Below, piece after piece: positions 1 to 64,000 of a stretch of 64,000 bases of DNA; the stretch's first letter is position 1; every line of letters starts with the position of its first letter. The translations under genes and the position numbers were made by a program. The notes under the pieces were generated by a model, which saw only the letters and a program-made list of their open reading frames with translations, made no database searches and was not told the origin of the DNA. The stretch is from Robertmurraya dakarensis (GTDB taxonomy: Bacteria > Bacillota > Bacilli > Bacillales > Cytobacillaceae): contig NZ_LT707408.1 of assembly GCF_900156875.1 (NCBI RefSeq), positions 195,958 through 259,957 on the forward strand. Reading direction: 5' to 3'.

Positions 1-9
1 TAATATTAT

Positions 10-83
<74 letters not shown>

Positions 84-140
84 TCAAGTTTTTTCAAGGA
101 AGAGAAGGAAAGATATTTTCTCGTACCTCGAAAAATCTCT

Positions 141-217
141 GGTCCGGTAGTTCAGTTGGTTAGAATGCCTGCCTGTCACGCAGGAGGTCGCGGGTTCGAG
201 TCCCGTCCGGACCGCCA
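141..217 (+). tRNA. tRNA-Asp (anticodon GTC)
   Basis: The acceptor stem GGTCCGG pairs with CCGGACC, the anticodon loop is CTGTCAC (anticodon GTC), the T arm is GGGTTCGAGTCCC, and the 3' CCA is encoded. It lies 57 bp after the fMet gene, is probably co-transcribed with it, and is followed at once by a rho-independent terminator. Confidence 0.97.
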
Positions 218-235
218 TTTAAATAATAAATTAAC

Positions 236-260
236 AACGAAACTAAGTTTCGTTTTTTTT
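236..260 (+). terminator. Terminator of the tRNA cluster
   Basis: The inverted repeat AACGAAAC / GTTTCGTT with a 3-nt loop is followed by a run of T. It ends the transcript that carries the two tRNAs. Confidence 0.9.
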
Positions 261-302
261 ATGCATTAAATCCTTAATTTGGAAAGTGGCATTTTTGCTC
301 AA

Positions 303-331
303 TTGACAAAATTAAGGTAAACTACATATGT
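303..331 (+). promoter_or_regulatory. Possible promoter before tsaE
   Basis: TTGACA (303-308) is a perfect -35 element. A 17-bp spacer leads to ATATGT (326-331), a weak -10. It would drive tsaE, but an intrinsic terminator lies just downstream, so the leader may be attenuated or this promoter may be weak. Confidence 0.4.
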
Positions 332-341
332 GATCATGAAT

Positions 342-370
342 CCTTAGGACACGCATCCTAAGGTTTTTTA
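342..370 (+). terminator. Hairpin plus T-run in the tsaE leader
   Basis: CCTTAGGA and TCCTAAGG form a perfect 8-bp stem with a 6-nt loop followed by six T. It stands between a TTGACA box and the tsaE start, where an attenuator would be, but it could also simply insulate tsaE from upstream transcription. Confidence 0.7.
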
Positions 371-434
371 ATAGGTGTGCGAACGAGATATTAACCATAT
401 AGATAAAATGCTAAGAATAAAAGGTGATAAAGAT

Positions 435-890
435 ATGAGTGAATATGAGTTTATTTCGACTCAGACACAGGATACACTAGATTTTGCGAAAAGGCTTGCT
501 GCACTTTTACAGCCGAGTGACGTCATTGCATTAGAAGGAGACTTAGGTGCAGGAAAAACTACATTTACTAAGGGACTAGCCTTAGGCCTGGATATAACAA
601 GAACTGTTAATAGTCCTACTTTTACTATTATTAAAGAGTATAACGGAAAGATGCCATTATACCATATGGACGTGTATCGTTTGAGTGATTCCAGTGAAGA
701 TCTGGGGTTTGATGAGTACTTCGAAGGCAGTGGAGTAACCGTTGTTGAATGGGCTCATTTAATTGAAGAACAGCTTCCGGAAGAGATTTTGACCATTCAA
801 TTAAGACATACTGGGGATGATACGAGAAAAATCGTGTTACAACCAAAGGGTCCGAGGTATGAGCAATTATGTAAGGAGTTATTTTCATGA
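435..890 (+). CDS. tsaE: tRNA threonylcarbamoyladenosine biosynthesis ATPase TsaE
   Basis: TsaE is the ATPase partner of TsaB-TsaD in forming the N6-threonylcarbamoyl group on A37 of ANN-decoding tRNAs. The Walker A motif GDLGAGKTT is at residues 35-43, followed by the family segments NSPTFT and YHMDVYR and a VEWAH motif. I start at ATG 435, 6-7 nt after AAGGTGAT, not at an upstream ATG (375) that lacks a ribosome binding site; this gives 151 residues, normal for the family. It overlaps tsaB by 4 nt (ATGA). It corresponds to B. subtilis ydiB, but thiL, its usual upstream neighbour there, is not present before it. Confidence 0.96.
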   Translation: MSEYEFISTQTQDTLDFAKRLAALLQPSDVIALEGDLGAGKTTFTKGLALGLDITRTVNSPTFTIIKEYNGKMPLYHMDVYRLSDSSEDLGFDEYFEGSGVTVVEWAHLIEEQLPEEILTIQLRHTGDDTRKIVLQPKGPRYEQLCKELFS

Positions 891-1588
891 AAATTTTAGC
901 CATCGATACTTCTAATTATGCTTTGGGGATTGCCGTCATTGACGGGGAAAAGGTGATAGGGGAATATATCACTAACGTAAAGAAGAATCATTCCATCCGT
1001 GTCATGCCCTCTATTGAAAGGTTGTTACTGGATTGTGATTTAAAGCCCGCGGATTTAACAAAAATTGTTGTAGCAAAGGGACCAGGATCTTATACAGGTG
1101 TTAGAATAGGGGTAACCATTGCAAAGACATTGGCATGGACCTTAAACATTCCTCTTGTCGGAGTTTCAAGTTTAGCGATTTTAGCTTCATCAGTAGGGCG
1201 TTATTACCAAGGAAGTGTCTCTCCTTTATTTGATGCAAGAAGAGGACAAATTTATACTGGTCTATATCGTTATGAGGATGCGAAATTTACGACAAGTGTA
1301 GAGGATCAAATTCTTTTAGCGAAGGATTGGGCAGCACAACTGAAAGAATCGTCAGAGCCTATTCTTTTTGTCGGGAATGATCTGCCATTACATAAGTCTA
1401 CTTTAACTGATATTCTGGGTAGTCAGGCGCTTTTTGCAGAGATAACGGAACATAATCCACGTCCAGCGGAGTTAGCGCTATTAGGAACGGATATGGAAGG
1501 GGAAGAGATTCATTCCTTTGTTCCGAATTATATTCGTTTGGCAGAGGCGGAATCGAAATGGCTGGAGGCCAATAAATTAAAGGACTAG
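887..1588 (+). CDS. tsaB: tRNA threonylcarbamoyladenosine biosynthesis protein TsaB
   Basis: TsaB is the ASKHA-fold, non-catalytic partner of TsaD in t6A synthesis. The N-terminus has the family pattern ILAIDTSNYALGIAV and the central GPGSYTGVRIG loop, and the length of 233 residues is typical. The ATG overlaps the tsaE stop (ATGA), and rimI follows after 11 bp, so tsaE-tsaB-rimI-tsaD form one operon as in B. subtilis ydiBCDE. The C-terminal part is divergent, as is usual for TsaB. Confidence 0.95.
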   Translation: MKILAIDTSNYALGIAVIDGEKVIGEYITNVKKNHSIRVMPSIERLLLDCDLKPADLTKIVVAKGPGSYTGVRIGVTIAKTLAWTLNIPLVGVSSLAILASSVGRYYQGSVSPLFDARRGQIYTGLYRYEDAKFTTSVEDQILLAKDWAAQLKESSEPILFVGNDLPLHKSTLTDILGSQALFAEITEHNPRPAELALLGTDMEGEEIHSFVPNYIRLAEAESKWLEANKLKD

Positions 1589-1599
1589 GAAGAAAGAAT

Positions 1600-2049
1600 A
1601 TGAATAAACAATTAACTTTCAGATACATGGAAGAAAAGGATATTGATCAAATATTAAAGGTTGAGCATGAATCCTTTACAACTCCTTGGAGCAGAGAATC
1701 ATTCGAAAATGAGTTAACGAAAAATCAGTTTGCTGTGTATATCGTATTTGAAGAAGAAAAAGAGGTATTTGGGTATTGTGGAATGTGGCTCATAGCAGAT
1801 GAAGCGCATATAACCAATATTGCCCTGCTTCCGCAGTATAGAGGGAAAAAACTAGGGGAAGCCTTATTGAGAAAAGTGATCGAGGTTGCAAGAGAAAAGG
1901 GAGCGAAATCAATGACATTGGAAGTTCGAGTAACTAACTATATTGCTCAGTCCCTTTATCGGAAGCTAGGGTTTCAAGATGGTGCAATACGAAAAGGCTA
2001 TTATACAGATAATCACGAAGATGCTTTAGTAATGTGGGTGAATTTATGA
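1600..2049 (+). CDS. rimI: Ribosomal-protein-alanine N-acetyltransferase RimI-like (GNAT)
   Basis: A GNAT acetyltransferase of 149 residues. It contains the acetyl-CoA loop [12 protein letters not shown] (around residue 86) and the C-terminal [14 protein letters not shown] motif typical of RimI, which acetylates the N-terminus of ribosomal protein S18 in E. coli. It sits between tsaB and tsaD, the conserved Firmicutes arrangement (ydiD). The start follows AAGAAAG. Whether the target is S18 or other N-termini cannot be told from sequence. Confidence 0.93.
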
Positions 2050-3077
2050 AAAAAGATCAATATATTATGGGAATCGAAACAAGCTGTGATGAAACAGCTG
2101 TCGCTATTGTAAAAAATGGCCGTGAAATAGTTGCGAATGTTGTTGCTTCACAAATAGAAAGTCATAAACGCTTTGGTGGAGTTGTCCCTGAAATTGCTTC
2201 CCGGCACCATGTAGAACAGTTGACAGTGGTTCTTGAAGAAGCAATGGAAAAAGCAAACCTCCACTTTTCTGATATCGATGCTATCGCGGTCACAGAAGGA
2301 CCTGGATTGGTGGGTGCCTTGTTAATAGGAGTCAATTCGGCAAAAGCACTAGCTTTTGCTCATGGAATTCCTCTTATCGGCGTTCATCATATAGCAGGTC
2401 ATATTTATGCAAACCGAATTGTTACGGAAATGAAGTTTCCATTGTTAGCGCTTGTCGTCTCAGGAGGCCATACAGAGCTTGTTTATATGAAGGAGCACGG
2501 ACATTTTGAAGTGATCGGAGAAACACGTGATGATGCCGCAGGTGAAGCGTATGACAAAGTTGCGAGAACGTTAAACTTGCCGTATCCTGGAGGACCTCAT
2601 ATCGACAGGTTAGCCCAGGAAGGAGAAGCAACAATCGACCTTCCAAGAGCCTGGCTTGAAGAGGGTTCCTATGATTTTAGTTTTAGCGGGTTGAAATCAG
2701 CAGTTATCAACACAGTACACAATGCGGAGCAAAGAGGGGAAAATATTGCTCCCGAAAATCTAGCTGCAAGCTTTCAGCAAAGTGTTATTGATGTATTGGT
2801 GAAGAAAACGGCGCTGGCCGTGAAAGAATATAAGGTAAAGCAAGTATTGCTTGCAGGCGGTGTTGCTGCTAATAAAGGATTAAGAGCAGCTCTAGAGCAG
2901 GAATTTCAACAAGTAGAAGGGATAGACCTTGTGATTCCACCTCTATCTTTATGTACGGATAACGCAGCAATGATTGCGTCAGCAGGGAGTATCTTTTTTG
3001 AAAAAGGTCAAAGAGCCCAGTTAAGTTTAAATGCAAATCCAGGTTTAGATATAACGACCCATAATTATCAACAATAA
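2046..3077 (+). CDS. tsaD: tRNA N6-adenosine threonylcarbamoyltransferase TsaD
   Basis: TsaD is the catalytic subunit that moves the threonylcarbamoyl group to A37 of tRNA. The conserved start is [15 protein letters not shown]; the metal-binding histidines are in [12 protein letters not shown] and the [10 protein letters not shown] segment; the nucleotide-binding motifs VSGGHTELV and [12 protein letters not shown] are present. I start at ATG 2046, which overlaps the rimI stop as ATGA; a GTG 12 nt upstream is an alternative. The resulting 343 residues are normal. A terminator follows directly, ending the tsa operon. Confidence 0.97.
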
Positions 3078-3082
3078 AAATG

Positions 3083-3114
3083 AGCCTCTATCATTTGATA
3101 GAGGTTCTTTTTTT
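3083..3114 (+). terminator. Terminator of the tsaE-tsaD operon
   Basis: CCTCTATC and GATAGAGG form an 8-bp stem with a 4-nt loop, followed by TTCTTTTTTT. Confidence 0.93.
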
Positions 3115-3247
3115 GTGGATAACTAAAGATTCTGGTAACTTTTTTGTTAATAATGTGGATATTTCAACAATTTTATGTGGATAATGTGGAAAACTATGTG
3201 GAAAGCTCGTATAAGCGTGTTTTAATTGTGCATAGTAATGTGGAAAA
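3114..3247. promoter_or_regulatory. Cluster of DnaA boxes
   Basis: Six same-direction copies of TGTGGAxAx start at 3114, 3154, 3176, 3185, 3197 and 3239. Those at 3114 and 3176 are perfect DnaA boxes (TGTGGATAA, the complement of TTATCCACA); the others differ at one or two bases. They fill the gap between the two converging terminators of tsaD and the ABC-F gene, so they are unlikely to be promoter elements and may titrate DnaA. Confidence 0.75.
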
Positions 3248-3280
3248 GTAAGAACCAGGATCATCAAAGATCCTGGTTCT
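3240..3280 (-). terminator. Terminator of the ABC-F gene
   Basis: AGAACCAGGATC and GATCCTGGTTCT form a perfect 12-bp stem with a 6-nt loop; on the minus strand the stem is followed by TACTTTTCC. It lies 8 bp beyond the stop codon of the ABC-F gene. Confidence 0.85.
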
Positions 3281-3287
3281 ATTTTCC

Positions 3288-5210
3288 TTATTCTGCATCA
3301 GCTAGTTCTGTCCATTCCTCTAGTAGTTTTTCAAGTTCCTCTTTTGCCCTTTCGTTTTCCGAATTAATGGCAAATACTTTTTCATGATCCTGGAATACTT
3401 CGGGTTCACAAAGAAGCTGATCATTTTTTTCAATTTTACCTTCTAATTGTTCAATCGTTTGTTCAATTTCTTCTAGTCTTCTTTTACGTTGTCTCTCTAA
3501 TTTTTTAGCTTCCTTATCCTGTTGATAAGTTGTCTTTTCCTGTGAGTCTTTTACAACAACTGTTTCTTGTTTCTCCAATTGTTGAAGTTCTTCCATCTCT
3601 AATTTCTTTTCAACGTAATAATCATAATCTCCAAGATACTCAGTGGCTTTGTTTTTGCTTAGTTCAATTACTTTTGTCGCAATGCGATTAATAAAATAAC
3701 GATCGTGTGAAACGAAAAGGATTGTACCTGGATAGTCTATCAAAGCATTCTCTAAGACTTCTTTGCTATCAAGATCTAAATGGTTTGTCGGTTCATCTAA
3801 GATCAAGAAATTTGCCTTTTGCATCATCAGTTTAGCTAATGCAAGCCGTGCCTTTTCTCCACCACTTAAAGTAGAAACAGTTTTTAATACATCATCACCT
3901 GAAAAAAGAAAGTTTCCAAGGACCGTTCGGATATCTTTTTCATTTTTAAGTGGATAATCGTCCCATAATTCATTGAGCACTCTTTTATTAGACGTAAGTT
4001 CAGCTTGTTCCTGGTCATAATAACCAATTGTTACGTTAGAGCCAAAGTGGATTTGGCCTTCAATTTTAGGCAGGTGACCAACAATGGTTTTGAGGAGAGT
4101 GGATTTTCCGATTCCATTCGGTCCAACTAAGGCGAAGCTTTCTCCTCTTGTCAAACGGAAAGAAAGGTTTTCGCTGACTTTCTCACCATTGTACCCAACA
4201 GCAACTCCATCTACCTTTAATACATCATTACCACTTTGACGTTCAATCTCAAAGCCAAATGTAGCTGATTTTTCATCCCCTAAGGGCCTGTCCATCACTT
4301 GCATTCGTTCTAGTTGCTTTCTTCTGCTTTGAGCTCGTTTCGTTGTGGAAGCACGTGCTAAATTACGTTGAATAAAATCTTGGAGCTTCGCAATTTCTTC
4401 TTGTTGTTTTTCAAATTGTTTCATTTCCCGCTCATAATTTTCGGCTTTTTGGTCTAAATAAGAACTATAGTTTCCAATGTATTTGGAAATGTGAAGCCTA
4501 GAGATTTCATAGACTTGATTCACGACTTTATCTAAAAAATAACGGTCATGCGAAACAATCAGAATGGCTCCATCATATCCTTGTAAATATTGTTCAAGCC
4601 AGGAGAGGGTATCGATATCCAAGTGGTTTGTTGGTTCGTCTAGAATTAGGATATCGCATTTTTGCAGTAATAATTTTGCTAAAGCAAGCCTCGTTTTCTG
4701 GCCGCCGCTTAGACTGGATATCTTGGTAGAATAATCAAAGGAATGAAAATTTAACCCATGTAATACAGAACGGATATCTGCTTCATACTGATAGCCGCCT
4801 TTCTCCTTAAAGGAAACCTGCAAGTGGTCATAGTCTTTTAAAATACGATCATATTCTTCAGGATTTGAAAAAGATGAAGGGTCTGACATTTTTTCCTCAA
4901 GCCTGCGCAAATCTTGTTCTTGTCTTCTTAGATGATCAAAAACGGTCAGCATTTCATCCCAAATAGAAGCTTCGGATTCCAAACCGGTATTTTGTGCTAA
5001 ATAACCGATTGTCACGTCTTTAGGCTTGATGATTTCTCCTGAATCATAGGATATATGTCCAGCGATAATTTTTAATAATGTAGACTTACCCGCACCGTTT
5101 CTCCCTACTAAAGCAATTCGGTCACGAGTTTGTACTTCTAACTTTATATTCGTTAAAATAGGGTCAGCCCCAAAAGATTTCGAAAGTTGATTGACTTGTA
5201 ATAATATCAT
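3288..5210 (-). CDS. ydiF: ABC-F family ATPase, YdiF type
   Basis: A soluble protein with two ABC ATPase domains and no membrane segments, the layout of ABC-F translation factors that act at the ribosomal E site. The first domain has GRNGAGKST and LSGGQKTRLALAKLLL, the second GPNGIGKST and LSGGEKARLALAKLMM, each with an ILDEPTNHLD Walker B. A linker rich in charged residues joins them and the C-terminus is a Glu/Lys-rich coiled coil. Start at ATG 5210 after GAGGTG gives 640 residues, like B. subtilis YdiF, whose location next to moaC-rex is the same. A distal ATG (5294) has no ribosome binding site. Confidence 0.94.
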   Translation of the reverse strand: MILLQVNQLSKSFGADPILTNIKLEVQTRDRIALVGRNGAGKSTLLKIIAGHISYDSGEIIKPKDVTIGYLAQNTGLESEASIWDEMLTVFDHLRRQEQDLRRLEEKMSDPSSFSNPEEYDRILKDYDHLQVSFKEKGGYQYEADIRSVLHGLNFHSFDYSTKISSLSGGQKTRLALAKLLLQKCDILILDEPTNHLDIDTLSWLEQYLQGYDGAILIVSHDRYFLDKVVNQVYEISRLHISKYIGNYSSYLDQKAENYEREMKQFEKQQEEIAKLQDFIQRNLARASTTKRAQSRRKQLERMQVMDRPLGDEKSATFGFEIERQSGNDVLKVDGVAVGYNGEKVSENLSFRLTRGESFALVGPNGIGKSTLLKTIVGHLPKIEGQIHFGSNVTIGYYDQEQAELTSNKRVLNELWDDYPLKNEKDIRTVLGNFLFSGDDVLKTVSTLSGGEKARLALAKLMMQKANFLILDEPTNHLDLDSKEVLENALIDYPGTILFVSHDRYFINRIATKVIELSKNKATEYLGDYDYYVEKKLEMEELQQLEKQETVVVKDSQEKTTYQQDKEAKKLERQRKRRLEEIEQTIEQLEGKIEKNDQLLCEPEVFQDHEKVFAINSENERAKEELEKLLEEWTELADAE

Positions 5211-5300
5211 GTTTTTCACCTCAATGTATCTAGAGTTAGTGTAACCCATTAAATTGTGAACGGCAATATCATCAACTTGTGAAGAAAATAACAAAGTTGA

Positions 5301-5328
5301 TTACAAATATGTCAAAATAGTGTATCAT
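5301..5328 (+). promoter_or_regulatory. Likely sigma-A promoter for moaC-rex
   Basis: TTACAA (5301-5306), a 16-bp spacer and TATCAT (5323-5328) lie 20 bp upstream of the moaC start. This is a moderate match to the consensus. Confidence 0.45.
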
Positions 5329-5347
5329 TTATAGTGAGGTGTTATAT

Positions 5348-5839
5348 ATGTCAGAGTTTACGCATTTTAATGAACAAGGAAGAGCAAAAATGGTAGACGT
5401 TAGCAGCAAGAATGAAACGGTTCGTACAGCGATTGCTCGTTCAAGTATCATCGTAAATAAAGAGATTTATGAAAGAATAACAAATAATCAAATGAAAAAG
5501 GGAGACGTACTGGCAGTAGCTCAAGTAGCGGGAATTATGGCATGCAAGAAAACTGCAGATATTATCCCGATGTGCCATCCTATTCCTTTAACTGGTATAG
5601 ATATTTCTTTTGAATGGCAAATAGAGAACGAAGAGTACCTTTTGCTTATACAGGCTTTTGTAAAAACGAAAGGGAATACGGGAGTAGAAATGGAAGCGTT
5701 AACAGCAGTTTCTGCCTGTGCCTTAACGGTTTACGACATGTGTAAAGCGGTTGATAAAGGAATGATTATCGGCGAGACCTATTTAGTTGAAAAAACAGGT
5801 GGGAAAAATGGCGATTTTAAAAGGGAAGAACGAAAATAA
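5348..5839 (+). CDS. moaC: Cyclic pyranopterin monophosphate synthase MoaC
   Basis: MoaC converts the 3',8-cyclo-GTP made by MoaA to cyclic pyranopterin monophosphate in molybdenum cofactor synthesis. Conserved motifs are [10 protein letters not shown], the active-site [11 protein letters not shown] segment, and [12 protein letters not shown]-like [12 protein letters not shown]. Start at ATG 5348, 6 nt after GAGGTG, gives 163 residues, the usual size. No other molybdenum cofactor gene is nearby; rex follows 51 bp downstream, the same order as B. subtilis ydiG-rex. Confidence 0.95.
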
Positions 5840-5890
5840 AAAATCAAGGGGAGGGGCTTGCGCCTTTCTAATTAGGGAGGAGGTATACGG

Positions 5891-6541
5891 ATGGGCAATG
5901 AAACAATGAAAATTCCACAAGCCACTGCAAAAAGGCTGCCATTGTATTATAGATTTCTGAATAATCTGCATTCGTCAGGAAAGCAGCGTGTGTCTTCCGC
6001 AGAACTTAGTGAAGCGGTTAAGGTTGATTCTGCAACCATTCGAAGAGACTTTTCCTATTTTGGAGCGCTAGGAAAAAAAGGTTATGGTTACAATGTTAAT
6101 TATCTTTTGACTTTTTTTAGAAATACACTTGATCAAGACGAATTAACAAAGGTTGCATTAATTGGTGTCGGTAATTTAGGGACGGCCTTTTTGAATTATA
6201 ATTTTCTTAAAAATAATAATACGAAGATTGCTGTAGCCTTTGATGTAGCTGAAGAAAAAATCGGTTCAGCCGTCGGGGACATCCCCATCTTCCATATGAA
6301 CGATTTAGAAGAGGTTATCAAAAGGGAGAAGATAGGGGTTGCTATATTAACCGTACCTTCTCAGTTTGCTCAAACGATAACGGACCGCCTTGTAGGTGCT
6401 GATGTAAAGGGAATACTGAACTTTACACCTGCTAGGCTAACTGTCCCATCGAGCATTAGAGTGCATCATATTGACCTTGCCGTTGAGCTTCAATCACTCG
6501 TATATTTTCTAAAACATTACTCTGAATCTGAGCAGGAATAA
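5891..6541 (+). CDS. rex: Redox-sensing transcriptional repressor Rex
   Basis: Rex senses the NADH/NAD+ ratio and represses fermentation and respiration genes. The N-terminal winged helix (about residues 8-75) carries the [22 protein letters not shown] recognition region at residues 37-58, and the Rossmann domain begins with GVGNLG at 92-97. The C-terminal swap helix is present; 216 residues is the typical length. The start follows AGGAGG. It is probably co-transcribed with moaC, and the shared bidirectional terminator lies right after the stop. Confidence 0.97.
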
Positions 6542-6571
6542 AAAAATGAGCCATATTGGCTCATTTTTTTT
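6541..6571. terminator. Bidirectional terminator between rex and ydiK
   Basis: The palindrome AAAAAATGAGCC / GGCTCATTTTTT has a 5-nt loop and gives a T-run on both strands. It overlaps the last codons of the convergent ydiK. Confidence 0.93.
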
Positions 6572-6767
6572 GATTCTGTATTTTTTTAAGTTTAAAGTGA
6601 AACAGTACCATCTTGATTCCACTTCCAATGTCAAATGTCGCTAAAATAATTAAAAGATAGGTGAAGAATCCCCAATTTCCTTCACTGACATTTTCGATCG
6701 CGAAATAGGTAAATAAGAGCCCTAAGATAATGTAAATAATTCCGTTAAACAAAGGTGTCTGTTTCAT
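6561..6767 (-). CDS. ydiK: Small membrane protein YdiK
   Basis: A 68-residue protein with two hydrophobic segments (about residues 8-25 and 32-55) and a basic C-terminus. It occupies the place of B. subtilis ydiK, downstream of and 4-nt overlapping the CPBP gene. Function is unknown. In B. subtilis tatAy and tatCy lie between rex and ydiK; they are missing here. Confidence 0.8.
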   Translation of the reverse strand: MKQTPLFNGIIYIILGLLFTYFAIENVSEGNWGFFTYLLIILATFDIGSGIKMVLFHFKLKKIQNQKK

Positions 6768-7501
6768 ATGAAAAGTCCTCCAACAATAATTTGAATTTTT
6801 TCTTGTGACTCAATGAATTTTTCAATGTCTTCTTTATAGACTGATTGCACAAGAACAACAAGTGTATTCATGGCTACATGAGCAAAGATTGGTACGATGA
6901 TCCGATTTGTTTTTACATATAGGAAGGCAAAGGTAAAACCCATAGCTGAATAAAGAAGAATGTGTTCAATCTCTGCATGCGCTAATGCAAAAATAACAGA
7001 ACTGATCAGGCCTGAGAGGAAAAAATTTAATCTTTTATGCAATGAGCCAAAGATAATTTTCCGGAATACAATTTCCTCTAGTATAGGGCCGATTACGGAG
7101 CTGACCAAAATCACAATTGGAAAAGATTCAATGAGTCGAATGATTTGCTGAGTGTTTTCTGAACCCATATCAATACCGAGGCGAGTCTCTATATTGGCAG
7201 CTAAAGCTTGAGCAAATAATGCTAGAAAGATCCCGCCAATTGCCCACAAGATTGATGATTCAATGCCAGCTTTATGACGGATATCATCACTTTTTCTATT
7301 TTCTTTTCTTAATAAAAGTAAAACGATCAACAGAGTTGCTGCAAAACTAAAGACGATCCAGATCACAACAGAATAAATCTGCATTTCATCAAAGCTATAT
7401 CCAAATGTCACGCCTAAAAACGTTACAAGCGGAACACCAAGTAAACTAGATAGCTGCATGGCAATGTATGCAATCAATATAAACCAATATTCCCTTTTCA
7501 A
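6764..7501 (-). CDS. ydiL: CPBP family intramembrane protease YdiL
   Basis: A 245-residue multi-pass membrane protein of the CPBP/CAAX protease (ABI) family. The catalytic motifs are visible: EEIVFR (around residue 143), FALAHAE (around 168) and HVAMNT (around 207). Seven or eight hydrophobic segments surround them. The start is TTG 7501, 8 nt after AAAGGAG; no ATG fits. It corresponds to B. subtilis ydiL next to groES. Its physiological substrate is not known. Confidence 0.88.
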   Translation of the reverse strand: MKREYWFILIAYIAMQLSSLLGVPLVTFLGVTFGYSFDEMQIYSVVIWIVFSFAATLLIVLLLLRKENRKSDDIRHKAGIESSILWAIGGIFLALFAQALAANIETRLGIDMGSENTQQIIRLIESFPIVILVSSVIGPILEEIVFRKIIFGSLHKRLNFFLSGLISSVIFALAHAEIEHILLYSAMGFTFAFLYVKTNRIIVPIFAHVAMNTLVVLVQSVYKEDIEKFIESQEKIQIIVGGLFI

Positions 7502-7795
7502 AATGAATTCTCCTTTAAAGGTGCTAGTGACATTATCTTTAATGGCCGGCCTATTGATTAAAGCTCAGCCTGAACATTCCCTTTCTCATTTTACACTATA
7601 AACCATTCTACTAATTTAATGACACTTTTTACAAATTTGAAGGTTTAAAAAACCATATATATGTTTATTTTCCTTTGAATTGTATATACTTTGAAAGGTT
7701 GTATAATTATGGAACCTCACAAAGAGAAATTTAGATTATAAATTTTTTGTAAAAATGCATACTTGATGCTTGCAAAAAGAGGTTGAATTAATTAA

Positions 7796-7835
7796 TATAA
7801 TAATTGTGTTAGCACTCAGTAGAGTAGAGTGCTAA
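7796..7835 (+). promoter_or_regulatory. groESL promoter with CIRCE operator (HrcA)
   Basis: A perfect CIRCE element fills 7809-7835: arms TTAGCACTC and GAGTGCTAA separated by 9 bp. TATAAT (7796-7801) just upstream is the -10 box; the best -35 candidate is TTGCAA at 7770-7775, with a rather long spacer. HrcA, stabilised by GroEL, is expected to bind here and repress groESL until heat or misfolded protein titrates GroEL. Confidence 0.95.
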
Positions 7836-7874
7836 TAAAAAAACTTACATATTTTATTGAGGAGGTTGTTTCAC

Positions 7875-8162
7875 TTGTTAAAACCATTAGGTGATCGCAT
7901 TGTTATCGAGCTTGTTGAAACTGAAGAAAAAACTGCAAGCGGTATCGTTTTACCGGACTCAGCTAAAGAAAAGCCTCAAGAAGGAAAAGTAGTAGCTGTA
8001 GGTACTGGTCGAGTTCTTGACAATGGTGAGCGAGTAGCTCCTGAAGTTGCTGTAGGAGATCGTATCATCTTCTCAAAATACTCAGGTACAGAAGTAAAGT
8101 TTCAAGGTGCTGAGTACTTAATTCTACGCGAAAATGACATCTTAGCTGTAGTTGGACAATAA
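7875..8162 (+). CDS. groES: Co-chaperonin GroES
   Basis: The 10-kDa lid of the GroEL folding chamber, 95 residues. It begins [14 protein letters not shown], contains the mobile-loop region around [16 protein letters not shown] and ends in [14 protein letters not shown]. The start is TTG 7875 preceded by AGGAGG at the right distance, as in B. subtilis groES; an in-frame TTG at 7857 lies upstream of that site and is unlikely. It is the first gene of the HrcA-controlled groESL operon. Confidence 0.97.
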
Positions 8163-8186
8163 AAAACTGTAGATAGTTGAACGTAA

Positions 8187-9854
<1,668 letters not shown>

Positions 9855-9966
9855 TCTGCCCCTCGAACCCTGATATATCATGTTTTGAGGTGGAATAGGA
9901 TAAAAGCTGATACTTTGCTTATAGCGTGCAAAAAGGCTCACTTTTACCATAAAAACCACATTATTA

Positions 9967-10018
9967 GAGGAGGTCTTTCATCAGTTTACTGAACTGGTGG
10001 GAGGCCTTTTCTTTTTTT
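9967..10018 (+). terminator. Terminator of groESL
   Basis: A long imperfect stem runs from GAGGAGGTCTTTCATCAGTT to AACTGGTGGGAGGCC and is followed by TTTTCTTTTTTT. It lies about 115 bp after the groEL stop. The rest of 9855-10160 holds no gene I can support. Confidence 0.85.
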
Positions 10019-10159
10019 GGAGGTTAGATTTGGACTTTTTTAAATTCAGAAAAATAATATGGCAAAACCCCTTTTTTATTTATTGATTATCAGAAAACAT
10101 GTAAAACAATTTATAAGAAAAATTGATTTATACAGCAGGTGATATGCTAAGAAGTACAT

Positions 10160-10187
10160 AAAAAAAGACCTCTATCTATAAGAGGTC
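10160..10187 (-). terminator. Terminator of the small membrane protein gene
   Basis: GACCTCT and AGAGGTC form a 7-bp stem; on the minus strand a run of seven T follows. It overlaps the stop codon of the gene at 10186. Confidence 0.88.
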
Positions 10188-10371
10188 AGCTTAAGTATTC
10201 ATTTTTTAGTTTGGATAAACGAAGGCTGCCAAAAAATATTGTAGAGCTGATCATAAGAATAATAAATGGTATACCACCATCTCCGTTTATGGAGAAAAGG
10301 TAAAAAGAGTATAAAAATAAAGCTAAGAAAAAAATTAAAAATAATATAACACTTATTTTAGCCTTACTCAT
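10186..10371 (-). CDS. Small two-helix membrane protein, unknown function
   Basis: A 61-residue protein with two hydrophobic stretches (about residues 5-27 and 31-50) separated by a short NGDGGI turn, and a basic C-terminus. The ATG has a strong upstream GAGGAGGG at good spacing and a clear terminator at its end, which together support a real gene. I do not recognise the family. Confidence 0.65.
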   Translation of the reverse strand: MSKAKISVILFLIFFLALFLYSFYLFSINGDGGIPFIILMISSTIFFGSLRLSKLKNEYLS

Positions 10372-10390
10372 TTGTTTCCCTCCTCAGTCA

Positions 10391-10822
10391 ATGCCTCCAA
10401 AAGAGATCACATCGACAGAAATGGCTAGTAATAAGAAGAAAAACGACGCTGTGAATAAAATAATTCAATATATTGATAAGAATTATAAAAATAAGATAAG
10501 TCTTGAGGAGCTTTCCAATGTATCTGGTTATAATAAAAGTTATATTTCTCAGATCGTTAAGCTTAATCTCGGAATCAACTTTTATGAATATCTAACTAGA
10601 ATTAGATTAAGGGAAGCAACTTATGCTTTGGCTAACCTGGAAGAAAAAATATCTGATATTGCACTCTCATATGGGTTTTCCGATGTGAAATCATTTAATA
10701 CGGCATTTAGAGGGAGTTTTGGAAAAACACCTTCAGAATACAGAAAACAAATTTCTATTAAAAAGGATTCCCAACAGCTGTTAACCGAAAAAAATACCTT
10801 GAAGAAGAATATTGGAAGTTAA
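10391..10822 (+). CDS. AraC-type DNA-binding protein (zero-frame product)
   Basis: A stand-alone AraC/XylS DNA-binding domain of 143 residues: helix-turn-helix 1 in LEELSNVSGYNKSYISQIV, helix-turn-helix 2 in ISDIALSYGFSDVKSFNTAF, ending in the FGKTPSEYRK signature. No ligand-binding domain precedes it. A convincing ribosome binding site is not visible before ATG 10391; the N-terminus may start further in. At codon 133 the frame enters a run of seven A (10788-10794); the -1 frame from there stays open for 77 more codons and looks like the true continuation, so this gene is either disrupted or frameshifted. It precedes the nik-like operon, which it might control. Confidence 0.75.
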   Translation: MPPKEITSTEMASNKKKNDAVNKIIQYIDKNYKNKISLEELSNVSGYNKSYISQIVKLNLGINFYEYLTRIRLREATYALANLEEKISDIALSYGFSDVKSFNTAFRGSFGKTPSEYRKQISIKKDSQQLLTEKNTLKKNIGS

Positions 10823-11025
10823 TTGAAGGTAAAAAAGAAGTGAATACATCATCAGAATTATTTTTTCAGAATAAAGATAAGAAGGAAGAAAAGGAAATAT
10901 TGGATGAAGAGGATTATCAAACTTTTAAAGATATTCGAAAGGCCCTTAATCATTCATTAAAAAAGCTTACCAAACTGGAAGGAAAATTTTCTAACAATGC
11001 AGACTCACAAAAACTTGATATATAA
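10792..11025 (+). CDS. -1 frame continuation of the AraC-type gene
   Basis: Reading -1 from the A7 run gives KYLEEEYWKLIEGKKEV and then a lysine/glutamate-rich, probably coiled-coil tail to a stop at 11023-11025; the joined product would have about 211 residues. The zero frame stops after only nine further codons. Zero-frame codons at the run are GAA AAA AAT, i.e. an A-AAA-AAT heptamer of the X-XXY-YYZ type. The only in-frame start here (GTG 10840) lacks a ribosome binding site. Whether this is programmed frameshifting, transcriptional slippage, a disabling mutation or a sequencing indel cannot be decided here. Confidence 0.45.
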   Translation, partial: KYLEEEYWKLIEGKKEVNTSSELFFQNKDKKEEKEILDEEDYQTFKDIRKALNHSLKKLTKLEGKFSNNADSQKLDI

Positions 11026-11072
11026 GGGTTTTTGAGTAGTATATAACGAATGTTAACATAGTATATTTTTTT

Positions 11073-11115
11073 GAGGATCCTCATTGGTTGATCAAACTTT
11101 TAGGATCCTCTTTTT
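11073..11115 (+). terminator. Terminator after the AraC-type gene
   Basis: GAGGATCCT and AGGATCCTC form a 9-bp stem around a 20-nt loop, followed by TTTTT. It separates the regulator from the importer operon. Confidence 0.8.
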
Positions 11116-11265
11116 CATGTGTTTCATTTCTTTTGTACATGAGTATTTTCTATCCTTCCTCTTTCTCAAGAAATACTAGGTTTCCTTTTTATTTTTATTT
11201 ATACCTAACAGCCATACCAATATCTACAAGTAAAAAATGCAAATTATTTAATATTTAAAATTATA

Positions 11266-11315
11266 TTGACAATAATATCTCCAAACCTTATTATTGATAA
11301 TAGTTCTCATTATCA
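11266..11315 (+). promoter_or_regulatory. Sigma-A promoter with Fur-like operator
   Basis: TTGACA (11266-11271), a 17-bp spacer and TATTAT (11289-11294) form a near-consensus promoter. Immediately after, 11295-11315 reads TGATAAT-N7-ATTATCA, a perfect 7-bp inverted repeat that keeps the outer hexamers of the classical 19-bp Fur box (GATAAT...ATTATC). It covers the expected transcription start, so a Fur-family repressor would block initiation. Confidence 0.75.
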
Positions 11316-11337
11316 TTTGGAAAGGGGAGAAAGTTTT

Positions 11338-12963
11338 ATGTCAGACCGTGTATATAAAAAACGATTTATACTTATTTCCGCAATCATTCTTATTTTATCC
11401 ATCACTTTAATTGGTTGTTCAAGTGAATCAGTAGAAAATTCAGATTCTACTAGTAAAAGCAGCAATATGATTACTTTTGCTTGGCCTAGAGATATCGGCG
11501 AAATGAATCCACATATCTACAATCCATCTCAATTATTTGCTCAATCGATGGTATATGAATCTTTAGTTAGTTACCAAGAAGGGGGCGAACTAAAACCACA
11601 TCTAGCAGAGTCTTGGGAAATTTCTGAGGATGGAAAAGAGTATGTATTCAAATTGCGTCAAAATGTAAAGTTTTCTGATGGCACAAGTTTTAATGCTGAA
11701 ATTGTGAAAAAGAATTTTGATACTATACTAAAAAATGTAGATTTACATAGTTGGCTAGGATTTATACCGAAGATTGCTCAAACAGAAGTCATTGATGAGT
11801 ATACATTTAAATTAACTTTAACAGAACCTTATTACCCTACTATTCAGGAGTTAGCTGTTGTGCGTCCAGTCCGATTCCTGGGGGAAGCTGGTTTCCCTCA
11901 AGATGGGGACACTTCAAAAGGAATTGCAGAACCAGTCGGGACAGGTCCATGGGTATTAGATGAATATAAAGTAGATGAATATGCTATCTTTAAACGCAAT
12001 GAAAATTATTGGGGTGAACTCCCAAGTGTAGAGAGCATTAAAGTAAAAGTTATTCCTGATGCAGAAACACGCGTGCTTGCCTTTGAAAAAGGGGAATTAG
12101 ACCTTGTATATGGTGAGGGTGTTATCAGTATAGATTCTTTTAAACAATTAGAATCTACGGGTTCCTATGGAACTAGTATTTCTGAACCAGTTGCTACTAG
12201 ACAATTAGTTATGAATACGAATAAAGAACAGCTTGCAGATATACGTGTTCGTCAAGCTTTGCATTATGGATTTAATAAACAAGCAATGGTTGATGGAGTG
12301 ACATCTGGATTGGAAGAAAAGGCTGACTATATCTTACCAACAAACATGCCTTACACTTCAAATGTTGATGCAGCTACGGTTGAATATAATGTTGAAAAGG
12401 CGAATCAATTATTAGATGATGCAGGCTGGAAGCTGCCAAAAGGTAAAAATGTTCGTGAAAAAGATGGAAAGCCGTTAGAAATCGAATTAATGTATAACTC
12501 TGCTGAATCAATCCAAAAAACAATGGCTGAAACATTACAGTCTGAGTGGGCAGGATTAGGCGTTAAGCTAAATATTGCCGGAGTGGAACTTACCACTCAA
12601 GTAGAAAGGTTCAAAGCGAATGAGTTCGATATGAATTTCTATAGTAACTTTGGTGCACCATATGATCCGCATACTTTTGTAAACATGATGGCTATAGAAG
12701 GCTTTGGATTTAGAGAAGCGATTTCATCTTATCCTAACAAAGAAGAGTTAATGAACCAAATCGCTGAGGTACAACAAACAACGGATGAAACGGAGCGTCA
12801 ACAACTTTATACATCGATTTTAGGATCACTGCAAGAACAGGCAGCCATTGTACCTATATCGTATATTAAAAAAATAGCTATCTATCAAAAGGATGTTTCT
12901 AATTTTACATTCCCTGCTAATCGAGATGAACATCCATTTTCAGGAATCAGCGTAAAGAAGTAA
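11338..12963 (+). CDS. nikA: Nickel/metallophore-type ABC transporter substrate-binding lipoprotein (NikA-like)
   Basis: A family 5 extracellular binding protein of 541 residues. A lipoprotein signal ends at ...SITLIGC (Cys about residue 27). The body follows E. coli NikA closely in motif order: ITFAWPRDIGEMNPHIY, FAQSMVYESLV, the VRPVRFL arginine region, GTGPWVLDEYK, VIPDAETRVLAFEKGELDL, and GAPYDPHTF near the C-terminus. Members of this subfamily bind Ni-histidine, Ni/Co/Zn-opine metallophores or iron chelates. The start is ATG 11338 after GGAAAGGGGAG. It opens a nikABCDE-type operon behind a Fur-like box, which suggests metal-limited expression; the real metal is not determinable. Confidence 0.85.
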   Translation: MSDRVYKKRFILISAIILILSITLIGCSSESVENSDSTSKSSNMITFAWPRDIGEMNPHIYNPSQLFAQSMVYESLVSYQEGGELKPHLAESWEISEDGKEYVFKLRQNVKFSDGTSFNAEIVKKNFDTILKNVDLHSWLGFIPKIAQTEVIDEYTFKLTLTEPYYPTIQELAVVRPVRFLGEAGFPQDGDTSKGIAEPVGTGPWVLDEYKVDEYAIFKRNENYWGELPSVESIKVKVIPDAETRVLAFEKGELDLVYGEGVISIDSFKQLESTGSYGTSISEPVATRQLVMNTNKEQLADIRVRQALHYGFNKQAMVDGVTSGLEEKADYILPTNMPYTSNVDAATVEYNVEKANQLLDDAGWKLPKGKNVREKDGKPLEIELMYNSAESIQKTMAETLQSEWAGLGVKLNIAGVELTTQVERFKANEFDMNFYSNFGAPYDPHTFVNMMAIEGFGFREAISSYPNKEELMNQIAEVQQTTDETERQQLYTSILGSLQEQAAIVPISYIKKIAIYQKDVSNFTFPANRDEHPFSGISVKK

Positions 12964-12980
12964 GCGACAGGAGAGTTTTT

Positions 12981-13925
12981 ATGGGTACTTATGTCTTGAA
13001 ACGAATAATCACAATCGTTCCAATCTTTCTTTTGGCCACTTTACTTACCTTTGGAATGATAAACCTATCACCGGTGGACCCAGCTGAGGCATACTTTACT
13101 GCTGCACATATCCAAGCTACAGATGAGATGTTGGAAGAAAAAAGACATGAGTTCGGATTAGATCAGCCTCTCCTAATCCAATATGTGAATGCCCTTATTA
13201 AGATATGCCAATTTGATTTTGGCATATCTTATGTTACGAATAAACCAGTATGGGAGGAGATTACCTCTCGATTGCCAGCAACTATTCAGCTAACTATAGG
13301 TAGTCTTTTGATCGCAATCTTAGTAAGTATCCCCATAGGGTTTTTAGCAGGTTTAAAGAAGAACAGTGCAATTGATCATTTTAGCCGATTCCTTTCTTTT
13401 ATAGGGGCATCCATCCCATCGTTTTGGCTTGGGTATTTATTCATTTTTTTCTTTTCTGTGAAACTAGACCTTTTCCCAGTGGTAGGTACGGGAACTTGGA
13501 AACATTTAATTTTACCTTCAGTCACGTTGGCGTTCCCTTTAATAGCTTTATATACCCGATTGTTACGTGCAAGTGTTCTTGAAAATTTACAAGAGTCATA
13601 TGTTCTTTTTGCGCGGACGAGAGGGATTCATGAAAAAATCATAATGGGAAAGCATGTATTAAGAATTGCGATTTCTCCGATGATATCTGGACTTGGAATG
13701 AATTTAGGAAACTTAATGACTGGAGCCATCATTGTAGAGGCAGTCTTTTCATGGCCAGGGTTTGGGCGGTATTTTATTGAAGCTATTTTTAACCGTGATG
13801 TTCCAGTTATTCAAGGCTATGTTCTATTAGCAGCGGGAATATTCCTTACCAGCAACTTAATTGTCGACCTTATCCAAATGTATATCGACCCACGTATTTC
13901 TAGAAAAGGAAGGCAGTACCAATGA
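12981..13925 (+). CDS. nikB: ABC transporter permease (NikB-like)
   Basis: A 314-residue DppB/OppB-type permease with six hydrophobic segments. The N-terminal signature MGTYVLKRIITIVPIFLLAT, the FGISYVTNKPV segment and the EAA loop region around ARTRGIHEKIIMGKHVLR are characteristic. ATG 12981 follows GACAGGAGAG. It overlaps the next permease gene by 4 nt, and together they form the membrane channel for the NikA-like binding protein. Confidence 0.88.
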   Translation: MGTYVLKRIITIVPIFLLATLLTFGMINLSPVDPAEAYFTAAHIQATDEMLEEKRHEFGLDQPLLIQYVNALIKICQFDFGISYVTNKPVWEEITSRLPATIQLTIGSLLIAILVSIPIGFLAGLKKNSAIDHFSRFLSFIGASIPSFWLGYLFIFFFSVKLDLFPVVGTGTWKHLILPSVTLAFPLIALYTRLLRASVLENLQESYVLFARTRGIHEKIIMGKHVLRIAISPMISGLGMNLGNLMTGAIIVEAVFSWPGFGRYFIEAIFNRDVPVIQGYVLLAAGIFLTSNLIVDLIQMYIDPRISRKGRQYQ

Positions 13926-14752
13926 AAGCAAAGCTTCGTGATATGTTAAAAAGTCAAAAAGTGTTTGTCATTTGTTCTCTAATACTATGCGTGTTATTTT
14001 TGATCACAATCTTTGCCCCTTGGGTTGCACCAAATGATCCTATCGCTGTTAATTTAGCTCATAAACTGCAGCCACCTTCATTGGATTATCCATTAGGAAC
14101 AGATCATTTAGGTCGGTGTACGTTATCACGTATACTTTATGGTGCTCGTATATCTTTAGGTTTTGCTATACTAATATTTATTTCAGCTTTAAGTATTGGA
14201 TTGATTATTGGTATTATTGCTGGTTATAAAGGCGGCTGGGTAGATCAATTGTTAATGAGATTGGGTGATGGTCTGATGGCGATTCCAAGCCTTTTGTTTG
14301 TTATTGGCTTTGTTGGTATTTGGGGAGCTGGACTAAAACAAGTTATTATAGGGTTAATTCTCGTCCAATGGGTTTACTATGCAAGGGTCATTCGAGGAAT
14401 GGTTCTAAGTCTGAAAGAACACAACTATATTACTGCAGCTAAAATCAGCGGTTCTTCAACATGTAAGATCATGAGGAAACATATTATTCCTAATGTTCTT
14501 CCGTCGCTGGCAGTTATGGGGACATTAGAAATGGGCTGGGCGATTATGAATTTATCATCCATGTCCTTTTTGGGCTTAGGTGTGCAACCTCCTGCAGCAG
14601 AATGGGGGGCGATGATTCTTGAAGGGAAGTCCTATATCAGAACACACCCAGCATTAATGATTTATCCAGGTTTAATGATTATGCTAGTCGTTGTTACCTT
14701 TAATTTATTAGGTGAATCACTATCAGAACGTTTTGGGGTTAAACGCCGTTAA
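13922..14752 (+). CDS. nikC: ABC transporter permease (NikC-like)
   Basis: A 276-residue OppC/DppC/NikC-type permease. It has an N-terminal membrane segment (about 16-38), the periplasmic motif HPLGTDHLGR-like YPLGTDHLGRCTLSRILYG, and the EAA loop AAKISGSSTCKIMRKHIIPN. ATGA overlap with the preceding permease gene shows translational coupling. NikD-type ATPase follows 19 bp downstream. Confidence 0.88.
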   Translation: MKAKLRDMLKSQKVFVICSLILCVLFLITIFAPWVAPNDPIAVNLAHKLQPPSLDYPLGTDHLGRCTLSRILYGARISLGFAILIFISALSIGLIIGIIAGYKGGWVDQLLMRLGDGLMAIPSLLFVIGFVGIWGAGLKQVIIGLILVQWVYYARVIRGMVLSLKEHNYITAAKISGSSTCKIMRKHIIPNVLPSLAVMGTLEMGWAIMNLSSMSFLGLGVQPPAAEWGAMILEGKSYIRTHPALMIYPGLMIMLVVVTFNLLGESLSERFGVKRR

Positions 14753-14771
14753 TATAAAGGACTGTTGATGA

Positions 14772-15602
14772 ATGGAGAAAAAAAATCGAAACATTTTAAG
14801 TGTAAGAGACTTACAGGTTCAAGTAAGAACGAAAGAAGGTTCTTCCACACTTGTTCAGAATATTAATTTTGACATTAAAAAAGGGGAGATTCTAGGTCTC
14901 GTTGGGGAAAGCGGCAGTGGTAAAACTGTGACAAGTATGTCTGTCTTGCAGCTGCATGATAGAAAAAGTATGGATATTACGGGGAGTATTACACTGCACG
15001 ATAGGGAATTGAACGGCTTAGAAAACAAGGAAATGAGAAAAATTAGAGGGAAGGATATTGCTTTTATTATGCAAAATCCGATGAATGCTTTTACTCCCGT
15101 TTTTACGATTGGCCATCAATTTATTGAAACCATTAGATCTCATACCTCACTTAAGAATAAGCAGGCAAAGGATCTAGCGACTGATATGATGGAAAGTGTA
15201 AATTTGCCAGATCCTGATAAACTGTTAAAAAAATACCCTTTTCAATTGAGCGGAGGAATGCTTCAGCGAGTGATGATCGCGATGGCTGCATGCTTAAAAC
15301 CATCCGTTATTATTGCCGATGAGCCAACTACTGCACTTGATCTTCATAGCCAATTATTAGTACTGCGTCTTTTAGATAAGATTCGTTCTAAATATGGTAC
15401 ATCTATTTTGCTCATTTCGCATGATCTTGGAGTCATTTCTGAAATGGCGGATAACGTAATCGTGATGAAACAAGGAAGGATTGTAGAAACTGCAAATGTG
15501 TATGAATTATTTGACAATCCACAACACGAGTACACAAAGAAGCTTTTAAGGACAAGGCCAACCTTATATTCCCAAAAACAACCTTATACTTATATGTTGT
15601 GA
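14772..15602 (+). CDS. nikD: ABC transporter ATP-binding protein (NikD-like)
   Basis: A 276-residue ATPase. Walker A GESGSGKT (around residue 44), Q-loop IMQNPMNAF, signature LSGGMLQRVMIAMA, Walker [13 protein letters not shown] and the H-loop ISHDLGV are all intact. The Cys-rich C-terminal domain found in OppD/DppD is missing, as in NikD. It pairs with the second ATPase gene downstream to form a heterodimer. Confidence 0.88.
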   Translation: MEKKNRNILSVRDLQVQVRTKEGSSTLVQNINFDIKKGEILGLVGESGSGKTVTSMSVLQLHDRKSMDITGSITLHDRELNGLENKEMRKIRGKDIAFIMQNPMNAFTPVFTIGHQFIETIRSHTSLKNKQAKDLATDMMESVNLPDPDKLLKKYPFQLSGGMLQRVMIAMAACLKPSVIIADEPTTALDLHSQLLVLRLLDKIRSKYGTSILLISHDLGVISEMADNVIVMKQGRIVETANVYELFDNPQHEYTKKLLRTRPTLYSQKQPYTYML

Positions 15603-15633
15603 TATCGATTGAATTTTTCAAGGGGTGATACCA

Positions 15634-16449
15634 ATGAGCTTATTAGAGGTAAAACAAGTAAATCATAGCTATGATTCTAAGAAGCTTTTTAAATGGAAGA
15701 ATCAATCAAATAAAATTCTTATTGATATTTCCTTTGTTATTGAAGAAGGAACATGTTTAGGTTTAATTGGTACAAGTGGAGCTGGTAAAAGTACCTTAGG
15801 AAAAGTGATACTTGGCATACAACCTCCACAAGAAGGTCAGGTGCTGTTTCAGGGGAATGATATCTATAAAGCGGATAAGCTTACTCGGCTAAAATTACGT
15901 CGTGATCTCCAGGTTGTTTTTCAAGATTCCTATTCATCGGTTAATCCTCGCATGACAGCAGAACAAATTATAAGCGAGCCATTAGAGAATTATGAAAAGC
16001 TAACTGTAGGAGAACAAAGAAGAAGGGTTATTGAACTATTAGAAAGAGTAGGCTTAAATGAAAATGATTTAAAAAAATTCCCGCATCAATTTAGTGGTGG
16101 ACAACTGCAAAGGATTAACATTGCTAGAGCAATTGCTCTGAAACCGAAGTTAATCGTCCTTGACGAATCAGTTAGTAGTTTAGACATGGTTACACAAAGC
16201 TTAATTTTACAATTATTAAGCGAATTAAAGGATGACTTCGGCTTATCTTATCTTTTTATTACACATGATATTAAAGCAGCCTTTTCCATTTCTGATCAAA
16301 TTGGTGTCCTTGAAAAAGGAGAATTGATTGAGCTTTACGATTCAAAAGACCAATTTTTTTCATCGAAACACCCTATAGTTAAACAATTAAGAGACTCCAT
16401 CCTTGCTGAACACCCACGTTTTCGCACACTTACAACGAAGGCAAACTGA
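15634..16449 (+). CDS. nikE: ABC transporter ATP-binding protein (NikE-like)
   Basis: A 271-residue ATPase with Walker A GTSGAGKST, Q-loop VFQDSYSSVNPRM, signature FSGGQLQRINIARA and Walker B LIVLDESVSSLD; the usual DEP is DES here, as in NikE. The start is ATG 15634, 8 nt after AAGGGGTG; the in-frame GTG at 15625 lies inside that ribosome binding site. It is the last gene of the operon, with a terminator about 35 bp beyond. Confidence 0.88.
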   Translation: MSLLEVKQVNHSYDSKKLFKWKNQSNKILIDISFVIEEGTCLGLIGTSGAGKSTLGKVILGIQPPQEGQVLFQGNDIYKADKLTRLKLRRDLQVVFQDSYSSVNPRMTAEQIISEPLENYEKLTVGEQRRRVIELLERVGLNENDLKKFPHQFSGGQLQRINIARAIALKPKLIVLDESVSSLDMVTQSLILQLLSELKDDFGLSYLFITHDIKAAFSISDQIGVLEKGELIELYDSKDQFFSSKHPIVKQLRDSILAEHPRFRTLTTKAN

Positions 16450-16481
16450 CTAACAGAAGAGGATAGTAAGACGTATGAGTA

Positions 16482-16505
16482 AGGACAGGGAAACCTGTCT
16501 TTTTC
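16482..16505 (+). terminator. Terminator of the nik-like operon
   Basis: GACAGG and CCTGTC form a 6-bp stem with a GAAA loop, followed by TTTTTC. The remaining gap to 16765 contains no gene I can support. Confidence 0.8.
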
Positions 16506-16765
16506 TACATAATGAAGAAATTATTCTATTAGGTTATTAATCATTTTACTACTTGTTTGGTTAGGGTTTATAGGTGTTATTTTAATGGGAGTGTCTTGTG
16601 AGGATAAAAAACCTTCTCATCTTATAGGTGCCCCAAAAAATAACCAGAAACAATAGTTGTTAACGTTTCGAATGGTTAAATTTGCTTAGGTTGTTGTAAC
16701 AATGTGGAAAGCCCTAAATCAAGTAGCTTCAATCGATTAAGTTACACATAAAGTAGGAGGAATTT

Positions 16766-18121
16766 ATGAAATTGGCAACAGAATCAATGGTCTTAAATAA
16801 CACTACATCCTACAGCCATAGGGAGTATTTAGTGTTGGCTATTCCACTCATTATATCAGGCATTTCAACACCAATTTTAGGGGCTGTTGATACAGCAGTA
16901 GTTGGAAGAATTCCTGATCCAGCTTCAATTGGAGGTGTTGCTGTTGGGGCCGTAATCTTTAATACAATGTACTGGCTGCTTGGATTCCTGCGAGTGAGTA
17001 CAAGTGGATTTACTGCTCAGGCAGAAGGAGCAAATAATCAAAATGAAATGATCCTATCCCTTCTAAGACCAATGGTTTTAGCCCTATTTTTTGGCGTATT
17101 GTTTATCAGCTTACAGGGCCCCATTCAAACTATTGCCTTAACATTAATCGGAGGAAGTGAGGCGGTAGCATCTATTGCTTCCACCTATTTTTCTATTCGA
17201 ATTTGGGGAGCTCCCTTTATTCTACTAAGCTATGTCATTATTGGTTGGCTTATTGGCATGGGGAAGGTTCGCTTAGCTTTAGCTACTCAAGTATGGATGA
17301 ATGTCATAAACATCATATTAGACCTTGTTTTTGTCTTAAAATTAGGAATGGGAGTTAAGGGCGTTGCTTATGCTACTCTTATTGCTGAGGTTAGTGCTGT
17401 TGTGTTAGGGGCATGGCTTCTATATTTGACTAATAGAGAGAAGCTAGCACATATAAAGTTATCAATGTTGTTAGAAACAGAACCAATTCTAAAGATGATG
17501 AAAATGAACAGGGATTTATTCCTGAGGACTGTATGTCTACTTACAATGACAGTACTTTTTACTTCTATTGGTGCAAGTATGGGGGAAGTGACGTTAGCGG
17601 CCAACGCCATCTTACTACAAATTCACTATATAATAGCTTATTTATTTGGTGGTTTCGCGAATGCTTCTAGTATATTGGTCGGTAGAGCTATTGGTGGGGC
17701 AAATTTGTTTCTTTATAAGCGTGCGTACATTCTTTCCGCTCAGTGGGGATTAGGCTCAGCAATTCTTTTGAGTTTAAGCGTACTTATTTTCGGAGAAAGT
17801 ATCGTCGCCTCATTTACGACAATTACCGAAGTAAAAGCTATGTCAGAGGACCTCCTAGTATGGATGCTTGTATTTCCGATTTTTGGTTTCTGGGGTTTGC
17901 AGCTAGAAGGAATTTTTTCCGGTGCTACCGAAGCAAAATCTATCCGGGATTCCATTGCTTTAGCATTGATGGTCTTTCTAATTGCGCTTTGGTTGTTTGT
18001 ACCTCAATATCATAATCATGGATTATGGATAGCGTTTGTCGTATTTAGTTTATCTCGTTCCTTCTTTTTATCGTTATTTGTTCCCAAATTAACTCGTGAA
18101 AAATTTACAAACAACAACTAA
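16766..18121 (+). CDS. MATE family efflux transporter (DinF-like)
   Basis: A 451-residue protein with about twelve hydrophobic segments arranged as two homologous halves, typical of multidrug and toxin extrusion antiporters. The first helix has the AIPLIISGISTPILGAVDTAVVGR pattern (around residues 25-48) seen in the DinF branch, with the conserved Asp of helix 1. ATG 16766 follows AGTAGGAGGA. It has its own transcription unit after the nik terminator; a role in exporting a metal chelator is conceivable from position only. Confidence 0.85.
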   Translation: MKLATESMVLNNTTSYSHREYLVLAIPLIISGISTPILGAVDTAVVGRIPDPASIGGVAVGAVIFNTMYWLLGFLRVSTSGFTAQAEGANNQNEMILSLLRPMVLALFFGVLFISLQGPIQTIALTLIGGSEAVASIASTYFSIRIWGAPFILLSYVIIGWLIGMGKVRLALATQVWMNVINIILDLVFVLKLGMGVKGVAYATLIAEVSAVVLGAWLLYLTNREKLAHIKLSMLLETEPILKMMKMNRDLFLRTVCLLTMTVLFTSIGASMGEVTLAANAILLQIHYIIAYLFGGFANASSILVGRAIGGANLFLYKRAYILSAQWGLGSAILLSLSVLIFGESIVASFTTITEVKAMSEDLLVWMLVFPIFGFWGLQLEGIFSGATEAKSIRDSIALALMVFLIALWLFVPQYHNHGLWIAFVVFSLSRSFFLSLFVPKLTREKFTNNN

Positions 18122-18248
18122 GCTCTAGAATTCTATTACCTTATTATAAATAGTATATAGGTTTTTTTATCCTCATCACTGCATTAATGAAACTACCCCC
18201 TATGTTATGATTAAAGGGGGTTATGATATATCTATTGCTTGAATATGT

Positions 18249-18899
18249 TTATATTCTCTCATTAGGAGCGTAGTACACATTTTCTTTTAAACTTTTAAAA
18301 AGATGGCGTAATAGGCTAACTGATACAGTTATCCAGGCTAATATTGAAATGTACACCATAATACGAGGAATAGCTGCTAGCATGGGTACATCTAATGCTA
18401 CAGAAAGTTGATAGGTGCTAGTTGTGTACATGGCAAGTGGAAATACCATTCCCCATAATTGTGGTTCGTATGACAGAGGATAGCCGTTATATAGATATCT
18501 CCAGATCATTAAAATAAATAATAAAGGTATCCACCAAGTACCGGTTATCCAGAAAAATAATGTAAAGCCCTTTAAAAAAGGTGTAATTTCGATCAATAAT
18601 GACCAATTCTTTGCGTGTAAGATTAATGTAGAACCAGCTAAGGTTGTAATAGCAACAGCACCCATATTAATCCAATACGGAGGTGTAAGAGCTGCAAATT
18701 CTAATTTTAAAAATGTAAGTATTAATAGTAAAATATTTACTAGAAATGCAGATAAAATTAGGGAAATCGTTCCCTTATCCAAATGGCTAAGGCCTTCCAT
18801 AAAGGGTTTTTGAATAATTAGTGCAAGGACTAACTCAAATAAAGAATAAACAAATAAAGATATACAAATAAAAAATATTCCATAGTTAAACTTTTTCAA
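18249..18899 (-). pseudogene. TDT family transporter (TehA/Mae1 type), N-terminally truncated
   Basis: The C-terminal two-thirds of a tellurite-resistance/dicarboxylate transporter protein: PPYWINMGAVAITTLAGSTL, the FFWITGTWWIPLL helix and the YEPQLWGMVFPLAMYTTSTY segment are typical of the family. Members usually have about 330 residues and ten helices starting with a PGYF..VMATGI-type segment, which is absent. Translation could start at TTG 18899, 6 nt after GGAGGG, giving 216 residues and six or seven helices. Upstream in-frame sequence to 19058 does not resemble the family. I read it as a decaying or 5'-deleted gene, although a short functional form is not excluded. Confidence 0.6.
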
Positions 18900-19197
18900 T
18901 GAAATCCCTCCATTATCATTTTTATTGGAATACATGCACCTTTTATTGATGGTTCTAATACGAATGCTACTTTTTTCCTTAATAACAGTTAAACTCCAAA
19001 ATGTTTGTATAAGTGAATAGTAACTCAAAGTGACAGAATTTTCTGTAATATTAATCACATAAAGACGGTTTTAATATAAATTAACTACTTTTATTACGGT
19101 GATTTTTTAGATCTCAATTGTTCAAATATCAAATACTAATTATTACTAAAACGTACCTTATGTGTATATAGAGTCGTTTAAAAGAAGTTTAGTTCGG

Positions 19198-19268
19198 TTT
19201 ACAAAAAAAAGACGCTATGATATATTAAAAATATTAAATATGTTAAATAAAAATTTAACAAAATTAAC
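19198..19268 (+). promoter_or_regulatory. Promoter with GbsR-type operator before betA
   Basis: TTTACA (19198-19203), a 17-bp spacer and TATATT (19221-19226) form a good sigma-A promoter. The operator at 19242-19268 starts with the perfect inverted repeat GTTAAAT-N4-ATTTAAC and is followed by a third TTAAC half site. The same 27-bp pattern is found before the betaine-binding protein and gbsA genes. The leader from here to betA is about 340 nt and contains an 8-codon ORF (ATG 19281, after AAAGGAG); no other gene in 18900-19577 is convincing. Confidence 0.7.
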
Positions 19269-19577
19269 AAAAGGAGTTAAATGTTCATCAATGGGAATGG
19301 GATTTAAGCTCATGTCCGAAAAAAGAGTGATATCAATCATTTTTTGTACGGGTAATAGGGTAGGATCGCGAACATTCTGGCCGTGGACTACATGTTTGGA
19401 AAAGCTGGACTGAAAGAATACATAGAGTATGAATATACATTTCGTAGTATATGGCACTGAATTAGTTTTTAGATGATTTCAAAAAAATCTAGCAAACTAT
19501 TAATTGCTTTTAATAAGTTGGATGTAATGATTTAAAAAAGAATTGCATCAACCACAACAACTCAGGAGGTCTAAAAG

Positions 19578-21257
19578 ATGAAAGAAACATACGACATTGT
19601 TATTATTGGTGGCGGTAGTGCGGGTTCTGTACTTGGCAACCGCTTGAGCGAAGATGGGACACGCAGTGTTCTAGTTTTGGAGGCAGGGCGTAAGGATTTT
19701 GCATGGGATCTTTTAATTCAAATGCCAGCTGCATTACCCTTCCCTGCAGGAAAACCATTTTATGACTGGAGATACGAAACGGACCCTGAACCATATATGA
19801 ATGGAAGACGTGTCAAGCATGCACGTGGGAAGGTGCTTGGAGGTTCTGGTTCAATTAATGGAATGATTTTTCAACGTGGGAATCCGCTGGACTATGAACG
19901 CTGGGGAGCCGACCCTGGTATGGATACGTGGGATTTTGCACATTGTCTCCCGTATTTCAAACGCATGGAAAATGCATTAGCTGCTGACCCAGATGATGAA
20001 TTTCGCGGCCACGATGGTCCGCTTAAATTAGAACGCGGACCAGCTACTAATCCTCTATTTCAAGCCTTCTTTAACGCTGCTGTAGAGGCTGGTTACTCAC
20101 GAACTCCTGATGTGAACGGTTTTCGCCAAGAGGGATTCGGTCCGTTTGATAAGCATGTCTACAAAGGTCAAAGGTTTGGACCGTCACGTGCATATCTACA
20201 TCCCGCTATGGAGCGTCAGAACCTCACTGTGAAAACTCGTGCTTTTGTGACAAGCATTGACATCAATGATACCCGGGCGAACGGGTTGACCTATCAGCGG
20301 AATGGGAGGACTCATCATGTTACGGCGGGGGAAGTCATCCTTGCTGGTGGTGCAATAAACACGCCGCAACTCCTTCAACTGTCAGGTGTGGGTGATGCTG
20401 AGCATCTGCGTTCACTTGGCATTAAACCAGTTGTTGATCTTCCGGGTGTAGGTGAAAACCTTCAGGATCATCTTGAAGTTTACATCCAACACGCTTGTCC
20501 GTTGCCGGTATCCGAGCAGCCCAACTTAAATAAAGCAAAAATGCCTTGGATCGGTTTACAGTGGCTGCTTGGACGTACTGGTCCAGCAGCGACAAATCAT
20601 TTTGAAGGAGGAGGTTTCGTCCGTTCCAACGAGGACGTTGCTTATCCAAATTTAATGTTCCACTTCCTTCCTGTAGCGGTTCGGTACGACGGACAAAAAG
20701 CGGACACTGCTCATGGATTCCAAGTGCACGTAGGACCTATGTATTCCGATGCTCGAGGGAAATTGAAGATACGTTCGACAGATCCTACTCAGCACCCGAG
20801 CATGGTCTTCAACTATCTTTCTACCGAACAGGACCGGCGTGAGTGGATTGAAGCAATAAAAGTATCACGTGAGATCTTATCTCAGCCAGCTATGGCACCT
20901 TACAATTCAGGAGAAATCTCACCAGGTCCTTCCGTTCGAACAGACAAGGAGATTTTAGATTGGGTGGCGAAGGATGCTGAGACTGCACTTCATCCGAGCT
21001 GTACGGCAAAGATGGGGCCAGATTCAGATCCGATGTCTGTTGTAGATCCGCTAACCATGAAAGTTCATGGGCTTGACAATGTACGAGTGGTCGATGCATC
21101 AGCTATGCCATACGTCACTAACGGCAATATCCATGCCCCGGTGTTGATGTTGGCGGAGAAGGCATCGGATATAATTCTTGGACGTAAACCTCTTGACCCT
21201 ATTAATGCAGACTTCTACCGTCATGGAGTACATCCTGCTGACGCAGGCACAATATAA
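19578..21257 (+). CDS. betA: Choline dehydrogenase BetA (GMC oxidoreductase)
   Basis: A 559-residue FAD flavoprotein of the GMC family that oxidises choline to betaine aldehyde. The ADP-binding fold is [18 protein letters not shown] (residues 9-26); the GMC signature [13 protein letters not shown] is near residue 84; the C-terminal active-site regions [10 protein letters not shown] and [11 protein letters not shown] are present. The tail [17 protein letters not shown] resembles staphylococcal BetA/CudB. ATG 19578 follows CAGGAGGTC. B. subtilis uses an iron alcohol dehydrogenase (GbsB) for this step, so this is the alternative enzyme. It looks more GC-rich than its neighbours, which may point to transfer. 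Confidence 0.92.
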
Positions 21258-21283
21258 GCTTAAACTAAATAATGCTTTCCGTG

Positions 21284-21357
21284 AGAAGGACTCTTTCAAA
21301 GTGTATTTGCCAGTTGAAGCATACATTTCATGAGAGGGTGCCTTCTTTTTATTTTTA
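21284..21357 (+). terminator. Probable terminator of betA
   Basis: AGAAGG (21284-21289) can pair with CCTTCT (21341-21346), with imperfect inner pairing of CTCT and AGAG, followed by TTTTATTTTT. The stem is irregular, so confidence is moderate. Confidence 0.5.
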
Positions 21358-21591
21358 TAAAATAGTCGGGCTTTTTTGTTCTAAATGAATAAGTACATTA
21401 ACAATAGGGCTATACCGATAGTGGGGAGGGGAGCTCAAGGGGGGAGGAAAAAAGATATTCTATTTAGTACGATATAATAAAAGAGAAGCTAGTCTCTCTA
21501 TCTCTAAAAAAAGATAATGGGTTCTCTTTTGAAGTTCAAAAGTTTAAAAAACAGGTTGGTAATTTGTATAGAAAATGTGCCATGCTTTTTA

Positions 21592-21780
21592 GGGGGAGAA
21601 TTTCCCGCTAATGTATAAAGGGGAGCCTTAAGAAGCAGATATAAGCGGAGAAATTCCGCTTATCGTCTCTAATTAACGCAAAATCCAAAGATTTGTGATC
21701 ATATAAAGGGAAAATCTGCCCTTATATTTAGTGAAATATGGGTATTTCCCAAATTAAGCGGAATTCTTCCCTTTATTTTT
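21592..21780. repeat. Cluster of short palindromic REP-like units
   Basis: At least five degenerate palindromes of about 20-26 bp lie side by side. The clearest are 21641-21663 (ATAAGCGGA / TCCGCTTAT arms) and 21701-21726 (ATAAAGGG / CCCTTATAT). Others around 21592, 21737 and 21755 share the pattern TAA-GSGG-AAWTTCCC. No protein is encoded in 21258-21936; this repeat cluster is its main content. Confidence 0.7.
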
Positions 21781-21804
21781 CAAAAACAAATCCTATTGAT
21801 ACAG

Positions 21805-21843
21805 CAATAAAAAAATAGGGTGAAATCACTACGATTTCACCCT
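21805..21843 (-). terminator. Terminator of the betaine-binding protein gene
   Basis: AGGGTGAAATC and GATTTCACCCT form a perfect 11-bp stem with a 5-nt loop; on the minus strand ATTTTTTTATT follows. Confidence 0.85.
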
Positions 21844-21936
21844 AATTACATTGGGATCTACTGGTTTGCACCTTTACCTTTAAAGAGAACCTCTTACTCA
21901 AAAAGGTGAGGGACCAACTTCTTTTTTACTACCCAT

Positions 21937-22836
21937 TTATTTCACCCATTCAGCAACTAATTCTTGATTCTCTTCAATCCATTTCTTAGCCCCTTCGAGA
22001 GGGTCGTTGGCATTTTCTACATAGTTGATAAGCTCGCCAATTTGTTGATCATCCATCTTCCAATTTTTTAACCATTCACTCACTTCTGGATAATCTTCTT
22101 CAAATCCATGTCTTGTAGCGTGGTATATTTTTTCTGCACCACCGTATGTATTTTTTGGATCGTCTAGGAACTTTAAGTCATATTCAGAGAATACCCAGTG
22201 AGGGCTCCAAAGTGGTGCTACGATTGGTTCTTTATTTTCTACTGCTTTGTCAATCTCAGATAACATTGCTGGTTCAGAGCTCGGTACTAAATCTAACTCG
22301 AGCTTATAATCTTCAAGTAATTGTTCTGTCACTTCCATTGTCCCTGCGCCAGGGTCAAATCCTACAATTTCTCCATTAAACAATTCTTTATGTTCATTTA
22401 AGTCTTCTACACTATTAACCTCATCTAAATAGGTAGGGACAACAAGTCCTACTTTTGCATTATCATACCAAGCAGTTTCTGAAAAGTTGACAGTATCTTG
22501 GAAATTTTCAAAGTAAACAGCATCTTGGACTGGCAACCATATTTCTAAACTAGCATCTAGGTCGCCACTTTCTAAAGCTTTCACAGTAGCGCCCATGTTC
22601 AATAAGTTTAACTCCACGTTATAACCTTCATCTTCTAGAATTGCTTTCCACATATTTGTTACTGCAATATTTTCAGCCCAGTTAATTTGACCAATCGTTA
22701 GTTCTTGTTCATTTACCCCTGTTTCTGCGGCTTCTGATTGTCCTTTGGATGCCTCACTTGCGCCTCCGCAAGCTGTCAGTACGGCTGACGTAAGCAGCAC
22801 TAAGATGAAACTAACTACATTTCTCCATTTGTTCAT
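21937..22836 (-). CDS. Glycine betaine ABC transporter substrate-binding lipoprotein (OpuAC-like)
   Basis: A 299-residue binding protein with a lipoprotein signal ending ...TSAVLTAC-GG. The OpuAC domain follows: GQINWAENIAVTNMWK, the DASLEIWLP segment and the APLWSPHWVF motif supply the tryptophans that form the aromatic cage for the quaternary ammonium group in OpuAC. ATG 22836 follows AGGGGAG. No permease or ATPase gene is next to it, so it must work with an Opu transporter encoded elsewhere. It shares the GbsR-type operator with betA and gbsA, indicating control by choline. Confidence 0.88.
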   Translation of the reverse strand: MNKWRNVVSFILVLLTSAVLTACGGASEASKGQSEAAETGVNEQELTIGQINWAENIAVTNMWKAILEDEGYNVELNLLNMGATVKALESGDLDASLEIWLPVQDAVYFENFQDTVNFSETAWYDNAKVGLVVPTYLDEVNSVEDLNEHKELFNGEIVGFDPGAGTMEVTEQLLEDYKLELDLVPSSEPAMLSEIDKAVENKEPIVAPLWSPHWVFSEYDLKFLDDPKNTYGGAEKIYHATRHGFEEDYPEVSEWLKNWKMDDQQIGELINYVENANDPLEGAKKWIEENQELVAEWVK

Positions 22837-22891
22837 ATTAAATGAACTCCCCTCTGTTTTTTTATGTAAATATATTAAAAATATCCTCAAT

Positions 22892-22935
22892 ATTAAATTC
22901 GTTAAGAATATTTTTAACAATAAAAGCGGAATATA
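22892..22935 (-). promoter_or_regulatory. GbsR-type operator and -10 box of the betaine-binding protein gene
   Basis: On the minus strand, 22918 to 22892 carries GTTAA-N8-TTAAC followed by a TTTAAT half site, the same 27-bp layout as at 19242 and 23803. A TATATT -10 box (22935-22930) sits 17 bp ahead; no good -35 is visible. Confidence 0.65.
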
Positions 22936-23018
22936 CTTATCCCTTTTTTAGAAGAGATAAGTATTAACTCATATACTTGGCAGCCTATATTCTCTAGACT
23001 GCATAGTGTCTTTTGAAA

Positions 23019-23570
23019 CTAATCTTGCTTATCTTTAGGTAAAAATTCAAATATTTTACCGCTTTTTATACTAGCGACTAAATCTTCCAACCAGTAATAA
23101 TATGTTTTAGAATCTTCTAATTGATCATAGTATTTTTTTGCCTCTGCAACAATATCTGGTGTGCTAGTTGAATCTTTAATAACATTTATAAAATCTTCTT
23201 GCGCTTCTTCAATTGCTTCCATATTCATTTTTACCTCTCGTTCCCACATCTGACAGTAAAATACCATAAAGGAACGGAAAAAATTTTTCTCGGCTACATA
23301 GGTATGTTTTCTAGAACCACGCGTAAATGTTTTTTTTACCATTTCTATTTCTTGTAGCTTACGGACACTGGTACTCATACTCGGTTTACTCATTCCGAGT
23401 TCCGTACGCATTTCATCAAGAGTCATTTGTTCTTTAAAGTACATTGTTGCATATAAATTTGCAGCAGCTGGTGTAACACCATATAAATCCATCGTTTCTG
23501 CAATGGCGCCAATGACTTTATCTTTGGCTTCTTCTATTTTAATTCTGGATTTTTCAGTAGAATCACTCAT
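23019..23570 (-). CDS. gbsR: Choline-responsive repressor GbsR
   Basis: A 183-residue GbsR/MarR-type regulator with a winged helix-turn-helix at about residues 38-95 (MTLDEMRTELGMSKPSMSTS then VRKLQEIEMV) and a C-terminal helical domain. In B. subtilis GbsR represses gbsAB and opuB and is released by choline. The ATG follows GGAGGAG. It is divergent from gbsA, as in B. subtilis, and stands between the two operators that I infer as its targets. Confidence 0.92.
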   Translation of the reverse strand: MSDSTEKSRIKIEEAKDKVIGAIAETMDLYGVTPAAANLYATMYFKEQMTLDEMRTELGMSKPSMSTSVRKLQEIEMVKKTFTRGSRKHTYVAEKNFFRSFMVFYCQMWEREVKMNMEAIEEAQEDFINVIKDSTSTPDIVAEAKKYYDQLEDSKTYYYWLEDLVASIKSGKIFEFLPKDKQD

Positions 23571-23763
23571 AAAGTCGCTCCTCCAATATAAAGTAAAGCG
23601 CGTTAAATATTTATTAAATCTTCTTCACAAACTTTATGATACCGTGTTCAGTTTAAATGTCAAATGCAAAACGTGAATTCAACCAATGCCAAATGTCTGC
23701 AAACCTTTGTAAATACAACCATTCTGGTTATATTTAATTCTTTCAAAAAAATATATTCCACTT

Positions 23764-23829
23764 TTGACAGTCTTAAGGAGACATGTTAGTATGTTTAAAA
23801 AGATTAAATAAATTTTTAACAAATTTAAT
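23764..23829 (+). promoter_or_regulatory. gbsA promoter with GbsR-type operator
   Basis: TTGACA (23764-23769), a 17-bp spacer and TAGTAT (23787-23792) form a strong sigma-A promoter. The 27-bp operator at 23803-23829 (TTAAA-N6-TTTAAC plus TTTAAT) covers the start region and the first transcribed bases, a position for steric or roadblock repression. Confidence 0.75.
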
Positions 23830-23855
23830 ATAATTAAAATTTTGGAGTGGTAGAT

Positions 23856-25325
23856 TTGAGTCTAAAACAACAATACATAAATGGAAAATGGGTGGGGGCA
23901 ATTTCAGGTAACACCCGAGATATTATTAATCCGTTTAACAGGGAAATTATTGCAACTGTTGCGGAAGGTGATGAATCGGATGCAAAAGCGGCAATCGCTG
24001 CAGCAAGAGCAGCATTTGACAGCGGAGAATGGTCTTCTGCTTCAGCAACTGAGCGGGGGACTATCGTAAGGAAAATTGCTGAATTAATAGAAAGAGATAA
24101 GGAAGAGCTTGCTAGATTAGAAACGTTAGATACTGGCAAAACAGTAGTGGAAAGCCGTGGAGATATGGATGATATCGCTGGAGTATTCCGTTATTATGCA
24201 GAGATTGCAGATAAAAACGGAGGGGAACTTATTGACTCTCCAGTGCCAAACTCTATCAGTAAGGTAGTTCGCGAACCGGTTGGGGTTTGCGGTCAAATTA
24301 CTCCATGGAATTACCCTTTATTGCAGGCATCTTGGAAACTGGCTCCGGCCCTAGCTGCAGGTAACACATTAATAATGAAGCCAAGCGAAATTACCCCACT
24401 TACAACGATTAAAGTATTCGAACTAATGGAAGAGGCAGGAGTGCCCGCTGGGGTTGCTAACTTAGTACTTGGTACTGGACAAACGGTTGGTGCGGAGCTA
24501 TCTAGAAACGTTGATGTGGACCTTATTTCCTTTACGGGCGGACTTGTAACTGGGAAAAAAATTATGCAAGCGGCAAGCGGTAATGTGAAGAAACTTGCAC
24601 TTGAACTCGGCGGGAAAAACCCTAACATCATCTTTGCTGATGCCGAATTTGAGACTGCAGTTGACCAAGCGTTAAACGGAGTATTCTTCCACGCAGGCCA
24701 GATTTGTTCAGCTGGAACAAGACTGATTATAGAAGAAAGTATTCACGATGAGCTCGTTAACGCACTTATTGATCGAGTGAAGAAATTTAAGCTTGGAAGC
24801 GGGTTTGACGAAGACACACAAATGGGTCCGCTGATTTCAGCTGAGCACCTTGCGAAAGTAGAGAAATATGTAGAAACAGGTATTGAAGAAGGTGCGACAT
24901 TAGCAGTTGGCGGGAGCCGGCCAGAAGAGCCAGAATTGCAAAATGGATTTTTCTATTTACCTACTATTTTTACTAACTGCACAACAGACATGAGGATTGT
25001 TCAAGATGAAGCTTTCGGGCCGGTTATCACGGTTGAGAAATTTCGTACAGAAGAGGAAGCGGTAGAGCTTGCCAATGACTCTATTTACGGGCTTGCTGGT
25101 GGTGTATGGACAAACGATCTTGTAAAAGCTGAACGTTGTGCAGCGAAGATGCGCATGGGTACTGTTTGGATTAATGACTTCAATGTTTATTTTCCACATG
25201 CACCATGGGGGGGATTTAAGCAGTCTGGAATTGGACGTGAACTAGGAAGACTAGGTATAGATGAATATACAGAAACAAAGCATGTATTCCAAAACTTTAA
25301 ACCTAGACCAACCAACTGGTTTTAG
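23856..25325 (+). CDS. gbsA: Betaine-aldehyde dehydrogenase GbsA
   Basis: An aldehyde dehydrogenase of 489 residues that turns betaine aldehyde into glycine betaine with NAD+. It closely follows B. subtilis GbsA: DTGKTVVESRGDMDDIA, PWNYPLLQASWKLAPALAAG, the general base in LELGGKNPN and the catalytic Cys in FHAGQICSAG. The end KPRPTNWF is also GbsA-like. The TTG start at 23856 lies 8 nt after GGAG; an in-frame GTG at 23847 overlaps that site. A terminator follows. With BetA it completes choline-to-betaine conversion. Confidence 0.95.
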   Translation: MSLKQQYINGKWVGAISGNTRDIINPFNREIIATVAEGDESDAKAAIAAARAAFDSGEWSSASATERGTIVRKIAELIERDKEELARLETLDTGKTVVESRGDMDDIAGVFRYYAEIADKNGGELIDSPVPNSISKVVREPVGVCGQITPWNYPLLQASWKLAPALAAGNTLIMKPSEITPLTTIKVFELMEEAGVPAGVANLVLGTGQTVGAELSRNVDVDLISFTGGLVTGKKIMQAASGNVKKLALELGGKNPNIIFADAEFETAVDQALNGVFFHAGQICSAGTRLIIEESIHDELVNALIDRVKKFKLGSGFDEDTQMGPLISAEHLAKVEKYVETGIEEGATLAVGGSRPEEPELQNGFFYLPTIFTNCTTDMRIVQDEAFGPVITVEKFRTEEEAVELANDSIYGLAGGVWTNDLVKAERCAAKMRMGTVWINDFNVYFPHAPWGGFKQSGIGRELGRLGIDEYTETKHVFQNFKPRPTNWF

Positions 25326-25403
25326 CTGCCAGCTTTTTATCCGTGATTTTAGATAAAATATAAGAAGAACAACCTGCTTTCCTATCAATAATACAGAGTT
25401 ATG

Positions 25404-25447
25404 GAGGCTTCTCATGAGTTCAGCGAACTACTGAGAGGCTTCTTTTT
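25404..25447 (+). terminator. Terminator of gbsA
   Basis: GAGGCTTCTCATGAGTTC pairs with GAACTACTGAGAGGCTTC with two mismatched positions, followed by TTTTTT. Confidence 0.85.
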
Positions 25448-25502
25448 TCGAACAATTTATTAGAATAGGCTTTTACAGTCAATAGACGGATAAGTTTATT
25501 CT

Positions 25503-25531
25503 TTGAAATAAAATATAGAATTGGCTATACT
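25503..25531 (+). promoter_or_regulatory. Sigma-A promoter of the L25/Ctc gene
   Basis: TTGAAA (25503-25508), a 17-bp spacer and TATACT (25526-25531), 85 bp before the start codon. I see no sigma-B type GTTTAA...GGGTAT pair, in contrast to B. subtilis ctc. Confidence 0.7.
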
Positions 25532-25615
25532 TAAATAGTATGTGAATTTTTTATTATTTTAGACTATAAAAATAAAAGTCTAAAATTCATCTAAACAGAA
25601 AGGTGGAAGTAAAAA

Positions 25616-26209
25616 ATGAATACCCTAGTAGCTCAAGAGAGGAAAGATTTTAAAAAATCTGCTTTGAAAACATTTAGAAATGATGGGGAGATCCCAGCAA
25701 TTGTTTATGGAAGAGAAATTAATACAAAGTCTATTTTTATTAAGTACACAGACTTACGAAGAGTGATAAGGAATGTTGGTAGAAATGGAATTATATCTCT
25801 CAACGTTAATGGACAATCAAAAAATGTTATTTTAAGAGATTACCAGAATAACCCTGTAACAAAAGATATACTTCATGTTGATTTTCTTCAAGTTGATCAG
25901 CATACTGAAATCGACACAAATGTTAGTGTGATTTTAGTAGGAACCTCTAAAGGAGAAAAGGTTGGAGGAGTTGCTAAGCAATTTCTTCACGAATTGAATA
26001 TAACAGCAAAAGCGAACGATATTCCTGATAGTATTGAAATTGATATCACAAATTTTGAAATTGGTCATACCGTTCAAATAGGTGACATTAAAAAGGAATA
26101 CAGTAACTGTACGTTCAAACATGAGGATGAAGAAACCATAATGATGGTTGATTATGTAAAACCTATAGCAGAGGAAGATGCTAGTCAAGTTGAAGTATCA
26201 GGAGTTTAG
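25616..26209 (+). CDS. ctc: 50S ribosomal protein L25/general stress protein Ctc
   Basis: A 197-residue two-domain L25/TL5/Ctc protein that binds 5S rRNA. The N-terminal domain has the family pattern GEIPAIVYGR (residues 25-34) and RDYQNNPVTKDILHVDFLQV; the beta C-terminal domain carries PDSIEIDITNFEIGHTVQIGDI. ATG 25616 follows AAAGGTGG. The usual position of ctc is between prs and spoVC (pth); here it is alone, flanked by hypothetical genes with its own promoter, so it may be a second copy or a relocated gene. Confidence 0.92.
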   Translation: MNTLVAQERKDFKKSALKTFRNDGEIPAIVYGREINTKSIFIKYTDLRRVIRNVGRNGIISLNVNGQSKNVILRDYQNNPVTKDILHVDFLQVDQHTEIDTNVSVILVGTSKGEKVGGVAKQFLHELNITAKANDIPDSIEIDITNFEIGHTVQIGDIKKEYSNCTFKHEDEETIMMVDYVKPIAEEDASQVEVSGV

Positions 26210-26409
26210 TCCAAAGAACAACTTATAATAATCAGCTCTCCACGCTAGTACAATACTGAGTATAATAGATTTATAAAACTATTTGTCTTTTACCATTAAA
26301 AGTATAAATAAAACGAAAAACTATGTCAATACTTTTTTAAAACACAATTTGATAGTTTTTTCATCGTCTAAAGCAGTTCTTCTACTTAAGAATTGTGGAT
26401 TGTGTTCCG

Positions 26410-26446
26410 GCTGTTGAGAGTGTCTTCTCTCAACAGCTTATTTTGT
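26410..26446 (+). terminator. Terminator after the L25/Ctc gene
   Basis: GCTGTTGAGAG and CTCTCAACAGC form a perfect 11-bp stem with a 6-nt loop followed by TTATTTTGTTT. The rest of 26210-26608 holds no gene I can support. Confidence 0.8.
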
Positions 26447-26608
26447 TTAGAAGAGCTGTTAAAACTGAAAGAGCAAACGGTTTACTTCTATAATATAAGA
26501 CATTTTTTAGCAATCATTTAGCAACAGTTCTTTCTTCCACTGGCCTCGAGTACATAGTAGACTGAATTAATACTACGAAAAAAAACTGTACGGAGGAGGG
26601 GAAAGCAT

Positions 26609-27412
26609 TTGATTAGAATGCACAACATACAAGACCATATTAAAGAGGCTCTTAGACCTTACTATAAAGATAGGGAAAAGCCGGATGTTTTTCCATCAAT
26701 ATTTGAAATTAATCATCAGTTATACTATTACTTTACTTTTGCTCCTGCTGCTGAACAGCTAATCATGAAGGAGGATGGAACTGTTCCTTATTTTCATGAA
26801 ATACAAGAAATAGCTCTAATTTGTAACAGCTACAATGTTTCTATTGAAACCATTGCTTCAATAGGGAAAAAGTGGGTGGAATCTGGAAAAAGGGAGAATT
26901 ACGAAAAGCTTCGAAACATTCTTCGGGATGCACAGAAAGGTTTAGCCCCTCTTCCACCAGATGTGGAGGCAGCATTTCACTCCTATTTACGTACAGCTGA
27001 TCAAATAATTGATCTTCAGAATGCTGTACAAGAGGCGGTGGATGATGCCATCATCATTTGGGATCGAACGAATCTGCAGGAGCTCGCCACACAACAGGAT
27101 CAAATAGATATGAGAAAATGTATTGTTAAAATGACACGCGCTGCCTACAAGCAAAATGAAATTCAGCTGCAAACTGAAAAGGACCGGGAACGGGTGTGGG
27201 AGTTTGTTTCTTCAAGGAGATGGCCCTTTAACATGTCAGGATGGTCTGTTTATTTTAAATTAAGGCCCTATCAGAAAAATATGATGAAAAACACACCATC
27301 AAATATAAGAGAAGCTGAAGAAGTGGGAAGGATGGTCTTAGAGGAAGATCTTCCTCTCGAACAGCATGAAAATGTCAATGATGTTTGGCAGCATCTCCGT
27401 AATCCTAGATAA
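26609..27412 (+). CDS. Hypothetical protein, mixed helical, unknown function
   Basis: A 267-residue soluble protein without signal peptide or membrane segments. I do not recognise the family. The first part (1-60) is rich in aromatic residues (INHQLYYYFTF), the middle is helical and acidic, and a conserved-looking basic/aromatic patch WPFNMSGWSVYFKLRPYQK lies near residue 213. Start is TTG 26609, 9 nt after GGAGGAGG; ATG 26618 is an alternative with poorer spacing. It is a single-gene unit. Confidence 0.7.
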   Translation: MIRMHNIQDHIKEALRPYYKDREKPDVFPSIFEINHQLYYYFTFAPAAEQLIMKEDGTVPYFHEIQEIALICNSYNVSIETIASIGKKWVESGKRENYEKLRNILRDAQKGLAPLPPDVEAAFHSYLRTADQIIDLQNAVQEAVDDAIIIWDRTNLQELATQQDQIDMRKCIVKMTRAAYKQNEIQLQTEKDRERVWEFVSSRRWPFNMSGWSVYFKLRPYQKNMMKNTPSNIREAEEVGRMVLEEDLPLEQHENVNDVWQHLRNPR

Positions 27413-27528
27413 AATAAGTATGAACAGTAGGATTAGACGGATTTTCCCTGGGTCCTTTAGAGGATTTATTTTTTTCCAAAAGCTGTTAAGTTGGATATGA
27501 ACTTTTTAGCACCTGGGAGGGGAATAAA

Positions 27529-28047
27529 GTGAATAATGAATTTGTAGTTATGGCAAAAAAAGGCAGGATGGTTATGCTGACTGTTCTTAGTCTAATTTTT
27601 GTTGCGTTAGGTATATTTATTTTATCGGTTCCATTTGATGATCCGTTGTGGCCCACAGTAATAGGAATAATTACTATCGCAGTATTCGGGCTATGTTTCC
27701 TATTTTTTGTTAAAGTGCTGATCAAGTGGGAACCGGCCGTGGTAATTACGAAAGAAGGAATAGTAGACCAGTCCAGTTATATCGGTGCAGGCCTTGTCAA
27801 ATGGGAGGAAATTGAAGCGATTGATTTCTTGAATTATTCGGGTCAGACTTATCTTGGGATTTTCACTTTTGACACTGAATTGATCATCAATAGGTCAAGC
27901 GGAATGAAGAAGTTGTTTAACAAATTAAACAAAGGCTTACTACCTTCACAAGTGAACATACCTGTTAAGAATTTAGATTGTTCAGTGGATGACCTTGTAA
28001 ATGCCATCGGCGAACGTTGGGAAAGGGCGATGAATGAACAATCTTGA
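27529..28047 (+). CDS. STM3941-family membrane protein
   Basis: A 172-residue protein with two membrane helices (about residues 14-34 and 43-65) followed by a soluble PH-like domain (WEPAVVITKEGIVDQSSYIG, then VKWEEIEAIDF). This layout is that of STM3941-family proteins, which have no assigned function. GTG 27529 follows GGGAGGGGAA with good spacing. The terminator 80 bp downstream makes it monocistronic. Confidence 0.7.
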   Translation: MNNEFVVMAKKGRMVMLTVLSLIFVALGIFILSVPFDDPLWPTVIGIITIAVFGLCFLFFVKVLIKWEPAVVITKEGIVDQSSYIGAGLVKWEEIEAIDFLNYSGQTYLGIFTFDTELIINRSSGMKKLFNKLNKGLLPSQVNIPVKNLDCSVDDLVNAIGERWERAMNEQS

Positions 28048-28124
28048 TGTTTTTTGAAACTATTTAACAAAGTTCTTTGGCATTAAATTAAGATAGTAAA
28101 CTTGGAAATTACCATTCTATTACT

Positions 28125-28171
28125 GGAGGTGTCTCATTCGTTCATTGAACTTGTGAGGGACCTCTTTTTTT
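28125..28171 (+). terminator. Terminator
   Basis: GAGGTGTCTCATTCGTTC pairs imperfectly with GAACTTGTGAGGGACCTC, followed by TTTTTTT. It ends the transcript of the 27529 gene. Confidence 0.8.
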
Positions 28172-28228
28172 GCATTTGTTCTTACACCTATCTTTTCATC
28201 ATTCATACTTTAAAAATAGGTGATCATT

Positions 28229-29044
28229 ATGTTTATGCGGAATCAACAAAATATAACTTCTTATCATCAAAAATATTTTCGGCCATCTAGCCTGAAAGCT
28301 ATAAATTTAAGGTTTACTAATCCGAATTTTTTCGACCCTTATTATGATAAAACTCATGACCAAATTGAAGTGCCTCAAGAATTAACGAATACACCCGAAG
28401 ATACTCTTCTCAATTACTTCAGCATTTTGCGTGAAGCCGCCAATATGGGAGGGAGGAGCTGCGGCACTATTGGCCATGGTCGTATTCCTTTTCCTCTGGC
28501 ATATAATTTTTTGTCTAAGGAATATCAAAAGAAACTAAGCTATGAAGATTATTTGCATTCCTTTTCAGGGATAGGGCATACGAGTTTGCTGAAGCTTTGC
28601 CGAGTGCCCGATGGTCAACGGAATATACGGTTTTTTTATGAGATAGAGACGATTGAGGGGTTTGAAGGAAAGTCTGCTGAGTATTTTGGCTATTCATATG
28701 GATTTATCCAGCTTGAACACGAAAATGAAGGTTTTCGAATTGCTGAGATGAGTAAACTAGAAGAGGACTTTTTATGTGCACCATATCATGGTTGGGACCA
28801 TGACGGGGAAGCGGTTGTTGAAGTGAAGTATGGAAATTGGTGCAAAATGATTCAATATTTATACCCAGCTATGAGAAAAGGATACATCAAAAATATTTAT
28901 TTTCATGGAAAGGGTGGGGCAGACTACTGCTTTATGTTTATCATATTAACGAACGGAACTGATGTAGAAGCTGCTCAATTTCGTAAGGAAGGAAATGCAG
29001 AGTGGGTCCAGGTTAATATGAAGCCTGAAGAGGAATGCCTTTAG
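28229..29044 (+). CDS. Hypothetical protein, unknown function
   Basis: A 271-residue soluble protein with no signal peptide. The middle (LLNYFSILREAANMGG then KLSYEDYLHSFSGIGHTSLLKL) and the phrase RNIRFFYEIETIEG suggest an NTF2-like or related alpha-beta fold, but I cannot name the family. It is Cys-containing (C81, C127 region, C238 region by rough count). Start is ATG 28229 after TAGGTGATC; a GTG 9 nt upstream is an alternative. Confidence 0.65.
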   Translation: MFMRNQQNITSYHQKYFRPSSLKAINLRFTNPNFFDPYYDKTHDQIEVPQELTNTPEDTLLNYFSILREAANMGGRSCGTIGHGRIPFPLAYNFLSKEYQKKLSYEDYLHSFSGIGHTSLLKLCRVPDGQRNIRFFYEIETIEGFEGKSAEYFGYSYGFIQLEHENEGFRIAEMSKLEEDFLCAPYHGWDHDGEAVVEVKYGNWCKMIQYLYPAMRKGYIKNIYFHGKGGADYCFMFIILTNGTDVEAAQFRKEGNAEWVQVNMKPEEECL

Positions 29045-29094
29045 TGGAGATATTGGCTCTTATCTTATAAAATAATTTTGTCCAGTCTTTGGGA

Positions 29095-29139
29095 TAAAAA
29101 AATAAAAAGCACGAAGGATGCTGCCAAATTCCTTCGTGC
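29095..29139 (-). terminator. Terminator of the sigma/anti-sigma operon
   Basis: GCACGAAGG and CCTTCGTGC form a 9-bp stem; on the minus strand TTTTTATTTTTT follows. It ends the three-gene operon that comes from the right. Confidence 0.9.
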
Positions 29140-29152
29140 CCCAAAGTAGTGA

Positions 29153-29446
29153 TTATGGAAAAGGTGAGATGGTCCAACCTAAAATAAACATCACTGCCAT
29201 AAAGAATCCTAAATAGATAGACAAACCTAAACCCCATAACCCGAGTGACCGGCTTTTTTTGTTGAAGACAGCAACTCCTCCAAAAATCAAAGTCAATAAC
29301 ACCCAAAAGGAAATGTTATTTCCAATCGGTACATTGTATCCCCATAAGAGGAAAATATTAAGTACGGCAAAGGAAATAAGTGCAGTACAAACGCTTAACC
29401 AGCCGGTCCATATGAAAACTTTATGTTTTAGCGTGCCCAGTTCCAT
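29153..29446 (-). CDS. Small membrane protein in the ECF sigma operon
   Basis: A 97-residue protein with three hydrophobic helices (about 12-35, 43-60 and 68-92). It overlaps the end of the anti-sigma gene by 19 bp and ends just before the operon terminator, so it is translationally coupled. I do not recognise the family; a role with the anti-sigma factor in membrane sensing is an inference from position. Confidence 0.7.
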   Translation of the reverse strand: MELGTLKHKVFIWTGWLSVCTALISFAVLNIFLLWGYNVPIGNNISFWVLLTLIFGGVAVFNKKSRSLGLWGLGLSIYLGFFMAVMFILGWTISPFP

Positions 29447-30411
29447 AGTTTCACCTCACCTATTTTTAAATAACGTACCATTTCCAAATTTTTAAGTTTC
29501 TCGATTTCAGCCTTCGGTCCGGTAACAACAACGCCATAGGTTTTAAACCCATTTTTCTCGATGTAATCGATACGTTCTGCCAGTTCGAGATTCTTGTGAT
29601 ATGAAACTTCGACTGCTATGTCTTCATAAGGTTCAATTTCCTTTAACATCTGTAAGAATGTTTCCTCATGTGATGTAGAATCCCGAAAAGGGGACCAGTA
29701 GGTTTGATCGGATTGTACTGGATAGCCAATTGGAGATACGAGGTCTCCGTCGTCACTGACCATTTTTTCTTCCGTACCTGTGTAGATAGCTGCCCAAGTT
29801 ACATCAACATTCTTCATTTCATTGATTACTTCATCTACCTGATGCAGGTCACTTAAAGAAATATAGGCCTCAACAACCGTTTCTTCTGGTAAACCGGTAA
29901 GCACTCGCCACTCATCGTCGCTGTTAAATTCAACTCTATTATTTGGATGTGCTAACCATTGATTTGTTTGTGTCGGATATTTAGGATAGATTTTTTCTAA
30001 ATGAGATGTCACCTCATTTTTAACAAGATCATTTAGCATAAACTGAAGATCATAGTTTTTGGCCGGATAAAATTCATCACCAATCTGTTTATATTGTTCA
30101 AACGATAAGGACATAGAAAACAGAGAAAATTCCATATCGAATTCCAATTCTTCCAATGTTGAGTTTGGTTCGGTTATATAGAGCGTCTTACTTGCAACGT
30201 CCATCAATGTGGTGGACTTTGTTCCAAATGCATAATACATATAGGTCAAAATATAACAAGTGGGAACGATTAAAAGAAGAATCGTTAAAGTTGAGAGTAT
30301 TAATTTCCATTTGGAAGAGTTAATCGCTCTTTTCAACTTTTTTGTACCATCGGGTGATTTAGGCATCCCATCCTGCTTTGCTTTCTGGATTAATTCTTCA
30401 TAGCGATCCAT
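29428..30411 (-). CDS. Membrane anti-sigma factor, YhdL-like (sigma factor regulator N and C domains)
   Basis: A 327-residue protein: a cytoplasmic N-terminus of about 33 residues, a single membrane helix (about 35-60) and a long extracytoplasmic domain. The ending TYGVVVTGPKAEIEKL fits the sigma-regulator C-terminal domain found in YhdL, the anti-SigM factor of B. subtilis. Its ATG overlaps the sigma gene stop (TGATG), the usual arrangement for an ECF sigma and its antagonist. It should bind the sigma factor through the short N-terminus. Confidence 0.82.
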   Translation of the reverse strand: MDRYEELIQKAKQDGMPKSPDGTKKLKRAINSSKWKLILSTLTILLLIVPTCYILTYMYYAFGTKSTTLMDVASKTLYITEPNSTLEELEFDMEFSLFSMSLSFEQYKQIGDEFYPAKNYDLQFMLNDLVKNEVTSHLEKIYPKYPTQTNQWLAHPNNRVEFNSDDEWRVLTGLPEETVVEAYISLSDLHQVDEVINEMKNVDVTWAAIYTGTEEKMVSDDGDLVSPIGYPVQSDQTYWSPFRDSTSHEETFLQMLKEIEPYEDIAVEVSYHKNLELAERIDYIEKNGFKTYGVVVTGPKAEIEKLKNLEMVRYLKIGEVKLWNWAR

Positions 30412-30890
30412 CAGGTATCCTCCTCTGTTAATATTTTTCTCAGCCGTTTTCTCCCCCGCGCTAAATGGCTTTTAAAAGTATTTAGTTTTAAGTTTAAGAT
30501 ATTGGCAGCTTCCTCATTTGTACATTCATGTAAATCACAAAGTAGGATTGCTTGCTTCTCCATCGGTTTTATTCTATCTAAATACCTCAATAACTCCATA
30601 TAGGAATCTTTTTCAGTCAAGATTACTTCAGGTGTGTTCGTATCGGCATGAGTGAATTCATTTGTCACAACGTATCGGTTTTCTTTCCTGGTTCGGTCGA
30701 TGAAAGTATAATAACCCACTCTAAAAAGCCAGGGTTTTATTTCGTTGATATCATTTGAAAGCAATACAATATGAGCCTTTGTAAAGGTTTCTTGAATTAG
30801 ATCCTCAGTTGCTGTATGGTCTCGTGTCAATGAAAATAAGTAGCGGTATAAGTCATTGAAATACAATAAATATATTTGCTCAAGGTCCAT
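30411..30890 (-). CDS. ECF RNA polymerase sigma factor, SigM-like
   Basis: A 159-residue ECF sigma factor. Region 2 includes FNDLYRYLFSLTRDHTATED and LIQETFTKAHI and the -10 recognition part around KPWLFRVGYYTFIDRTRKE; region 4 is CTNEEAANILNLKLNTFKSH (HTH) followed by LARGRKRLRKIL. Resemblance to B. subtilis SigM is clear but not enough to call orthology. I start at ATG 30890; GTG 30893 immediately before is an alternative. AAAGGTGG is at good distance. It heads a three-gene operon. Confidence 0.9.
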   Translation of the reverse strand: MDLEQIYLLYFNDLYRYLFSLTRDHTATEDLIQETFTKAHIVLLSNDINEIKPWLFRVGYYTFIDRTRKENRYVVTNEFTHADTNTPEVILTEKDSYMELLRYLDRIKPMEKQAILLCDLHECTNEEAANILNLKLNTFKSHLARGRKRLRKILTEEDT

Positions 30891-30913
30891 CACTTCCCAC
30901 CTTTCGCTCTATC

Positions 30914-30940
30914 CTCGTATGGAAGTCATAAAAAGTTGCA
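30914..30940 (-). promoter_or_regulatory. Possible ECF-type autoregulatory promoter
   Basis: On the minus strand TGCAAC, a 17-bp spacer and CGAGG resemble the ECF pattern TGAAAC-N16/17-CGTC, each with one or two deviations. It lies 24 bp before the sigma gene, as expected for self-activation. Confidence 0.45.
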
Positions 30941-31081
30941 AAAAAAATAAAATATTTTATATGAAAGTTTCTATGTCAGTTCAATTGATGGAAGTAATAA
31001 GAGTACTATTTCCTAATCTTTAATTTTAGTGCATATAAGTATGTTAAATAAAAATATAATAAAGAAGGAACTAGTAAAACA

Positions 31082-31217
31082 ATTTACATAATATTCAGAA
31101 TTTATTGATTTATTTAAGTGGGTTTGCTATGTTATATTCAAGTGAAAAGTGTAAGCGTTTTATTAGATTTTAAAATAAGCGTTTATATTTTTTTATTAGA
31201 AATTTACAGAATATTCA
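31082..31217. repeat. Paired direct repeats upstream of the opp operon
   Basis: ATTTACAkAATATTCA occurs at 31082-31097 and 31202-31217, exactly 120 bp apart. Between them TAAGCGTTT occurs at 31152 and 31176, 24 bp apart. Both pairs flank the likely promoter and may bind regulators. No gene is found in 30894-31364. Confidence 0.55.
31105..31133 (+). promoter_or_regulatory. Likely promoter of the opp-type operon
   Basis: TTGATT (31105-31110), a 17-bp spacer and TATGTT (31128-31133). The leader to the first gene is about 225 nt. The -10 region overlaps TGTTATATTC (31130-31139), which recurs after the TnpB-like gene. Confidence 0.5.
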
Positions 31218-31364
31218 CAAAATATAAAAAGGAGGTTACATGATTTAATCACTCATTTTAAAAATATGGATTAATGAAAGGAGTGAGTAATTATACACAT
31301 TCTACTATAATTCATCTGCCAAGACATGACTAAGATTACAAGGTGTCCATTAGGAGGTATGTCC

Positions 31365-32330
31365 ATGAGTAGTTTGTTGCAGGTACAAGATCTCCAAGTT
31401 GGTTGGGGAAATAAAAAGAAATTTACTCACATTTTAGACAACGTCAGTTTTACTGTAAAAAAAGGAGAAGCAGTTGGGATTGTCGGAGAAAGTGGTTGTG
31501 GTAAAAGTATGACCGCTCTATCAATTATGGGATTACTACCCGCAAATATTGAGTATGATGCTGGATCTATTCAATTTGGGAGTACAGATTTAACTAAGCT
31601 TACACAAAATGAAATGAATAAAATTCGAGGGAAAGATATTTCGATGGTGTTTCAAGAACCAATGACATCATTAAATCCATCGTTTACCATTGGGAATCAG
31701 CTGGCGGAGGCTTTTAAATATCATTCCAACTATAGTAAGCAAGAAATCAGGGAGAAATCCATTGAAGTGTTAAAAAAGGTGAGAGTTCCAGATCCTGCTC
31801 AAAAACTAGATGTTTATCCACATAATTTATCTGGTGGGTTACGACAGCGGGTGATGATTGCAATTGCTCTAGCTTGTAACCCTAAAATACTAATTGCTGA
31901 TGAACCGACAACAGCGCTGGATGTAACCATACAAGCACAAATCTTGGACCTAATGAATGACTTACGCCAAACAGAAGATATGGCCATCATGATGATTACG
32001 CATGATCTAGGAGTTGTTGCCGAAACATGTGACCGGGCAATCGTTATGTACGCTGGCCAAGTAATAGAGGAAGCGACAGTGGAAGAACTCTTTGAAGCGC
32101 CTTACCACCCGTACACCCGTGGATTAATGTTATCAGCACCCCAGCTAGGAGAGTTAAAGGAAAAGCTGCATGTTATACCGGGAACAGTACCGGATATTGG
32201 AAGTGTTACTAAAGGATGCAGGTTTGCTGAAAGATGCGAACTAGCAACGAACTTATGCAGAGAAGAAACTCCACAACTCGAGGAATTTGACAATGAAAGG
32301 AAGGTCCGCTGTTGGCACAAAATGACATGA
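31365..32330 (+). CDS. Oligopeptide/dipeptide-type ABC transporter ATP-binding protein (OppD-like)
   Basis: A 321-residue ATPase with Walker [10 protein letters not shown]-loop [13 protein letters not shown], signature [14 protein letters not shown], Walker [13 protein letters not shown] and H-loop [11 protein letters not shown]. The C-terminal oligopeptide domain carries the conserved Cys cluster CRFAERC...C...C near residue 285-318. The start is ATG 31365, 7 nt after AGGAGGT; ATG 31359 is too close to it. It overlaps the next gene by 19 bp. Confidence 0.9.
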
Positions 32331-33325
32331 ACAATACATTATTAAAGGTCAAGGATTTAAAAAAACATTACCCAATAAAAAAAGGAATCTTGGGTGGGGA
32401 AATAGGGGCAATTAAAGCTGTAGATGGTGTGAGTTTCGAAGTGAAAAGAGGAGAAACATTCAGCATTGTTGGGGAGTCTGGTTGTGGAAAAACAACCACT
32501 GGTATGTGCTTAAATAATCTAATCGAACCTACCTCTGGGGAAATCTATTTCAATGATAAGCAGGTTTCCTTTCGTCAAAAAAAGGATTTCCAGGAAGTCC
32601 GTAAGAATATGCAAGTTATCTTTCAGGACCCATATAGTTCCCTTAATCCGAAACATTCCATCCAGCGTATAATTAGTGAACCTCTCGTTATTAATAAAAT
32701 GGGTACAAAATCTGAAATAGAAGATCGAGTGCAATCTTTGATTCGTTTAGTCGGATTAGATTCTTATCATTTAAACCGCTACCCTCATGAGTTATCCGGT
32801 GGCCAGAAACAACGTGTAGGGATAGCAAGAGCATTAGCTTTAAATCCTGATTTAATCATATGTGATGAACCTGTATCTGCATTAGACGTATCCATTCAAT
32901 CACAAATCCTTAATTTATTTGAGGAATTACAGGAAAAGTTTAATTTAACTTATATTTTTATCTCTCATGACTTAAGCGTGGTTGAACATATTAGTGACAG
33001 GGTTGCAGTCATGTACTTAGGCAAGATCGTGGAGCAGGGAACAAGAGAAGAAATATTTAACGATCCAAAGCATCCATACACGCAAGCTTTATTATCTTCA
33101 GTACCGGTTGCAAAACCGAAAAGTAAAAATAATCGTACACGTATTGTTCTAGAAGGTGATCCACCCAGCCCTCAAAATCCACCTTCCGGTTGTCACTTTC
33201 ATGAAAGATGTCCAGTAAAAATAGAAGCTTGTAAAAAGGCTTACCCCGATATGAGAGAAGTAAATAATCTGCATAAGGTAGCTTGTCACCTAGTATCGGA
33301 AAACCTTAGTATAACCACTCAATAA
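32312..33325 (+). CDS. Oligopeptide/dipeptide-type ABC transporter ATP-binding protein (OppF-like)
   Basis: A 337-residue ATPase. The N-terminus [19 protein letters not shown] is typical of OppF/DppF, followed by Walker [11 protein letters not shown]-loop [13 protein letters not shown], signature [14 protein letters not shown] and Walker [13 protein letters not shown]. The C-terminal Cys cluster [14 protein letters not shown] is present. The TTG start at 32312 is 7 nt after AAAGGAAGG; ATG 32327 is an alternative. It pairs with the OppD-like ATPase. Confidence 0.9.
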
Positions 33326-33352
33326 TGACCAAGAAAAAGTGGGGAGATTTCT

Positions 33353-34288
33353 ATGATTAAATTTATTATTCGTCGTTTGCTTATTGCGATTCCGACTATA
33401 TTATTGACAATCACCATCATATTCTTTGGACTTCGTATACTGCCAGGGGATCCTGCTGTTGCGATGCTGGGACCAGAAGCAAGTCCGGAGGCTGTGGAAG
33501 CACTTAGAGAACAAATGGGTCTTAATGAACCATTAATTCAACAATACCTTGCTTTTCTTATGGATATTGTACAGGGTGATTTTGGAGATTCGTTAATCTC
33601 CGGACAATCCGTTTCAACACAATTATTCACAAATTTTCCTAACACACTTTTACTGGCATTCACAAGTATCTTTTTTGGGTGTCTAATAGGAATTCCACTG
33701 GGTATTGTGTCGGCTAGAAAACGAGATACAGTCCCTGATTCGTCCATACGAATTGTGGCTTTACTAGGAATCTCTGTACCTCCATTTCTATTTGGAATTT
33801 TTATGATTTTAATTTTCTCTCTTATGTTCCCAATTTTTCCATCGATGGGGACAGGTGAAGGATTTTGGGGACAGTTATATCATTTGCTGCTTCCGTCCAT
33901 CACGCTAGGATTAATTTTATCAGCTGCATTAATAAGGTTTACTCGGTCTAGCATGTTAGATGAAATTAATCGAGAATACATTCGCACTGCGAGAGCAAAG
34001 GGAGTACCAGAAAAGCTAGTCATTTATAAGCATGTGCTTCGAAATTCTTTAATACCGGTTGTTACGATGATTGGGTTGTATATAACGTCCTTATTGAGTG
34101 GGGCCGTGCTCATCGAAACCATCTTTACACGTCCAGGATTAGGAACACTAGCGATTGATGCAATTACTAATAGAGATTTCCCAGTACTTCAAGGTTGCTT
34201 AGTTCTATTCACGTTGGTTGTACAGATTGTTAATTTATTGGTGGATATTAGTTATTCATTCATTGATCCAAAAATCCGACCAAGCTAA
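33353..34288 (+). CDS. Opp/Dpp-type ABC transporter permease (OppB-like)
   Basis: A 311-residue six-helix permease: N-terminal helix IIRRLLIAIPTILLTITII, the LRILPGDPA motif, FGDSLISGQSV, and the EAA loop RTARAKGVPEKLVIYKHVLR. The start ATG 33353 follows GTGGGGAGA. It lies 27 bp after the OppF-like gene and 16 bp before the second permease gene. Confidence 0.9.
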   Translation: MIKFIIRRLLIAIPTILLTITIIFFGLRILPGDPAVAMLGPEASPEAVEALREQMGLNEPLIQQYLAFLMDIVQGDFGDSLISGQSVSTQLFTNFPNTLLLAFTSIFFGCLIGIPLGIVSARKRDTVPDSSIRIVALLGISVPPFLFGIFMILIFSLMFPIFPSMGTGEGFWGQLYHLLLPSITLGLILSAALIRFTRSSMLDEINREYIRTARAKGVPEKLVIYKHVLRNSLIPVVTMIGLYITSLLSGAVLIETIFTRPGLGTLAIDAITNRDFPVLQGCLVLFTLVVQIVNLLVDISYSFIDPKIRPS

Positions 34289-34304
34289 AGAGGAGGGAAG
34301 TCAA

Positions 34305-35204
34305 ATGGAGCCTACAGTAAAAAAGGCGAACTACTATTTTCCGGAAAAAGAAAAGAGGAAAAGAAAGTCCCCTGAGTGGGAGGCATTTAAGAAAAATAAA
34401 TTAGGCGTAGCTTCTTTAGTTATCTTAATCATTTTTTGCTTGATTGCTATTTTTGCCCCTATGTTGATGCCTTATGATCCATTAGCACAGGATATGCTTA
34501 ATCGTCTAGCGGGTCCATCTGCTGATCATTGGCTAGGTGTTGACCCGAATGGGAGAGACATATTAAGCCGAATTATTTTGGGATCACGAACGTCGTTAAT
34601 AGTTGGATTTGGAGCTGTATTAGTAAGTAGTCTTATTGGATTTGGCATTGGGATGATAGCAGGTTATAAGGGAGGAAGACTAGACGACATTGTGATGAGA
34701 TTCTTAGATTCCATCATGTCAATTCCTCTTCTGTTATTTGGCGTTATGGTGGTAGTCGCTTTAAATTCAAGTATGCTGACATTAATAATTGCCATAGGGA
34801 TTGGGTTAGTTCCTGGGTGTGCACGTGTTGCACGCGGATCAACAATGGAATTAAAAGAAAAGGAGTTTATTAAATCTGCAATATCAATGGGAGCAAGTGA
34901 TATTCGTATTTTATTAACACATATTCTCCCTAATATTACAGGAGCGCTGTTAGTTATATCTACGCTTCATATGACAACGGTCATTATGGTCGAAGCAAGT
35001 TTGAGCTTTTTAGGGGTAGGAATACAACCTCCAACACCGACATGGGGGAACATGATACAAGATGGGTTTAATTTTGTTAGGGATCAACCGGGAATTGCCA
35101 TCTATCCAGGTATTGCGCTTATTATCGTATCCGTTTCCTTTAACGTATTGGGGGATGCGATACGTGACGCAGTAGACCCGCATATTAAGAAACAAAGAAA
35201 CTAA
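34305..35204 (+). CDS. Opp/Dpp-type ABC transporter permease (OppC-like)
   Basis: A 299-residue permease with a charged 40-residue cytoplasmic N-terminus (Lys/Glu-rich), a first helix at about 46-68, the motif DHWLGVDPNGRDILSRII and the EAA loop SAISMGASDIRILLTHILPN. The start ATG 34305 follows AAAGAGGAGGG; longer upstream frames overlap the OppB-like gene and look non-coding. Together with the OppB-like protein it forms the channel. Confidence 0.9.
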   Translation: MEPTVKKANYYFPEKEKRKRKSPEWEAFKKNKLGVASLVILIIFCLIAIFAPMLMPYDPLAQDMLNRLAGPSADHWLGVDPNGRDILSRIILGSRTSLIVGFGAVLVSSLIGFGIGMIAGYKGGRLDDIVMRFLDSIMSIPLLLFGVMVVVALNSSMLTLIIAIGIGLVPGCARVARGSTMELKEKEFIKSAISMGASDIRILLTHILPNITGALLVISTLHMTTVIMVEASLSFLGVGIQPPTPTWGNMIQDGFNFVRDQPGIAIYPGIALIIVSVSFNVLGDAIRDAVDPHIKKQRN

Positions 35205-35280
35205 TAGATCCATAAACTAAAGATCGTTTTATCAGGTTTTTTTTAAATAAAAAGGAAATTAGGAATAGGAGGAAGACTGA

Positions 35281-36849
35281 ATGACCACTTCATCTTTATA
35301 TTTAGCATCACAGATGTTGATTGGTGAACAGTTAAGAAGGGCTGCATATAAAACAGGTAATCAAGAGGTATTTGTCTTCAAAGATAAACGAATAACTTAT
35401 AAAGAAATGGAAGAACGAGCTCTTCATGTAGCGGCGTGGTTACAGGAGGAAGGAGTAAAGAATCAAGAAAAAGTTGGTTTTATTTTAAGAAATTGCTCCG
35501 CATTTGTGGATTGTTTTTTTGGGGCAGCTTTATCAGGGGCGGTTGCTGTTCCTATTAATTTCCGCCTAGGTCCTGATGAATTGGCTTATATTATTCATAA
35601 TTCTGATACGAAAATTTTAGTGATAGAAAAAGAGAATATAGACACTATTCAAGCGATCAAATCGAAAATTCCTAATGTAGAAAAAATACTAGTTATAGGA
35701 GCAGAGGATATCCCACTCCAAGACATGTCTCATTTTGAGGAAATCTTTAAAAGTGATGTGACCTATACGCCTGACGAACAATTAACAGATAATGATCCCG
35801 CAGTCATTATGTATACATCTGGAACTACGGGTAAACCCAAAGGTGCTGTATTGACACATAAAGCTATTTGTCATAATGCCCTGAATATGATGTATGAAAG
35901 TAAAACTGAGGATAATCAACAGTCTGTTCAGTTAGTTGTCACACCATTATTTCATATTTCCGTATTATCGGGCTTGGCTGGTACATGTATGTCAAATTCA
36001 AAAATGGTAATTTTCCGTGAATATGTTCCTCAAGATGTTCTAGAAACGATTGAAAAAGAACGAATTACCTCTTTGTTCTTGGTTCCTACCATGTGGAATC
36101 AATTGCTGCAATTGCCTAATTTGGATGACTATGATTTATCATCGATGAAAAGATGTACAACTGGCGGCGCCATTTGTCCATTAGAAATAAAGAAAAAAAT
36201 TATGAAAAGTTTTCCGAATGCAGGCATCTATGACGGTTTTGGGCAAACAGAAACAAGTTCGGCAACCACTATGCTTAAACCTGAGGATTCCCTCGTGAAA
36301 ACAAACTCTGTTGGGAAAGCGCTTATTAATATTGAAATTAGAGTAGTTGATGAGGATATGAATGATGTTCCTATTGGAGAAGTTGGAGAAATCATTTACC
36401 GTGGGCCAAACCTGCTGAAAGAATACTATAAGCTGCCTGAGGAAACAGAAAAGGCATTTAGAGGTGGATGGTTTCATAGCGGGGATTTAGTCAGACAAGA
36501 TGAAGAAGGGTTTGTTTATGTGGTGGATCGTAAGAAAGACATGATTATTAGCGGTGGTGAAAATATTTATCCTGCCGAAATTGAGGATATATTGTATGAA
36601 CATCCTTCTGTATATGAATGTGCGGTTGTAGGCATACCGGATGCACACTGGGGGGAAACAGTGAAAGCCTTTATTGTATTAAAACCTGGTAAAACAGCTA
36701 CGGAAGAAGAAATCATTGATTTCTGTAAAAGTAAACTAGCTTCTTATAAGAAACCAAAGGAAGTTGAATTTATTGATGAACTTCCTAGAAATGCTTCAGG
36801 AAAGATTTTGAAACGTACATTAAGAGAGGTACCAGCAAATAAAAAATAG
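35281..36849 (+). CDS. Acyl-CoA synthetase (AMP-forming, FadD-like)
   Basis: A 522-residue ANL-superfamily ligase that activates a carboxylic acid with ATP and joins it to CoA. Motifs: phosphate loop MYTSGTTGKPKG (about residue 179), YDGFGQTETSS (about 318), HSGDLVRQDEEGFVYVVDRK hinge region (about 398) and the catalytic lysine in PRNASGKILKRTL near the end. ATG 35281 follows AGGAGGAAGA. It sits inside the importer operon between the permease and binding-protein genes, so its substrate is probably the imported acid. Whether that is a fatty, aromatic or other acid is not known. Confidence 0.9.
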   Translation: MTTSSLYLASQMLIGEQLRRAAYKTGNQEVFVFKDKRITYKEMEERALHVAAWLQEEGVKNQEKVGFILRNCSAFVDCFFGAALSGAVAVPINFRLGPDELAYIIHNSDTKILVIEKENIDTIQAIKSKIPNVEKILVIGAEDIPLQDMSHFEEIFKSDVTYTPDEQLTDNDPAVIMYTSGTTGKPKGAVLTHKAICHNALNMMYESKTEDNQQSVQLVVTPLFHISVLSGLAGTCMSNSKMVIFREYVPQDVLETIEKERITSLFLVPTMWNQLLQLPNLDDYDLSSMKRCTTGGAICPLEIKKKIMKSFPNAGIYDGFGQTETSSATTMLKPEDSLVKTNSVGKALINIEIRVVDEDMNDVPIGEVGEIIYRGPNLLKEYYKLPEETEKAFRGGWFHSGDLVRQDEEGFVYVVDRKKDMIISGGENIYPAEIEDILYEHPSVYECAVVGIPDAHWGETVKAFIVLKPGKTATEEEIIDFCKSKLASYKKPKEVEFIDELPRNASGKILKRTLREVPANKK

Positions 36850-36891
36850 ATTGCTTAAAGCTGTGGCTTAAAAGTGGTGGAGGGGTCAAAA

Positions 36892-38487
36892 GTGGTAAGA
36901 AAAAATAGAGTGATAGTTGTACTTTTTCTATTAATTTGCTCTGCCTTTATTGCAGCTGGATGTACGAACGAAGAGTCAGCAACAGAAACAGAAACTGACA
37001 CAAAAGCAACGGCAGGGGGAGATGGAGAAAAGGTTTTAAAAGTAGGATTGCCATCTTCACCTGGAAATATTGATCCTCATTTTGCTACTACACATGTTGA
37101 ATATGAGGTCGTTCAACCTATATTTAATGGGCTAATGCGTTTTCAACCAGGGACAGCTTCCTTTGAGACGATAGAGGGCGATTTAGCGGAAAGCTGGGAA
37201 GTAAGTGATGATGGGTTAGCTTGGACCTTTAAATTAAGAAAAGGTGTACAGTGGCAAAAAGGCTACGGTGAGTTTACTTCAGCGGATGTTAAATATTCAT
37301 TTGAACGAATTATGGATCCTAAAGTAGGGAGTAGTCAACGGACATTATTTAAATATGTTAAAGAAATAGAAACACCAGATGACTACACCGTTATTCTTCA
37401 TCTGACCCAGCCATACCCAAGCTTACCTGTGAGTTTGGTGGTAGATGGATTGGCGGCGGGGGCCATTGTTAAAAAAGAGGCTATCGAGTCTGAAGGAGAT
37501 GCTGTAGATAAGCTTGTCGGTACAGGACCTTTTGCATTAGAATCCTATTCCCCTGGGGAGAAAGCTGTATTAACGAAACATGAAGATTATTTCAGGGGTG
37601 AACCTAAGCTAGACAAAATTGAAATGACGGTTATGCGTGACCTGACAGCACGTGAAGTGGCGTTAGTTAACGGTGATATTCACATGACAATAGGAGACGC
37701 TGATAAGCTATGGCTTGAACGAATGAGTAAGGAAGAAGATCTTATTATTGAAGCAACTGGGTCATACAATGTGTCTTATTTCCATATGAACGTTAATATT
37801 CCTCCGTTGGATGATATACGCGTAAGGAAAGCAATTGCCCATGCCATTGATTTTGAGAGTTATCGAAAATCTATGTACGATGAAGATATTGCGGTACCTT
37901 TAACCTCTGTCCTTAGTGATGATGCATACGGACATGCCGACATTGGAAAAGTGGAATACAATCCAGAATTATCAAAGAAGCTTTTGGCAGAGGCTGGTTA
38001 TCCAGATGGCATTAAAATTCCAAAAACATTAACACCAAATGTTGATGCTTATATTAGAGCCAATAGCTTTATTCAGGAGCAATTAAGACAGGTGGGAATT
38101 GAAGTCCCAATGGAACAAGTCGATTTACCAACGTGGATACCTGCGATTTATGGACAGAAAAACTCTGTTAATTTCCAAACAGGTGTTACAAGAGTACATG
38201 GAATTGTTCATTTACATCGCGTTTGGCATTCAGAAGGAAACGCTAATTTTACTGGATATAGCGGATCAGATGAATTATTGGAACGTGCAGAGGCAGAGAT
38301 GGAAGAAGAGAAAGCGCTTGAATTATATAAGCAGGCGCAGCAAGAGATTTTCGATGCGTATGTGTCCATACCTATTTTAGCGGGTAAGCAAATTAATGTG
38401 CGTAGAAAAGAAGTTGATTTAGGCTATGAATTAAAGGCAACTGGAATTTATATGGCTCCAAAATATGAAACAACGGATCTAAAATAG
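36892..38487 (+). CDS. Family 5 substrate-binding lipoprotein, copy 1
   Basis: A 531-residue SBP_bac_5 lipoprotein; the signal ends ICSAFIAAGC with the lipid Cys at about residue 24. Family landmarks are GNIDPHFATTHVEYEVVQP, LAESWEVSDDGLAWTFKLRK, VGTGPFALESY and the RKAIAHAIDF helix. GTG 36892 follows GGAGGGG by 6 nt; earlier in-frame GTGs lie within the ribosome binding site. It is the first of three tandem paralogues and supplies the binding protein for the upstream importer. Confidence 0.9.
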   Translation: MVRKNRVIVVLFLLICSAFIAAGCTNEESATETETDTKATAGGDGEKVLKVGLPSSPGNIDPHFATTHVEYEVVQPIFNGLMRFQPGTASFETIEGDLAESWEVSDDGLAWTFKLRKGVQWQKGYGEFTSADVKYSFERIMDPKVGSSQRTLFKYVKEIETPDDYTVILHLTQPYPSLPVSLVVDGLAAGAIVKKEAIESEGDAVDKLVGTGPFALESYSPGEKAVLTKHEDYFRGEPKLDKIEMTVMRDLTAREVALVNGDIHMTIGDADKLWLERMSKEEDLIIEATGSYNVSYFHMNVNIPPLDDIRVRKAIAHAIDFESYRKSMYDEDIAVPLTSVLSDDAYGHADIGKVEYNPELSKKLLAEAGYPDGIKIPKTLTPNVDAYIRANSFIQEQLRQVGIEVPMEQVDLPTWIPAIYGQKNSVNFQTGVTRVHGIVHLHRVWHSEGNANFTGYSGSDELLERAEAEMEEEKALELYKQAQQEIFDAYVSIPILAGKQINVRRKEVDLGYELKATGIYMAPKYETTDLK

Positions 38488-38517
38488 TAAAGTATTTTTC
38501 TTTTCACATTGTTTTAT

Positions 38518-38563
38518 AAGAGTTTTTCAATAAGTTAATTACATCTTATTGGAAACTCTTTAT
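38518..38563 (+). terminator. Hairpin after binding-protein copy 1
   Basis: AGAGTTTTTCAATAAG pairs with CTTATTGGAAACTCT, followed by TTTATCT. Similar hairpins follow copies 2 and 3. It may partly terminate or protect the mRNA 3' end. Confidence 0.65.
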
Positions 38564-38621
38564 CTATTTATTAAATATTGTTTTAAGCTTCGTGCTTAAA
38601 CGATAGTGGGGGAGTCATAAG

Positions 38622-40208
38622 GTGAAAAAGAATAGAGTAAAACTTTTGCTTTTTCTATTGCTTTGCTGTGCCTTTGTTGCAGCTGGATGTACAAATGAAG
38701 AGTCAGGAACAGAAACTGCTGCAAATGATGATAGTACGACTGGTGGAGAGAAGGTCTTAAGAGTGGGTCTAGCGTCTTCACCAGGCAATATTGATCCTCA
38801 TTTTGCTACTACACATGTTGAACTAGAAGCTACTCAACCTATATTTAATGGACTATTGCGGTTTCAACCCGGGACAGCTTCTTTCGAGACGATAGAAGGT
38901 GACTTAGCCGAAAGCTGGGAAGTAAGTGAAGATGGATTAGCTTGGACCTTTAAATTAAGAAAAGGTGTACAGTGGCATAAAGGATATGGTGAATTCACCT
39001 CTGCGGATGTTAAATATTCATTTGAACGAATTATGGATCCGGAAGTAGGAAGTATTCAACGGTCATTATTTAAATATGTTAAAGAAATAGAAACTCCAGA
39101 TGACTATACCGTTGTTCTCCATCTAACCCAGCCATACCCAAGCTTACCCGTGAGTTTGGTTATTGATGGAATGGGTGCGGGTGCTATTGTAAAAAAAGAA
39201 GCGATTGAGTCTGAAGGAGATGCTGAAGATAAGTTTGTCGGTACTGGACCTTTTGCTTTAGAAACCTATACACCAGGGGAAAAAGTCATTTTAACTAAAC
39301 ATGAAGCGTATTTTAGGGGAGAACCAAAGCTGGACAAAATTGAAATGACGGTTATGCGTGACTTAACAGCACGTGAAGTGGCGTTAGTTAACGGTGATAT
39401 TCATATGACAATAGGGGACGGTGATAAGCTTTGGATTGAAAGAATGAGTAAGGAAAAAGATCTTATTATTGAAAAAACTGGCTCTTACCTTGTATCTTAT
39501 TTCCATATGAATGTTGAGTTTCCTCCATTGGATGATATACGTGTGAGAAAAGCGATCGCACATGCCATTGATTTTGATAGTTTTCGATTATCATTATACG
39601 ATGAAGATATTGCCGTACCTCTAACTTCTGTCCTTGCTGATGATGCATACGGACATGCTGAAATCGGAAGAGTAGAATACAATCCAGAATTATCAAAAAA
39701 GCTTCTGGCGGAGGCTGGTTATCCAAATGGCTTAAAACTTCCAAAAACGGTTACACCAAATGTTGACAGTTATATTAGAGCCAATAGCTTTATTCAGGAG
39801 CAATTAAGACAAGTAGGGATTGAGATCCCAATGGAACAAGTCGATTTGCCAACGTGGATCCCTGCGATTTATGGAGGGAAAAACCCTGTTAATTATCAAT
39901 CCAGTCTTGCAAGAGCACATGGAATTGTCCATTTAAATCGTATTTGGCATTCAGAAGGAAGCGCTAATTTTCCTAGATACGGCGGTTCGGATGAACTATT
40001 AGAACGAGCAGAGGTAGAGATGGATAAAGAGAAAGCGCTTGAATTATATAAGCAGGCACAGCAAGAGATATTCGATGCGTATGTATCCATACCTGTTTTA
40101 GCTAGTAAGCAAATTAATGTCCGTCGAAAAGAAGTTGATTTAGGCTACGATTTAAAGGCAACTTGGAATTATGTGGCTCCAAAATATGAAACAACTGATC
40201 TAAAATAG
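38622..40208 (+). CDS. Family 5 substrate-binding lipoprotein, copy 2
   Basis: A 528-residue paralogue of the preceding gene, nearly alignable end to end without gaps. Lipoprotein signal ends LLLCCAFVAAGC. Differences cluster in places likely to touch ligand, for example RAHGIVHLNRIWHSEG with SANFPRYGGSD where copy 1 has NANFTGYSGSD, and DDIRVRKAIAHAIDFDSFRLSLYD. GTG 38622 is 7 nt after GGGGGAG. The variation suggests a related but distinct ligand. Confidence 0.9.
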   Translation: MKKNRVKLLLFLLLCCAFVAAGCTNEESGTETAANDDSTTGGEKVLRVGLASSPGNIDPHFATTHVELEATQPIFNGLLRFQPGTASFETIEGDLAESWEVSEDGLAWTFKLRKGVQWHKGYGEFTSADVKYSFERIMDPEVGSIQRSLFKYVKEIETPDDYTVVLHLTQPYPSLPVSLVIDGMGAGAIVKKEAIESEGDAEDKFVGTGPFALETYTPGEKVILTKHEAYFRGEPKLDKIEMTVMRDLTAREVALVNGDIHMTIGDGDKLWIERMSKEKDLIIEKTGSYLVSYFHMNVEFPPLDDIRVRKAIAHAIDFDSFRLSLYDEDIAVPLTSVLADDAYGHAEIGRVEYNPELSKKLLAEAGYPNGLKLPKTVTPNVDSYIRANSFIQEQLRQVGIEIPMEQVDLPTWIPAIYGGKNPVNYQSSLARAHGIVHLNRIWHSEGSANFPRYGGSDELLERAEVEMDKEKALELYKQAQQEIFDAYVSIPVLASKQINVRRKEVDLGYDLKATWNYVAPKYETTDLK

Positions 40209-40241
40209 TAAACCATTTTTTTATTACCATTGTTTTATAAT

Positions 40242-40284
40242 AGGTTTCCAATAAGTTATTTCCAATCTTATTGAAACTCTTTAA
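40242..40284 (+). terminator. Hairpin after binding-protein copy 2
   Basis: AGGTTTCCAATAAG pairs with CTTATTGAAACTCT, followed by TTAAC. It is a duplicate of the hairpin after copy 1. Confidence 0.6.
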
Positions 40285-40334
40285 CTGCATTAAATTATTT
40301 GAATTTTCTTACTTCTAATAGAGGAGGGGTAGTA

Positions 40335-41924
40335 ATGATAAAAAAAGGAAAATTTAATTTGTTGTTATTGCTATTTTTTAGCTTTGTCTTTATTGCAGCT
40401 GGATGTACGAATGAGGAGTCTGCTACAGAAACGGACAAAAACGCTGCCGTTGGGACAAATGGAGAGAAGGTTTTAAAAGTAGGTTTAGGAGCCTCACCAG
40501 GGAATATTGATCCCCATTTTGCTACTACACATGCTGAAATGGAAATTATTCAGCCTATCTTTAATGGATTAATGCGGTTCAAACCCGGAACTGCTAGTTT
40601 TGAAACAATAGAAGGCGACTTAGCGGAAAGCTGGGAAATCAGTGAAGATGGATTAGCTTGGACGTTCAAGTTAAGAGAAGGTGTGCAATGGCAGAAAGGA
40701 TACGGTGAGTTCACGTCTGCCGATGTTAAATATTCACTTGAACGCATTATGAATCCGGACGTAGGAAGCAGTCAACGTACATTATTCAAATATGTTAAAG
40801 AAATTGAAACGCCTGATAAATATACCGTTATTATTCATCTAACCCAACCATACCCAAGCTTACCTGTTAGTTTGGTTGTAGATGGAATGATGGCGGGTAC
40901 CATTGTTAAAAAAGAGGCTATAGAGTCTGAAGGAAATCCTGAAGATAAGCTTGTCGGTACAGGACCTTTTCAATTGGAATCCTATACCCCAGGGGAAAAG
41001 GCTGTTCTAACTAAACATGAAGCGTACTTTAGGGGAGAACCTAAGTTAGATAAAATTGAAATGACGGTTATGCGAGACTTGACTGCACGTGAAGTAGCAC
41101 TAGTTAAAGGCGATATTCATATGACTCGCGGAGAAGCTGATAAGCTTTGGATAGAAAGAATGAGCAAGGAGGAAGACATTACGATTGAAGCAACTGGATC
41201 TTACAATGTGTCAACTTTCCATATGACGGTTCATGTCCCTCCATTGGATGATATACGTGTAAGAAAAGCGATTGCACACGCCATTGATTTTGAGAGTTTA
41301 CGCAAATCTTTATACGATGAAGATATTGCGGTTCCATTAACTTCTGTTCTTAGTGAAGATGCCTACGGACATGCTGATATTGGTCAAGTGGAATATAATC
41401 CAGAATTATCGAAGAAGCTTTTAAAAGAGGCCGGATATCCGGATGGTATTAAGATTCCAAAAACGTTAACACCGAATATTGATAGTTATATAACAGCGAA
41501 TAGCTTTATTCAGGAGCAATTAAGACAAGTCGGGATTGAAGTCCCAATGGAACAAGTAGATTTACCGACATGGATACCTGCGATTTATGGACAGGAAAAC
41601 TCAGTTAATTTCCAAGCAGGAATTCAGAGATCGCATGGAATTGTTCAATTACATCGTGTATGGCATTCGGAAGGGAATGCTAATTTTACTGGCTATGGAG
41701 GCTCAGATGATTTATTAGAACAGGCAGAGGCTGAGTTAGATGAAGCGAAAGGGCTTGAATTATATAAGCAAGCACAGCAAGAAATTTTCGATGCATATGT
41801 ATCCATCCCTGTTTTTGCTGTTAAGCAAATAAATGTAATTCGAAAAGAAGTAGATTTAGGTTATGAATTAGAGGGAACCGGGGTTTATGTAGCTCCGAAA
41901 TATGAAACAACTGACTTAAAATAA
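40335..41924 (+). CDS. Family 5 substrate-binding lipoprotein, copy 3
   Basis: A 529-residue third paralogue. Lipoprotein signal ends FSFVFIAAGC. It keeps all family landmarks but changes several otherwise conserved positions: ALVKGDIHMTRGEADKLW and VSTFHMTVHVPPLDD, against ALVNGDIHMTIGDADKLW and VSYFHMNVNIPPLDD in copy 1. ATG 40335 follows GAGGAGGGG. Last gene of the importer locus; the TnpB-like gene begins about 120 bp later. Confidence 0.9.
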   Translation: MIKKGKFNLLLLLFFSFVFIAAGCTNEESATETDKNAAVGTNGEKVLKVGLGASPGNIDPHFATTHAEMEIIQPIFNGLMRFKPGTASFETIEGDLAESWEISEDGLAWTFKLREGVQWQKGYGEFTSADVKYSLERIMNPDVGSSQRTLFKYVKEIETPDKYTVIIHLTQPYPSLPVSLVVDGMMAGTIVKKEAIESEGNPEDKLVGTGPFQLESYTPGEKAVLTKHEAYFRGEPKLDKIEMTVMRDLTAREVALVKGDIHMTRGEADKLWIERMSKEEDITIEATGSYNVSTFHMTVHVPPLDDIRVRKAIAHAIDFESLRKSLYDEDIAVPLTSVLSEDAYGHADIGQVEYNPELSKKLLKEAGYPDGIKIPKTLTPNIDSYITANSFIQEQLRQVGIEVPMEQVDLPTWIPAIYGQENSVNFQAGIQRSHGIVQLHRVWHSEGNANFTGYGGSDDLLEQAEAELDEAKGLELYKQAQQEIFDAYVSIPVFAVKQINVIRKEVDLGYELEGTGVYVAPKYETTDLK

Positions 41925-41941
41925 TATTAATGGTTTAATAT

Positions 41942-41987
41942 GAGGTTTCCAGTAAGTTATTTTGAACTGATTGGAAGCCTTTTTTTA
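41942..41987 (+). terminator. Terminator of the opp-type operon
   Basis: AGGTTTCCAGT pairs with ACTGATTGGAAGCCT, followed by TTTTTTT, the strongest of the three related hairpins. Confidence 0.85.
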
Positions 41988-42017
41988 TTGCGAACATTTG
42001 TTCTATTGTGATAAAAT
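41988..42017 (+). promoter_or_regulatory. Promoter with LexA (SOS) box before the TnpB-like gene
   Basis: CGAACATTTGTTCT (41991-42004) matches the Bacillus LexA consensus CGAACATATGTTCG at 12 of 14 positions and keeps both CGAAC/GTTC half sites. It lies inside a promoter: TTGCGA (41988-41993) as -35 and an extended -10 TGATAAAAT (42009-42017). LexA bound here would block RNA polymerase, so the gene should be induced by DNA damage. Confidence 0.7.
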
Positions 42018-42041
42018 AGGAAATGAAAAGGGGTGAGTATT

Positions 42042-43496
42042 TTGGCTAAATCTACAAATCCAAGTTATGTTTTAACGTTGAGATTAGCAACTGAAATACA
42101 CCAAGAACACAAATTATTTAAAAGGTTTGAACTTGCTAGGAATATCTACAACGCTTGCTTAGGGGAATTGTTAAAAAGGTATTCGACTTTAAAACAATCA
42201 AAACGTTACAAATCTGTTTGTAGGATGGAAAAAGGAAAACAGAGAAACCAAATGTTTTCGGATTTGAACAAGGAATTTGGTTTAGCTGAGTATTCACTTC
42301 ATGAGTTCGTCAAATCTATGCAACATCAGTTCAAACAAAATTTAGACTCATTCACTTGTCAAAAAATTGCCACTAGGGCATTTAAAGCTTTTGAAAAGTT
42401 ACTATATAAACAAGGAAAAAAGGTTAAATTTAAGAAATACGGAGAAATGGGATCTGTCGAAGGGAAAACCAATTCAACTGGGATTCGCTACAAAAATGGT
42501 AATATTGTTTGGAACGCACTTGTTCTTCGAACTATTGTAAAGAAAAAGGATGTATATGCTCATTTGGCATTGAGAGATAGAATTAAATTTGTCAGGATAA
42601 AAAGAGAGTGGTTCAAGGACAAGTATGTGTACTATGCCCAGTTAGTATTGGAAGGTATTCCTCCTAAGAAGTACAATAATGAAGGTGTTAAAGATAACAA
42701 AACTAATGAGAGCAAAGTTGGAGTTGATATAGGGACATCCACCGTTGCAGTTTGTTCTGAAAATGGAGTGTTTTTAACGGAATTAGCACCGAGTGTTGCC
42801 GACTTTGGCAAGAGGATAACAATGATACAAAGGGCTATGGATAGAAGTAAAAGAGCAATGAACCCTTTAAAGTACAACGAGGATGGAACCGTTGATACTA
42901 ATAACAAATCGAAATGGTATTTTTCAAAACGGTATATAGTTAAGAAAAACCAATTGAAAGAACTGCAAAGGTTAAATAAAGTAAAACGGAAGCAGGATCA
43001 CGAAATCCTCTCGAATCGCATCATCTCGCTCGGCACAAATGTTATCGTTGAAACGATGAGTTTTAAGGTACTTCAGAAACGAACGAAAAAAACTACGGTA
43101 AATGAAAGAGGTAAATTCAATTCAAAGAAAAGGTTTGGTAGAACTATAAGTAATCGGGCCCCTGCAATGCTCCTCGCTATTATTGACCGCAAATTAAAGT
43201 ACACTGACAAAAACTTAAAAAAGGTAAACACAATTCTAATAAGAGCTAGTCAATACAATCATATAACTGATACCTATGAAAAGAAAGAACTTCATCAAAG
43301 GTGGAATGACTTTCATTTTTGTAAAATCCAAAGGGATTTATATTCAGCCTTTTTGCTTATGAACTGCAAAGATAATTTGCAAGAAATAGATAGGGAATTA
43401 TGCATACAAAACTTTGAACGATTTAGAGAGAAACATGATTTAGAAATTCAATCATTAAAAGTGAAAGAGAGAACCCCCATTTCAATGGGTGTTTAA
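42042..43496 (+). CDS. TnpB-like RuvC nuclease (IS605 OrfB family) without zinc finger
   Basis: A 484-residue TnpB/OrfB-family protein. The RuvC triad is intact: Asp229 in VGVDIGTSTVAV, Glu337 in VIVETMSF and Asp432 in QRDLYSAFLL. The CxxC...CxxC zinc finger that TnpB normally has between the second and third motifs is absent; that stretch reads RASQYNHITDTYEKKELHQR. The N-terminal OrfB helix-turn-helix region (KRFELARNIYNACLGELLKR) is present. No tnpA is nearby. The TTG start at 42042 follows AAAAGGGGTG; GTG 42033 overlaps this site. TnpB proteins are RNA-guided DNA nucleases using a 3'-encoded omega RNA, and a structured region follows. Function beyond the family is not known. Confidence 0.85.
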   Translation: MAKSTNPSYVLTLRLATEIHQEHKLFKRFELARNIYNACLGELLKRYSTLKQSKRYKSVCRMEKGKQRNQMFSDLNKEFGLAEYSLHEFVKSMQHQFKQNLDSFTCQKIATRAFKAFEKLLYKQGKKVKFKKYGEMGSVEGKTNSTGIRYKNGNIVWNALVLRTIVKKKDVYAHLALRDRIKFVRIKREWFKDKYVYYAQLVLEGIPPKKYNNEGVKDNKTNESKVGVDIGTSTVAVCSENGVFLTELAPSVADFGKRITMIQRAMDRSKRAMNPLKYNEDGTVDTNNKSKWYFSKRYIVKKNQLKELQRLNKVKRKQDHEILSNRIISLGTNVIVETMSFKVLQKRTKKTTVNERGKFNSKKRFGRTISNRAPAMLLAIIDRKLKYTDKNLKKVNTILIRASQYNHITDTYEKKELHQRWNDFHFCKIQRDLYSAFLLMNCKDNLQEIDRELCIQNFERFREKHDLEIQSLKVKERTPISMGV

Positions 43497-43499
43497 TAA

Positions 43500-43717
43500 T
43501 GAATATCGGTTTAGATACGAGCCGAAACAATCGCAAATAGAAACGATGGTTTCTTTGGTTGTAGAAGTCTAATTGAACATATATGAGTTCCTTTATGTTG
43601 TAACTCGAGAAGTTTATAATCTTTCGGGTGAGAGTATTGGAGATGTGTATAAGTAAATTAGAACCCCACTCCTTCAGGTGTGGTAGTATCAGACTTCTAT
43701 AGAATACTGTTATATTC
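43500..43717 (+). ncRNA. Candidate omega RNA (guide RNA) of the TnpB-like protein
   Basis: No protein is encoded, but the region is full of pairing: GAAACGATGGTTTC (43540-43553); GAAC...GTTC near 43575-43590; CCACtCC-TTCA-GGtGTGG (43666-43683), like the right-end hairpin of IS605-type elements; and a long-range 9-bp pair TAGAAGTCT (43562-43570) with AGACTTCTA (43691-43699), like the pseudoknot that closes TnpB guide RNAs. The guide would begin just after this. Limits are estimates. The remaining gap 43718-44111 holds no gene I can support. Confidence 0.55.
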
Positions 43718-44111
43718 CATTAATAGTTTTCATTTAGTAGTTTTATTTGTAAAGTGGAAATGGCTTTCATTTTTTCAAAATGTACGGGTATGGGGAACGC
43801 TGGAAATGCTAGTGAGAGCAAATGTGAAAGCACGAACATTTACTTGAGAATAATTATCTTTGGCTATTAGAAAAGATTTCATTTATTGCAAAACTCCCTA
43901 AATTAGTAAGAGAAACGTCAATGTTTTTAATCTGAATAACACGAGATGATAACAATACTTAGGTAAATTAGATACAGGCAGGTGATGGTACTGCTGGAAA
44001 TTTAGAGTAAAAATCTTACTCAGAATAATAGGAGGTGAATCAATAAATAAAGGGTTTCACGAAAAAATCCATCCTATCAGTAGAAAAATACGAATTAGGA
44101 GAGATGAAATA

Positions 44112-45518
44112 ATGGCTAAAAAACAGATGGGTACTAAGAAAGTAAATAAAACATTGTCGAAGAAAGTAGCTCCATTAGTAATGTCAACATCAATGGTAGC
44201 AGCAACCTTATTAGCAGCTGGTGCACCGATTTCTGCCGCAGAGCTTGATAAGAAGGGTGTTAATCCTGATGTTGTTGAACAAGTGAAAAATCACGGTCAG
44301 GAAGTATCTTCATTAGCAAAAAGTCTTCCAGGATCTCCTGAAAAAGGTGCGCTTGTTAGCGAACTAGCTAAAGAAAAATCCGGAAAAACAGATGATGCTT
44401 CTGATGACAATGAAAACATAGATGAAACAAATAATGATGAGCCGCAAGATGGTAATATAAGTGACGATACAGCAGAAGCAGATGACCAGGTAAATGATGA
44501 TGAAGCAGAAGTAGATGAAGAAATAGAAGAGGAAGAAACAGATGCGCCAGCAGCGGAAGATGAACAAGTAATTGATGATGAAGCAGATGAAGAAATAGAA
44601 GACATAGAAACAGAGGCGCCAGCAGAAGAAGATGGTGAAGTAAATGATGATGAAGCAGAAGCGGATGATGAAACAGAAGAGGAAGAGACAGAGGCACCAG
44701 CAGAGGAAGATGGCCAGGTAGAAGATGACGCAGCAGAAACTGAGGATGGCGCTGGAGATGATACTGAAACTCCTGTTGAAGACACGACTTCAGAAAATAC
44801 TAATGCAAAAGATGAAGAGGCTGACTCTAGTAAATGGGTAGATGAAACATATCAATTTATCGGTGATAGCTATCAAAGTGTGATTGGGTATTACCAAGCT
44901 TTTCTTGATCAATATTTAAGTCAATCAGATTCTGACCAAACAAATGAGGATTCTGAAAACACACCAGTCGCAGAAGAGGTTTCTGATGTATCTGCTGATT
45001 CTAATAACCCAGAAACAACAGATTTAGAGGCAAATACTGACTTAGATACCACGGTTGATAACTCTGATACGGGTTTAACAGCTGTTACTGATGTCAATGT
45101 GGATAGCGATATGAGTGTAGACGCTGAGGATCAACCTACTGATCTTGAAGAAACAGCAGCGCAAGAAACAGAAGTACCTGTAGAAGAGACAGAAACAGAT
45201 GTTGTGGAACCAGTACCAACAGAAGATGAGGAAGTAACATCTACTACAGAAACAGAAAGTGAAAATGAAGATCAACCTACTGTCCTTGAAGAAACAACAC
45301 CGGAAGAAACAGTAGAACCTGTAGAAAATACAGAAACAGATGTTTTGGAACCGACACAAACAGGAGATGAAGAAGTAACTTCTACTACCGACACAGAACA
45401 AGTGAGTGAAAATGAAGCAGAAAAAGAATCCGATCAAAATTCTTTAAAGGATAAATTAATTGGATACTATCAGGATCTAGTAGCTTCATTCTCTAACCTT
45501 ACGAACTTCTTTAAGTAA
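44112..45518 (+). CDS. Secreted, highly acidic repeat protein
   Basis: A 468-residue protein with a basic N-terminus, a hydrophobic segment (VAPLVMSTSMVAATLLAAGAP) and a likely signal-peptidase site after ISAA (about residue 43). The mature part is extremely acidic: residues about 100-215 contain four copies of a roughly 28-residue unit with EAD/E-rich stretches and an APAEEDG end, and residues about 335-440 hold two copies of a unit with EDQPT.LEET and TETD...EP. Two similar amphipathic motifs, QSVIGYYQAFLDQYL and DKLIGYYQDLVASFSNL, occur in the middle and at the C-terminus. No anchoring motif (LPXTG) is visible. ATG 44112 follows TAGGAGAG. Function is unknown; calcium binding or a surface/matrix role are guesses. 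Confidence 0.8.
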   Translation: MAKKQMGTKKVNKTLSKKVAPLVMSTSMVAATLLAAGAPISAAELDKKGVNPDVVEQVKNHGQEVSSLAKSLPGSPEKGALVSELAKEKSGKTDDASDDNENIDETNNDEPQDGNISDDTAEADDQVNDDEAEVDEEIEEEETDAPAAEDEQVIDDEADEEIEDIETEAPAEEDGEVNDDEAEADDETEEEETEAPAEEDGQVEDDAAETEDGAGDDTETPVEDTTSENTNAKDEEADSSKWVDETYQFIGDSYQSVIGYYQAFLDQYLSQSDSDQTNEDSENTPVAEEVSDVSADSNNPETTDLEANTDLDTTVDNSDTGLTAVTDVNVDSDMSVDAEDQPTDLEETAAQETEVPVEETETDVVEPVPTEDEEVTSTTETESENEDQPTVLEETTPEETVEPVENTETDVLEPTQTGDEEVTSTTDTEQVSENEAEKESDQNSLKDKLIGYYQDLVASFSNLTNFFK

Positions 45519-45552
45519 TAGGAACGATCTAGTATTGTTTTTACGAAATGAC

Positions 45553-45595
45553 GAAGCCTTTCATCAGTCTATTAAACTGGTGGAAGGCTTTTTAT
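45553..45595 (+). terminator. Terminator of the acidic protein gene
   Basis: AAGCCTTTCATCAGT pairs with ACTGGTGGAAGGCTT, followed by TTTT. Confidence 0.88.
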
Positions 45596-45717
45596 AGTAA
45601 TTGAATCCTTTTCCAATATGACTGTAGTATTTTGCTACAACTGGTTGAATTATGTAAATCTGTCAATTATGATAGTTTAGTACCATTTCTCAGCGCGCTA
45701 ATATATGTATTAATAGA

Positions 45718-45837
45718 AGAAAAAGGCAAACTATTCCGAAAGGGTAGGACGCAAAGCCTAGGGTCTAAGGTTAGATAGGGATAAAAGTCCTTAAGCTACG
45801 ATCGCCTGGTTACCAAATAACGGATTGACCTTTTTTA
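45718..45837 (+). ncRNA. Cyclic di-GMP-I (GEMM) riboswitch with terminator
   Basis: The region contains the invariant GEMM-I blocks in order: AGGCAAACT, CCGAAAGGG tetraloop, GACGCAAAGCCTAGGGTCTAA, then the second stem and CGCCTGGTTACC. After the aptamer, GGTTA...TGACC can pair and is followed by TTTTTT (about 45809-45837), a termination-type expression platform. It lies 137 bp before a chemoreceptor gene and should make its transcription respond to c-di-GMP. Which state is ON cannot be read safely. Confidence 0.93.
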
Positions 45838-45973
45838 TTAAAATCCTTTGGCTGTTCTATTTATAATAGAATGGCTTTTTTCTGTTACATACATGGCTAT
45901 CCCTGTATGAAAATGGATTTTAGAAAAGTGTCTTGTCTACAAGAATCACTAGACAGAAAGGAAATTTAGTATA

Positions 45974-47710
45974 ATGAAAAGAATCTTCAGAAGTCAAAAG
46001 CGAATGCGGCTAGCAAAGTTTAAAAATCTTAAGATTGGATGGAAATATGGATTAGCGTTAGTGATTGTTGTTATTCTATTTGGGGTATCTACATTAGTAA
46101 CCACAAATCTAATTGCCGGGGTAGGAGAGGATATTGAGGCTCTAGAGAGGCGAAGCGATCGGGCGATAAAAGTGACGGAAATGGGGTCGCTAATTCGAGC
46201 AAAGTCAATTAGGATGGTCAGTTATCTAGTAGAAGGTGACCCAGTCTTTGTCGGTGAATATGAAGATCGCAAAAAACAATTTGATTCACTTGCAGCTGAA
46301 TTAAGTGATGCAATGGATACATCAGAACAAAAAAGGTTATTTGAAAAGATAATCATCTACGATAAAAGAATAAATGAGGTCTTTACTACGAGTGTTATAC
46401 CCTCAGTTGAAAATGGTGATATTGCCCTAGCGCGGTCAGTTGTTAGTCAAGCTAATATCATTCGGACGGATACGGTTGAATTATTAGATGAACTTCGTGC
46501 GATTGTAAATCAGGAACGAGATCTAGCAGTTAGTGAAGCACAAGATAGTCAAATAAAGGCTTTTAATGTATTACTCATTTCGATGGTTGTCTCTATTCTA
46601 GTTGGTGGATTGCTTGTATTTTTGGTCAGCCGTTCGGTATCACGCAATCTACAAAAGGTTGTAGCGGTAAGTGACCAAATAGCAGAAGGTAACCTTGATG
46701 TCGAATTACTTGATTATGATAGCAAAGACGAAATTGGCCAATTAACAATAGCTATCAATGCCATGGCTGGAAATTTGAAGTCAATGATTAGAAAAGTGTC
46801 CCAAGTGTCAGAGACTGTCTCTAGTCAAAGTGAGGAATTAACTCAATCTGCCAATGAGGTAAAAGCAGGATCGGAACAAGTTGCGGTTACGATGCAAGAA
46901 TTAGCAGCTGGATCAGAGTCGCAAGCAAATCATGCATCAAACCTTGCTTTGCTAATGGAATCTTTTTCATCAGAAATGCTTGAAGCAAATAAAAATGGTG
47001 ACCAAGTATATGAGTCTTCGAATAGAGTACTAGGGATGACAACTGAAGGCACTGATTTAATGGGAGAATCTGTTAAACAAATGGCGACTATTGATCAGAT
47101 TGTCCAAAGTGCCGTTCAGAAGGTACAGGGATTGGATACACACTCCCAAAAGATTACAAAGCTTGTATCAGTCATTCATGATATTGCAAACCAAACCAAC
47201 CTCTTAGCACTAAATGCCGCTATTGAGGCTGCAAGAGCAGGGGAACATGGAAAAGGTTTTGCTGTTGTAGCAGATGAAGTAAGAAAACTGGCAGAACAGG
47301 TATCTATTTCTATAAAGGATATAACAGAAATTGTCTCTAATATTCAGAAGGAATCAGCTAATGTCGTAGACTCTCTCCAAGAGGGGTATAAAGAAGTAGA
47401 AAAAGGAACTGGACAGATTAAGACAACGGGAAATACATTTAATGAAATTACAAAAGCTATCAAGGAAATGTCTGGCAATATTAAAAACATTACCAATAAT
47501 TTAGCAACCATGACTACAAGCAGTAATGAAATGGGAGCAGCTATACAAGAAATTGCCTCGGTTTCAGAAGAGGCAGCGGCAGGAATTGAACAGACTTCTG
47601 CATCATCTCAGCAAACTAGCAGTTCAATGGAAGAGGTAGCTGAAAACTCGGAGGAGCTTTCGAAGCTAGCGGAGGAATTGAATGGACTGGTACGACAATT
47701 TAAATTTTAA
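45974..47710 (+). CDS. Methyl-accepting chemotaxis protein
   Basis: A 578-residue transducer: first membrane helix (about 25-48), a small helical extracytoplasmic sensor of four-helix-bundle type (about 49-195), second helix (about 196-218), HAMP domain (about 220-272, with DEIGQL) and a long signalling coiled coil with the hairpin tip [21 protein letters not shown] and [11 protein letters not shown]. The ATG is 11 nt after GAAAGGA. It is monocistronic, preceded by the c-di-GMP riboswitch and followed by a terminator. The ligand is unknown. Confidence 0.95.
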
Positions 47711-47725
47711 AGTTTAATATCAAAC

Positions 47726-47768
47726 AGTGCCCATCCTGTTATACCGGCAGGACGGGCACTGCATTTTT
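47726..47768. terminator. Terminator between convergent genes
   Basis: AGTGCCCATCCTG pairs with CAGGACGGGCACT (one mismatch); TTTTTATTT follows on the plus strand. It serves the chemoreceptor gene and, less clearly, the convergent regulator. Confidence 0.85.
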
Positions 47769-49545
47769 ATTTAATTTTTCGCCAGAGAGTACTCCGGCTA
47801 ATCCCTAAGCGATCGGCAGCTTTCGATTGGTTGAAGTTCTCTTCTGCTAAAACTAGATTAATGATATCCTTGTTAATTTCATCTAGCGGTTTATCTAAAT
47901 TGAGGAAGTTCCTATAATTATTAGATTCTGGAAGATCCTCAGATGAAAGTACTCTGTTCACTGTTTCAGCATTAACGTAATAGGAATCAGTGAGAATGAT
48001 CAACTCCTCCATTACACGTCGTAGTTGATCAATATTATTGTTCCAATGAAAATCTTGAAGAAGTTTTATGGCATCCTTTTCTAATCCAATTACCTGTTTT
48101 CCGTACTTTAAGATTAAGTCGCTTAAGAATATACTAGCTAGGCTGGGTATGTCTTCCTTTCTTTCAGAGAGACTTGGCATGATGATTGGCAATGCATTCA
48201 ATTCATTTTTTATAAAATACTGCAAGGAACTGTTATCGAATGACTTAGAGTTGCCGTGAATACATGAGAAAATAAAGCGATTTCGCTTATGAACATAAGT
48301 ATTACGAAAATAGGATTCAAAGGTAGTTTGGCTGACTTCATCCATAAAGTGCAAGTTTTTGATGTAGAAAGTAAAATCACTATTTGTAAATAGTGAATCT
48401 TCTGATTCGAATAAGGAAACCCACTTTTTATAGTTCATATGTTTAGCGTTTATGATGATAAACGGGTTCTTATTATATTGACTATTATGATAGATTGCGT
48501 GGGCTAATGTTTCCTTCCCAGTCCCTTTTTCCCCGTATAAAATGATGGGGGATGATGTTTGGGAATATACCTTTACTTGCTCAATGGCGTTTTTCAATAT
48601 TTCATTGGAAGTGTTAAATGTTTCTAAGTTTACTTGCTGAGCATCTGATGCATTTTTAATGATTATGTCTTGAGTAAAAGGTTTTAATGATGCCTTGTGC
48701 ATTTCTATAAAAAAGGCAGGATAAAAGATTCCGTCAACGTCTAGTAATTCCCCTCTTATAAGAATAGGGTTATCGTCGAATCTCTTTAAGATTCTACATT
48801 CCTTCTCTTTCAATAAAATCGGAACTAATTCTTCTGTTTCTTTTACTAATTTCTCATTGTCCTCAAGGTTTTCTATCATATTACAATAGATTATTTTTCC
48901 ATCCTGGTTATAACAGAGGACGGAAACGTTTACATTTTTTAGGACACTTTTTATTAATTTTGTTTCATGATTGTTTCTTGATAGAAGCTTCTCTAAGCGG
49001 ATCACTTCGTCAAAAGAGCTTAGGACACTTTCGCGGCCAGAGGTAACTAGGATGGTATTGAATCCCATCATTCTTGCGCGATTAACGGTGATAACATCCC
49101 CTACAATTAAACTGATTCCTTTATTTTTTAATTCTGCAAGACATCCGTCAATCTCGTAAATATCTGTTATTGTTTTAACTTCTACATCGTACTCCATGAT
49201 TTGGCAAATCATATCGGCGGATTCAGTGATACTCTTATATCCAACAATGACGAATGGACCAAAGTAATTTTGTGCTAGTTTAATAGCCCGCATCATGTCA
49301 ATAATTGAGAGTTTGATATCAATGACAGGTAATTCAGATACTCCTCTAATCAAATCTGCGGTACCTGCACGTGAAATAATTGCGTCATATTGTTCTTCTT
49401 GGATGGATTTCACTATTTCAACACCATCTAACATATCGGCAACAAAAGTATGCACATCGAGTTCTGATCTTTCCTTCGCCAGTTCATTAATAAGGTCTTT
49501 TAGCCCATTATAAGGGGCGATCGCTAGTGTTTTTATTTTTGTCAT
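47767..49545 (-). CDS. PrpR-N/AAA+/Fis-type transcriptional regulator lacking GAFTGA
   Basis: A 592-residue regulator with the domain order of propionate-regulator-type activators: PrpR N-terminal domain (about 1-170, ISRAGTADLIRG), a PAS-like segment (about 200-290), an AAA+ domain with Walker A GEKGTGKE (338-345), and a C-terminal Fis-type HTH (FNQSKAADRLGISRSTLWRK). The sigma-54 contact loop GAFTGA is missing; the corresponding stretch reads KHMNYKKWVSLFESED. Start ATG 49545 follows GAGGT. It is divergent from a C4 sugar acid cluster that has a sigma-A promoter, so I infer it controls this cluster without sigma-54. Confidence 0.85.
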   Translation of the reverse strand: MTKIKTLAIAPYNGLKDLINELAKERSELDVHTFVADMLDGVEIVKSIQEEQYDAIISRAGTADLIRGVSELPVIDIKLSIIDMMRAIKLAQNYFGPFVIVGYKSITESADMICQIMEYDVEVKTITDIYEIDGCLAELKNKGISLIVGDVITVNRARMMGFNTILVTSGRESVLSSFDEVIRLEKLLSRNNHETKLIKSVLKNVNVSVLCYNQDGKIIYCNMIENLEDNEKLVKETEELVPILLKEKECRILKRFDDNPILIRGELLDVDGIFYPAFFIEMHKASLKPFTQDIIIKNASDAQQVNLETFNTSNEILKNAIEQVKVYSQTSSPIILYGEKGTGKETLAHAIYHNSQYNKNPFIIINAKHMNYKKWVSLFESEDSLFTNSDFTFYIKNLHFMDEVSQTTFESYFRNTYVHKRNRFIFSCIHGNSKSFDNSSLQYFIKNELNALPIIMPSLSERKEDIPSLASIFLSDLILKYGKQVIGLEKDAIKLLQDFHWNNNIDQLRRVMEELIILTDSYYVNAETVNRVLSSEDLPESNNYRNFLNLDKPLDEINKDIINLVLAEENFNQSKAADRLGISRSTLWRKIK

Positions 49546-49565
49546 CACGATACCTCGAATTTTAA

Positions 49566-49679
49566 TTTTAAACACATTTTAACATAACTTTCTTTCTTGT
49601 TGAAAAGTGTTTTATTTAAATACAAAAATAATGTCGAATATTCTACCTAAATTAATTATTTTGAAAAAGTGTTTCAAAA
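49566..49679. promoter_or_regulatory. Three operator-like repeats between regulator and catabolic operon
   Basis: A motif related to TTTGAAAnnnnnTTTCAAA appears three times: 49566-49584 (TTTTAAACACATTTTAACA, opposite direction), 49600-49617 (TTGAAAAGTGTTTTATTT) and 49659-49679, which is the most symmetric, TTTTGAAA-AGTG-TTTCAAAA with an extra A. They are likely binding sites of the divergent PrpR-like regulator. Confidence 0.55.
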
Positions 49680-49705
49680 TAAAACAGTTAACACTATTTA
49701 TACCG

Positions 49706-49734
49706 TTGAAAGCGTTTTACTACTGTATTACAAT
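49706..49734 (+). promoter_or_regulatory. Sigma-A promoter overlapped by a cre-like site
   Basis: TTGAAA (49706-49711), a 17-bp spacer and TACAAT (49729-49734) form a near-consensus promoter. TTGAAAGCGTTTTAC (49706-49720) resembles the CcpA catabolite element WTGNAANCGNWNNCA with one shifted base, so CcpA may repress by covering the -35 box. No -24/-12 sigma-54 sequence is visible. Confidence 0.7.
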
Positions 49735-49774
49735 AACAATGCGTAGAAATGGTACTTATTTAGGGGGTTATAAA

Positions 49775-50800
49775 ATGAAAGCAGCTTTTGTTGTTGACAC
49801 AAATAAAGTTGAGATTCAGGATATTGATGTTCCTGTAATTGGAAATGATGAGGTTTTAATAAAAGTAAAAAATGTTGGTGTTTGTGGTTCTGACCTTCAT
49901 TTATTTAAAGGTACACATGCATTCAGAAAACCGCCGGTTATTTTAGGTCATGAAATTGCTGGAGAAATTGTTGAGATTGGTAAGGATGTTACGAAATTTA
50001 AAATTGGCGACCGTGTAACGGTAGAGCCGCATATTGGCTGTGGTGAGTGTGAGTTCTGCCAAAAGGATTTAGTAAATCTTTGCTTAAATAAGAAAGCTCC
50101 GGGAACACCTGGTTGGATCGGAACATTTGCTGAATATTTCAATGCTCCAGAAAAAACGGTTTATAAAATCGCTGATGGGATCAGCTATGAAATGGGTACT
50201 CTGGTAGAACCTTTGGCAGTAGCGATTCATGCGATTGATAGAATTACAGTTCCTGAAAAAGATACTATTGCTATTTTAGGTTCTGGAACAATTGGTTTAT
50301 TAACGTTAGTGGCTGCGAGAGAAGCTGGCTATAAAAATATTATTTGTACAGACACACAGCAGTTTAATTTAGATATGGCTATGGAACAAGGAGCAACATT
50401 GGCGCTTAACCCGCTAGAAGAAGATGTAGTAGCTAAAGTTCTAGAGTTCACTGAAGGCAGAGGGGTAGATGTAGCGCTAGTTTGTGCGGGCTCAAAAGTG
50501 ATTGTAGACCAGGCTTCTTCTATGACAAGAAGAAGAGGGGAAGTTGGAATCGTTGCGATGATTACTGAACAGATTCCTGTAAATACGTATAATTTTGTAT
50601 TTAATGAGATTTCTCTTTTTGGTGCGATGACTTATGAAACAAAGGATTTTGCAAAAGCAAGTAAAATGATCAATAACGGCCTTGATTTAAATGCATTTGT
50701 TACACAAAGAATGGATCTTGATGAATCTCAACAGGCGCTGGATGTTCTTGATCAAAAAACAGAAAATGTCGTTAAAGTTTTAATAGAAGTAAACAAATAA
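49775..50800 (+). CDS. Zinc-dependent medium-chain alcohol/polyol dehydrogenase
   Basis: A 341-residue MDR dehydrogenase. Catalytic zinc ligands are Cys37 (VCGSDLH), His59 and Glu60 (GHE); structural zinc ligands are Cys89, Cys92, Cys95 and Cys103. The NAD-binding motif GSGTIGLL is near residue 170. ATG 49775 follows AGGGGG; the long upstream extension to 49607 covers the promoter and is not coding. It is the first gene of the TRAP/OtnK/OtnC operon and probably oxidises the imported C4 acid sugar, in the place usually held by a beta-hydroxyacid-type dehydrogenase. Confidence 0.88.
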   Translation: MKAAFVVDTNKVEIQDIDVPVIGNDEVLIKVKNVGVCGSDLHLFKGTHAFRKPPVILGHEIAGEIVEIGKDVTKFKIGDRVTVEPHIGCGECEFCQKDLVNLCLNKKAPGTPGWIGTFAEYFNAPEKTVYKIADGISYEMGTLVEPLAVAIHAIDRITVPEKDTIAILGSGTIGLLTLVAAREAGYKNIICTDTQQFNLDMAMEQGATLALNPLEEDVVAKVLEFTEGRGVDVALVCAGSKVIVDQASSMTRRRGEVGIVAMITEQIPVNTYNFVFNEISLFGAMTYETKDFAKASKMINNGLDLNAFVTQRMDLDESQQALDVLDQKTENVVKVLIEVNK

Positions 50801-50821
50801 TATAAAAAAGGGTGGGAGAAC

Positions 50822-51841
50822 ATGAAGAAATTATCTACTTTATTAATGTTAATGATTATTGCTGTCGGAACAGTTCTTGCGGGTTGCTCTGGAGGAGATT
50901 CTGAAACAGCAGGTTCATCTGATGAGGGTGGATCTGAAGAGTTGGTTTTAAAGCTAGGACATATTCAATCTGAAAATGACCTTTGGCACGATGGAGCTAT
51001 TAAATTTAAAGAAGAAGTGGAAGCGGCTTCAGAAGGTAAAATTAAAGTTGAACTTTTCCCTAACTCTACTCTAGGTGGAGATAGAGATATGGCAGAAGGA
51101 CTGCAAATTGGAACAGTTGACTTTGCTTTGATCGCAGGGGTTCTAGGTAACTTTGAACCTTCAATCCAGTTGCTAGAATTACCATACCTTATGAATAGTG
51201 AAGAAGAGTTTGCAAAGGTTATTCATGGTGAAGTAGGACAAGAAATTGCTGATCGTGTATTAGAAGCTTCTGATATTAGAATCCTAAACTGGTGGGACCG
51301 CGGTCCAAGACATGTAACTTCAAATAAGCCAATTAATAGCTTAGCAGATATTGAAGGTCTGAAAATTAGATTACCAGAAATTAAGGCAATGGAAGAAACT
51401 TGGAAAGCAATGGGGGCTTCTCCGACTGCAATGGCATGGAGTGAAGTTTACACAGGACTTGAACAAAATGTAATTGAAGCTCAAGAAAACCCAATTCCAT
51501 TCGCTTATGGCGGTAGAATTCATGAAGTACAAGATTACTTAGCTCTTACTGCGCACAAATATGAGTATGTAACATTAGCAATGAGTGAATTAACTTGGGG
51601 CAAATTAACTCCAGAACAACAAGAAATCATTACAAATGCGGCCAATGCGGCAACTGAGTATGAAAATAGCTTAGTAAAAGATAAAACAGATGAAATTCTT
51701 GAAACAATGAAGAGTGAAGGATTGCAGGTAACAACTCCAGATACAGAAGAGTTTGCTAAAGCTGCAAGAGCTGCTCATGAAGATTTTGCAAAAACAATTG
51801 ACATTGATCTTTATAACAAAATTTTAGACGCGATTAAATAA
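50822..51841 (+). CDS. TRAP transporter solute-binding lipoprotein (DctP family)
   Basis: A 339-residue DctP-family protein with a lipoprotein signal ending TVLAGC (Cys21). Typical segments are LKLGHIQSENDLWHDGAIKF, FPNSTLGGDRDMAEGLQIGTVDF, the carboxylate-binding Arg region in LKIRLPEIKAM, and WSEVYTGLEQNVIEAQENP. ATG 50822 follows GGGTGGGAG. It binds the acid substrate outside the membrane and delivers it to the DctQ/DctM proteins encoded downstream. Confidence 0.92.
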   Translation: MKKLSTLLMLMIIAVGTVLAGCSGGDSETAGSSDEGGSEELVLKLGHIQSENDLWHDGAIKFKEEVEAASEGKIKVELFPNSTLGGDRDMAEGLQIGTVDFALIAGVLGNFEPSIQLLELPYLMNSEEEFAKVIHGEVGQEIADRVLEASDIRILNWWDRGPRHVTSNKPINSLADIEGLKIRLPEIKAMEETWKAMGASPTAMAWSEVYTGLEQNVIEAQENPIPFAYGGRIHEVQDYLALTAHKYEYVTLAMSELTWGKLTPEQQEIITNAANAATEYENSLVKDKTDEILETMKSEGLQVTTPDTEEFAKAARAAHEDFAKTIDIDLYNKILDAIK

Positions 51842-51858
51842 GGATGAAGAATATTGGC

Positions 51859-51882
51859 GGGAGTAAAGTTACCTTTGCTCCC
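51859..51882 (+). other. mRNA hairpin between dctP and dctQ
   Basis: GGGAGTAAAG and CTTTGCTCCC form a fully paired 10-bp stem with a 4-nt loop and no strong T-run. It probably stabilises the upstream mRNA or partly terminates, giving more binding protein than membrane protein. Confidence 0.6.
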
Positions 51883-51917
51883 ATCAATTTTATCTTCGTT
51901 AAGGGAGGGAGAATTGT

Positions 51918-52394
51918 GTGGAAAAGCTTGATAACATCCTCGTTAAATTCTTGTATTGGATATGCGCCTTACTCATGTTTCTAATGGTTACCATTATTAC
52001 TGCTCAAGTAATATCAAGATATGTCTTTGGCAATCCATTTACTTGGTCTGAAGAACTGGGGAGATATACATTTGTTTGGATGTCCTTCCTAGGTATGGCG
52101 GTGGGGATGAAATACGGTTCTCATATCGCATTAGATATTTTAGAAAAGAAACTAAAAGGCGTAAGCCAAAAGACTATTATTTTATTTAATAATTTACTTC
52201 TCTCGGTGTTTGGCTTTCTGCTGACGTACAGTGGTTTCCAGCTAGTTCAATTAGGTGCAAGACAAACTAGCCCTTCCTTGGGGATACCGATGCAGTATGT
52301 TTATATGGTGATTCCAATTTCAGGGATTATTTTATTATACTTCGTTATTAGTAACACTATTCAAAGTAACAAAAGAAAGGAGGAAGCAGTGTAA
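51918..52394 (+). CDS. TRAP transporter small permease (DctQ family)
   Basis: A 158-residue membrane protein with four helices and the DctQ patterns VISRYVFGNPFTWSEELGRY and FLGMAVGMKYGSHIALD. GTG 51918 follows GGGAGGGAGA. It overlaps the dctM-type gene by one base (TAATG), showing coupled translation. Confidence 0.9.
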   Translation: MEKLDNILVKFLYWICALLMFLMVTIITAQVISRYVFGNPFTWSEELGRYTFVWMSFLGMAVGMKYGSHIALDILEKKLKGVSQKTIILFNNLLLSVFGFLLTYSGFQLVQLGARQTSPSLGIPMQYVYMVIPISGIILLYFVISNTIQSNKRKEEAV

Positions 52395-53656
52395 TGGGTG
52401 TGATATTGTTTGGTTTATTTGCTTTGTTTTTAATACTGGGAGTACCAATCGCTTTTGTACTAGCATTATCATCCATTGGAGCAATTTATTATGCTGATTA
52501 TCCGATTGTCGTACTGAGCCAAAGGCTGTTTACATCGCTTGACTCCTTTCCTTTAATGGCAATTCCTTTATTTATGTTAGCTGGATCCATAATGGGTCAT
52601 GGTGGTATTACTAAAAGAATCATTGACTTTGCTTTATCCATCGTTGGTAGTATCAAGGGGTCATTGGCTCATGTTGTTTCTATGAGTGGTGTAATGTTAG
52701 GAGGGATTTCTGGTTCGGGTGTTGCTGACGCTGCTGCATTAGCTTCAATAATGGTTCCAGAAATGAAGAGAAGAAAATATGATCTTGGTTTCTCTGCCGC
52801 ACTGGTTGCAGCATCAGGAAGTATAGGTCTTATCATTCCTCCGAGTATTGCGTTGATTATTTATGGGGTAACAACACAAGCTTCAATTGGTGATTTGTTC
52901 TTGGCGGGGATTGTCCCTGGGATTCTAATTGCACTAGGGTTCTTCCTTTATTCCTTCTATGTAGCAAAAAAGAATAACTACCCTGCAGAAGGAAAAGTGA
53001 GTTTCCCTGGGGTTTGGAAGAGCTTTAAATCAGCTATTTGGGCTTTGTTGATGCCGATTATTATCATTGTCGGTATTCGAGGTGGAGTGTTCACTGCAAC
53101 TGAAGGTGGAGCTATTATTTCGGTTTATGCACTAATAATTAGTATGTTTATTTATAAAGAATTAAAGATTAAGGATTTACCGAAAATCTTTTTTGAAGCT
53201 TCTGTTAGTACGGCTGTTATTTCTATTATTATTGCTGCTACTTCATTATTCAGTTGGTTATTATCAAGTCAGCAAATTCCTCAGCAAATTACAACTGCGC
53301 TTCTTGGAGTATCAGATAACCCGATTGTTATCTTGTTAATTATCAATCTTCTTCTTCTAGTTGTAGGGATGTTCCTAGATAGCTCACCAGCTATTATGCT
53401 TTTAGCGCCAATTCTTGGTCCGGTAGCAATTAATATGGGAGTCGATCCAGTTCAATTTGGATTAGTGATGGTAATCAACTTAACCATTGGATTATTAACT
53501 CCACCAGTAGGTACGGCTATGTATGTATCAAGTAATATATCGGGAGTGCCGATTATGAAACTTTCGAAAAGCCTAATACCATTCTGGCTCATTATGATAA
53601 CGGTCTTATTGTTAGTTACATTTGTGCCGGCGATAACGACTTTCTTCATTAAATAG
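52394..53656 (+). CDS. TRAP transporter large permease (DctM family)
   Basis: A 420-residue protein with about twelve helices. It has family motifs LGVPIAFVLALSS, FPLMAIPLFMLAGSIM, GGISGSGVADAAALASIM and the second-half SSPAIMLLAPILGPVA and LTPPVGTAMYV. It is the Na+-coupled channel subunit of the TRAP system. Confidence 0.93.
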   Translation: MGVILFGLFALFLILGVPIAFVLALSSIGAIYYADYPIVVLSQRLFTSLDSFPLMAIPLFMLAGSIMGHGGITKRIIDFALSIVGSIKGSLAHVVSMSGVMLGGISGSGVADAAALASIMVPEMKRRKYDLGFSAALVAASGSIGLIIPPSIALIIYGVTTQASIGDLFLAGIVPGILIALGFFLYSFYVAKKNNYPAEGKVSFPGVWKSFKSAIWALLMPIIIIVGIRGGVFTATEGGAIISVYALIISMFIYKELKIKDLPKIFFEASVSTAVISIIIAATSLFSWLLSSQQIPQQITTALLGVSDNPIVILLIINLLLLVVGMFLDSSPAIMLLAPILGPVAINMGVDPVQFGLVMVINLTIGLLTPPVGTAMYVSSNISGVPIMKLSKSLIPFWLIMITVLLLVTFVPAITTFFIK

Positions 53657-53698
53657 TGTCTCAGGTATTAAAAGATATAAATTTGAAAGGAGTCTATT

Positions 53699-54979
53699 AT
53701 GAGTAAAATCGTATTAGGGATTGTCGCGGATGATTTTTCTGGTGCCAGCGATGCAGCATCGTTTCTAGTTGAACAAGGAATTAAAACGTTACTGTTTAAT
53801 GGCGTGCCAAGTGAGGATCTTCAGGCCTCAGAAGAAAAAATTGCCGTGGTCGTTGCCTTAAAAACTCGAACGGAAGAAACTTCAAAGGCAGTTTCTGAAA
53901 GCTTAGAGGCTTTCAACTGGTTGAAAAAGAACGGTGCAGAGCAGTTGTATGTAAAATATTGCTCAACATTTGATTCGACTAAAGATGGAAATATCGGCCC
54001 AATTATTGATAGTGTCCTTGAAACGTACAATATAAAGTACACGATTATTGCCCCAGCACTTCCGGTGAATGGAAGAACGGTTGAAGACGGTCACTTGATC
54101 GTTAATGGAGTGCCTTTGAATGAAACACATATGAAGGATCATCCTTTGACACCGATGTGGGATTCTGATCTTGCTAAATTAATGGAACCGCAAGGGAAAT
54201 ATCAAAGCTTAAAAATTAACCATGAATTGTTGAAGTTAAGTAATGAAGAAATTCTCAAAGTAATCGATGAGTTTGGCCAGGATAAAGAACATTTTTATGT
54301 TATTCCAGATTATTATGAAGAAGAACATGCTCAGAAAATCATTGAGCTATTTGGGGATTTGTCACTTTTAACAGGCGGATCGGGTCTCATGGCTGGGCTT
54401 GGCCGTAAATACCGAAAGGATTTGGATGCTAAGTCTGAACAGGTGCCAAGTCCGACTACTGGAAAAGCGATTATCTTGGCAGGAAGTTGCTCGGCGGCGA
54501 CACTGGGACAGATAGAAGAATATAAAAATACAAATGGAACTTCTTTCAGAATTGATCCTTTGCAACTAGTAGAGGGGACTCAAACAAAGGAAGAGCTATG
54601 GGAGAGTATTCAGGCAGCGAATGAGGATTCTGTTTTAGTGTACAGTTCTGATAAGCCGGATAATGTAAAGGAAGCGCAAAGAGCTGGCAGGGAGGTTGTT
54701 TCAGGACTTCTTGAGAAGACAACTGCATTTCTTGCTAAAAAGGCTGTTGAAAGCGGTTATAATCGCATTATTGTAGCGGGCGGGGAAACGTCAGGTGCAG
54801 TAACGAAGATCCTTGGGTACGATTCCTACCAAATTGGTGAGAGTATTGCTCCGGGGGTACCAATTATGATGCCGCTAAAGAATGAAAAATTGAGATTAGT
54901 ATTGAAGTCTGGTAATTTCGGTCAAAAGGATTTCTTCACGAAAGCTGTTGATATGACAAAGGGGAATTTTAATGACTAG
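53699..54979 (+). CDS. otnK: Four-carbon acid sugar kinase (3-oxo-tetronate kinase, OtnK)
   Basis: A 426-residue member of the DUF1537 family with the N-terminal LGIVADDFSGASDAASFLVE substrate domain and a C-terminal nucleotide domain with ILAGSCSAATLGQI, VAGGETSGAV and KSGNFGQKDFF. OtnK phosphorylates 3-oxo-tetronate at C4. ATG 53699 follows GAAAGGAG. It overlaps the aldolase gene by 8 bp; the pair OtnK-OtnC is the core of L-threonate and erythronate breakdown. Confidence 0.9.
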   Translation: MSKIVLGIVADDFSGASDAASFLVEQGIKTLLFNGVPSEDLQASEEKIAVVVALKTRTEETSKAVSESLEAFNWLKKNGAEQLYVKYCSTFDSTKDGNIGPIIDSVLETYNIKYTIIAPALPVNGRTVEDGHLIVNGVPLNETHMKDHPLTPMWDSDLAKLMEPQGKYQSLKINHELLKLSNEEILKVIDEFGQDKEHFYVIPDYYEEEHAQKIIELFGDLSLLTGGSGLMAGLGRKYRKDLDAKSEQVPSPTTGKAIILAGSCSAATLGQIEEYKNTNGTSFRIDPLQLVEGTQTKEELWESIQAANEDSVLVYSSDKPDNVKEAQRAGREVVSGLLEKTTAFLAKKAVESGYNRIIVAGGETSGAVTKILGYDSYQIGESIAPGVPIMMPLKNEKLRLVLKSGNFGQKDFFTKAVDMTKGNFND

Positions 54980-55568
54980 TCTAGAGAACAAATTAAAAGA
55001 AGCAATTTGGATTGCGAAAACATTGTATGATCGAGATAAAGCAACGGGTTCTTCGGCTAATTTGAGTTTCCTTCACGAAGGAAATATATATATTACGGGT
55101 ACGGGAACTTGTTTTGGTACCTTAACAGAAGATGATTTTTCCGTATTGAGCAGAGATGGGGAACATATAAGCGGAATTAAACCAAGCAAGGAATTTCCAC
55201 TGCATAAGACTTATTATGATAAAAGTTCATCCATTCAGGCTGTTATTCATACGCATAGCTTCTATTCAACGCTATGGTCTTGTTTAAAGCATCGTAATGA
55301 AAAGGATATTATTCCTTCCTATACACCATATTTAAAGATGAAGCTTGGAACTGTGGGGCTAGTACCGTATGGTAAGCCGGGTTCTAAGGAACTCTTTGAC
55401 TTTTTTGAGGAGCGCATTAATGACAGTGATGGCTATATCCTGCAAAACCATGGACCGGTCGTGGGGGATAAGGACCTAATGTCGGCGTTTTACGTATTAG
55501 AGGAACTCGAAGAGAGTGCAAGGATCGCTTGGGAACTTCGTAATGAGGATGCGAATTTAATTGAATAG
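54972..55568 (+). CDS. otnC: 3-oxo-tetronate 4-phosphate decarboxylase (class II aldolase family, OtnC)
   Basis: A 198-residue class II aldolase/adducin-domain protein. The zinc ligands are in AVIHTHSFYST (His-x-His) and LQNHGPVV, and the N-terminal GSSANLSF loop binds the phosphate. In the known pathway OtnC decarboxylates 3-oxo-tetronate 4-phosphate to dihydroxyacetone phosphate and CO2. It is the last gene of the cluster. Confidence 0.88.
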   Translation: MTSLENKLKEAIWIAKTLYDRDKATGSSANLSFLHEGNIYITGTGTCFGTLTEDDFSVLSRDGEHISGIKPSKEFPLHKTYYDKSSSIQAVIHTHSFYSTLWSCLKHRNEKDIIPSYTPYLKMKLGTVGLVPYGKPGSKELFDFFEERINDSDGYILQNHGPVVGDKDLMSAFYVLEELEESARIAWELRNEDANLIE

Positions 55569-55575
55569 ACTATTA

Positions 55576-55605
55576 AGGGGTGTCCTGTTTGGATGCCCTC
55601 TTTTT
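55576..55605 (+). terminator. Terminator of the C4 acid sugar operon
   Basis: AGGGGTGTCC and GGATGCCCT pair with a 5-nt loop, followed by CTTTTT. Confidence 0.85.
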
Positions 55606-55656
55606 GATGATGGCAAGTAAGTTTGCACATAAAACGGGATTAAGGCCGTTCTTATA

Positions 55657-55705
55657 AAGCCTTCGGTTCGTTCAGTGATGAACAAATCGAGGGCTTTTTG
55701 TTTGG
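55657..55705. terminator. Second hairpin terminator
   Basis: AAGCCTTCGGTTCGTTC pairs imperfectly with GAACAAATCGAGGGCTT, followed by TTTTG. The gap from here to 56164 has no supported gene; TTGACG (56022-56027) with TAGTTA 17 bp further is a weak promoter candidate for the Tad locus. Confidence 0.65.
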
Positions 55706-56164
55706 AAATATATGTTTAACTAAAACCATTTTCTTATATGAAGGTAAATTTTTTGTTGTTAAAGTTGTTGGTTTCAGAAAATTGGTACAAGCTGTGCTTC
55801 TTGTTCTGCGTAAAAAGGTAAAAAAGAGGGATAAATACCCATAAAATTTAACATTTGTAATATTAGACCCGTCAAAATTACAAATATTGCAATTGGAAGG
55901 GGACCCCAATTGTATTTTTTACCTAATCGTAACTATATCTTTATACCTGTATAATATTTTGATTTCAAGGTATCGATAGGGAAAAACTAACAGACAAAAT
56001 TCGACATTGTCCCTAGAAAGTTTGACGCATTTGTGAACAGGTGGTAGTTATTATATAGGCAATTTTAAAAGGATTGTAGTTTGTGAGAGTTTAGGACAAT
56101 AAAGTAAGAGGAATATACCCTCGGTATGTTCCGAGTCACTTAAATTTTAGGAGAGAATAATTAG

Positions 56165-56935
56165 ATGTTAGAGTCGAAAAGAAGAGCGATTATCTTTATT
56201 ACTATTTCAATATTGCTCGCTGTCATAGCGGGTTTTATGTTCCTGATGAAGGTGAATGAAATGAATGAAAGTTTGGGAGGGACAACAAAGGTATATGCAG
56301 CAAACAAAGACATAAATCCGAGAACGATTATAGCCCCTGAAGATATTAAAGTAATAGATCTCCCAAATAAGTATTTTGTTGAAGGCTCTTACATTAAGGT
56401 TGACGATGCAGAGGATATAACCAATCAAGTGTCTATTGTTTCATTGAAAGAGGACACAATCATAACAAGAAGTGTATTAAAGGAATTCTCCAATGTTGGA
56501 GATCCAAACAATAGACTTGTAAGAATTGTAAGAGGTGAAAAGGTGTTATTTGATGAAGTGGTTGAGAATAATGATTTAGTGGATATTATTGTTTCACATC
56601 AATTTGATGGTTCGCCCAAAACGGAAATCTTTATGTCAGATGTAACTGTATTTAGAGCGATTACATCTGACGATAAATTTGCTGGCGTTGATCTAGAAGT
56701 AGCAAAAGAAGATGCTCCAAAATTAATTCACATGCAAAATTATGCAGACAGTATCAGGGTTTTAAAGGCTAGCGGTGGCCAGGAAGAACCAAAAAAGGAA
56801 GCACCCAAAGAAGAAAAATCTGAACAGAAACCAACAGCACCAGCAGCGCAGCCTGAAAAGCCGCAGGAGAAGTCTGCCCCACAACCACAGCAGCAAACTC
56901 CTACCCAGCCTGCTCAGCAGCAAGGACAGAGTTAA
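56165..56935 (+). CDS. cpaB: Flp pilus assembly protein CpaB (SAF domain)
   Basis: A 256-residue protein with one N-terminal membrane helix (about 8-28), a SAF-like domain (about 40-100: VYAANKDINPRTIIAPEDIKVIDLP) and a RcpC/CpaB-type domain to about residue 200. The last 50 residues are a Pro/Glu/Gln/Lys-rich tail, probably disordered. CpaB/RcpC proteins sit at the cell envelope in Tad pilus machines. ATG 56165 follows TAGGAGAG. It is first in the Tad gene row. Confidence 0.88.
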   Translation: MLESKRRAIIFITISILLAVIAGFMFLMKVNEMNESLGGTTKVYAANKDINPRTIIAPEDIKVIDLPNKYFVEGSYIKVDDAEDITNQVSIVSLKEDTIITRSVLKEFSNVGDPNNRLVRIVRGEKVLFDEVVENNDLVDIIVSHQFDGSPKTEIFMSDVTVFRAITSDDKFAGVDLEVAKEDAPKLIHMQNYADSIRVLKASGGQEEPKKEAPKEEKSEQKPTAPAAQPEKPQEKSAPQPQQQTPTQPAQQQGQS

Positions 56936-57002
56936 GGCTGAAGAACTTTAATTTTACTTATATAACTAGAATGAAAGAATTATAGAGGTCGGAGGTACTT
57001 AC

Positions 57003-58169
57003 ATGAGTTCGGGAAGCAATATTCTACTTGTTAGTGATGACAAGTTAATAACTGAACAGATTTCTCAGCAGGCATTGTCGATGTATCCTGGTTTGCAGCA
57101 GGCTACACCATCTGATGTTCGAATAGAAATTGACCGGATAGCGCCAGATGTTGTATTGCTTGTAAATCCAGAGGATGAATCGGGCATTGAACTTATTCAA
57201 TACATACACAGTGAATATCCGAATATCATTATTGTCTTTATAGCAAAACAACAGGACTTTTTGCTGCTGCGCGATGCATCAAGAGCTGGAGTCACAGACT
57301 TCTTTGTTCTCCCTGATGAATTAAGCCAATTTAGTGATCGGATGGAAAGAATTCTGTTGATTGCAAAGGAGCAAAGCAATAATGGTGGATTACAGAGTAT
57401 CACCTCCAATTCAGGTTTAAGAAGGGGCCGGGGACAGATCATTTCTTTTTATAGTGGCAAAGGAGGCAGCGGTACGACACTGCTTGCTAGTACATTTGCT
57501 CAAACGCTTAAGTTTGAATCAACCGCTCAGGTCATTATGATTGATATGAACCTGCAATTCGGCGGGGCAGATATGTATTTAGGGTTAGAAAGTAATCGTT
57601 CGCTAGCTGCTTTGAAACCAGTAATTAATGAATTGAATGAAAACCATATTCGTAATGTCAGTGATAAAGAACCTTATTCTAAGATGGAAATCTTATTGAG
57701 TCCTAGAGACGCGGAAATAGGAGAAGGGTTGAACGAGGACTTTTTCACAAAATTACTTCGAGCGTGTAGAAGAAGCTATGATTTTGTCGTTGTAGATCTG
57801 CCATCTAATATGACTGCAAACACGTATGTCGCATTAGAGGAAGCTGATATGATCTATTATGTATTGAATCTTGATACTCCATCTCTTCACGTTATGAAGC
57901 ATGTAGAAGAATTATTTAAACGTCTAGGAATGGATACAGAAGACCGTCTGAAAATTGTCGTAAATCAAAAAGGAAGAGACAACGAGCTTACACCTGCAGA
58001 TGTGAAAAACCTACTTAATGCATCAGTCAGTGCTGAAATAAGAAGAGACATAAAAGGTATTCAGACCCTTATTAATAAAGGAGAACCTTTAAGAAAGGCA
58101 TCGAAGGAAAAAAAGCTAACCCCTGTTGCAAAAGATGTTCGTAAGTGGGTCCTATCTCTTCTTAAATAG
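57003..58169 (+). CDS. cpaE: Flp pilus assembly ATPase CpaE-like (MinD family)
   Basis: A 388-residue protein with an N-terminal receiver-like domain (about 1-125; no clear phospho-acceptor pattern) and a MinD/ParA domain. The deviant Walker A reads KGGSGTT, without the second lysine of KGGxGKT; Walker B-like VVVDLPSNM is present. CpaE/TadZ localises the Tad machinery to the pole. ATG 57003 follows GGTCGGAGG. cpaF starts about 100 bp downstream. Confidence 0.88.
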   Translation: MSSGSNILLVSDDKLITEQISQQALSMYPGLQQATPSDVRIEIDRIAPDVVLLVNPEDESGIELIQYIHSEYPNIIIVFIAKQQDFLLLRDASRAGVTDFFVLPDELSQFSDRMERILLIAKEQSNNGGLQSITSNSGLRRGRGQIISFYSGKGGSGTTLLASTFAQTLKFESTAQVIMIDMNLQFGGADMYLGLESNRSLAALKPVINELNENHIRNVSDKEPYSKMEILLSPRDAEIGEGLNEDFFTKLLRACRRSYDFVVVDLPSNMTANTYVALEEADMIYYVLNLDTPSLHVMKHVEELFKRLGMDTEDRLKIVVNQKGRDNELTPADVKNLLNASVSAEIRRDIKGIQTLINKGEPLRKASKEKKLTPVAKDVRKWVLSLLK

Positions 58170-58269
58170 ATAAAAGGCATATTTTAAGTGCAGGAGGGCT
58201 TTGAGAGCTATAAATGCTCCTTTCAAGGAAAATAGCTCTGCTAAAAAAAGCAGGGAGGAGGGTAAAAGG

Positions 58270-59643
58270 ATGTCTTTATTTAATCGTATGGGAATGAGAC
58301 AACAGGAGAAAAACGAGACACAAATAAACTATTCTACATACGGAAGTCCTTACATCGAGGAGCTCATCGAACATTATAAGGCGAGATTGTTAAAGGAAAC
58401 CAATCTTGAGCAGCTAACGAGCTTAAGTCAGGGAGAAAGACGACTTGCGATTGAACGATTAATAAGTCAGTTTATGACCGAGGAAAAAGTGGTTATATCA
58501 AAAAGCGATAAAGAAAACTTGCTTACACGACTAATCGATGAATCCGTTGGTTTCGGCCCTCTAGAGCCACTGCTAAATGATGATGAAATAACTGAGATCT
58601 TAATTAATGGCCATAAAGAGGTTTATATCGAGAAGAGGGGACAACTGCAGTTAACGAATCTGCAGTTCCGTGACGAGGACCATGTCAGACATATAATTGA
58701 CAGGGTAGTTGCACCACTCGGAAGACGTATAGATGAAAGTTCACCGATGGTCGATGCCCGTTTGCATGATGGAAGTCGTGTTAACGCAGTAATTCCTCCT
58801 GTGAGTTTGAACGGAACCTTAATCTCAATAAGAAAGTTCCGAGCAGATCCTTTTAGAATGAGTGATCTAATCGAATTTGGTTCATTGAATGAATCGATGG
58901 CTCAATTTATACAGGCAGCCGTTTTCTCTAAAATGAGTGTTCTTATATCAGGGGGTACTGGTAGTGGTAAAACAACTCTCCTTAATGCATTAGCCAGAGC
59001 CATTCCAAACGGGGAAAGGGTCATTACAATTGAAGACTCAGCCGAGCTAAGATTAGACCGTCCAAATGTTGTTGGAATGGAAGCACGTCCTCCGAACGTC
59101 GAGGGGAAAGGAGAGATTACGATTCGTCAATTGGTCAGAAATGCACTTAGGATGAGGCCGGACCGTATTATCGTTGGTGAGGTGCGTGGTGCTGAAGCAT
59201 TCGATATGCTACAAGCGATGAATACAGGTCATGAGGGTTCCCTTACGACTGTTCATGCCAATTCTCCGCTCGATGCTCTAAAGCGTGTGGAGGGCATGGT
59301 CATTATGGCTGGAATGGATTTACCATCCAAAGTCATTAGAGAATATATAGTTGGAGCTCTTGATTTAATTGTTCAAGGAACACGCCTGCCTGATGGACAG
59401 AGAAAACTAGTTTCCATTTCAGAAGTGGTGAAAAGACCTGATGGTAGTGCAGATATTCAAGAAATCTTTAAATTTAAACGAACTGGTATAGATGGTGACG
59501 GTAAGGTACTGGGTTATTTTACACCAACAGGTATTATTCCTGATTGCTTAGATAGATTGCGAGTGTTTGGTGCAGATATCGACGAATCTATCTTTGCTGC
59601 CGAAGAAGAGGTGAGCGTTAATGACCATATCTATACTCTATAG
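58270..59643 (+). CDS. cpaF: Tad secretion ATPase CpaF/TadA
   Basis: A 457-residue type II/IV secretion hexameric ATPase. The N-terminal domain covers residues about 1-170; Walker [11 protein letters not shown] (about 233), Asp box [10 protein letters not shown], Walker [17 protein letters not shown] and His box [14 protein letters not shown] are all intact. ATG 58270 follows GGGAGGAGGG; the upstream frame to 58201 is unlikely. It overlaps tadB by 23 bp. It powers Flp pilus assembly. Confidence 0.94.
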
Positions 59644-60547
59644 TTTGGCAGTACTTTTCGGCCTCTGGGGGCTTTATAACCTACTGGGCTATCGAAATTC
59701 AAAAAAAGAATGGCGAAACAAGGTCGGTAGGCTGTTTGGAAATAACAAAAAACGTAAAAGCTTTATTCTTGTTCTTGGAGACAAACTAGATGAGACAAAG
59801 TTCGGTCAAAAAACGACTGAGCAATTAAGGCGTGCCAACATTCAGTTGATGCCCTCGGAATTCTATGGAATATTGCTATTCGGTGTTTTCGCAGCTGCAT
59901 TATTATTAAATACTTTCTTTGGAATTAAATTTCCTCTTAATATTCTAATTTCCTTTGTTGTGATGGAGGTACTTAGACGTGGGTTGTTTATTATCCGCCG
60001 TAATAAATTTGAAGAAAGAATGAATGATCAGCTTCCAGAGATATGCAGGATATTAGCGAATGCTACGAGGTCAGGAATGACATTAACACAAGGTATCGGA
60101 ATTGCTGCTCAGGAGCTGAATGAACCAGCAAAGTCTGAGTTTAACAGACTTTATGGAGAAATTCAGCTTGGGGTTGATTTTAATCGAGCCTTAAAGAATA
60201 TGCAAAAAAGAATTCCTTCAAGAGAGTTTCAATTGTTTGCGGCGACCCTTCTCATTCAAAAACAAGCAGGAGGGAATATTCACGCCGTTATGGATGAAAT
60301 GGGACAGACAATGGAAGAAAGAAAGTTATTGCTGCAGGAAATTAAAACAATGACAGCTGAACAACGATATATTGCTTATATTGTTCCTGTTCTTCCAGTT
60401 TTCTTGCTCTTAGTCATGAACAATATCAATGAAGGCTTTATTGATCCTTTATTTTCAGGGATTGGGTTAGTGTTGCTAGCGGTATTTGTAATAGGAACAG
60501 TGTTAACTTTCTTTTTAATAAAAAAAGTGACCAATATAAGGGTGTAA
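59621..60547 (+). CDS. tadB: Tad pilus inner-membrane protein TadB
   Basis: A 308-residue T2SS-F family membrane protein: helices near residues 1-20, 85-120, 255-275 and 280-300, with the F domain DQLPEICRILANATRSGMTL...FNRALKNMQKRIPSREFQLF. ATG 59621 follows GAGGTG and lies inside the end of cpaF. With TadC it forms the platform for pilin polymerisation. Confidence 0.9.
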   Translation: MTISILYSLAVLFGLWGLYNLLGYRNSKKEWRNKVGRLFGNNKKRKSFILVLGDKLDETKFGQKTTEQLRRANIQLMPSEFYGILLFGVFAAALLLNTFFGIKFPLNILISFVVMEVLRRGLFIIRRNKFEERMNDQLPEICRILANATRSGMTLTQGIGIAAQELNEPAKSEFNRLYGEIQLGVDFNRALKNMQKRIPSREFQLFAATLLIQKQAGGNIHAVMDEMGQTMEERKLLLQEIKTMTAEQRYIAYIVPVLPVFLLLVMNNINEGFIDPLFSGIGLVLLAVFVIGTVLTFFLIKKVTNIRV

Positions 60548-60551
60548 TTGT

Positions 60552-61490
60552 ATGGATGGATTAATTTTAATTTGTGTCATTATGTCCCTGTTTTTATTAA
60601 CAATTGGATTAAAATCCTTCTATCATTACGCGGTCAATAAAGAAGAGCTTAAGGAACATCTACAGGAAGAGATATTTACTAACCGTTTTAATATAAAAAA
60701 AAGAAAAGGCTCACGTGAAAGATTGCTAGAAAAAACATTTTATTATGCAGATGACTTTTCAGCAATTGGTAATCGAATCAATTTCTTTAGTGAAGCTGAA
60801 GATGTAGAACGGTGGCTGATGCAAGCTAGTTATCCTTATGAATTAACCGTTGAACGTTTCCAGGGATTAAAGATTTTTCTTTTGCTTGTTGGATTTGTGT
60901 TTGGTTTTTTCTTGATTATCATGAACTTTCCGTTCTCACAGATATTAATTATTCTATTGCCTCTTTTTGGTTACTTTAGCGTCATATTTTGGTTGAAAAA
61001 TAAGGCTCAAAAAAGACAGGATGAACTAGGCTATGTGCTTCCAGACTTTATGGATACTGTCAGCGTAACGCTTCAAGCGGGGATAGGTCTTGACCAGGCG
61101 TTAAGGGATATCGTTCCGTATTTTGATGGACCTGTAGGTGAGGAATTTTCTAGGTTTATTCATGAAATTGAAATCGGAGTACCAAGAGAAAAGGCGTATA
61201 GAAGATTGCTAGATCGAAATGATAATGAAGCTTTTCAGGCTTTGATCAAATCACTTATTCAAGGGTCCCGGCTCGGGGTTCCGGTGGCAACAACCTTTAA
61301 GCTGCAAGCAAATGAAATACGCAGCATGAAAAAAGAGAAGATCAAGGAACAAGCAGCGAAGGCGTCACCAAAAATCACTTTAATTACAACTTTTATTGTT
61401 ATGCCTACAGTGATGCTGTTAATTGGCGGATTAGTGGTATTGAACATGTTCGCCGGAGAAAATAATCCTTTTAAAATGTTTGGTTCATAG
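60552..61490 (+). CDS. tadC: Tad pilus inner-membrane protein TadC
   Basis: A 312-residue second T2SS-F protein, 4 bp after tadB. It has N-terminal (1-22), paired central (about 110-150) and C-terminal (about 280-303) helices and the domain LPDFMDTVSVTLQAGIGLDQ...FQALIKSLIQGSRLGVPV. ATG 60552 follows AAGGGTG. Confidence 0.9.
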   Translation: MDGLILICVIMSLFLLTIGLKSFYHYAVNKEELKEHLQEEIFTNRFNIKKRKGSRERLLEKTFYYADDFSAIGNRINFFSEAEDVERWLMQASYPYELTVERFQGLKIFLLLVGFVFGFFLIIMNFPFSQILIILLPLFGYFSVIFWLKNKAQKRQDELGYVLPDFMDTVSVTLQAGIGLDQALRDIVPYFDGPVGEEFSRFIHEIEIGVPREKAYRRLLDRNDNEAFQALIKSLIQGSRLGVPVATTFKLQANEIRSMKKEKIKEQAAKASPKITLITTFIVMPTVMLLIGGLVVLNMFAGENNPFKMFGS

Positions 61491-61535
61491 ATTACTATCA
61501 AATAAAAATTGGATCTTGAAAGGAGGTGTTAGGCC

Positions 61536-61733
61536 ATGAAAAAGATTTCAATGAGTCTTTACCAGAAAGTTACAGGTGCTCTTAACAATGAGAAAGGAGC
61601 ACAAACTTTGGAATGGGTAGCAGTTGGAGCAGTAGTTGTAACGATTGCAGCGCTTCTTGGGCAAGCATTTGAGGGTGATTCAATTAAAGGAATTGTAGAT
61701 GCAATTCTTCAAAAAGTACAAGACAGCCTATAA
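61536..61733 (+). CDS. Flp-type pilin
   Basis: A 65-residue class III-like prepilin. The leader ends NNEKG and cleavage is expected before AQTLEWVAVGAVVVTIAALLG, which has the conserved Glu at position 5 of the mature protein (AQTLE) and a hydrophobic helix. A very strong AAAGGAGGTG precedes ATG 61536. A long stable hairpin follows, so this is likely the major pilin with the highest expression in the locus. No prepilin peptidase gene is seen in the window. Confidence 0.85.
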   Translation: MKKISMSLYQKVTGALNNEKGAQTLEWVAVGAVVVTIAALLGQAFEGDSIKGIVDAILQKVQDSL

Positions 61734-61778
61734 TCGTTCAACAATAGAGGTTAGAGATATTAATTCAATTTATTAAAT

Positions 61779-61830
61779 AATATTTAGCGGCAGTTGTCCC
61801 TAGATCTTGTCGCTAAATATTCATTTTGTT
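61779..61830 (+). terminator. Hairpin after the pilin gene (terminator or stabiliser)
   Basis: AATATTTAGCG and CGCTAAATATT form a perfect 11-bp stem with a 21-nt loop, followed by a weak CATTTTGTT. It probably causes partial termination or protects the pilin mRNA. Confidence 0.65.
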
Positions 61831-61844
61831 AGGGAGGGTTTTTC

Positions 61845-63254
61845 ATGATGAGGATGAGGCTTCATGGTACCCTTATTCTTTTATTTTTTACAGCAATGAT
61901 TTTAGCAGCATGCAGTGAGAATGATACAAACACATCAAAACCAGATGAAACAAATACTGATAATGAAGCCGTACCTACAGAGAAGGAACAACAAGAAAAT
62001 AATGAGCCTTCAGTTGAAGAATTGGTTGCAGAGCTTCCAAAACCAACTGAAACCATTGCTGAGCTTGTCAATGCTGATCCTGGTCCATTTTCGGGTAAAA
62101 AGTATGAGGATTTAACAACTGAAGAGCAGCAAGAGGCTGTTGAGTTATTAAGAGAGCTTCCCAAGGTCGGTGAAAATCCGACTGATGAGGAGATAGAACT
62201 TTATTGGCGAAAATCTTTAGCTCTGTTCCATGAGGATTATGCCAATCCGGCAGAGGCATTAGGGGTACTGGAGCTCGAAGCATTTGGCAGTCCTGATATT
62301 GAAGATGAACGTTTTCAGTTTAAGGAAAATTTAAATGTGGAAATTCTCCTTGATGGCAGTGGAAGTATGGCAAACATAATTAATGGAAGATCCATGATGG
62401 ATATTGCCAAAGAGTCGATTAAAGAGTTTGCTGCATCACTCCCTGAGGGTACAAATATTGCCCTTCGAGTCTACGGTCATAAAGGGACAGGTTCTGATGC
62501 TGATAAAAAGCTTTCTTGCAGCAGTAATGAATTAATTTATGAAATGAACTCATATAATGCAGACGCTTTGGGGCAAGCTTTAAACGGCATTAAACCAGCA
62601 GGCTGGACTCCGCTCGCAAAAGCAATTGAAGAAGCTAAAAACGATTTAAGTTCCTATAATGGCGAAAGTAACACCAATATTATTTATTTAGTCAGTGATG
62701 GGATTGAAACTTGTGATGGCGATCCAGTTGCTCAAGCAAAAAGCTTAGCAAATTCAGATATTCAGCCAATTGTAAATGTAATTGGCTTTGATTTAAATGC
62801 AGAAGGTCAAAAGCAATTAAAAGAAGTAGCAGAAGCAGCAAAGGGAATTTACAGTAATGCAAGAAACCAAGAGGAATTAAAGCGCGAATTAGAAAGAGCA
62901 CGGGAAATAGCCCAAAAATGGCAAGAGTGGCAACAGAAAGCTGTTACTAGTGCCTCAGATTTGAAATATGACCAGCTATTATCAGATATACCGAGGTTTG
63001 GAATTGAATGGAACGAATCCAATTCTAATGAAAAATTTAATATTCGTGAACCGCTGCGTATCTTAAGAGATGAAGGTCATATTAGCAAAAAGGCATTCCA
63101 GTTATTATCAGATAAAACGAGTGAACGATTTAGTCATGTTTTAGAGCTGAATAAAGTAATTAGGAAAGACCTCAGAGAGATGGCCGACAAGAATTATGAA
63201 ACGATTAAAGAAGAAATTAATCGAAAATACAGCGAAAATGCGGATGTGCAGTAG
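61845..63254 (+). CDS. VWA-domain lipoprotein in the Tad locus
   Basis: A 469-residue protein with a lipoprotein signal ending MILAAC (Cys about 22), a Thr/Asp/Glu-rich linker, a von Willebrand A domain (about 163-345) with an intact MIDAS DGSGS near residue 170 and the later SDGIETCDGDP segment, and a C-terminal charged helical region (about 350-469). ATG 61845 follows GGGAGGG. It lies between the pilin and tadE genes. VWA proteins at pilus tips or bases can act as adhesins; that role here is inference. Confidence 0.85.
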   Translation: MMRMRLHGTLILLFFTAMILAACSENDTNTSKPDETNTDNEAVPTEKEQQENNEPSVEELVAELPKPTETIAELVNADPGPFSGKKYEDLTTEEQQEAVELLRELPKVGENPTDEEIELYWRKSLALFHEDYANPAEALGVLELEAFGSPDIEDERFQFKENLNVEILLDGSGSMANIINGRSMMDIAKESIKEFAASLPEGTNIALRVYGHKGTGSDADKKLSCSSNELIYEMNSYNADALGQALNGIKPAGWTPLAKAIEEAKNDLSSYNGESNTNIIYLVSDGIETCDGDPVAQAKSLANSDIQPIVNVIGFDLNAEGQKQLKEVAEAAKGIYSNARNQEELKRELERAREIAQKWQEWQQKAVTSASDLKYDQLLSDIPRFGIEWNESNSNEKFNIREPLRILRDEGHISKKAFQLLSDKTSERFSHVLELNKVIRKDLREMADKNYETIKEEINRKYSENADVQ

Positions 63255-63332
63255 AGAGTTGTGAAACTTAGCTTTAATAATACAAAAATAGAAGACTATC
63301 ATCCTAGTTAAGCAAAAGGGGGGGATATGAAT

Positions 63333-63731
63333 ATGTCCAAACTAAAGAAGAAATTAAAAGAAGAAAAGGGGTCGATGACACTGGAGTTTTTAATGGTGAT
63401 GCCCTATTATCTTTTTTTCTTTTTATTATTATGGCAGGCTGTTGCATCCGGAATTACATTTATGAAGACACAATCAGCAGTTAATGAGGCGGCAAAAATT
63501 TATTCAGTAACTGGAGAACGGGATGAGGCTTATAATGCAGCTAAGGCTGCAATTGGCGTTAGTGACATTATGTCCTTTGAAGATCTAGTTATCCCTCCCC
63601 ATGGCACAAGCAAAGAATTTACTGCTGTAATAAAAGTAGATCACTGGTTTGTCTTTATACCGAAAGAGTGGGGGAATATTGGAAAACCAATTGATATTGA
63701 TCTAGAAGTGGCAAGTAGGATGATCAAATGA
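63333..63731 (+). CDS. tadE: TadE-like pseudopilin
   Basis: A 132-residue protein starting with a basic leader and the prepilin-like KEEKGSMTLEFLMVM (cleavage likely after G, Glu5 present), followed by one hydrophobic helix and a small extracytoplasmic domain. This is the TadE layout. I choose ATG 63333, 8 nt after AAGGGGGGG, rather than ATG 63327. It overlaps the next gene by 4 nt. Confidence 0.83.
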   Translation: MSKLKKKLKEEKGSMTLEFLMVMPYYLFFFLLLWQAVASGITFMKTQSAVNEAAKIYSVTGERDEAYNAAKAAIGVSDIMSFEDLVIPPHGTSKEFTAVIKVDHWFVFIPKEWGNIGKPIDIDLEVASRMIK

Positions 63732-64000
63732 AGCGCTATATAAAAAATGAAAAAGGGAGTGGTGTTATTCTAACTATTTTTAATTTCGCAGTAGTTGGAA
63801 TAATGCTAATACTCGTTTTGAATATTGCCATGGCCTTTACTAAAAAAGAGCAAGCATCAATTGCAGCAGAGCATGCGAGCTTAGCTGCTACTAGTGCTAT
63901 ATATGATGAAGTAAACGATGTAGTCGATAGCCATGTGAAAATAATTGAGGTTGAGGATGGCATTAATATATTAGAGCCGCTAATTGATAAAGTGGAAGCT
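63728..64000 (+). CDS. TadG/TadF-like pseudopilin, 3' end outside the window
   Basis: The first 91 codons of a gene that starts by ATGA overlap with tadE. It begins KRYIKNEKGSGVILTIFNF, a basic leader with a Gly cleavage point and a hydrophobic helix, then a charged region rich in Ala and Glu. The usual Glu5 of pilins is not visible. Position suggests a TadF/TadG-type minor pilin; the C-terminus cannot be seen. Confidence 0.7.
   Translation, partial: MKRYIKNEKGSGVILTIFNFAVVGIMLILVLNIAMAFTKKEQASIAAEHASLAATSAIYDEVNDVVDSHVKIIEVEDGINILEPLIDKVEA

What the first reader, a model, noticed from the sequence alone, without database searches (positions are those of the whole stretch)
41988..42044. LexA/SOS box inside the promoter of a TnpB-like gene
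CGAACATTTGTTCT at 41991-42004 matches the Bacillus LexA consensus at 12 of 14 positions and lies between a -35 (TTGCGA) and an extended -10 (TGATAAAAT). TnpB genes are not generally known to me as SOS-controlled. DNA-damage induction of an RNA-guided nuclease would be a new mode of control, perhaps linked to repair, mobility or copy maintenance.
Basis: partly seen in the sequence, partly recalled or inferred. Interest (0 to 1): 0.72.

Follow-up and report, generated by a model that had tools for sequence, protein, structure and literature searches.

The report
SOS switch on RNA-guided nuclease genes
A gene for a transposon-borne, RNA-guided DNA-cutting enzyme carries, inside its promoter, what looks like the docking site of LexA, the repressor that bacteria release when their DNA is damaged, and the same arrangement recurs in many related genes of this bacterial family, which suggests that these cutters are held off until DNA damage.

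Summary
CGAACATTTGTTCT (41991-42004) scores 18.8 on a matrix from 127 lexA/recA operators of the same bacterial family (next best in the 64 kb: 9.5; none as high in 1.92 Mb simulated). It lies between -35 TTGCGA and -10 TAAAAT of a TnpB-like gene with a TnpB fold, an intact catalytic triad, no zinc ribbon and a conserved omega-RNA-like 3' region. All three TnpB-like genes found in this genome carry such a box. In the family, boxes precede 51 of 61 tnpA-less canonical TnpB genes examined (23 of 32 in a later set picked before scoring); among relatives of the window gene, of all taxa, 43 of 64 without tnpA. Controls: 1.4% of windows, 0 of 30 IS110 promoters. Boxes are rare with tnpA upstream (5 of 36; 1 of 8) and elsewhere (3 of 30 class, 5 of 29 phylum, 0 of 19 viral loci). 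The box's place relative to -10 differs between lineages. Best reading: LexA represses these nucleases until DNA damage. Ten literature searches listed no report of LexA-controlled tnpB; LexA control of ISCR transposases is the nearest precedent. No binding or induction data exist here.

The parts
41942..41986 (+). Intrinsic-terminator-like hairpin with T-run directly upstream of the promoter; it takes the place of the element's own left end and terminator-like hairpin seen in relatives
   Evidence: Fold -18.9 kcal/mol for 41938-41987; relatives L002, L018-L020, L191 have another hairpin plus T-run here
41988..41993 (+). -35 element TTGCGA, overlapping the LexA box by three bases
   Evidence: Read directly
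41991..42004 (+). LexA/SOS operator CGAACATTTGTTCT (predicted)
   Evidence: Matrix score 18.8, best of the window by 9 bits; counterpart in sister copy and orthologues; same 14-mer at two other places in the genome
42012..42017 (+). -10 element TAAAAT (extended: TGATAAAAT from 42009)
   Evidence: Read directly; conserved in six relatives
42030..42044 (+). Ribosome-binding site (GGGGTGAG) and TTG start at 42042
42042..43496 (+). TnpB-like protein, 484 aa; RuvC residues D229, E337, D432; no CxxC zinc ribbon
   Evidence: NF040570 2.5e-20, 73.1 bits, below its cut-off of 100; D229, E337 and D432 invariant in 24 sequences; predicted fold matches TnpB structures 8iaz, 8exa, 8h1j
43494..43692 (+). 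Omega-RNA-like 3' region ending ...AGTATCAG
   Evidence: Alignment of 43441-43693 (it includes the last 50 or so coding bases) with five relatives: 86% mean column identity although synonymous sites are saturated in 11 of 15 pairs; 68 consensus pairs, 7 with a two-sided change in at least one sequence
43663..43687 (+). Right-end hairpin (CCCAC...GTGG), IS200/IS605-like
   Evidence: Conserved in the six aligned copies
43693..43712 (+). Predicted guide (host flank immediately after the element end)
   Evidence: Similarity among copies stops after AGTATCAG; inferred from known TnpB organisation

Best explanation
The site is a LexA operator placed in the core promoter of a TnpB RNA-guided nuclease gene. 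In undamaged cells a LexA dimer covers the -35/spacer region and blocks transcription of the tnpB mRNA, and with it the omega-RNA made from the 3' end of the same transcript. DNA damage, or entry of single-stranded DNA, activates RecA, LexA cleaves itself, and TnpB and its guide RNA appear together with the SOS recombination machinery. The nuclease then cuts matching sites that lack the element, at the time when RecA can repair the break from the element-bearing copy. Shown here by sequence: the operator-like site, its place in the promoter, its recurrence before relatives, and host lexA and recA genes with operators of their own. Inferred: LexA binding, induction, and the purpose (timing the cut to repair; keeping a risky nuclease silent otherwise).
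For: (1) Best matrix hit of the window by 9 bits; no simulated site as good. (2) Orthologues L001, L002, L018, L019, L020, L191 keep GAA...GTTC at the same place while the centre and the spacer vary; synonymous sites between the window gene and L018, L019 are saturated (dS 3.4, 3.1) and for L191, L020 not computable. (3) Recurrence: 48 of 100 distinct promoters of relatives against 30 of 2133 control windows; 28 of 29 tnpA-less canonical TnpB (with one misplaced locus corrected) and 23 of 32 in a later set picked by hand before scoring (near-copies not removed). At threshold 8, shuffles give on average 1.7 of 64 and 0.5 of 29 (largest of 60: 5 and 2); permuted symmetric matrices 2.6 and 0.75 (largest of 60: 26 and 9). 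(4) Specificity: 0 of 30 IS110 promoters in the same family. (5) The box sits between -35 and -10 in the window lineage, just after the -10 in most canonical genes (by eye), and upstream of tnpA in the L037-L046 group; on a 165-protein tree the trait needs at least 24 changes (gains or losses), 18 of them forced by well-supported branches. (6) lexA has the boxes in 30 of 30 loci; recA in 29 of 30 and in the 30th after correction; the own lexA has three, the own recA one. (7) The same 14-mer stands before the gene at L048:1497-1889 minus, which I recall as yhjD, a B. subtilis SOS gene.
Against: No binding, footprint or expression data. Many canonical boxes lack the outer C...G pair (e.g. AGAACAAACGTTCC, 12.7), near the lower end of the lexA/recA sites, so some may bind weakly. 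35 of 110 tnpA-less TnpB in the tree set have no box, and outside the family boxes are scarce: 3 of 30 (class), 5 of 29 (phylum), 0 of 19 viral loci, 0 of 11 plasmid TnpB (in three of these only the stretch before tnpB, inside tnpA, was read), 0 of 9 further named loci. The bare dyad is not enriched in the genome. One permuted matrix reached 26 of 64 at threshold 8. The canonical sets are related genes, not independent draws. The window copy lacks the left end, so retention by recutting the empty site may no longer apply to it.
Confidence: 0.8

Rival explanations
1. The palindrome is a structural part of the transposon's left end (a TnpA hairpin or target-site feature) that resembles a LexA box.
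For: It often lies within about 60 bp of the start, close to the left end.
Against: Elements with tnpA directly upstream mostly lack it: 5 of 36, 1 of 8, 5 of 55 in the tree set; in independent pairs on the tree tnpA and box go opposite ways (about 10 against 1; median p 0.012, range 0.002-0.11). A separate left-end hairpin lies upstream of the box in L002, L018-L020. Its variation follows the lexA/recA matrix.
Confidence: 0.06
2. A regulator other than LexA (a LexA/HdiR-like or phage-type repressor, or TnpB itself) uses the GAAC-N4-GTTC dyad.
For: Outer positions often differ from those of lexA/recA boxes in the canonical set; extra matches to the LexA DNA-binding family exist in some relatives.
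Against: The own genome has a single match to the LexA DNA-binding family, lexA itself; the window site scores as high as lexA's own boxes.
Confidence: 0.08
3. LexA control only limits harm: the nuclease is toxic, so the promoter is kept silent, with no role in damage.
For: A terminator-like hairpin in front of the boxed promoter, in the window copy and its close relatives, would add to silencing; ISCR transposase promoters are also very low with LexA present (PMC13393415, passages seen).
Against: Any repressor would do for silencing; use of the damage-released one in many branches of the tree suggests that release on damage matters.
Confidence: 0.3
4. Chance match in one promoter.
For: The bare dyad is common.
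Confidence: 0.01

Closest known systems
LexA-controlled ISCR1/2/8 (IS91-like) transposase genes in E. coli (PMC13393415; passages read)
   Same: A LexA operator overlaps the promoter of an insertion-sequence gene; LexA binding and lacZ fusions are reported there
   Different: Proteobacterial box (CTGT-N8-ACAG), HUH transposase; here the gene is an RNA-guided nuclease, the box is of the Bacillus type, and the boxed genes mainly lack tnpA upstream
IS200/IS605 TnpB nucleases (ISDra2 and ISFba1 TnpB; structures)
   Same: Fold, RuvC triad, omega-RNA-like 3' region, right-end hairpin
   Different: No zinc ribbon; below the NCBIfam cut-off; LexA-like operator in the promoter
ISDra2 radiation-induced transposition (PMC2806898; passages read)
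   Same: DNA damage raises activity of an IS200/IS605 element
   Different: The passages seen place the effect on TnpA-dependent excision and insertion, with TnpB dispensable; no LexA operator before tnpB is described in them
Phage GIL01 of B. thuringiensis (PMC4551915; passages read)
   Same: A mobile element uses host LexA directly through a CGAAC-N4-GTTCG-type box
   Different: A phage lysogeny switch, not a nuclease gene
'Transposase' 97b34v1_600001 in a predicted C. difficile LexA regulon (PMC4234289; passages read)
   Same: A predicted LexA site (GAAC....GTTT) before a transposase
   Different: Listed for one strain group, at -217; transposase type not stated in the passages seen

Membership tests
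LexA/SOS regulon of Bacillaceae | Operator of the CGAAC-N4-GTTCG type | tested here: met
   Score 18.8 on the family's own lexA/recA matrix
LexA/SOS regulon of Bacillaceae | Operator overlaps the core promoter | tested here: met
   Between -35 and -10
LexA/SOS regulon of Bacillaceae | Host has lexA and recA with their own boxes | tested here: met
LexA/SOS regulon of Bacillaceae | Operator kept before orthologues | tested here: met
LexA/SOS regulon of Bacillaceae | LexA binding and RecA-dependent induction | not testable with these tools
   Needs gel shift or footprint and transcript measurement
TnpB (IS200/IS605 RNA-guided nucleases) | RuvC catalytic D, E, D | tested here: met
   D229, E337, D432 invariant in 24 sequences; their role as the triad is assigned from recalled TnpB motifs
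TnpB (IS200/IS605 RNA-guided nucleases) | TnpB fold | tested here: met
   pLDDT 86.5; best match 8iaz E 2.7e-13, TM 0.59 by query length, then 8exa and 8h1j
TnpB (IS200/IS605 RNA-guided nucleases) | Curated model score (NF040570 cut-off 100 bits) | tested here: not met
   73.1 bits; a divergent lineage
TnpB (IS200/IS605 RNA-guided nucleases) | Zinc ribbon (CxxC pairs) | tested here: not met
   No CxxC in the 484 aa (sequence); the canonical L052 matches the Cas12f1-like TNB domain, the window protein does not
TnpB (IS200/IS605 RNA-guided nucleases) | Omega-RNA overlapping the right end | tested here: met
   Conserved, foldable 3' region, 7 of 68 pairs with two-sided changes; no Rfam match; the RNA itself is not shown
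TnpB (IS200/IS605 RNA-guided nucleases) | Complete element with left end | tested here: not met
   Left end present in L002, L018-L020 and replaced in the window copy
TnpB (IS200/IS605 RNA-guided nucleases) | RNA-guided DNA cleavage | not testable with these tools
   Needs a cleavage assay

The most novel reading that the evidence does not exclude
In the Bacillaceae-like family of this genome, LexA control of TnpB is a shared design that has come and gone many times on the tree: tnpA-less RNA-guided nucleases fire only during the SOS response, so that the cut at element-free sites coincides with abundant RecA and a repair template, turning DNA damage into a window for retention and homing of the element. 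The same operator before a free-standing LAGLIDADG endonuclease in this genome suggests that unrelated selfish nucleases converge on it.
Probability: 0.4. Interest if true: 0.9.

Novelty: new variant of a known kind. Interest (0 to 1): 0.78.

Why it matters
TnpB is the presumed ancestor of Cas12, and how tnpB genes are switched on in their hosts is, to my knowledge, little studied. A LexA gate would give the natural signal for expression, explain how a potentially harmful nuclease persists silently, tie its cutting to the moment when recombination can copy the element back, and predict that antibiotics and other SOS inducers change the activity of these elements. It is testable with one reporter and one gel shift.

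Tried and rejected
Counting the bare dyad does not separate this site from chance and was replaced by a matrix. In some searches and 28 loci from minus-strand matches were read unrotated; searches corrected this and only those are used for counts. Six loci cut short by contig ends were read at a wrong place (L091; L210; L244, L255; L282, L286, L312: three more, so seven in all); one search read them again. Effect: recA 30 of 30 instead of 29; canonical 28 of 31 instead of 27; L244 and L255 have tnpA; IS110, phylum and class totals unchanged; the tree counts were redone (24 changes instead of 25). The matrix itself was not rebuilt. The idea that only the zinc-less lineage has the box failed: the canonical TnpB genes meant as a negative control were mostly positive. 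The idea that all Bacillota TnpB have it failed too. Boxes of the host's own type before plasmid TnpB were looked for in 11 loci, without a convincing site; the closest was a one-mismatch CTGT-N8-ACAG core at -126 in a Hydrogenophaga plasmid, and one-mismatch GTTC-N7-GTTC cores in an E. coli and a Streptomyces plasmid, where that motif is not the host's type as I recall it. A transposon-end origin was rejected through the tnpA comparison. Rfam gave no match for the 3' region, PDB sequence search none, and the first genome-contig scan nothing. Relatives of the LAGLIDADG gene were sought: 9 phage records, none in plasmids or viral contigs. Rows dropped before counts: L176 (no N-terminus) and 10 duplicate promoters; three short proteins and identical proteins; L207 and L218 (tnpA upstream) from the canonical counts; L171 from the alignment. 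'Solo' means no recognisable tnpA directly upstream; some (e.g. L026, L027, L030) seem to keep a tnpA remnant after the box.

Full report
What is there. The box CGAACATTTGTTCT lies at 41991-42004, overlapping the last three bases of -35 TTGCGA (41988-41993); after the -35 an 18-bp spacer leads to TAAAAT (42012-42017), and a TTG start at 42042 opens a 484-aa frame ending at 43496. The protein matches the NCBIfam TnpB model at 2.5e-20 but under its cut-off and no Pfam family at the default limit. Its predicted structure (pLDDT 86.5) finds TnpB of ISFba1 and ISDra2 first in the PDB. D229, E337 and D432 are invariant in 24 aligned relatives; there is no CxxC pair. The 3' stretch 43441-43693, mostly non-coding, is 86% identical per column over six copies and folds into 68 consensus pairs, 7 of them with two-sided changes. 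It ends in a right-end hairpin and AGTATCAG, after which similarity stops: the anatomy of an omega-RNA scaffold followed by a host-derived guide. The window copy against the sister copy has dN/dS 0.19.

Is the box more than chance? The bare dyad is not unusual. I therefore built a matrix from 127 sites upstream of lexA (sites in 30 of 30 loci) and recA (29 of 30, the last one found on correction) of genomes of the same family. On it the window site scores 18.8, above the median of those operators (17.4); the next best place in the window scores 9.5, and none of 1.92 million simulated positions reaches 18.7.

Relatives of the gene. The genome holds a second copy (89% identical protein, one stop codon) with AGAACATATGTTCC at the same place and a canonical TnpB with CAAACGTTTGTTCT: all three TnpB-like genes found carry a box. 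In 100 distinct promoters of relatives (of 111 loci) 48 score 8 or more, against 30 of 2133 equally long windows from the same loci. By arrangement it is 43 of 64 without tnpA directly upstream and 5 of 36 with it. Dinucleotide shuffles of the 64 give 1.7 on average (largest of 60: 5). Column-permuted symmetric matrices give 2.6 on average; one of the 60 reached 26 at this threshold, but at threshold 12 the largest was 3, against 32 observed.

The control that was not one. Canonical TnpB genes of the same family were taken as a negative control: 28 of 31 have a box (27, one more after correction). The two with tnpA upstream lack it, so it is 28 of 29 without tnpA. These are the best-scoring matches and most fall in one clade. 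A further 40 canonical genes from the same search, picked by hand down its ranking before scoring, near-copies not removed, gave 23 of 32 without tnpA and 1 of 8 with it. A different transposase family, IS110, gave 0 of 30 in the same bacterial family.

Where it stops. In genomes drawn from the class, 3 of 30 TnpB promoters have a box; from the phylum, 5 of 29. These loci are the highest-scoring matches outside the own family (three of the class loci and one of the phylum loci belong to the own order), not random draws. Before plasmid TnpB of mixed taxa it is 0 of 11, where for three with tnpA upstream (L227, L228, L231) only the stretch before tnpB was read; in nine further named plasmid and phage loci none. 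The trait is thus mainly one of this family, whose handles coincide in coordinates with Mesobacillus persicus, Cytobacillus citreus and Bacillus sp. FJAT-27251, with scattered cases elsewhere in Bacillota.

Kept or regained. In the six nearest promoters GAA and GTTC are fixed while the centre, the outer bases and the following spacer vary; synonymous sites are saturated or not computable in 11 of the 15 pairs of these genes. In other lineages the box lies elsewhere relative to the core promoter: just after the -10 in most canonical genes (by eye), and upstream of tnpA in the L037-L046 group. On a tree of 165 proteins (quick method, several long branches) the trait needs at least 24 changes, gains or losses, 18 forced by well-supported branches, against 55 for shuffled labels; 75 of 110 genes without tnpA and 5 of 55 with it have a box, and independent pairs put box and tnpA in opposition (median p 0.012, range 0.002-0.11). 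This is what an operator does, and not what a fixed transposon end does.

Architecture. In the close relatives the box is preceded by a left end with a hairpin and T-run that looks like a terminator; in the window copy another terminator-like hairpin stands there. A terminator plus LexA operator would leave little transcription in undamaged cells. The window copy has lost the left end, so it is probably no longer mobilised by a TnpA. The genome holds three Y1-transposase-like genes elsewhere, and none is found in the window.

A second nuclease. The identical 14-mer occurs at two more places in the genome. One precedes the 130-aa gene at L048:1497-1889 minus, which I recall as yhjD, a B. subtilis SOS gene. 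The other lies 57 bp before the start of a 135-aa LAGLIDADG endonuclease next to the tmRNA gene, downstream of a TGATAAAAT. One case proves nothing, but it points the same way.

Literature. Ten full-text searches of a library of open-licence PubMed Central papers listed no paper on LexA control of tnpB. I judged from listings and from passages in six papers; most subscription papers and bioRxiv are not held, so 'unreported' is limited to that. LexA control of ISCR transposases (PMC13393415) is the closest published case; IS10 and Tn5 are named there as earlier, partly disputed ones.

Verdict. LexA operator: very likely. SOS induction: likely. Role in timing cuts to repair: open, with mere silencing as the main rival.

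Noticed in passing
L049:2115-2590 (own genome C11, about 2915114-2915589): The identical box CGAACATTTGTTCT stands 57 bp before a free-standing 135-aa LAGLIDADG endonuclease gene beside the tmRNA gene; possibly a second SOS-controlled selfish nuclease.
   Followed up: partly
L048:1497-1931 (own genome C10, about 889996-890430): The identical box stands before a minus-strand 130-aa gene near a VTT/DedA-domain gene, recalled as yhjD/yhjE of the B. subtilis SOS regulon.
   Followed up: partly
36874-41924: Three tandem paralogous genes for family-5 solute-binding proteins (copies 81-87% identical over one 300-nt stretch), directly upstream of the tnpB gene; the last is followed by the terminator-like hairpin.
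   Followed up: partly
44112-45518: A 468-aa, very acidic, repeat-rich protein with a signal-like N-terminus and no Pfam match follows the element.
   Followed up: no
own genome G000: 22 matches to the IS110-type transposase family in the genome; none of the 30 IS110 promoters tested in the family has a LexA-like box.
   Followed up: partly
L213:1330-1500 and L002/L018-L020 upstream of the box: Hairpins of the form TCGAACAA...TTGTTCGA precede boxed tnpB promoters, with a T-run in the latter; their outer arms themselves resemble half LexA boxes.
   Followed up: no
L268 (Clostridioides phage AR1086-1) and L267 (Geobacillus virus E3): Phages carry relatives of the window TnpB, with a tnpA-like gene upstream and without a LexA box.
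   Followed up: partly
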